Shown here piece by piece: positions 1 to 25,801 of a stretch of 25,801 nt of DNA (positions within the stretch are counted from its first letter, which is position 1; every line of letters starts with the position of its first letter). The translations under genes and the position numbers were made by a program. This DNA comes from a virus. The notes below the pieces were generated by a model. It had not been told where the DNA came from. It was given only the letters and a program-made list of their open reading frames with translations, and did not search any database. The DNA lies in IMG/VR virus record IMGVR_UViG_3300025890_000139, positions 1 through 25,801 of that record. The stretch is one strand, 5' to 3'.

Positions 1-3000
1 CAAATCCAAAATATTCAATCATATCTAATAAGCTATATCTCTCTTTGACTCCACTCATTGACAAGAAACCCGTATTGCCTAGGCCTCCCTTATCTCCGTC
101 TTTTCCAGGATCAAAAATATTTGCTGCAAGCAATGCACCTAAAATTCCAATTGGTACAGATTCTCCAAATCCCTTATAACCTAATCCACCAAGAGTTGTT
201 GCCTCTCCAAAAATAGATTTGCCAGTAAATTGTTCAATTGCATAACTCATTAGTGAGTAAAAAGATAAAAAAGCAACAATGAATTCAAGATTACTGGCGC
301 TAAACTTTGCCTGATCTGCTTCTATTTCTAAAAGACCCTTCGGCACAAAACTTGTTAAATTGTTTGTTATTGATCCGCCAAATGATCCAAATATATCCAA
401 TGTTCCTTTAATTAAATCATATCCAGTATCTAATATTGATTGCATAAATCCACCAAAATCGCCTCCAATTCCAAGATTGTTTTTTACAAAATCCTCATTT
501 TTATCCTCCATTTTTACATCAAATGTTTTTGTTAAGTTGTCCTTGTAAATTCCTGTATCAATAAGTGTAGATGGTGTATTATTAAAATTAGTATCATTAT
601 ATTTATTGTCTATTTTTCCACCTTCTTCATATACTTCAAATACATTGTTTTTAGGAAAATTTAAATCTATTTTAAATTTATGCTCACCAATAAAGTTTTC
701 TATCCAATCAGAAGTCTGCCAATCAACTGAAAATAAATCTACTCCTGGAAGTCCTTGTGATGGATCTAATAGTCTTTGAGGATCATCTTCTGGAAGAAAT
801 TTACCTTTTCCATTATTATTTTTTACAGAAGGCCCTGTTTGGCTAAACATTTGACCAACTGACTTTTTCGCAGATCCAGCCAACCCACCAAGATACTCTC
901 CTAAATCACCAGATACTTTTTTTGCAGGAGACATCATTTTTCCAATACCTGCTGCTGCTTCAGCAGTGTCAACTTCTCCTCCACTTGCAAATTTAATAAC
1001 TGAATTGTATCTATTCGGATCTAAGGATTCTGGATAAGAATTTAATTCACTTAAAAATCCTGCGCCTATAAAATCAACTGTATCCTTTTTAATTATGAAC
1101 TCACCACCTTCTAGCTCTACAGATTTTTTGCCACCTACAATTGCAGGTATGCCACCTTTATCATGAGAAGGCCCTCTTAACATTCCTCCATCTGCATATT
1201 TTTCAACTGAGCCACCTGCACTAAATCTCAAAAGATACTCTGGGCCTATTCCAAATTGCTCAAATGGATTTTTGAACATTAGAATATCGCCAACATTTCT
1301 TAATGCGTTTTCAAAAAACTTTAAGATAACTTCTCCACCAGAAGCAACTCCACTTATTATCTCTTCAAACATTTTAACAAAAACATTAACAGCATCCATA
1401 GTGCCGTTAACAACCTCTTCAAAAAACTTTCCTATTGCATTTATAGGCTCTACCGTACCGCCACCAATTGTTTCTTCAATAAATTTACCAATTGCTCCTA
1501 ATGCATCTGTTGTTGATGTCCCAAAAATCTGATTAAACAATCTAGAAAGGACTTGACCTGCATCAAGAAGGCCCCCGCCTTTAAATATGTTTAGAAAGAA
1601 TTCACTAAGTGCTTCTAGCGGTTTCAATAAGTTAATTTCTGAAATTATATTTTCAAAAAACTTAACAAGGCCCTGCACTGCGTCAAGAAGATCCCCACCT
1701 TTAAAAATATTAGTAAAAAAGTCGGCAAGTCCTTGGAACGAACTTAATAAGTCTCCACCCTTAAATATATTTTTGAAAAAATCAGTCAACCCTTGCACTG
1801 ATGATAAAAGGCCTCCACCTTCAAATATATTTTTAAAGAATTCTGTTAATCCTCCAAAAGCATCCAATAAATCGCCACCTTTTAATATATTCATGAAAAA
1901 TTCACCTAGACCACTAACAGAGTCCAGTAAATCACTGCCATCAAATATGTTTGTAAAAAATTCTCCTAGTCCTCCTATTGCATCTACTAATCCAGTACCA
2001 TCAAATATGTTTGTAAAAAATTCTGCTAATCCCTCCAACGCCTTGATTGTATCATCACCAAAAATTGCATCCCAAAGAGATTCTAAGAATTTAACAATAG
2101 TTATCCCTAGTTTTTCAATAAAGGAAAACAAGGCTTTAAGAAATTTTTCAACTTGCATGAAAACAGTTTCAAGTGCCCCAAGAAGAGCATCAAATATTGC
2201 CTGGGCAAGACCTTCTATTAGTTTAATAAAATCTAAATTTGCACCAAAGGAAGGCATTGAAGCATCATCCCCACCTCTTGCTTCTTCTGGAACCTCTGCT
2301 CCTGAGACATCTCCAATCGTGGGCTGAGTTCTTAAAAGGGCATTTAATCTACCCTCTTCTTTTGCAACAACCATTTCTGACTCTGCAAGTGCCGTAACTC
2401 CCTCTATTCTTTCTCCTGTTGCTCCTATCCCAAATAGATTTTTTAAATCTTCTGTAACACTGGATGAATTAATAGCATCACCCATTGCCTGATTAAACCG
2501 ATCAAATTCCATTCCTCTGAATTCCGTGTAGGCCTGTTCCACCTTATCTAGGCTTCCAATAGAACCAAATTCTGAGAATTCCTTAAAAGATATATCTTCT
2601 TCTGTCTGAGCTAGTTTATACCCAATATAAGTAAGTAAATCATTATAAGAAAGAATCCCATCACGGAACTTTTGAACAACATCAGCAATGTTTCCACCAA
2701 GATCTGAACCTGCAACCTCAAGCTCAAATATACCCTTTTTCAAGGACTCTGTAATCTCTGCACCAAGCTTATCTGCCATTGTGCTTTGCAGCGATTCTAG
2801 ATCTTCAATTACTTGTAGATATATCTGTTGATATGCATTTGATGTTTTCAAAACATCTTGGGCTTGCTGTAAATAAGTTTTTGCAAAATTCTGAAATTCT
2901 GTAACAGCTTCATCATCTGCACCAAAAGAGGTTGCTGCTAGATATAATTCATTATATTTATCCGCTGCCAATTCAAGCTTTGTTCCTGGAGCAGAAATAT

Positions 3001-6000
3001 TTAATGCAGAATTCATAATGTCAAAAATGACATCATTGATATCTTCTAAAGTATCTGCAAGTCCGCCAATTGATGTATTTATATCACTGATAATATCTCT
3101 TTCTTGTCTTAATAAATTTAATGATTTGTATTTATCAGTAGTAGTTACCCCGAAAAAATTTAAAAACTCTTTAAAAAAATTATCAAAAACATCACCGATT
3201 GCTCCCAAAATTGAGCTAAACAATCCAACAACAATTTGAAGAAATGCAGATAAGTAAATCAAAATCGGTTGCATCCCCTCAATCAGTCTTGCAAAAGGCT
3301 GAATAATTTTAGTGAAGGCCCTCATGATTTCACGCAATGACCCACCAATCATTTCCATCAATGGCTTCAATGGGGCCAACATATCTACAATGGCCTCAAA
3401 GAAAATAGCCAATCCTTCTGCAACCTCATCAAATAAGACATAGAATATGTCCAAAAATCTTTGCAAGGCCTGCTGAAATCTTTCGTTCTGAAGAAGGCTT
3501 TTTGAAAGGATCTGAGTAACACCTGCAACAGGGTTTGTTGTAAGCATTACAATATCTTCAAGGAATCCTTTAAAGGCTCCACTTTTCCCAAGAGCATCCG
3601 AAAAAACTGCACCAATTCCTGCAGCCGTCTGGCCCATCATTCCATCACCCAAAAGTCCGGTTTGAGGCCCCATTCGCATTTCTGCTTCTGCGTAGGCCTC
3701 TTTCCAATCCCTAGCACTATCTCTATAAGTTTCCGTTACTTTTTTAATTGCATAGGCCGCTTCTTCTTCAGCAGTCATTCTTCTGGAAGTTACAGACTCA
3801 ATTGCATCAATTTCTTTTTGACTTAGTGTTTCAATTTCTTTCCATGAACTTCCAGCATACCCAATGGCTTCATTTGTTTTTGTAAACTCTTTTTCTACTT
3901 TCTTTGATTCCTTTGTAACCTCTTCTATTGCAGGGGCCATTTTAACAAAGCCTTCTGTGACCTCTTCTACTGCCTTGGTAGTATCCCCTTTTTGCAACAT
4001 CTTTTTTGGGTCACCGATAACTGTTCCATCAGCCCTAAAGGTAGGAACTCCTCTTCTTGCATAATCTTCTGCAACTGCATCTGAAAACTTTTTTGCTTCT
4101 TTTAACTTCCCTGCTGTTCTCAGATTGTTAGCAATTCTCATTGCTTCTTGAGGAGTAAGCTCTGTTCCAGGAAGAACACCACCAGGAGCAAATCGCATTG
4201 TATTCAATGCATTAAACATTGGAATACCATACTTTGCTACAGCATCCTTATTGATTACATATTCTCCACCTTCTAATTCTATGGCCTGTCCATAAAGCAT
4301 TCCCTTGATTCCGCCACTTGCATGAGAAGGGCCAGTAAGCATCCCACCTTTTTTTCTTTGCAACGCATACTCCATCTCCTGTGGAGCAAATTTACTCTGT
4401 CCTAACAATCTTGTTGCAAGGTTATTATTCAGTGGTGTTGTCTTGGACTTCTCTTCAAATAACTCCATTCTATTCTTAATAATATTCATCGCAGTTTCAT
4501 CCATGTCTCGCTGAACTGCTGGATTGATCTGCAACCCTGTACCACCACGGCCCATATATAAATCTGAGACCTTCTTACCAGAAGCAATGGTCGCATCAAT
4601 AAAGGCCTCTTGCCTGTCTACAAAATCTTTTGTTGGATCTTTTACCAAACCAAGCCCAATACCCAATTGCTGAAAGAGAGACAATCCACCTTTCATTTGT
4701 TGGGCCTGTGTTTTGGCTTGATCCAATAGCCTTGCTCTTGCTAATTCATCTTCTGTCTTTCTTAATTCATTCTGCTTTCTAATTTCTTCAGTAATGTCTG
4801 TTTCCAGATCAAGAAGTGATTTCTTAGTTTCTAGAATTGCAAGTTCTTGACGGTATTGTTCATCTGTAAGGCCTTCTCTTTCTCTTCTTTGGTCAAGAAT
4901 TACCTTCTCTCTTGCAATAATTGTTTCATTTAAGGACTTCTGTTTTTCTAATTCGCTTGTTCCTTTAATTAAGTGGTCAAGTTCTAATTGCAAATCAGCA
5001 ACTCGTTCTGTAGCAGACACTAAATCTCTTTGCTTCCCTTGAAGTTCAAGATACAGTTTCTTTTCTTGATTTACTTTCTCCAATGAGATTGCCAAATCCT
5101 TTTGAAGAGCAAGTTCTTCCATCAAAGCATTTTTAGCCTGACCAGTAATATTTAGATCCTTCAGTTTTTGCTCATAATTCAAAAGACGGATTCTATACTC
5201 TTCTTCAATAATAGACTCTTGAACTTTCAATAATGGAGTATTCTTCTTTAACCCATCCATTTCTGCTTTTGCAGAAAATTCTGTTAATTCAAGTTGTTCT
5301 CTTTGAGCCTTTAGTGATCTTTCTTCCGTTTTGATTTTTTGATTTTGTTGAATGATGTATTGGTTAATTGCCTTCTCTAAATCAATCAATTGCTCTCTAA
5401 GAATAGAATCCATCTCAGCTTGCATAATCTTGCCAAGAGTATCCTGCTCCTTAAAGGCTGCCTGTGTTGAAGGATCACCCAATATTGAAGTAATTACATC
5501 CTTGTATTCTTGAGTTAATTGTCTAATTCCATTTTCGTCTGGCATTCCAAATAAGGAAACTCGTTTACCAGAACGCAGACCTTCTTCTATGGCCTGGTTA
5601 AAACTTGATGCTTGTTTTACAAGAACCTTTGGATCAAATAAAGGAATCCCTTCTGGTAATTTGCTCTTGAAAAGAGAAGCGGTTTTTGATGCTACATTTT
5701 CTGTAAATCTAGTTAGTGCAGACTGAATACCTCCAAGTCCAGAATCAAAAGGATTAGTAAATCCTTGAATAAACTCATTTGATAACGCTTCACCCACCAA
5801 CTCCATTTGTCTCGCAAATGCAGCCTGTTTTGCATAAACTTCTTTCAACAACAAGGCCTGTGGGTCAACTTCTTTTGCATCTTTTTTGACTTCCTCCATT
5901 GCCTTCTTTTCCTGCTCTCTCAACTTAGCAGTTCTTTCTGTCATATCCATCTGAAGCTTTTCCAGCTTTGCCGCTCTCTCCGTTAAAGCAGCCAACTCTT

Positions 6001-7729
6001 GCTTGTCACTTCCAGGCAATACTAAATCAAGACCAAAAATTTTATATTCTTGGATAAAACCAAGAAGGTCATCTGCATATTCACGCCATGTACCTCTTGC
6101 ATTCATCACACTTTGAGAAAGTTCGTTTATTTTTCTATTGATAACACTTAACTGAACTTCCAACTCATTTGATGCAAGTTTTGTGTTTGCTAGCTCTTCT
6201 CTATACCCATTTAAGCGATCCATCCCTGTCTTTGTAGAATCACTCAACTCTTTAATCACCTCATCAAGAGGCCGCAATTGCTCTGCAGTTGTTTTTATTT
6301 CAAGATTTAAATCAATAAGTCTATATGCTAATAACCCTAAAATTGTAACTAATCCTGCAACCGCCCCAGCGCTTAATCCAATTACTGCTCCAAAAGAACT
6401 AAATAATGCTGTAAGAGATGAAACAATAATCATCCCGCCAAGAACGCCCACTACTGCTACAATACCTACTGCGAACTTCTCAAAGTTCAATGCAACATTT
6501 TCTACAATTTTACCAATAAAACTAAACTGATCCTTTGCATTCTTAATCATATTTGCCAAGGACATGATCTTGTTTGCAATCAATTGATTGGCATTTCCAA
6601 ACTCTTCGGCTCCTTCAATCCCTGCATAAATTGCTGTTCTTACATTCTCCATTGCTTGGGAAATGGTGGCCTTAATATTATCAAACTTGGCCTGAGTCTC
6701 TGCTGATGCCTTTTCAAATGCTGCAACCATCACTTCAGTTGTAATCATTCCCTCTGCAGCAAACCTACGCATTGTTCCAGTTGTGATCCCAATGGCCTTT
6801 GCTAATCCTTTTGCTGCCTCTGGAGCCAATTCCAAAACAGAACGAAGTTCATCACCCTGTAACCTGCCAGATGCAAAGGCCTGTGATAACTGAACAATCG
6901 CATTTCTGGCCTCTTCTGCTGTTGCTCCAGATAACTGAAATCCTTGGTTAATCGTCCGAACTACTCTTGCAAGGGCCTCTTGATCCTTTTGAAGTCTTTG
7001 TGAATTTCTTCCAATCCTTGAATAAAGATTTGCAACAGCAGCAAGATTCGATCTTGTCTCCATTGCAATTTGCACAACAGTATCAAAATTCTCTCTAAGT
7101 TTAACAACTTCTGGATTTACTGTGCCCAGTCTATTTTTCATCAAAGTTAGCTGATCTGTGATTCTCACAAAGTGACTAACCAAATCTATAGATATTAAAG
7201 AGAGAAATCCTCCAACTAATGAACCTACCCAATACGAATTTTCCTTTAATACTTTTGTAAGCCTCTCAAAAGCCCCTCCTGTTTTCTTTGCTGCATCTGC
7301 GGCACCACCAGAAGCTCCTTTTAAATCCTTTAACTGTTGTTTTAATGCAGCTACATCTCCTGCAAGTTTTCTGTTCTGTTTTTGAAGAGTTGCATATTTA
7401 CTGCTTATATTTGAGATATTAGATGAAAATTTATTGAACTTTGAGTTAATGTCGGAAATGTCCTTACCAAGACCCTTAAAGCTATTACCCATAGCTACAT
7501 TGGCTTTTGCCATATATTTCATAATCCGATGAACGCCTTTCATTGTGCGCTCAACTGATCTCATGGTTTTTTCTATTCTTGCAAATGTACCCTCCATCCT
7601 TTTTAAGGATGAAGAAGTTTCTGAAGAAGTGGATCGAATTGATGTTAAATTCCTGTCAACTTCAGTAAGCTTTTTATTAGCATCACTGGCATCAACCTGA
7701 ATTTGCATTATGGCATTATATGTAGACAT
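1..7729 (-). CDS. Tail tape measure protein (partial, C-terminus outside window)
   Basis: One uninterrupted frame runs from ATG 7729 to the window edge (2576 codons, no stop), with AAGGAG seven bases upstream of the start. Tape measure proteins set tail length and are packed inside the tail tube. Residues about 230-345 match the conserved tape-measure N-terminal domain (RIG..S..LQ, QLSQAFASGRLQGDELRSVL, AAEGMITTEV). Residues about 413-475 are strongly hydrophobic (possible membrane-inserting segment). Residues about 590-1000 are Glu/Lys/Gln-rich coiled coil. Two copies of a GPSH-x2-GGI ... ELEGGE[YF][VI]I module lie near residues 1130-1168 and 2182-2221. Residues about 1897-2058 hold eight tandem 20-residue repeats, with degenerate copies after them. 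The gene directly follows the chaperone pair, as is standard. Plus-strand frames over this gene are shadows. Confidence 0.95.
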   Translation of the reverse strand, partial: MSTYNAIMQIQVDASDANKKLTEVDRNLTSIRSTSSETSSSLKRMEGTFARIEKTMRSVERTMKGVHRIMKYMAKANVAMGNSFKGLGKDISDINSKFNKFSSNISNISSKYATLQKQNRKLAGDVAALKQQLKDLKGASGGAADAAKKTGGAFERLTKVLKENSYWVGSLVGGFLSLISIDLVSHFVRITDQLTLMKNRLGTVNPEVVKLRENFDTVVQIAMETRSNLAAVANLYSRIGRNSQRLQKDQEALARVVRTINQGFQLSGATAEEARNAIVQLSQAFASGRLQGDELRSVLELAPEAAKGLAKAIGITTGTMRRFAAEGMITTEVMVAAFEKASAETQAKFDNIKATISQAMENVRTAIYAGIEGAEEFGNANQLIANKIMSLANMIKNAKDQFSFIGKIVENVALNFEKFAVGIVAVVGVLGGMIIVSSLTALFSSFGAVIGLSAGAVAGLVTILGLLAYRLIDLNLEIKTTAEQLRPLDEVIKELSDSTKTGMDRLNGYREELANTKLASNELEVQLSVINRKINELSQSVMNARGTWREYADDLLGFIQEYKIFGLDLVLPGSDKQELAALTERAAKLEKLQMDMTERTAKLREQEKKAMEEVKKDAKEVDPQALLLKEVYAKQAAFARQMELVGEALSNEFIQGFTNPFDSGLGGIQSALTRFTENVASKTASLFKSKLPEGIPLFDPKVLVKQASSFNQAIEEGLRSGKRVSLFGMPDENGIRQLTQEYKDVITSILGDPSTQAAFKEQDTLGKIMQAEMDSILREQLIDLEKAINQYIIQQNQKIKTEERSLKAQREQLELTEFSAKAEMDGLKKNTPLLKVQESIIEEEYRIRLLNYEQKLKDLNITGQAKNALMEELALQKDLAISLEKVNQEKKLYLELQGKQRDLVSATERVADLQLELDHLIKGTSELEKQKSLNETIIAREKVILDQRREREGLTDEQYRQELAILETKKSLLDLETDITEEIRKQNELRKTEDELARARLLDQAKTQAQQMKGGLSLFQQLGIGLGLVKDPTKDFVDRQEAFIDATIASGKKVSDLYMGRGGTGLQINPAVQRDMDETAMNIIKNRMELFEEKSKTTPLNNNLATRLLGQSKFAPQEMEYALQRKKGGMLTGPSHASGGIKGMLYGQAIELEGGEYVINKDAVAKYGIPMFNALNTMRFAPGGVLPGTELTPQEAMRIANNLRTAGKLKEAKKFSDAVAEDYARRGVPTFRADGTVIGDPKKMLQKGDTTKAVEEVTEGFVKMAPAIEEVTKESKKVEKEFTKTNEAIGYAGSSWKEIETLSQKEIDAIESVTSRRMTAEEEAAYAIKKVTETYRDSARDWKEAYAEAEMRMGPQTGLLGDGMMGQTAAGIGAVFSDALGKSGAFKGFLEDIVMLTTNPVAGVTQILSKSLLQNERFQQALQRFLDIFYVLFDEVAEGLAIFFEAIVDMLAPLKPLMEMIGGSLREIMRAFTKIIQPFARLIEGMQPILIYLSAFLQIVVGLFSSILGAIGDVFDNFFKEFLNFFGVTTTDKYKSLNLLRQERDIISDINTSIGGLADTLEDINDVIFDIMNSALNISAPGTKLELAADKYNELYLAATSFGADDEAVTEFQNFAKTYLQQAQDVLKTSNAYQQIYLQVIEDLESLQSTMADKLGAEITESLKKGIFELEVAGSDLGGNIADVVQKFRDGILSYNDLLTYIGYKLAQTEEDISFKEFSEFGSIGSLDKVEQAYTEFRGMEFDRFNQAMGDAINSSSVTEDLKNLFGIGATGERIEGVTALAESEMVVAKEEGRLNALLRTQPTIGDVSGAEVPEEARGGDDASMPSFGANLDFIKLIEGLAQAIFDALLGALETVFMQVEKFLKALFSFIEKLGITIVKFLESLWDAIFGDDTIKALEGLAEFFTNIFDGTGLVDAIGGLGEFFTNIFDGSDLLDSVSGLGEFFMNILKGGDLLDAFGGLTEFFKNIFEGGGLLSSVQGLTDFFKNIFKGGDLLSSFQGLADFFTNIFKGGDLLDAVQGLVKFFENIISEINLLKPLEALSEFFLNIFKGGGLLDAGQVLSRLFNQIFGTSTTDALGAIGKFIEETIGGGTVEPINAIGKFFEEVVNGTMDAVNVFVKMFEEIISGVASGGEVILKFFENALRNVGDILMFKNPFEQFGIGPEYLLRFSAGGSVEKYADGGMLRGPSHDKGGIPAIVGGKKSVELEGGEFIIKKDTVDFIGAGFLSELNSYPESLDPNRYNSVIKFASGGEVDTAEAAAGIGKMMSPAKKVSGDLGEYLGGLAGSAKKSVGQMFSQTGPSVKNNNGKGKFLPEDDPQRLLDPSQGLPGVDLFSVDWQTSDWIENFIGEHKFKIDLNFPKNNVFEVYEEGGKIDNKYNDTNFNNTPSTLIDTGIYKDNLTKTFDVKMEDKNEDFVKNNLGIGGDFGGFMQSILDTGYDLIKGTLDIFGSFGGSITNNLTSFVPKGLLEIEADQAKFSASNLEFIVAFLSFYSLMSYAIEQFTGKSIFGEATTLGGLGYKGFGESVPIGILGALLAANIFDPGKDGDKGGLGNTGFLSMSGVKERYSLLDMIEYFGF
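1067..1183 (-). repeat. GPSH/ELEGGE module, second (C-terminal) copy in the tape measure
   Basis: Encodes MLRGPSHDKGGIPAIV, then SVELEGGEFIIKKDTV. It aligns residue for residue with the copy at 4225-4341. Both are preceded by a GG and followed by an [RK]FA-x-GG motif. Similar His-Gly-Gly plus Glu-Gly-Gly-Glu motifs recur in phage tape measure and other virion proteins; their function is not known to me. Confidence 0.8.
1556..2040 (-). repeat. Eight tandem 60-bp (20-residue) repeats inside the tape measure gene
   Basis: The translated minus strand repeats every 20 residues with the pattern G-L-x-E-F-F-x-N-I-F-x-G-G-x-L-L-D-S. Examples are GLAEFFTNIFDGTGLVDAI, GLGEFFTNIFDGSDLLDSVS, GLTEFFKNIFEGGGLLSSVQ and GLADFFTNIFKGGDLLDAVQ. 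An FF (once FF-E-N-I-I) pair sits at a fixed position in each unit. At DNA level the copies have drifted but stay at 60-base spacing. Looser copies continue to about 1300 (GKFIEE, GKFFEE, VKMFEE). Confidence 0.9.
4225..4341 (-). repeat. GPSH/ELEGGE module, first copy in the tape measure
   Basis: Encodes MLTGPSHASGGIKGML, then AIELEGGEYVINKDAV, followed by NTMRFAPGG. It is paralogous to the copy at 1067-1183, about 3.16 kb away in the same reading frame, indicating an internal duplication or the recurrence of one functional module. Confidence 0.8.
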
Positions 7730-7732
7730 CCA

Positions 7733-8227
7733 TTATCTCCTTCTTCCCATACTTGCAGATCTTCTTGCTACTGGAGCACTATAATTCTTTTGAGGGCCGC
7801 CTTTACTCTTGGCCTCATTCTTCTTCTTTTCTCGCTCTTGCTTTTTCTTTTCTTCTTCTTGTCGATGTGAGAATAGAGTCATCTCTATGTGAAATAGAGA
7901 TTCATACACATCTGGGTCATTGGCACCATAACGCTTCAGATGAGCGTCAATAGCTTCTTCACGGAGGGGGGATTCACCAAACCCACGATCTCTGCCAGTA
8001 ACATCAAGCATTTTCCAATGCTCCAAACAAAACTGGTTGAAAGGGTCTGGCTCATTCTCAGAAAGAGGACAGACATGACAGGGAGGGCCAGCATCATCTT
8101 CATTCCAAATATCAGAATTCTGACAACACCATTCAGCTTTAAACCGCATCCCTACTTCAATTCCATGTTCGGGAGAGGCCTCCTCATAGGAAACCTTCCC
8201 CGTTTGCAACTCAAGTAGGAATTTTAG
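7733..8227 (-). CDS. Tail assembly chaperone T extension, made by -1 frameshift (gpGT-like C-terminal part)
   Basis: This frame has no convincing start of its own: the first candidate is a TTG at 8209 with no Shine-Dalgarno sequence. It is open back to 8227 and lies in the -1 frame of the upstream gene, starting exactly at the A-AAA-AAC slippery site. I therefore read it as the T extension: the shifted peptide continues QEKN-LKFLLELQTGKV for 164 residues, giving a 285-residue fusion. In lambda, gpG and gpGT coat the tape measure and recruit tail tube subunits. Visible features are a Cys-rich segment (CC, then CHVC, then FC) that could bind a metal, and a C-terminal Lys/Glu-rich helix (QEEEKKKQEREKKKNEAKSK) ending in a basic tail. 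The stop TAA at 7735-7733 lies 3 bases before the tape measure ATG. Confidence 0.88.
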   Translation of the reverse strand, partial: LKFLLELQTGKVSYEEASPEHGIEVGMRFKAEWCCQNSDIWNEDDAGPPCHVCPLSENEPDPFNQFCLEHWKMLDVTGRDRGFGESPLREEAIDAHLKRYGANDPDVYESLFHIEMTLFSHRQEEEKKKQEREKKKNEAKSKGGPQKNYSAPVARRSASMGRRR

Positions 8228-8235
8228 TTTTTTTC
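8224..8235 (-). promoter_or_regulatory. Programmed -1 ribosomal frameshift site A-AAA-AAC followed by the stop codon
   Basis: On the minus strand the sequence is G-AAAAAAA-C-TAA. The zero frame reads GAA AAA AAC TAA, so bases 8233-8227 form the canonical heptamer A AAA AAC in the correct phase, with the stop codon immediately after it. Slipping by -1 leads into the open frame at 8227-7733. A weak imperfect stem (8202-8194 with 8178-8170) lies about 25 bases downstream, further away than usual stimulators. Confidence 0.88.
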
Positions 8236-8589
8236 CTGTATCCCCAGTTGCTCTCTTGAACGAGTTTCAAGCTCTGAAAGAAGCTCCTCAATCAAGGGTT
8301 GCAGTGCAGGGGTACGGAACCATTCTTTTTTGGCTTCATCCGTACATGAGATTTGTGATCCACGTTCATCAACCACATTCTCCCAACTGATACATGATTT
8401 CAACCATTGTTCTTCAAGGAACTTTGAAATTCCCTTGTTGTTTTTGACCCTTTTTTCATAAATCGAAGAAACTTCATGACGAGTCAATGGTCGCATTTCA
8501 AAATAAACATCCTGTAAATCAGGATTCATTTCTGCCCCAGGGCATTGAATGCGAAAAGTTTCTTGTAGTTTGCTTGGTACAAAAGCCAT
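8224..8589 (-). CDS. Tail assembly chaperone (gpG-like)
   Basis: A 121-residue protein starting MAFVPSKLQETFRIQCPG and ending LGIQEKN just before TAA. The start at ATG 8589 is preferred over the longer GTG frame at 8655, because the extension overlaps a structured leader and has no ribosome site. The pattern WLKSCISWENVVDERG followed by a helical C-terminus resembles tail assembly chaperones, whose segment around 'gWenv.D..G' is conserved. Position (between tail tube and tape measure) and the frameshift signal at its end support the call strongly. It should act in the cytoplasm during tail assembly and not be part of the virion (family knowledge). Confidence 0.85.
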   Translation of the reverse strand: MAFVPSKLQETFRIQCPGAEMNPDLQDVYFEMRPLTRHEVSSIYEKRVKNNKGISKFLEEQWLKSCISWENVVDERGSQISCTDEAKKEWFRTPALQPLIEELLSELETRSREQLGIQEKN

Positions 8590-8632
8590 AAAATTACCCC
8601 ATAAATTAAGTGAAATGCCCCATTGCATCGAA

Positions 8633-8679
8633 AGGCGACACAAGGATGGGGCCACCTTGAGGAAGCTTCCTAGTCGCCT
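8633..8679 (-). other. Compact three-way-junction-like inverted repeat upstream of the chaperone gene
   Basis: Outer arms AGGCGAC (8633-8639) and GTCGCCT (8673-8679) are perfectly complementary over 7 bp. Between them, with only single spare bases, are a CAAGG/CCTTG hairpin (8641-8659) and the perfect palindrome AGGAAGCTTCCT (8660-8671). The 5' arm on the transcript overlaps the end of the 60-residue gene. It lies 44 bases or more before the chaperone start and could be an mRNA processing or translation-control element. Confidence 0.55.
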
Positions 8680-8852
8680 ACCTTTACTTCAGAAAGAGAC
8701 TGTTTAAAGAATGGGAAAGTTGTACTCAACTCACAAGAATAGTTATACCCTTGAATTGTCGAGTTCTCTTCATTCTTGCCTTTTTCTGAAGAATCCTTAG
8801 AACCCATCATGAACAGGTTCGGAACTTGATAAGAAAAAGAACTGGAAAACAT
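8670..8852 (-). CDS. Small unknown protein in the tail operon (60 aa)
   Basis: I do not recognise this 60-residue product (starts MFSSSFSYQVPNLFMMGSKD). It begins with ATG 8852, two bases after the TAA of the preceding gene (8857-8855), with GAGG seven bases upstream. It ends in TAG at 8672-8670 inside the 5' arm of the inverted repeat at 8633-8679. It is polar and rich in Ser and Lys, with no membrane segment or signal peptide. The tight spacing and ribosome site favour a real gene; its place between tail tube and chaperone suggests a tail-related or assembly role, but nothing in the sequence proves one. Confidence 0.6.
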   Translation of the reverse strand: MFSSSFSYQVPNLFMMGSKDSSEKGKNEENSTIQGYNYSCELSTTFPFFKQSLSEVKVGD

Positions 8853-8854
8853 GA

Positions 8855-9151
8855 TTATTCCTCATCTACAGAAGAACTTCCCCAACTCATTCCACTAGAA
8901 GAACTAGTAGAACTGGAAGAAGACATCAGAGATGCAGGGACTTCAATCCATGAAGTGCCACCATGATCCATTACCTTTTGCTCAAAATCACTAACAGATG
9001 ATGATTCTGACATCATTTTAGAAAGCATAGTCATTGCTTCTGGAGATCCAGAACCTACCATTCTTGAGTTGGGCATGGACTCTGGCCCATCAGCTTCAAA
9101 GCTAATAGAGCATGAGCTATCGCCAACTTGAATCTTGTATGAAAATTTCAT
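8855..9151 (-). CDS. Small Ser-rich unknown protein after the tail tube (98 aa)
   Basis: The start ATG at 9151 overlaps the tail tube stop in an ATGA arrangement, with GAGG five bases upstream, so translational coupling is likely. The first 25 residues (MKFSYKIQVGDSSCSISFEA) look like a beta strand pair. The C-terminal third is a Ser-rich low-complexity tail (SSSSSTSSSSGMSWGSSS) ending in acidic DEE. I do not recognise a family. The position directly after the tail tube gene suggests a tail accessory or assembly protein (inference from position only). Confidence 0.7.
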   Translation of the reverse strand: MKFSYKIQVGDSSCSISFEADGPESMPNSRMVGSGSPEAMTMLSKMMSESSSVSDFEQKVMDHGGTSWIEVPASLMSSSSSTSSSSGMSWGSSSVDEE

Positions 9152-10959
9152 CTGTACCTCAAGAAGAATTTGTTAGCATCATCCGTTTCACCAAGATCAC
9201 CACGAATGACAGTAAATGGAATATCAATCTGAGTAGCTCCATCCGCATCACTTGGAGTTGGTACTTCAAAGAAGGCAGAGGCAGCACCCATCTCAATGAT
9301 CTTTCCTTCGACACTACCTACACGAACACCAATGGCTCGTCTTGGCTCTTCACGCAAGGAGTTCATAAATTGGAAATCCTTTGGTCGAAGCAAAAGAGTA
9401 ATAGAACCAGTAATCGTAGGTTCATTAATTACATAAGATGCCGCAGGGAATTCCTCACCTGACATTTCTGTCAAGGCTGGAGTTGTAATGGCTCTGTCAA
9501 AATCAAAGTTCACAGAAGTCACATCCAATGAATTGCCGATATTGAACAAATGACTTTTTGTTGCTGTTTGATTTGCAAGCATCACACTGGCATCTGCCAC
9601 ATTAGCAACTGTTGGATTGTAGTCCAGAAGATTTGGAGTTGAACTTGTATCCTTAATTGCATCAGAAATGAATACTTGAACCTTACGCTGGTCAATCACA
9701 GAAGTTGAAAGATTCGCAGTAGGCATATAAGGAATCAAATAAAAAGCATCTGCTAAAGCAGAAGCAATTGTGCCAGCACCGCTTGATCCTTTTAGACCTA
9801 CAGAATCATTGCTAATTGAGGTTACCTCAAAGGGGCCATAGTCTGTAGTAGTTGCTCCTTGTTTTCTTCTGATTTGAACCTGAGATCCAGATGAGAAGGC
9901 ACCTCCAATAGTTTGAGTATAAACAACATCACTTGCTGTAGCAGTAGTGTCTTTATGGTGACGCTTTGGAGAGGTAACAGTAACAGTAAACTGTGTTCCA
10001 CTTCCAGCAGGAAGTGTAATATCTGCACTTTTATCCAACTCAGCAGTACCTGTGTAGAACACACGATTTGCCTGGAATCCACTGGTGTAAGTTACCGCAC
10101 CATCCTTTGCAAAAGTAACACTGAATGATGTTGGCAAAGCACCTGTTGCAGTATACATCTGAACAGAATCCTCAGTGAACTGGCGGCTATGAACTGTCAG
10201 AGTCTGAGAAATATTCTTCAGAAAATAAGAGACACAAGTTGCATTAGAAGCAGTAAGCTGAGTACCGCCAGCACTCGTACTGGTTGCTCCAGAAGCATAA
10301 CCATTGTGTGCTGCACTCATGAACTTCGTGCCACCCAAACACTTACTCAAAATAACATCTTCCTTTGGAAGATCCATTGTTACTTTTTGCACAGAGACTG
10401 TAGTTGAGGCAAGAGCATAATTTGCTTCAGAATCCTTGGCAAAATACTCAATATATCCACCAGCCCCTGTGTCTACAGAATCAATCAGAAATAGTCCATT
10501 TGCAGAATTTGTTGCTGAACTTCCTGACACTAGAATCGTGTCACCAACAGCAAAACTTCCTGCTGCAACTAGTCCGGCCTTAGTTAGGCGAACCTTTCCA
10601 AGACCACCTGTATCACCTTGCTCTGACTCTGTACATCCTGTTTGGGCTGTACCAAGAGTACGTCCACCTGGCTTTGCATAATACTCAAAGTCAAATGTCG
10701 CATACTCCATGTAATTGAGCACACGGTCAGTTGTAATCAACTCTGGGCCAATCTCAGAAGTATCTGAGTAGTTACCTTGTTGTCCAATAATTGGAACGGT
10801 AGTTAGGCCAAAAGCGTCTGTATTTGTGTCTGAAGTATGTTGAGGTCGGGTAAGCAAATCGCTTACACGGGTTGTATCAATTGTTCCATTGACACTTTCT
10901 GGAACAACAAAAACGATTGCCGACCTAGATCTATTTAACCCAAGATCTGCTAAAGCCAT
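9148..10959 (-). CDS. Major tail tube protein, enlarged by internal beta modules (603 aa)
   Basis: Strong start: AAGGAG five bases before ATG 10959. The last ~140 residues (LFNIGNSLDVTSVNFDFDRA ... SYVINEPTITGSITLLLRP ... ATQIDIPFTVIRGDLG) have the beta-rich layout and 'idIpft' ending of siphophage tail tube proteins. Gene order (tail terminator before, chaperones and tape measure after) fits that role. At 603 residues it is much longer than a simple tube subunit (about 150-250). The middle carries small beta modules, e.g. residues 137-175 (AVGDTILVSG ... NGLFLIDSV) and 357-395 (SGSQVQIRRK ... YGPFEVTSI), which may form surface decorations on the tail. A sheath protein was considered but no contractile-tail neighbours are seen. 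Confidence 0.78.
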   Translation of the reverse strand: MALADLGLNRSRSAIVFVVPESVNGTIDTTRVSDLLTRPQHTSDTNTDAFGLTTVPIIGQQGNYSDTSEIGPELITTDRVLNYMEYATFDFEYYAKPGGRTLGTAQTGCTESEQGDTGGLGKVRLTKAGLVAAGSFAVGDTILVSGSSATNSANGLFLIDSVDTGAGGYIEYFAKDSEANYALASTTVSVQKVTMDLPKEDVILSKCLGGTKFMSAAHNGYASGATSTSAGGTQLTASNATCVSYFLKNISQTLTVHSRQFTEDSVQMYTATGALPTSFSVTFAKDGAVTYTSGFQANRVFYTGTAELDKSADITLPAGSGTQFTVTVTSPKRHHKDTTATASDVVYTQTIGGAFSSGSQVQIRRKQGATTTDYGPFEVTSISNDSVGLKGSSGAGTIASALADAFYLIPYMPTANLSTSVIDQRKVQVFISDAIKDTSSTPNLLDYNPTVANVADASVMLANQTATKSHLFNIGNSLDVTSVNFDFDRAITTPALTEMSGEEFPAASYVINEPTITGSITLLLRPKDFQFMNSLREEPRRAIGVRVGSVEGKIIEMGAASAFFEVPTPSDADGATQIDIPFTVIRGDLGETDDANKFFLRYR

Positions 10960-10968
10960 CTTTTCTCC

Positions 10969-11379
10969 TTAGTCTGAAGAATACACATAGAATTCAACTG
11001 AGATTGGTATTTCAAAGTGTGGCCCCTGACCAAACCCTGGCCCAACCTCAAGTGGCGAAAATGAATAAGAATAGTTAGCAGTGCTAATATCCTTTTTGCT
11101 GAAGAGGTTTTTAAGTACCTCAACATAACTATTCACTGCGCTGGTTCCCGTGTTCTCCTTCAACAGAAGATTTAGGCCCATTGCATAATCCCTGCGTACA
11201 GCACCTGTGCTTGCAGGAGTTTCTAGAATTTGCGAATCAAGGTTCCGCAAGAAGGGAACCAAGTACTCAATGTCAGAAGAATAATTTACTGATACATTAA
11301 AATTGGCCCATGAAATGACTGGGCTTTGTGTCCAATTATCACTGAGATGACCAAGGATTTCTCTTTCAAGAAGGAGCAT
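10969..11379 (-). CDS. Tail terminator protein (136 aa)
   Basis: Starts at ATG 11379, two bases after the TAG of the preceding gene; the ribosome site is weak (GGTAG), which suggests coupling. The product (MLLLEREILGHLSDNW ... WANFNVSVN ... FEIPISVEFYVYSSD) has the length and alpha/beta layout of the DUF4128/gpU-like tail terminators, which cap the finished tail and join it to the head. The position between the HK97-gp10-like neck protein and the tail tube gene is the standard slot. The identification rests on position, size and general pattern, not on a unique motif. Confidence 0.7.
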   Translation of the reverse strand: MLLLEREILGHLSDNWTQSPVISWANFNVSVNYSSDIEYLVPFLRNLDSQILETPASTGAVRRDYAMGLNLLLKENTGTSAVNSYVEVLKNLFSKKDISTANYSYSFSPLEVGPGFGQGPHFEIPISVEFYVYSSD

Positions 11380-11381
11380 TT

Positions 11382-11813
11382 CTACCGAATTGAAGAAATT
11401 TTATTAGCCATCTTTTTGACACTTCTACGAATAAAAAACTGGTTTTGAGAAGAGTGACCATACTCTAGCATTCCCATGTAGGGAGTTGGATTATAGAAAC
11501 GAAGCCCTTCCTTAAATCCGTTTTTCTTTAGAATTTTAATAATCCCACTTCCATCATCAATCACTTGGCCTTCTGAACGATAAGGCCCTCCATCTTTTGA
11601 TGGAGCAGAAATTCCAGGACTATCTCCAAACAACACAAACCAATTTGATTTTGCGTAACCTGTGTCTATTGGAGTGTCTATAACAATATCAGAAAAGCCT
11701 TCTTGAATAATCTTTGCAGTATCTGAATAGAGTTTCTTCTTTAACCCTTCAAATGCCTTTGAGAAGTCAACCTGTACGTTCTTTCTGGATTTTCCAGTTT
11801 TTCTTGTAATCAT
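11382..11813 (-). CDS. HK97 gp10-like neck / tail completion protein (143 aa)
   Basis: Residues 47-58 read TPIDTGYAKSNW, the hallmark 'TPvDTGraraNW' of the HK97-gp10-like family. Residues 108-122 (NPTPYMGMLEYGHSS) match its 'N..pYa..lE.G.S' motif. These proteins act at the neck, in head-tail joining or tail completion. The basic N-terminus (MITRKTGKSRKNVQV) is usual. The ribosome site is poor, and a 49-base AT-rich spacer with short repeats precedes the start. The next gene follows after two bases. Confidence 0.88.
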   Translation of the reverse strand: MITRKTGKSRKNVQVDFSKAFEGLKKKLYSDTAKIIQEGFSDIVIDTPIDTGYAKSNWFVLFGDSPGISAPSKDGGPYRSEGQVIDDGSGIIKILKKNGFKEGLRFYNPTPYMGMLEYGHSSQNQFFIRRSVKKMANKISSIR

Positions 11814-11821
11814 TTCAGAAC

Positions 11822-11870
11822 TTTAACCTAATAATTAAATTTTAATTTACCTAGATTAAATTTTAACCTA
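11822..11870 (-). repeat. Short AT-rich direct repeats in a gene junction
   Basis: The 12-mer ATTAAATTTTAA occurs at 11834-11845 and 11855-11866, 21 bases apart (two helical turns). TTTAACCTA occurs at 11822-11830 and 11862-11870. They span the spacer between the head closure gene and the gp10-like gene and include the former's stop. A protein-binding or promoter role is possible but unproven. Confidence 0.5.
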
Positions 11871-12285
11871 CTGCAAGCAAATTATAAACTAATTTGTTAG
11901 GCCCCAAGTCCTTTGATTGAATACTCATTATCTTATATGTTTTTGACTCAAGAATCAACTCATCGTCAATTCCCTGTTCTGGAAGAACACCTGTAATTGG
12001 TGTAATCATAAATTCCAGATAGTCCCTCTTTGCAATTGCACTCTTGTTGTCAACCAAGCCACTCTTTTGAGTTGACCCATCCGATGGCCCAGAAGTTACA
12101 TCTTTTTTAATAACCTTCACTGGGTAATCATTTATGGATCTCGTTATTGTTCCAGATATTGGATTATAATCCCCAGATGTTCTTACTGAACGATATACTC
12201 CATCCACTGATACAGTAATCCCTCGTATCAAGGAACCATCAAACACATCCATGACCAGTTTTACCATATCGTCATTGAATGCCAT
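11863..12285 (-). CDS. Head closure / head-tail joining protein (140 aa)
   Basis: Begins at ATG 12285 with AAGGAG seven bases upstream, three bases after the stop of the connector gene. The protein (VMDVFDGSLIRGITVSVDG ... GVLPEQGIDDELILESKTYK ... KLVYNLLAVG) is a small beta protein. Its ending, 'D.l...g..y.I..i....p....y.l.v.g', is typical of head-tail stopper/closure proteins that seal the connector. Order within the neck cluster (after the DnaT-like connector, before the gp10-like protein) supports this. No catalytic motif is seen. Confidence 0.7.
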   Translation of the reverse strand: MAFNDDMVKLVMDVFDGSLIRGITVSVDGVYRSVRTSGDYNPISGTITRSINDYPVKVIKKDVTSGPSDGSTQKSGLVDNKSAIAKRDYLEFMITPITGVLPEQGIDDELILESKTYKIMSIQSKDLGPNKLVYNLLAVG

Positions 12286-12288
12286 GAT

Positions 12289-13086
12289 TTATCTCCTTAG
12301 TGATACGGACGGGCCTCCACCAGCTTGTAATAATGGATTTATATAATTAAGAATATTCCGATCCAAGGCTCTTGGTAATGCATTCTCATTAAACTCTACA
12401 GATAGTACCCCATCAATGTTTACCTTTCTAAATTGACGAACTGTAGGATCTCCTGTTAACTCAGGATCACCCAATAGTCTCAAGGCCAATTCATAGGTAG
12501 CAAACAACACCCTATCTGGAATAATGTCATTATCAAAATAATCGGAACGTAACCGAAGTGCTTGTCCCCAGAATACTGCAGTGGCATCTGGATCTGGTAA
12601 AAACATTCTAGGGAAAGAAAGTTTCTGTGTAGTAAGGGTTCTTTCTCCCAGATACATCAATTGATCCAAGTAGCGAGTTGCCATAATCAAGGCCTTGGCC
12701 TTATCGCTATAAGTGGAACGATCCAAGTAAGTTATGGAACTGACAGCGGACTGATTACCGCTTACTATGAATTGAAAGGAGGTGGATGAGACAACCTTCG
12801 TAATAAAGTGAGTCCCATCTGCTCCTGCAACATCAGTAACAACCTGCATTGAATCCCCCAAGGCCAAACCTGGACTTGGAGCCGTGATTCCTGCAACCGT
12901 TACTTCCGTTTTATCATCTAAAGAACTATAGATGCCACTAATCGTAGCTGAAGAAATTCCAATGATTTCATCGCCAATTGAATTCCATGCGCTTGCTCCC
13001 AAACGATCTGCAAAGTATGCATCCGCTTGAGCCACTGTTGCATAGGAATTTGAACTGGCACCCTTGACTGTGGCATCCAAGGCCAT
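12289..13086 (-). CDS. Head-tail connector protein, DnaT-like family, with a beta insertion (265 aa)
   Basis: The N-terminus NSYATVAQADAYFADRLGAS (residues 13-32) and the later block KALIMATRYLDQLMYLGERT (131-150) plus QKLSFPRM are the signature of the phage connector family annotated as DnaT-like. These proteins dock on the portal to form the neck; despite the family name, a DNA-binding function is not implied here. Usual members are about 180-200 residues. This one has an insertion at about residues 42-118 containing a small beta module (LALGDSMQVVTDVAGADGTH, then FITKVV). The start ATG overlaps the preceding stop by one base (TAATG), implying coupling. Confidence 0.85.
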   Translation of the reverse strand: MALDATVKGASSNSYATVAQADAYFADRLGASAWNSIGDEIIGISSATISGIYSSLDDKTEVTVAGITAPSPGLALGDSMQVVTDVAGADGTHFITKVVSSTSFQFIVSGNQSAVSSITYLDRSTYSDKAKALIMATRYLDQLMYLGERTLTTQKLSFPRMFLPDPDATAVFWGQALRLRSDYFDNDIIPDRVLFATYELALRLLGDPELTGDPTVRQFRKVNIDGVLSVEFNENALPRALDRNILNYINPLLQAGGGPSVSLRR

Positions 13087-13280
13087 TATTCAGACCCTTC
13101 GTCTTTAGATTTTGCTGAATAAACTTTCTTTTTTACAGAAGTATCCTCAACCTTTTCTTCTACTTTTTTAGGAGTAGATTTCTGAGGTTCCAATGTATAA
13201 CCAGCATTCAGCATGGTCGCAACATCATTTGTTTTAATAAGAATTTCTGTATTCCCAGGCTTATACATTTTGGTATACAT
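13086..13280 (-). CDS. Small protein after the capsid gene (64 aa)
   Basis: Starts at ATG 13280 with AAGGAG seven bases upstream, directly after the GGCCCC hairpin. The first half (KPGNTEILIKTNDVATMLNA) resembles the short phage proteins with '...eV..ml.aGw....p' found just after major capsid genes. The second half is Lys/Glu-rich and probably disordered (KKVEEKVEDTSVKKK). Function is unknown; a capsid accessory or assembly role is inferred from position. It overlaps the next start by one base. Confidence 0.75.
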   Translation of the reverse strand: MYTKMYKPGNTEILIKTNDVATMLNAGYTLEPQKSTPKKVEEKVEDTSVKKKVYSAKSKDEGSE

Positions 13281-13302
13281 ACGAATCTCCTTCAGTAGTG
13301 AA

Positions 13303-13318
13303 GGCCCCCGAAGGGGCC
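13303..13318 (-). terminator. GGCCCC-UUCG-GGGGCC hairpin after the major capsid gene
   Basis: On the minus strand GGCCCC TTCG GGGGCC forms a 6-bp stem with a UUCG loop, 17 bases after the capsid stop codon. There is no U-tract, so a classical intrinsic terminator is unlikely. It may act as a 3' stabiliser or partial attenuator between the capsid gene and the neck genes. Two hairpins of the same design lie at 24780-24794 and 25187-25202. Confidence 0.6.
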
Positions 13319-13335
13319 AAACTGGTTAGTTAGAA

Positions 13336-14646
13336 TTAACCATTTACTGAGGCAACACGCACACCAAGTCGCCCGTCCACTGCAGCAGCACCAACCAGAC
13401 AATCCACAGAGATCAGATCTCGCTTCTTGATGTGGTCATAGCTCTGCAGAACTCGCAGACTCATACCGTTGTAGTTTACGGTAGAAGAACTTGTGCCTGG
13501 CCCCATTGGGTTGGGTTGAGGTACAAATACGAGTTGGAATGCACTTGGATGGAAGGCCGCACCCATTGTATAGGAACCAACAGGAGTTACTGCTGTGGTA
13601 GTTCGATCTGCAACCAAAGTAGAGGTAACATTTCGGACAGTAGCACCACTTGCTACAACATTTGGAACACCTGCAGCAACTGCAGTGGCTCCACTTACGC
13701 CATACAATCCTGGAGTGATCGTAATTCCAGCAATGGCATTTGCAACACCACCATTAGTAGTAAATGCAGTATTGTTAGTAACAACATGCTCACGGGTAAT
13801 TCCGTCAATATAATCAATTGACAGTGTATCTCCAGCAACAATTGTCAGAGTACCAGCAGGGCCGCCAGCAACACCAATTGTCGTTGTGCCTTCTGTATAA
13901 GAAGCAGCAGCAGTATAAACCACATCAGTGCTCCCTGTTGTTGCAGCAGTACCCAGTGTGCTGTGCTTTGGAAGATTCTGTGACATCACAGTATCCAGAC
14001 CCATGAAGCGACCTAGTGAGGCCTCTTCTACTGGAGAAGTTGCAGCACCACGAATGTCGGCCCGTACAAACTCGGTAATTCCATATAGTGCTGTCTGCAT
14101 GGCAGGAGACACCAGGAATTTACGATTTGTCATTGGAATGCTCTGGTTGTTCATTTTCTCTACAATAGAGGCCACATGAGTCAATGAACTTGGAGCAGCA
14201 TAAGTAGTAGCAACACCGAATAAACCACCTAGATTTGCAATCTTGGTTAGCGCATACTGGTCAATCTTCTGGGCCAATGCACTCATTGCAGGTTTTAGTA
14301 GTCGCTCATTGAAGTCATCAACTGCAAAGGCTAATTCCTTTGAAGATACTTCAAAAGAAACATCAAAGTGCTTCTCAATTACCAAGTTTACACTGTTTTC
14401 AACAGCATCTTGAATAGTAACTGTGTTATTGATGTTGCCGCCTGTTCGGTCAAACTCATCAACGCCAAAGAAGGCAGGTCTTCGGATACGAATTGTATCT
14501 CCAACTTTTGCTCCAGTGAAATCAGCAGTTGCTGATGTGGACATCATCTGAGGAGCAACAATGTTGTCTTCAAGAATTAGGAGGGCTTCCCGTGCAATTA
14601 CATCGGGGGTAAGAAAAGTATTCTGCGTACCGTAACTAGTCGCCAT
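13336..14646 (-). CDS. Major capsid protein, P22 coat family (436 aa)
   Basis: The N-terminus (TFLTPDVIAREALLILEDN ... GAKVGDTIRIRRPAFFGVDE) is typical of the P22 gp5 coat family: an early helix, then a 'GdTi.ir.P' strand. The middle region at about 230-345 (GDTLSIDYIDGITREHVVTN ... GITITPGLYG) fits the inserted beta domain of that family. The C-terminus (SLRVLQSYDHIKKRDLISVD ... DGRLGVRV) matches the family end. It forms the HK97-fold icosahedral shell. It follows scaffold and dCTP deaminase genes, with its own candidate promoter and a leader of about 140 bases. AGGA lies seven bases before ATG 14646. A high-expression role fits the separate leader and downstream hairpin. Confidence 0.92.
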   Translation of the reverse strand: MATSYGTQNTFLTPDVIAREALLILEDNIVAPQMMSTSATADFTGAKVGDTIRIRRPAFFGVDEFDRTGGNINNTVTIQDAVENSVNLVIEKHFDVSFEVSSKELAFAVDDFNERLLKPAMSALAQKIDQYALTKIANLGGLFGVATTYAAPSSLTHVASIVEKMNNQSIPMTNRKFLVSPAMQTALYGITEFVRADIRGAATSPVEEASLGRFMGLDTVMSQNLPKHSTLGTAATTGSTDVVYTAAASYTEGTTTIGVAGGPAGTLTIVAGDTLSIDYIDGITREHVVTNNTAFTTNGGVANAIAGITITPGLYGVSGATAVAAGVPNVVASGATVRNVTSTLVADRTTTAVTPVGSYTMGAAFHPSAFQLVFVPQPNPMGPGTSSSTVNYNGMSLRVLQSYDHIKKRDLISVDCLVGAAAVDGRLGVRVASVNG

Positions 14647-14698
14647 TGTTCTATCCTATCTATAATAGAGTAATCAATTGGGTGGGGATCACTCCATA

Positions 14699-14734
14699 CA
14701 GGAGGCCCCTTATCTAAAGGCCACTGCGCTCCTG
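14699..14734 (-). promoter_or_regulatory. Nested inverted repeat in the capsid gene leader
   Basis: CAGGAG (14699-14704) pairs with CTCCTG (14729-14734) and encloses a second pair GGCC (14704-14707) / GGCC (14719-14722). It lies in the leader between the candidate promoter and the capsid ribosome site, so it could influence mRNA stability or translation. Only the complementarity is seen. Confidence 0.4.
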
Positions 14735-14769
14735 CGTAGAAAGGCTGAACTTTGGGGTATCTACTTATA

Positions 14770-14786
14770 TGTTTCCTCTGGAAACA
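14770..14786 (-). promoter_or_regulatory. Perfect 7-bp hairpin near the predicted start of the capsid leader
   Basis: Minus strand TGTTTCC-AGA-GGAAACA is a perfect stem with a 3-base loop. It starts a few bases after the predicted transcription start (about 14789), so it may cap the 5' end of the capsid mRNA. It could alternatively be the end signal of the dCTP deaminase transcript, but there is no T-run. Confidence 0.5.
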
Positions 14787-14795
14787 AGTAAAAAC

Positions 14796-14824
14796 ACTTT
14801 AATATAACAAATTATATATGTCAA
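14796..14824 (-). promoter_or_regulatory. Candidate sigma70-type promoter for the major capsid gene
   Basis: On the minus strand a perfect -35 hexamer TTGACA (14824-14819) is followed after exactly 17 bases by TAAAGT (14801-14796; four of six consensus matches). It lies in the 184-base gap between the dCTP deaminase stop and the capsid start. The spacer is AT-rich and includes an alternative TATAAT (14816-14811) with no good -35. Confidence 0.55.
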
Positions 14825-14830
14825 GAAATT

Positions 14831-15367
14831 CTACATGGAATTTCTAATAAACTCATCATCTTTAAATATTCTAGAAAAGGTAGCACCTTTCTGATGTTGA
14901 TATTTACCTTGATAAGGATTTACACATTCAGAATCCATCTTCATATAAATCAATTGACATATTCTCATGCCCTTATGAAGACGAATGCTTCTATGTGATT
15001 GATTTTGAAGTTCAAGAGTAATCTGACCTTTAAAACCAGCATCAACAAATCCAGCATTCTGAACTTGAATACCGACTCTACCTACAGAGGATCTCCCTGC
15101 AACAAAGGCCGCATACCCATTAGGAACTTCAATCTCTTCTTGAGTAGAGGCCAAGAGAAAATCATTTGGTTTCATCACCAACTCTCTTTCCTTCCACTCA
15201 ATAAAGTCCAATTCATCCATCACATCCACCACCTCATCCTTAAAAAGAGATAATGTGCAAAATGAATCAGAGAGAGTAAGATCCACACTGGAAGGCCCAA
15301 TGTGGACACCCTCTGGAATGTATCCTTGGTATTGCAACTTAATCAATTCTAAATCGCTGCAAACCAT
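14831..15367 (-). CDS. dcd: dCTP deaminase / dUTPase-family enzyme (178 aa)
   Basis: Dcd-family enzymes deaminate dCTP to dUTP, some also hydrolysing dUTP to dUMP, feeding dTTP synthesis. Visible motifs are GPSSVDLTL (24-32), GRSSVGR (91-97), and the active-site block DAGFKGQITLEL (109-120) whose Glu (about 119) corresponds to the catalytic Glu of Dcd. C-terminal PYQGKYQHQKGATFSR (151-166) is the nucleotide-closing tail. Length 178 is close to the usual 170-200. The start overlaps the scaffold stop by one base (TAATG). A metabolic gene between scaffold and capsid genes is unusual. Whether it is mono- or bifunctional cannot be told by eye. Confidence 0.88.
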   Translation of the reverse strand: MVCSDLELIKLQYQGYIPEGVHIGPSSVDLTLSDSFCTLSLFKDEVVDVMDELDFIEWKERELVMKPNDFLLASTQEEIEVPNGYAAFVAGRSSVGRVGIQVQNAGFVDAGFKGQITLELQNQSHRSIRLHKGMRICQLIYMKMDSECVNPYQGKYQHQKGATFSRIFKDDEFIRNSM

Positions 15368-16212
15368 TATCGAATTACTCCTTGATCTCTCAACTTCTTA
15401 TAATCCCCGACAGACATTGTTCTAATCTCATCCTGAGTAACCCCAGTATATCTACGAACACCACTGCCTGTTGCCCCAACAGCACCACCACCTGTGGATT
15501 GAAGGAATAGTTCGGATTGCTCCTCACGCAAGGTTTCAATCAACTCATTAACACGCATAGGTTGACCATCCTTCCCATAGCGAAGACCTCCATCACTGTC
15601 CTTGACAATTACACGATCCGTCTCTTCATCAAAAATGATGTCATCACGAACCTGCGCAGTCATTGCACGATAATACCTTGGATTTACACCAGAATCTGCA
15701 CATCCATCCACAATGGACTTTTCAATCTCTCTTTGCTGATACTTCTTAATGTAGTTCTCAGTTTGGCCCTTCCACTTATCCCTCTCCTCCTGCATGATCT
15801 TCAATTGATTTGCATGATCCTGACGGGCACGATTAAGAATACGATCATTATACTTTTCACGATCCCCAGAAGTAAATAGGCGCAACTCCTCATCCTGTTC
15901 AATCTTTTGCTTTAATTCCTGCAATTGGTTTAGACCTTCCTGACCACCAAAACTTCCAAGAATGTCAGTATATTCACGAATACGATCCTGTGCCTTTTTC
16001 TTCTCATCCTTCAAGGCCTGGTTATTCGTCTTTAGACCTAAGATCTCACTCTTCAAGGCGTTATTGACAATCTCCTGGACTTGATCCCGACTAAAACTAT
16101 CCGCATCCCCAAGGTCTACTTTCGGTACTTCGACTCCTGTTTGCGCTTCTCCTCCTGCTGTTGCCTGTACTTCTTGTACCACGCTGGCTGCTTCTTGCTG
16201 TGCTTGTTCCAT
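15367..16212 (-). CDS. Capsid scaffold protein (281 aa)
   Basis: Located just upstream of the capsid genes, this acidic, Gln/Glu/Lys-rich protein has a long coiled coil at about residues 45-165 (QVQEIVNNALKSEILGLKTN, KDEKKKAQDRIREY, LQELKQKIEQDEEL). The C-terminus includes MSVGDYKKLRDQGVI, resembling the 'msp.ey.klR..g.i' end of phage scaffolds, preceded by a Gly-rich linker. Scaffolds guide assembly of the procapsid and then leave (family knowledge). AAGGAG and GAGAG lie before ATG 16212. The first ~97 bases overlap the end of the preceding gene in another frame. Confidence 0.85.
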   Translation of the reverse strand: MEQAQQEAASVVQEVQATAGGEAQTGVEVPKVDLGDADSFSRDQVQEIVNNALKSEILGLKTNNQALKDEKKKAQDRIREYTDILGSFGGQEGLNQLQELKQKIEQDEELRLFTSGDREKYNDRILNRARQDHANQLKIMQEERDKWKGQTENYIKKYQQREIEKSIVDGCADSGVNPRYYRAMTAQVRDDIIFDEETDRVIVKDSDGGLRYGKDGQPMRVNELIETLREEQSELFLQSTGGGAVGATGSGVRRYTGVTQDEIRTMSVGDYKKLRDQGVIR

Positions 16213-16526
16213 AACTCTCTCTTTCTCCTTTCTAGGATTTTACTCTCCTCTTCTTCTGAAATAGGATTCCAGTAAGAGAAAACATTAACTTCAGTGTTTC
16301 TGACAACCAGAACACCATAATTCTGAGATTCTTCCAAAGAATAGGCCAACAGGGACTCCAGATATTCTGCAACCTTATTGGCCCTCTCAGAGTTCTCATA
16401 ATCCTTCAGAACGGCCCCTTTCTTCTTAACCTCCTCTGATAACCGAATGGCCTCAGAAAGAGGGTCAAAACGCTTAGAGCGATCCCTAATGGATTCTAAC
16501 TGTAATAACGTCCTGCTCTTCTCCAA
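16116..16526 (-). CDS. Unknown charged protein before the scaffold (136 aa)
   Basis: Opens with TTG at 16526, with AAAGG eight bases upstream. It overlaps the previous gene's end by 41 bases and the scaffold start by 97 bases. The product is helical and highly charged (RSKRFDPLSEAIRLSEEVKK; EEEESKILERRKRELW) with a Lys/Gln/Arg-rich tail (YRQQQEEKRKQESKYRK). I do not recognise a family. The central part, VAEYLESLLAYSLEESQNYG followed by VLVVRNTEV, could be a small alpha/beta domain. Base composition resembles the scaffold side, with GGCC sites present, unlike the gene just before it. A head assembly role is inferred from position only. Confidence 0.65.
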   Translation of the reverse strand: MEKSRTLLQLESIRDRSKRFDPLSEAIRLSEEVKKKGAVLKDYENSERANKVAEYLESLLAYSLEESQNYGVLVVRNTEVNVFSYWNPISEEEESKILERRKRELWNKHSKKQPAWYKKYRQQQEEKRKQESKYRK

Positions 16527-16755
16527 ATTTTACACCTTTCCATAGAGATGATAATGAATTTTCTAGATTACAATCCACATCAAAAACACTATCTAGGAAA
16601 AATGCATGATTTCTATTTGGAGTAATTGAATAATTAGATCCTCTTAATTCCGTGTAGTATTCCGAATTATCACAATCGTGATAAATAATATTACTAGAAA
16701 AATTAATAAATCCATTTTGCTTTTTATCTCTGATTGACTGAATAGTATGAATCAT
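16486..16755 (-). CDS. Unknown small protein in the AT-rich head-gene island (89 aa)
   Basis: ATG 16755 overlaps the preceding stop as ATGA, suggesting coupling. The product (MIHTIQSIRDKKQNGFINFS ... NHAFFLDSVFDVDCN ... VKFGEEQDVITVRIH) is polar, rich in Asn and Ser, and looks beta-rich. No known motif is seen. It shares low GC and lack of GGCC with the gene before it and may have arrived with it. The last 41 bases overlap the next gene. Confidence 0.65.
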   Translation of the reverse strand: MIHTIQSIRDKKQNGFINFSSNIIYHDCDNSEYYTELRGSNYSITPNRNHAFFLDSVFDVDCNLENSLSSLWKGVKFGEEQDVITVRIH

Positions 16756-17684
16756 AAATTCGCTATAGTGATGCTTGTCTTGGAAAAATCAAAAATCTGA
16801 GAATGAACATAATCCCCAGACTCCATGATCCTAAATCTATTTTCACCAACTACTTCCTTTTGGTAAGTTTTGCTTCTATTAAAGAACCAATCCCTAAGAT
16901 CATGTTTATCGGACTCATCCAAAGAATACAAGGGAATTTGCGTCACTGTCGAATTGAAATGAGGGAGACATCCTTTCCATGATTCAGAACCCTTTTGTGG
17001 AGAGAAGTCTTCAGTTTTGTAAGTTCCTAATTTTGTTTTAGATTTTTTAGATTTTGATTCAGAAATAGGGAGGGATTCAGCAAAAAATGGAAATTTGTTC
17101 TGATGTTTAAAATAAAAGAAAAACCTAAGTTCAGATGAATAAGAACAAATAATACTTTTTACTAAACTCTTGAGTTTATTATGATATTGAGAAAAGATGC
17201 TGTTTTTATAGTTAAATTCTCTAGTTCCTCTAAATTTCTCAAGAAGAAAAGAATCTGGGTGATTTAATGATATTGATACTTTATAATTTGAAATAACATC
17301 CTTTCTCAAGGAAAGAAAAATAGAATTAAAATGATCAATATAACTTACACCAAATAGTTCATGTACAGGATACTTGGATTTATCAAAATGTAAACTAGGA
17401 AAAACACCTTCCAAAAATGAAATCTCATTATGAATCAAACCAGATATATTAGAATCCAAAACATATTCTATTCTCTTTCTAAGCTGATAAAACTTAACAT
17501 GCATCTTCTCAATAAATTTATCAACTCTGCTCACTGAATCCTCAAACATTGAATCCCTTACATCCAATAAGAGATCACTCACCAATTCATTTCTGAATCC
17601 ATAAAACTCCACGTTTACTGCATTTGCCACATGGTTTGAGTATTTAAGAATACGAATATGTCTCTTTAGTATTAAATCAATCAC
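16752..17684 (-). CDS. Probable minor head / head morphogenesis protein, AT-rich gene (about 310 aa, start uncertain)
   Basis: The frame is open from ATG 17783, but that would overlap the portal gene by 107 bases. I prefer GTG 17684 (VIDLILKRHIRILKYSN), which overlaps by 8 bases and has AGGA four bases upstream. The slot after the portal normally holds a MuF-like or related minor head protein. The arrangement GVSYIDHFNSIFLSLRKDVI ... EKFRGTREFNYKNSIFS ... KLKSLVKSIICSYSSELRFF resembles the helical N-terminal part of such proteins ('W...l...i...i..G ... i.G ... lvrT...'). I see no clear MuF C-terminal Cys/His motif. The gene is much richer in A+T, Phe, Ser and Lys than the portal and scaffold genes. 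Confidence 0.7.
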   Translation of the reverse strand: MIDLILKRHIRILKYSNHVANAVNVEFYGFRNELVSDLLLDVRDSMFEDSVSRVDKFIEKMHVKFYQLRKRIEYVLDSNISGLIHNEISFLEGVFPSLHFDKSKYPVHELFGVSYIDHFNSIFLSLRKDVISNYKVSISLNHPDSFLLEKFRGTREFNYKNSIFSQYHNKLKSLVKSIICSYSSELRFFFYFKHQNKFPFFAESLPISESKSKKSKTKLGTYKTEDFSPQKGSESWKGCLPHFNSTVTQIPLYSLDESDKHDLRDWFFNRSKTYQKEVVGENRFRIMESGDYVHSQIFDFSKTSITIANL

Positions 17685-19179
17685 CTCTTCCTGAGTCGGA
17701 AAGGGACTTTCTGAGTTTCTCTTGCTCGGAATCTCGTAATACCTCACTCCGGTTGTCCTCTGGGCCTTCATCACTGCTTCCATGATCCATCTCTATTTTT
17801 TCACGTTCATCATCAATAGAGACATCATTTGGAATCACCTCTCCCTGCTTCAAATTATACAGCAAAGTATTCATGGAGATACCACCCATTTGGTATGCTT
17901 GTACAAGTGCAATGATCTCTTGGTGAGGAATACGAACATCTACAAAATCCATATTGAGTTCAACATGGACTTCGTTTTCGTTTAGACCTTCCCAACGGGC
18001 CATGTACTTCAGTACTTTACGAAGACCATTTTGAATAGTAACTGCAATATGCGATAGAACACTTGTCTCTATATTTTGACGGATTCTAGATGTCTCTGCG
18101 CTTTCCACACCCTTTTTCGATTCAAGGAGTCTGGCACCAACTACTGCCATCATTGCTTCTTTTTCCTTTAAAGCATTCTCCAGTGAACCCAAGCCCTGAC
18201 CAGAAAACTCAAGATATCCCAACCTCGTATTCTCATTAGGCAATATCCATGCAGTACTTCCGCCAACATGTAACCCATGACGGAAATCATCCGCATCCAC
18301 TCCAGTGATCCAGGCCTGTGGCAAAGATGTGAAGTGCCTACCGTTTTCTAAATCAGCAGAAGTACGATAATGAGAAAGAGAGATATTTGCAAGGTCGATC
18401 AATGGAGGAGGAGACAGGTTATCCATTCCCAATCCACCAGAATTAAAAACAAAAACAGGTAGTTCCTTCAGTCCTTCACCTCTATAGGAAGGGTATACTT
18501 CATGAACAATCTCAAAAGTGTAATCCTCATCACTGTCCTTATTTAGATCCTCATCCTCCTTCGGCAATCTCTCCATTGCAACACGAACCCGAAGGTTGCC
18601 ATTTTCATCAAAATCGTAAACACGATATTGATTACTTAGTTCATGAGAAAATCCATCCTCTGTAGTGTCTATCTCTTCTGCGAATACGGACATGATTGGA
18701 ACATTTTTATCATACCTCCAATTGATATTGGATTCTGCTCCATAACATGTTGCATAACATCTACTGTTTTCCAAACGATCCACTACTACACAGATTCTGC
18801 CTGTAACCAATAATTCTGTTAAAATCTTCTGCATCAATTCTGTAAAACTCATCCCATGAAGATTCATATCCTCCAGATAGGACTCCATTCTTGCAGGAAC
18901 CTTAATGATGGGAGTTTTACGCAAGGCCGCACCCACTAATCCATGTATTGTTCTGCGCATTACATTTAGGAATATGGCCCTATTCTTATAATTGTAATAC
19001 TCACTGGATTCCTGCATAGAAAGGAATGGAAGGTAGCGCTGATTTTTTTGCTTTACGGACTCCTCACCCTTATAACAATCCCTACATTTTTCCCAGAGAT
19101 CCAAATACTCACGATACTCAGGATGTTCAGCATCAAATTGAACTTTTGATGAATGATTTGTCGTATTATAGTAGTACAT
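17677..19179 (-). CDS. Portal protein, DUF4055 type (500 aa)
   Basis: Residues 20-90 show the pattern of the DUF4055 portal family: W..CRD (29-34), KQKNQRYLP, YYNYKNRAIFLN (61-72), RRTIHGLVGAALRKTP (75-90). GMSFTELMQ and TGRICVVVD (126-134) follow. The dodecameric portal forms the DNA gate at one capsid vertex and docks the terminase. Length 500 is usual for portals. The C-terminus is acidic and disordered (HGSSDEGPEDNRSEVLRDSE). It starts at ATG 19179 with an AAGGGAG site, 8 bases after the terminase stop, and the last 8 (or 107) bases overlap the next gene. Confidence 0.9.
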   Translation of the reverse strand: MYYYNTTNHSSKVQFDAEHPEYREYLDLWEKCRDCYKGEESVKQKNQRYLPFLSMQESSEYYNYKNRAIFLNVMRRTIHGLVGAALRKTPIIKVPARMESYLEDMNLHGMSFTELMQKILTELLVTGRICVVVDRLENSRCYATCYGAESNINWRYDKNVPIMSVFAEEIDTTEDGFSHELSNQYRVYDFDENGNLRVRVAMERLPKEDEDLNKDSDEDYTFEIVHEVYPSYRGEGLKELPVFVFNSGGLGMDNLSPPPLIDLANISLSHYRTSADLENGRHFTSLPQAWITGVDADDFRHGLHVGGSTAWILPNENTRLGYLEFSGQGLGSLENALKEKEAMMAVVGARLLESKKGVESAETSRIRQNIETSVLSHIAVTIQNGLRKVLKYMARWEGLNENEVHVELNMDFVDVRIPHQEIIALVQAYQMGGISMNTLLYNLKQGEVIPNDVSIDDEREKIEMDHGSSDEGPEDNRSEVLRDSEQEKLRKSLSDSGRGD

Positions 19180-19187
19180 TTCTCCCT

Positions 19188-20420
19188 TTAGATTCCATGA
19201 ATATCAACTATACCTGGTTCCTGTTTATTTACAGGATATAAGTACTCAACTAAATACCCCATACTATCTGTAATGTGCGAAAGGTCATTATCTCCACCTT
19301 TTTCTGGAAGGTTTGTACCTTTCTTATAGGAGTGTCTTTCTAATGCATGAATTGAGCGTTTACAATCCTTATGTATCAGCAGTCTTCTTGTTCCATCAGC
19401 AGTACACAAAACAGAGTTTACTGCATTGATTCTATCTCTGATTAAAGGGTGTTTTCTGCGAAATTTACACTTAAATCCATAACTTTGCAAAATAGATAAG
19501 TCCGTCCTTCCGCCAGCAGAAGTTCTTGTTTGCACACAGGCCGGATCTGGATAAACAGTAATTTGTGCAGAAGGATATCTACATAAAACTTCTTCAGCCA
19601 TCTCATCAGTATTAGAACCAAATATTTCAATTTCATCCACAAGAAATAAAGTTCCGTCATTTTCATCCATTTGAAAAACTGTTGCAGTCATCGGATCAAT
19701 ATTAAAATCCATTCCTATTAAAACAGGTTCACCTTCATCATAAGGACGATTAACAACAGATTCTTCATAATCAAAACCATAGTATACTAAACCAGTATAA
19801 GTTACAAAACGTGCTTCATATTCTTGTTCAAATGTTCTTGCATCTAAATTTCTTCTTGCTGCTTCTACTTCTTCTGGAGGTACATTTCCACCTTCTAATG
19901 TAGTGTATTGCCAAGAGCCCCAATCCTCTTCCTCATCATCCTGTCCTGCAATCCAGAGGTCGTAAAACCAGTTTCTTCCAGAAGGAGATGAAATAAATAA
20001 GGCCCCACCTTGTTTATCAGAGAGAGTAGGACGCAAAACTTCAGTCCACACCCTTTCATCCAAATAGGCCGCCTCATCCAACACCAAGTAATCCAAACCA
20101 ATTCCACGAAGACTATCTGGGTTGTTGGCCCCTTTCAAAGATATTACAGAACCATTCACCAAATTGGCCTGTAGTGCTACCTCATGAAAGGATTTGGCCC
20201 ATCCAAACTTTTTAAGTTTCTCTTTGAGGTATGACCACATGATATTCTTTGCAGCAGAATATGTTGTAGTGACGTACCATACCTGAGAATAAGGGAAACG
20301 GGCCACTTTTGCCATCAAGGACATCGAAAGGAAACTTTTTCCAAAGCGCCTTCCTGCTGCCACAACTTTAAAACGGGCCTTGGAATCAGATATCTCTCTT
20401 TGTGCCGCAGTAAGTGGCAT
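19188..20420 (-). CDS. terL: Terminase large subunit (410 aa)
   Basis: Packaging ATPase and headful/cutting nuclease. In numbering from ATG 20420: Walker A AGRRFGKS (22-29), Walker B YLVLDE (111-116), coupling motif SSPSG (144-148). The RNase H-like nuclease Asp residues lie in IGMDFNIDP (D238), VYPDPA (D292) and SHITDSMGY (D385). All key residues are present, so it looks functional. I choose ATG 20420, which overlaps the small subunit stop as TGATG with GGAGG just before it, over the ATG at 20432. The rather short ATPase linker is within family range. Confidence 0.96.
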   Translation of the reverse strand: MPLTAAQREISDSKARFKVVAAGRRFGKSFLSMSLMAKVARFPYSQVWYVTTTYSAAKNIMWSYLKEKLKKFGWAKSFHEVALQANLVNGSVISLKGANNPDSLRGIGLDYLVLDEAAYLDERVWTEVLRPTLSDKQGGALFISSPSGRNWFYDLWIAGQDDEEEDWGSWQYTTLEGGNVPPEEVEAARRNLDARTFEQEYEARFVTYTGLVYYGFDYEESVVNRPYDEGEPVLIGMDFNIDPMTATVFQMDENDGTLFLVDEIEIFGSNTDEMAEEVLCRYPSAQITVYPDPACVQTRTSAGGRTDLSILQSYGFKCKFRRKHPLIRDRINAVNSVLCTADGTRRLLIHKDCKRSIHALERHSYKKGTNLPEKGGDNDLSHITDSMGYLVEYLYPVNKQEPGIVDIHGI

Positions 20421-20920
20421 CAATCCTCCCAAGGAAGAACTGTGATCTCACTTCCATGAGATTCATCCATGCCATAGGCCTTTCTTTTTGCAATATACCC
20501 CACAGATAAGGTCTCCATTGCAATCTTGCAACACTTCAAATACTGAAATACCAACTCCGCATCATCCTTATCCATAAGCAATTCATTTGTATTCGGATCA
20601 CGATTCTTCAAGAGACGAGCTTGGAAGTTCAGAACCATTGTTCTCAACCTGTCTGCATCTCCAATGAATCTCTCCGATTCCTCAACGGATCTATTTATCT
20701 TGTCAGCAATAACTGTTTGTTTTTCAACTTCAGCCATTTTGCTGATGATGTCATTTCTTTTTGATCCTCTCTCCCAACCTCTCTGTTTGGCCTGATATCT
20801 TACAGTATTTGGATGAACCTTGAATTCTTCTGCAATCTCTTCTGCACGATCCCCCGCTTCCCAGCGGGATTTCATCTTTCCAAGGTTCACATTATCTAGA
20901 TTAGTATTTGCTCCTGACAA
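20420..20920 (-). CDS. terS: Terminase small subunit (166 aa, TTG start)
   Basis: Recognises the packaging site and regulates the large subunit. From the chosen start, residues about 16-49 (KSRWEAGDRAEEIAEEF, VHPNTVRYQAKQRGW) form a helix-turn-helix. The rest is helical, with coiled segments likely to form the ring. The TTG at 20920 is chosen because it lies immediately after the ParB-like gene stop (TAAT-TTG) and has GGAGG six bases upstream. An ATG at 20962 would overlap the previous gene by 41 bases without a better ribosome site. It couples directly into the large subunit. Confidence 0.85.
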   Translation of the reverse strand: MSGANTNLDNVNLGKMKSRWEAGDRAEEIAEEFKVHPNTVRYQAKQRGWERGSKRNDIISKMAEVEKQTVIADKINRSVEESERFIGDADRLRTMVLNFQARLLKNRDPNTNELLMDKDDAELVFQYLKCCKIAMETLSVGYIAKRKAYGMDESHGSEITVLPWED

Positions 20921-20931
20921 ATTACTCCTCC
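20921..20931 (-). promoter_or_regulatory. Ribosome-binding site deciding the TTG start of the small terminase
   Basis: Minus strand GGAGGAG (20931-20925) covers the last codons of the ParB-like gene. It is followed by its TAA, one T, then TTG at 20920, an ideal spacing for a coupled start. Confidence 0.7.
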
Positions 20932-21833
20932 GCTGATTGTTCTTCCTTCTTACACATTTCAATTACTTTTTCTGCAGCATGATCACCTAGAATTTGTTTT
21001 ACTAGAGTGGCCTCATCCCCAGTAAAGGTAAGATAGAGTCTAAAAATATCATGATCCTTACGAAGGGCCTGACGCTCCTCTGCAGTTTTGGCCTCTGCCA
21101 ATTGTTTTTCACGTTCCCGTTGACGCTCCACTGCTGCAATCGAAGAGGCCGCAGCAACCGTGCCTCCACCACCGGACTGAATCTCTCTAGTCTCCGTTGT
21201 TGTCTCCAACTCACCATCATCCTCAACATCCCTGTCATTGGATGGCTCCCAGGCCTCAGTCCAATCCTCTCCTGCCAACGCATCGGGGGCCGCAATATCC
21301 TCCAAGAGTTTATTCAATTCTGCATCATCCAACATCAAGGAGTCCTGCGCCCAATCCAAGGCCCCTACTTTCTCCAGATCCCTTAGTAATTCTGCAGTAA
21401 GGTCAATATCTTCTGAACCTCTGGCCCGATTATGTCGAAGAGTTGCAATCTTGGCCTGTTCCTCTGTCATCGGAGTAATCACCACTGGGATCTCATCAAA
21501 CCCCAAGGAATGAGCCGCTCTCCAACGGTGTTCCCCATCAACAATCTTTACTCTTCCATCCTCTGTCTTAATACAAACCACAGGCTGAGTAAATCCATCC
21601 TCGGACATGGACTTCAATAAAAGCTCAAAGTCATGGTCACTTTGTCTATTTGGATTCCACTCATTTGGATGAATATCGTTTACATGAATATATTCAATAT
21701 TCAGAGTTTCCAGGGCCTTGTTCTTCTTATCAACGGCCTTCTTACCCTTCTTTTTAACCTTATCTGTAACACGCATTTGTGTTTCTGCAGGAGTTGTATT
21801 TACCGCTTTTTGTTCTGCTGGTTTTTCTGGCAT
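20922..21833 (-). CDS. ParB/IbrB-like domain protein (303 aa)
   Basis: Residues about 44-135 form a ParB/sulfiredoxin-fold domain: LNIEYIHVNDIHPNEWNPN, a central DGEHRWRAAH (99-108) with the G-x-H-R signature of the nucleotide/phosphate-binding loop, and TLRHNRARGS (131-140). The N-terminus is Lys-rich (KVKKKGKKAVDKKNK). The remainder has an acidic linker, a Gly stretch (SGGGG) and a charged helix (VERQREREKQLAEAKTAEER). It is adjacent to a PAPS-reductase-family gene, the same pairing as IbrA/IbrB, and such pairs are common next to phage terminases. The exact function of the pair is not established. A chromosome-partition role is unlikely, as there is no ParA or C-terminal ParB domain. Confidence 0.85.
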   Translation of the reverse strand: MPEKPAEQKAVNTTPAETQMRVTDKVKKKGKKAVDKKNKALETLNIEYIHVNDIHPNEWNPNRQSDHDFELLLKSMSEDGFTQPVVCIKTEDGRVKIVDGEHRWRAAHSLGFDEIPVVITPMTEEQAKIATLRHNRARGSEDIDLTAELLRDLEKVGALDWAQDSLMLDDAELNKLLEDIAAPDALAGEDWTEAWEPSNDRDVEDDGELETTTETREIQSGGGGTVAAASSIAAVERQREREKQLAEAKTAEERQALRKDHDIFRLYLTFTGDEATLVKQILGDHAAEKVIEMCKKEEQSAEE

Positions 21834-21853
21834 CTATTTACCCTATTCATAAA

Positions 21854-22993
21854 TTAAAAAGTTGGTTTACCGTTCCACTTCCCACTACCAGGCCTAAAGA
21901 ACTCAGGCTCAATCATAGGTAAAAAGGAGGCCTTTGTTGACCAAGGGTCTCCATTATACAATGACATTGCCATCTTTTTCCATGAAGCAATATTACCTGT
22001 ACAACTCATACATGGGTGTACTTCTGGAAATTCAGTTGTGGAGTGTTTTGCGTGTCTCCTCATATAGATCTCTTTTGTTTTTAAGGCCCTTTCACGAATC
22101 CACTCAGGGGCCTCATCAATACAAGTTCTATGAAAACACTGCTCCCATGTTTCACCATACTTTCTTGTAGGTGTCAAGGCATGCATCCCGAACTTCACTC
22201 CAGTTCTTATACCACTCAATCGTTCACAGGCCCTGTCAAACCACTTAGGCCATGCAGAGGAGGCCATTCTCAAGGCCTCAATCCCATAAGGATTGGAAGT
22301 AGGAGGGCCAATTCTCATAATAGGATTTGGTATCCTGTTTCGTAACATCACATCGTAGGCACGATTGTAATCCAAGTTAAACTCTTTTATTAACTTCCAT
22401 ACATCCTTGGATGTCCAATCATAAATTGGACGGATATTTGCAACCTTATATCTATTCGGTTTTGTGATGTATCCACCAGAAGTAAATAGTCCATAGAGTC
22501 GATGTCTGGACTCATCTGTCCTCAGTCCTATCGCAGCATATAACTTCTGATCTGTCTGCAATGGAAATCGGTCAGGTGTAGTCATGGCTTCAATGTGTTG
22601 TTCATCAATATGAGTGGCCCAACTAGGGGGTTCTCTCATCCAATCACTAGGACTCAAAGTCTTATCCATAATCCAAAAGTAAGGATTCTGGCGATCATAC
22701 ACATTTATCACAGGCTGATGTGCAACCAACCAAGTCATATTCACTTCTGGCCTATTGGCAACTCTCTCAGCAAACTCATAGGTTCCAGGGAACATCAACT
22801 CCTCATCCCGAAGCACAACATCCACAGGCAGTCTTCCTGTCATCTGGGCAGCCATTATGCAGATCTCCAACAATACAGTGGAGTCCTTACCAGTTGAAAA
22901 GGATACTACAATTCTATGTCCTTCTTCATAGAGGCAAGCAACTCTGGAAATGGCTTCATCTAAAACTGTATTTCCTGTCTTTTTTCTAGGCAT
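21854..22993 (-). CDS. IbrA-like PP-loop / PAPS reductase-family protein (379 aa)
   Basis: The PP-loop SFSTGKDST (31-39) binds ATP in N-type ATP pyrophosphatases and PAPS reductases. GLRTDESRHR (156-165) and RPIYDWTSKDVWKLI (188-202) are the other conserved blocks of this group, shared with IbrA and DndC relatives. The catalytic C-terminal ECG-H motif of true CysH is absent, so sulfate assimilation is unlikely. The C-terminal half instead has four Cys in pairs (C286, C291, C328, C331, the last two as CMSC), which could hold an Fe-S or Zn centre. The gene is followed after 20 bases by the ParB-like gene and preceded after 7 by a methyltransferase. Nucleic acid modification or a regulatory role is possible; not proven. 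Confidence 0.88.
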   Translation of the reverse strand: MPRKKTGNTVLDEAISRVACLYEEGHRIVVSFSTGKDSTVLLEICIMAAQMTGRLPVDVVLRDEELMFPGTYEFAERVANRPEVNMTWLVAHQPVINVYDRQNPYFWIMDKTLSPSDWMREPPSWATHIDEQHIEAMTTPDRFPLQTDQKLYAAIGLRTDESRHRLYGLFTSGGYITKPNRYKVANIRPIYDWTSKDVWKLIKEFNLDYNRAYDVMLRNRIPNPIMRIGPPTSNPYGIEALRMASSAWPKWFDRACERLSGIRTGVKFGMHALTPTRKYGETWEQCFHRTCIDEAPEWIRERALKTKEIYMRRHAKHSTTEFPEVHPCMSCTGNIASWKKMAMSLYNGDPWSTKASFLPMIEPEFFRPGSGKWNGKPTF

Positions 22994-23000
22994 CTCTTTC

Positions 23001-23801
23001 TCAGGTGGTAGTTTTGGTGGCTAGGCATAGAAAAAAAGAACAACTTGGTGATCTAGTGCCGCCTTTCATGCTATCTCTCAGCGTGGCTTCATCAAGGTCA
23101 TTCTCAATTCTATTCCGGTGGTACAGAATGGACTCCATATTATCAGAGGAGGTCATCGGTTCGGACTCATCTTTTTCTTGGGCTAGGGAAAAAGGCAGTA
23201 TTCTAACATCGGTACTATTGGACAGGTCTCTGAGCCAGGTATAAAGCACATACTCTTCAATCATAGTATAGGAGTAGCCTTTTTTGTCAGTTACAATATT
23301 GTGCAAACTCGTCTCTCTATCTTCTGGCGCAACATTCCCATAAGTCATCAAGCACATGGTTCCGCCTTTTTTGACCTTCTTCCACAAATTATGGAAAGCC
23401 AGGCTCATCTCTGGTCTAGTCAAACAGTTCAATCCAGCATAAAGAGAAAGCACAGCGTCAAAGGTGCCACCGATTTTGTCATGGTCATCCAAAAAGCTCA
23501 TACGATTCAGTCTCTCTCGGAAGCTAGGCCACTTGGACTTCATCTTATCCAGCATCTCCTTGGAGAAGTCATAACCTCTATACTCAGTGATCTCCCAGTT
23601 GGGCCGATAACAGTGATCCAATAGGAGTCCGGTTCCGCATCCAGCATCCAGCACGGCCCCTTGAAGCAATCCCTCATTTTCCAGGAAGTCAAAAAGCACA
23701 ATATCTTCAGCAAGCATGATCGGAGACTTGGTCTCTTCATCATAAAACTCTGCAATCTCGGCATAATATTCCTGTGCAGTCAGTGTTCTCATTGGCCCCA
23801 T
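23001..23801 (-). CDS. Class I SAM-dependent methyltransferase (266 aa)
   Basis: Motif I VLDAGCGTG (50-58), an acidic strand GYDFS (76-80), FDAVLSLYAGLNCL (114-127) and KKGGTMCLMTYG (144-155) give a complete Rossmann methyltransferase core. There is no DPPY/NPPY or PC motif for known DNA base methylases, so the substrate (protein, small molecule or nucleic acid) cannot be named. It is the first gene of the leftward operon. Start uncertain: ATG 23801 has no clear ribosome site, and ATG 23792 (MRTLTAQEYY) is preceded by GATGGGG and may be the true start. Confidence 0.85.
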   Translation of the reverse strand: MGPMRTLTAQEYYAEIAEFYDEETKSPIMLAEDIVLFDFLENEGLLQGAVLDAGCGTGLLLDHCYRPNWEITEYRGYDFSKEMLDKMKSKWPSFRERLNRMSFLDDHDKIGGTFDAVLSLYAGLNCLTRPEMSLAFHNLWKKVKKGGTMCLMTYGNVAPEDRETSLHNIVTDKKGYSYTMIEEYVLYTWLRDLSNSTDVRILPFSLAQEKDESEPMTSSDNMESILYHRNRIENDLDEATLRDSMKGGTRSPSCSFFLCLATKTTT

Positions 23802-24046
23802 CCATTTAATTTAGATTTAAAAGTGTTTTTAAGCTAAAGCATTTGTAGAATTAGTTCAAGCCTCTTGATTCAAGCAGTCACGGTTACGCCTTTTTTGCAG
23901 GCTTGCGTCATGTAACATTTAGTACACCTTTTTTAGCGTTTTTCTGGCCTATCTCTGTGCTTCTTTTTCGGCTCAACCCCAATTTTCGCTGCTTATTTTT
24001 TAAGCTAAGCCCTTTTTTGCGAAAAAAACCTACAAATTCCTACCAA

Positions 24047-24068
24047 CTGTGCTTCAAAAAGAGCACAG
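24047..24068. other. 7-bp perfect hairpin
   Basis: CTGTGCT (24047-24053) and AGCACAG (24062-24068) are perfect inverted copies around an 8-base loop. The following bases are not a clean T-run, so a terminator role is uncertain. Confidence 0.45.
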
Positions 24069-24110
24069 CCCTGCATTTTTCGCTTCACCATATCTCTTCT
24101 TTCATTAGCC

Positions 24111-24138
24111 TAGCCGTGCCAATAGGCAAAGGCGGCTA
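24111..24138. other. Imperfect stem-loop
   Basis: TAGCCG (24111-24116) pairs with CGGCTA (24133-24138). Inside, TGCC (24117-24120) pairs with GGCA (24125-24128) around AATA. AAGG is left as a bulge. Confidence 0.4.
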
Positions 24139-24152
24139 AGACTTCGGCTTTT

Positions 24153-24229
24153 CATTGCTTTTCAAAACCTGTGCTTTGTCCTCACTCACAAGTGAGTGGT
24201 TCCATTGCTTATCAAAACCCATGCTTTGT
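24153..24229. repeat. 27-bp direct repeats flanking a 16-bp palindrome (operator-like)
   Basis: Copies at 24153-24179 and 24203-24229 share 24 of 27 bases (CATTGCTT-x-TCAAAACC-xx-TGCTTTGT). Between them CACTCAC-AA-GTGAGTG (24183-24198) is a perfect inverted repeat. The repeats are 50 bases apart, start to start. Confidence 0.75.
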
Positions 24230-24303
24230 ATTTTTTGGGGGGGCTATTTTGAAATGTGCTGGCTATGTGATGGGAGGGGGAGCCGCTATTCTGAGAAATG
24301 CAA

Positions 24304-24315
24304 GGGGTATACCCC
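24304..24315. repeat. Perfect 12-bp palindrome GGGGTATACCCC
   Basis: Fully self-complementary sequence in the intergenic region, next to the AT-rich repeat pair. Could be a dimeric protein-binding site. Confidence 0.6.
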
Positions 24316-24328
24316 GTACACCCTCCAT

Positions 24329-24371
24329 GTTAAAATAAATAGTAAAATAAAAAGTTAAAATAAATAGTAAA
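24329..24371. repeat. 18-bp AT-rich direct repeat pair
   Basis: GTTAAAATAAATAGTAAA occurs exactly at 24329-24346 and 24354-24371, spaced 25 bases start to start, within a 60-base stretch of almost pure A/T. It could be iterons with a DNA-unwinding element, or an UP-element-like promoter region. Confidence 0.7.
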
Positions 24372-24424
24372 TAAATTAAAAAAACAGTTGTACTTTTTTC
24401 TGAAAATCTGATACCCTGAATGCA

Positions 24425-24438
24425 GTTCATGGATGAAC
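24425..24438. promoter_or_regulatory. Operator-like inverted repeat upstream of the rightward genes
   Basis: GTTCAT-GG-ATGAAC is a perfect 6-bp inverted repeat, 76 bases before the first rightward start. A weak TTGTAC (24388-24393) lies upstream without a good -10, so the promoter is not fixed. Confidence 0.4.
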
Positions 24439-24513
24439 AGCAAACAAACACATCGGACGTAAACCGCAACGTAGCGGAGGTGCAAAACCCCTGCGCAAAT
24501 TCTAAGGTGCAAA

Positions 24514-24771
24514 ATGAAAACTGTATTGCATGATGTAATCAGAATAGAAACAACAAATAAATTGTTGTTTGATTCAACAAATCCATCTCAAAAAGGAAAG
24601 GTTATAAAAGAATTAGAATTAAATGAAGATTATCAAGTTGAATCAGTATTCCATAATGTGAACATGGCCCAGGTTATTGCATGGAATAAGAAAGAAGAAG
24701 TTTATTACTACTACAATATGCAAACTCAAGATTGCATTGTAAAAACAGAATATATTCCATTAAGTAAGTAA
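24514..24771 (+). CDS. Unknown small protein, first rightward gene (85 aa)
   Basis: ATG 24514 has TAAGG six bases upstream. The product (MKTVLHDVIRIETTNKLLFD ... QVESVFHNVNMAQVIAWNKK ... EEVYYYYNMQTQDCIVKT) is a soluble, probably beta-rich protein with no signal peptide. I do not recognise it. It starts a rightward operon of small genes opposite to the structural genes, where early or host-takeover functions often sit (inference). It is followed by the GGCCCC hairpin and the next gene's ribosome site. Confidence 0.75.
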   Translation: MKTVLHDVIRIETTNKLLFDSTNPSQKGKVIKELELNEDYQVESVFHNVNMAQVIAWNKKEEVYYYYNMQTQDCIVKTEYIPLSK

Positions 24772-24779
24772 TATTAACA

Positions 24780-24794
24780 GGCCCCTATGGGGCC
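24780..24794 (+). other. Intercistronic GGCCCC-TAT-GGGGCC hairpin
   Basis: A 6-bp GC stem with a 3-base loop, preceded by TAATATTAAC and followed by AAAGGA and the next ATG 16 bases later. No T-run follows. It shares its design and flanks with 25187-25202. Confidence 0.75.
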
Positions 24795-24810
24795 ATATAA
24801 AGGATTAGAT

Positions 24811-25179
24811 ATGAAAATAAATAGCAAATCTCTAAAAACAGCAGCAACAAATAGCTATTTAGTTTGGGTTTCCAATTACTACAGGGAACGTAGTAATGGA
24901 AAAGAAGTGAGAATAATTTTGTTTGGTAATGTTTTTCATGTTTACTTTGTCGAATACGACAAGGAAAACAAAAACTTTTCAATCGAATTGCAACATCATT
25001 TTTCTAAGGAATACGGGAAAAAAGTTGAACCTGTAAAGGGTTCAACGCAATTCTTAATTCAAGAATATGAATACGGGAAAAATTTAGTTCACCAATTGAA
25101 TGGTGGATATTCTGAAAAAGATTTTAATTTTGAAAAATCAAACTTAGATGAACTTATAGAAACTGCATTAACAATTTAA
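24811..25179 (+). CDS. Unknown small protein, second rightward gene (122 aa)
   Basis: Start chosen at ATG 24811, which has AAAGGA six bases upstream. The in-frame ATG at 24787 lies inside the hairpin and lacks a ribosome site. The protein (MKINSKSLKTAATNSYLVWV ... NYYRERSNGKEVRIILFGNV ... SIELQHHFSKEYGKKVEPV) is soluble and mixed alpha/beta, with Lys and Asn in abundance. No family recognised. It ends in TAA at 25179, followed again by TAATATTAAC-like sequence and the GGCCCC hairpin. Confidence 0.75.
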   Translation: MKINSKSLKTAATNSYLVWVSNYYRERSNGKEVRIILFGNVFHVYFVEYDKENKNFSIELQHHFSKEYGKKVEPVKGSTQFLIQEYEYGKNLVHQLNGGYSEKDFNFEKSNLDELIETALTI

Positions 25180-25186
25180 TATTAAC

Positions 25187-25202
25187 GGCCCCATTTGGGG
25201 CC
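25187..25202 (+). other. Intercistronic GGCCCC-ATTT-GGGGCC hairpin
   Basis: Same design as 24780-24794: TAATATTAAC before, GC stem with a 4-base loop, then GAAAGGA and ATG 13 bases later. Confidence 0.75.
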
Positions 25203-25215
25203 ATGAAAGGAAAAT

Positions 25216-25386
25216 ATGAAAGAAACAATATTAGCGTATATCACTTTCTTAGTTGTAGCGGTTTTCGTTTCAAATTGTGGAATATTTCCAGAGGAAGAAA
25301 CTTATAGAATTGATAAATCAATAAATGATAATACTACAACTGAAAACCAACAAATCGAATATTGGAGAACATATGCAGCAAATTAA
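25216..25386 (+). CDS. Small lipoprotein (56 aa)
   Basis: ATG 25216 follows AAAGGAAAAT. The N-terminus MKETILAYITFLVVAVFVSN then Cys is a lipoprotein signal: short charge, hydrophobic stretch, lipobox V-S-N-C. Asn at -1 is atypical for enterobacteria but known in spirochaete lipoproteins. The mature part (about 36 residues: CGIFPEEETYRIDKSIND and so on) is short and polar. Phage lipoproteins of this size may block receptors against superinfection or act in lysis as Rz1-like outer spanins. Neither is proven here. The end overlaps the next gene's start by 14 bases. Confidence 0.72.
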   Translation: MKETILAYITFLVVAVFVSNCGIFPEEETYRIDKSINDNTTTENQQIEYWRTYAAN

Positions 25387-25495
25387 AAACTTTCTAAAAT
25401 GGAAACTGTTTTGTTCAAGAAAAAATAAGGCCGTTATTATCTGGAACAATAAAAGAGAAATTAGTGAAATCAAATTTCAAAGGAAAAACAAATGA
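25373..25495 (+). CDS. Small basic peptide between two lipoproteins (40 aa)
   Basis: ATG 25373 has GGAG five bases upstream. The product (MQQIKNFLKWKLFCSRKNKA, then VIIWNNKREISEIKFQRKNK) is strongly basic with amphipathic N-terminal residues. It overlaps the upstream lipoprotein gene by 14 bases and the downstream one by ATGA. Not recognised; could be membrane-associated. Confidence 0.5.
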   Translation: MQQIKNFLKWKLFCSRKNKAVIIWNNKREISEIKFQRKNK

Positions 25496-25620
25496 AAAAA
25501 ATATTCATCTTACTATTTATTGGTTTTGTTCTTTCTAGTTGTTCTGGTGTTGTAAAGTGTAATACTACATTCAAAAAAGTAATTCATGAAGGATTAGTAC
25601 CAATATGTAATAGTTGGTAG
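25492..25620 (+). CDS. Very small lipoprotein (42 aa)
   Basis: ATG 25492 overlaps the preceding stop as ATGA, with AAAGGA upstream. The N-terminus MKKIFILLFIGFVLSS then Cys is a standard lipoprotein signal with lipobox L-S-S-C. The mature part is about 25 residues with two further Cys (VVKC, PIC), which might form a disulfide. It is the last gene before the strong terminator. Function unknown; an outer-membrane-facing role such as receptor blocking or a spanin subunit is possible. Confidence 0.7.
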   Translation: MKKIFILLFIGFVLSSCSGVVKCNTTFKKVIHEGLVPICNSW

Positions 25621-25630
25621 TAACAATTAC

Positions 25631-25669
25631 AGTGTAGGGTTACATCGTAACCTTACACTTACATTTTTC
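25631..25669 (+). terminator. Strong hairpin terminator of the rightward operon
   Basis: AGTGTAGGGTTAC (25631-25643), loop ATC, GTAACCTTACACT (25647-25659) form 13 pairs with one G-U, followed by TACATTTTT. It lies 10 bases after the last stop codon. Confidence 0.8.
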
Positions 25670-25676
25670 ATTTCTA

Positions 25677-25750
25677 TATTCAAATATCACCATATTCCAG
25701 GTTTACTATATTTAATATCCACTACATTCAAATATTTGAATATTCAAATA
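25677..25750. repeat. ATTCAAATA boxes and a 16-bp palindrome
   Basis: ATTCAAATA occurs at 25677-25685, 25726-25734 and 25742-25750, and inverted at 25733-25741. The middle two form the perfect palindrome ATTCAAATATTTGAAT (25726-25741). The rest of the end of the window (25751-25801) shows nothing I can assign. Confidence 0.65.
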
Positions 25751-25801
25751 AACCGCTATCATGCGCTGCCCACACTTACCAATGTGACGAACATCGTTGA
25801 T

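Follow-up and report, generated by a model that had tools for sequence, protein, structure and literature searches.

The stretch of DNA analysed here (the window) is a linear IMG/VR virus record of 25.8 kb (25,801 nt). On its minus strand, genes for a methyltransferase (MT), a PP-loop ATPase (PP) and a ParB-like protein are followed by those for the small and large terminase subunits (TerS and TerL), and the order MT-PP-ParB-TerS-TerL continues into head genes encoding a DUF4055 portal, a scaffold, a P22-type coat and a TMP_3 tape-measure protein. The features are listed below, with the basis for each assignment in parentheses.

23802–24513, minus strand: non-coding divergent region of ~700 nt located 5′ of MT, candidate promoter region (no supported ORF)
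23001–23801, minus strand: MT, class I SAM-dependent methyltransferase, 266 aa, gene 1 of the cassette (PF13649, motifs, model)
21854–22993, minus strand: PP, PP-loop ATPase of the PAPS-reductase clade, 379 aa (PF01507, phrog_2302, model, invariant residues)
20922–21833, minus strand: ParB/Srx-fold NTPase-like protein, 303 aa (PF02195, Noc 7nfu alignment)
20420–20920, minus strand: TerS, likely TTG start at 20920; context, outside the putative modification cassette proper (weak PHROG matches, SD)
19188–20432, minus strand: TerL; context (Terminase_6N, E 1.5e-14; phrog_2, E 1.4e-48)

The three ORFs lie where a first-pass annotation of the sequence had placed them, with spacings of 7 nt between MT and PP and 20 nt between PP and ParB, and all three match Pfam families above cut-off. 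The one-base gap that it had described between the ParB stop and TerS is present provided that TerS starts at TTG 20920, which is preceded by GGAGGAG (SD). The TerS and TerL genes overlap. The non-coding region 5′ of MT contains a GGTATACCCC palindrome (24299–24320) and is weakly conserved among relatives; a conserved element was sought there by aligning six upstream regions and was rejected, as no long conserved stretch was found. An Rfam scan returned only a sub-threshold hairpin, located elsewhere.

Motifs and predicted folds of the cassette proteins

MT matches PF13649 (Methyltransf_25) at E 3.5e-11, with 44.1 bits against a cut-off of 27, and its motif I (LDxGCGTG) is that of a class I SAM methyltransferase. 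A conventional DNA methylase was considered and rejected, since the catalytic motif is absent: the protein contains no [DNS]PP[YWFC] DNA-methylase motif (N6/N4 or C5). The nearest folds to its structural model (pLDDT 89.9) are TM1389, C-methyltransferases, amino-sugar N-methyltransferases, glycine N-methyltransferase (GNMT) and tRNA CmoM. The amino-sugar enzymes TylM1 and CalS10, together with CmoM, score Z about 20, although at identities of 18–20% or less the substrate of MT cannot be read from the fold. In NCBIfam at E 0.01 no CmoA (carboxy-SAM synthase) model was matched. As modelled, MT looks like a small-molecule or N-methyltransferase, and its generic class I matches leave the substrate unfixed.

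PP matches PF01507 (PAPS_reduct) at E 5.5e-15 (56.3 bits against a cut-off of 22.5) and phrog_2302 at E 6e-50, and it carries SxGKDS-loop and GxRxxES..R motifs. Across 75 homologues the PP-loop residues S33, G35, K36, D37 and S38 are invariant, as are D63, E65, RxxES..R, D192, D197, Y213, D349 and six arginines, while no cysteine is. The window's PP clade has a set of four cysteines, C286/C291/C328/C331, that may bind a metal; two of the four are absent in ~30% of the clade, and a second MT-bearing clade lacks the set. The top match of the PP model (pLDDT 91.5) is the PAPS domain of FAD synthase (Z 17), and other matches include APS/PAPS reductases, CysD, TilS, GMP synthetase, LarE, NcsA and TtuA; scores for the PAPS clade (Z 13–17) are above those for TilS (Z 10.8–12.3). 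Against the CysH PAPS reductase model of NCBIfam, PP scored 40.3 bits and did not reach the cut-off of 154.

The third protein matches PF02195 (ParB_N) at E 5.1e-16, with 59 bits against a cut-off of 26.3, and contains both Box I (GFTQP) and Box II (GEHRWRA). It aligns with Noc (7nfu, E 9e-13) over the NTP-binding region, in which GxxQP and GE.RWRA are conserved. Its score of 51.7 bits against TIGR00180, the canonical ParB/Spo0J partition protein, is below the cut-off of 58.45, and no canonical ParB HTH was called by Pfam. In one relative (L007), Box I is the exact site of an intein-like insert of 270 aa (GF^TQP). Inteins prefer conserved functional sites, and the position of the insert suggests that Box I is probably functional.

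Conservation of the trio and its position relative to the terminase

Eight close contigs were recruited from IMG/VR through PP similarity. The MT-PP-ParB-TerS-TerL order is kept in all relatives that span the region (L002, L003, L004, L007, L008, L009 and L101); the contigs of L005 and L006 begin inside PP. Among close relatives identity is 79% or more for PP and ParB, with pN/pS values of 0.06–0.22 that indicate strong purifying selection, whereas MT diverges faster (39–71% identity, pN/pS 0.36–0.59), as does TerS. Comparison with L009 and L002 revealed purifying selection on all genes, with pN/pS values of 0.36–0.37 for MT, 0.06–0.09 for PP, 0.09–0.11 for ParB and 0.11–0.13 for TerL.

When loci of the window's PP clade were surveyed starting from PP, MT was found in 56/62 (28/34 clusters at 80% identity). 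The reverse survey, which started from MT and covered the best 80 of 99 relatives rather than a random sample, detected PP in 74 of the 78 loci encoding MT relatives, mostly adjoining; three of the four PP-less loci run out at a contig edge, and one (L162) is a true miss. In 50 phage records picked by PP alone, 11 of 13 generic Pfam methyltransferase matches fell within 1 kb of PP, compared with 1.2 expected from uniform placement (P 1e-10), and after near-identical records were collapsed the count was 8 of 10 (P 3e-8). This position test and the PP-first survey rule out chance adjacency of MT. On the PP tree, the presence of MT switches 10 times versus ~40 with shuffled labels; the tips come partly from the MT-first search, and hence the PP-first count carries more weight. 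In 37/83 pairs the MT and PP genes share 4 or 1 nt. The MT-PP-ParB trio is a genuine conserved unit, and the rare co-occurrence that the first-pass annotation had named as grounds for abandoning its module is not what the surveys returned.

Searches by tblastn with the window MT, the MT of L111 and the PP of L104 recovered no MT, PP relatives of only 24–31% identity and no cultured phage with the trio. A first search of genome contigs using the window PP alone gave no match; five MAG contigs (L179–L183), whose labels are Bacteroidetes, Kapaibacterium, Ignavibacteria, Gemmatimonadetes and proteobacterium, encode MT and ParB together with a PP of 52% identity, and three of them also TerL.

The placement of the terminase is strongly one-sided. 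In 66/118 loci (41/81 clusters at 70%) a TerL gene follows PP at a distance of no more than 3.5 kb, and in 0/92 it precedes PP within that range, counts that were obtained with TerL profiles built partly from downstream neighbours, so that an unrelated upstream TerL could escape detection. In the window's PP clade TerL was downstream within 5.5 kb in 45/60 loci and upstream in 0/38. Roughly half to three quarters of surveyed loci thus have a downstream terminase, and the TerL proteins that follow the cassette belong to diverse families. Among cultured phages, Mycobacterium phage Philly has the order ParB-hyp-PP-ParB-terminase, and in CHPC1230, Gaia and Mwe-JY13 the PP-ParB pair is not close to an annotated terminase. 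The recurrence of such pairs next to terminases, as first proposed, holds as a downstream-only bias; many pairs, however, are not near a terminase at all. The nearest TerL relatives inspected, those in HTVC111P and DSL-LC06 (47–49% identical), have no annotated cassette ahead of them, which suggests that the cassette behaves as optional.

Variable enzymes around the PP-ParB core

In other phages the place around the PP-ParB core is filled by varied enzymes, swapped in or added. These include phrog_854-type glycosyltransferases (47 loci), DPPW N6/N4-type methylases (38 loci), cupins (31 loci), GNATs (21 loci) and a second PP-loop protein. A domain of ~95 aa with no Pfam or PHROG match occurs in 73 ORFs and is fused N-terminally to MT in 39 of them. 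The accessory genes cluster around PP: 15 of 16 glycosyltransferases lie within 1.7 kb of it (P 2e-15) and 6 of 10 GNATs within 1 kb (P 1e-5).

MT is absent from six loci of the window's PP clade. At one of these (L314), the genes ahead of PP encode a glycosyltransferase-like protein, a different methyltransferase and an arginine decarboxylase of the pyruvoyl-dependent type (PF01862, E 3e-27), the last being the sole match in 50 records. At a second (L303), the genes after ParB encode three glycosyltransferase-like proteins and a radical-SAM protein resembling lysine 2,3-aminomutase, and a third (L321) has a DPPW methylase. The amine-making genes are single cases, one locus each (L314 and L303). 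A survey reported frequent fusions of phage ParB folds with predicted DNA methylases (PMC12704722), and the wider neighbour set seen here looks like a nucleic-acid modification pathway.

IbrA/IbrB-type PP-loop/ParB pairs in phages were already known (PMC4490671, PMC8813620). Such pairs have been annotated as co-activators, and PP alone as sulfur metabolism (PMC10434257); these labels persist across the hundreds of phage genomes in which IbrA/IbrB-like pairs occur. In the present survey they emerge as the probable centre of a modular pathway whose partners can be named and whose pre-terminase place is recurrent. The trio with its swappable accessory slot is apparently undescribed: in the literature searched neither the trio nor its dedicated MT is described, and the same holds for the exchangeable slot, the preference for the terminase side and the ~95-aa domain, although an earlier mention is possible.

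A proposed DNA hypermodification pathway and its alternatives

The computational results cover what the genes are and how their products fold, the operon-like linkage and conservation of the trio, its terminase-side bias and the accessory enzymes of related loci. The explanation that we favour, with a probability of roughly 0.55, is that the cassette is a post-replicative DNA hypermodification module expressed alongside the packaging genes. We infer DNA as the substrate, amine chemistry, the order of steps and a protective role, as follows. The ParB/Srx NTPase would bind phage DNA, confer nucleotide-dependent control, or both. PP would spend ATP on adenylating an oxygen atom, which could belong to the DNA itself (a base carbonyl or, with lower likelihood, a phosphate) or to a previously appended group. 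It would then couple a nucleophile to this site, with an amine or an amino acid as the likeliest candidate, in the manner of TilS and AMP-forming amide ligases. MT would N- or O-methylate the appended group as a cap, which in other phages would be replaced or supplemented by a glycosyl, acetyl or other group, and the product would shield virion DNA against host nucleases.

An adenylating role for PP is suggested by its fold matches to adenylating enzymes including TilS, the tRNA-Ile lysidine synthetase, whose analogous reaction adenylates a base oxygen that is then attacked by an amine. An appended amine or sugar-like group is suggested by the amine supply at L314 and L303 and by the alternative N-methyl-, N-acetyl- and glycosyl-transferases. 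Thymidylate-synthase-type genes (PF00303) were matched in 0/40 related records, a set that did not include the window, which argues for modification after replication; whole-nucleotide replacement via hydroxymethyl pyrimidines was rejected on this ground. Several points weigh against hypermodification: the substrate of both TilS and CmoM is tRNA, PP-ParB pairs are in many cases found apart from a terminase, the sequenced part of the window encodes neither a glycosyltransferase nor an amine-making enzyme, the amine-making genes elsewhere are single cases, and the generic class I matches of MT leave its substrate unfixed.

Activation-plus-decoration logic does exist in phages, as illustrated by the CmoA/CmoX/CmoY pathway of Synechococcus phage S-B43, which makes 5-carboxymethylcytosine-glycine (5cxmC-glycine) by amidating a SAM-derived carboxymethyl handle with an AMP-forming ligase and has frequent ParBc neighbours (PMC12783734). 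In outline this resembles the window cassette (SAM enzyme, AMP-forming ligase, ParBc neighbours). The two sets are not homologous, however, as the S-B43 ligase is of the asparagine-synthetase type and its carboxymethyltransferase is a C5 DNA methylase, whereas the window cassette has no C5 methylase and its MT matches no CmoA model.

A bolder form of the hypermodification proposal, which we advance only tentatively, is that there is a widespread and as yet undescribed class of phage DNA hypermodification in which DNA bases receive an amine or amino acid, as in lysidine, through a PAPS-clade PP-loop ligase. The decorating slot would be swappable between methyl, glycosyl and acetyl groups, and the ParB/Srx NTPase would serve as the targeting subunit. 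Candidate conjugated amines would be agmatine, beta-lysine and the like. If IbrA/IbrB-like pairs are indeed the centre of a modular modification pathway, an unknown DNA modification is predicted across many uncultured phages, ParB-fold proteins gain a function outside partition, and modification signals may already exist in long-read metagenomes.

The strongest alternative substrate to DNA is tRNA. PP would then be a TilS-like or CmoM-pathway-like modifier of tRNA, or of a small molecule, and MT would finish the wobble base, aiding phage translation or allowing escape from anticodon nucleases. This would account for the resemblance of PP to TilS, NcsA and TtuA, that of MT to CmoM (Z 19.9), and the matches of MT homologues to phrog_4752, which is named tRNA methyltransferase. 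The cassette is nevertheless placed ahead of the terminase, its neighbours include DNA-methylase-type genes (DPPW, C5), the window has no tRNA genes, and ParB folds are not known as RNA modifiers. On balance we consider a tRNA pathway unlikely.

Regulation of late genes by PP and ParB, with MT as an add-on, would follow the precedent of IbrA/IbrB. This system of E. coli and many phages has adjacent PP-loop and ParB-fold genes, as in the window, with shared PP motifs, and PhiR5_2 IbrA is 26% identical to the window PP over 94% of its length (E 4e-16). The label "IbrA-like" given in the first-pass annotation is borne out by this homology but does not extend to the C-terminal DUF3440 of IbrA, which has no match in the window PP (PAPS_reduct was the sole Pfam match at E 0.01). 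The window differs further in its dedicated upstream MT, the C-terminal cysteine set of PP and the terminase-side position. For the homologous pair the function on record is to co-activate the expression of prophage genes, and the cassette does head a late operon. Co-activation nonetheless seems doubtful, given that the catalytic motifs of PP are all invariant, that transferases recur near PP with a strong position bias, and that no DNA-binding HTH was called in the ParB-like protein.

Sulfur chemistry, to which the first-pass annotation had pointed, we likewise hold improbable. PP would act like DndC or SspD with a host desulfurase to put sulfur into the backbone or a base, and MT would methylate the sulfur. 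Dnd/Ssp systems (DndC, SspD, BrxP) share a PAPS-clade PP-loop enzyme with the window, PP gives weak DndC, SspD and BrxP profile matches, and Dnd has a ParB-fold partner, DndB. The C286/C291/C328/C331 set of the window clade could coordinate a metal or an Fe-S cluster, and DndC has been described with a three-cysteine 4Fe-4S centre plus a cysteine dyad (PMC10853773). Against this, PP has no invariant cysteine, and the four-cysteine set is incomplete in ~30% of its own clade and absent from the second. TIGR03183 (DndC) was unmatched by the window PP and was matched by 1/15 clade members, only at E 1.7e-4 and short of its curated cut-off. Neither DndC nor SspD is among the 50 VIA-align rows, an absence that carries no weight in either direction. 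The DndD model was found in 0/50 related records, which may be fragments, as was AAA_21 (PF13304), a poor proxy for DndD. Dnd-type phosphorothioation is therefore disfavoured.

The earlier suggestion that the module tags a pac/cos region for recognition of phage DNA by the terminase would suit the strictly downstream TerL and the 1-nt ParB–TerS spacing, but we judge it very improbable, as many PP-ParB loci are not close to a terminase, HTVC111P and DSL-LC06 do without an annotated cassette before TerL, and the TerL families concerned are diverse.

One further observation concerns TerL itself, in which an intein-like insert was found at Walker A in both L007 and L008.

Intein-like inserts in ParB-like and TerL genes of related contigs

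Insertions resembling inteins were found in the ParB-like and TerL genes of L007 and in the TerL gene of L008, two IMG/VR contigs closely related to the window:

L007:2648-4369, ParB-like protein, intein-like insert of ~270 aa at GF^TQP (Box I)
L007:4906-7188, TerL, intein-like insert of ~349 aa at Walker A
L008:4292-6574, TerL, intein-like insert of ~349 aa at Walker A

Across the loci scanned, no intein was seen in phage IbrB-like proteins other than that of L007.

Genes and domains around PP and ParB

A domain of ~95 aa with the pattern PHxYTxR ... YWxMG ... INR was present in 73 ORFs (L031:3477-3959 and 72 others) and had no match in Pfam or PHROG. It adjoins the PP-loop ATPase gene (PP) in many phages and forms an N-terminal fusion to the cassette methyltransferase in 39 ORFs; the window is without it. 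Two further genes in other loci are:

L264:1101-1925, C5-cytosine DNA methylase (PF00145, E 1.5e-36)
L018:5308-6207, ParB gene (104) of Mycobacterium phage Gaia; its annotation names a multidomain protein, ectoine-synthase/ParB

The methylase lies immediately 3′ of PP in a 65%-identical relative, where the cassette methyltransferase gene has shifted to a place adjoining ParB. Ectoine synthase has a cupin fold, in keeping with the separate cupin genes frequently found beside PP elsewhere. A SAM synthetase-like gene (L161:9480-10382; likeness judged by eye from the translation) follows soon after a ParB gene, and a thymidylate-synthase-ThyX-like gene (L088:6003-6896) lies close to PP.

Other features of the window

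14831-15367 (-), dCTP-deaminase/dUTPase-fold gene, between the scaffold and P22-type coat genes
2-7729 (-), tape-measure ORF (TMP_3), 2576 aa
24785-25230 (+), two GGCCCC...GGGGCC hairpins

The first may encode either a nucleotide enzyme or a trimeric protein of the head. The tape-measure ORF runs off the left edge of the record, which is thus a fragment. The hairpins lie immediately 5′ of ribosome-binding sites that serve small ORFs on the plus strand, and one hairpin matches the Rfam family Histone3 at a sub-threshold score.
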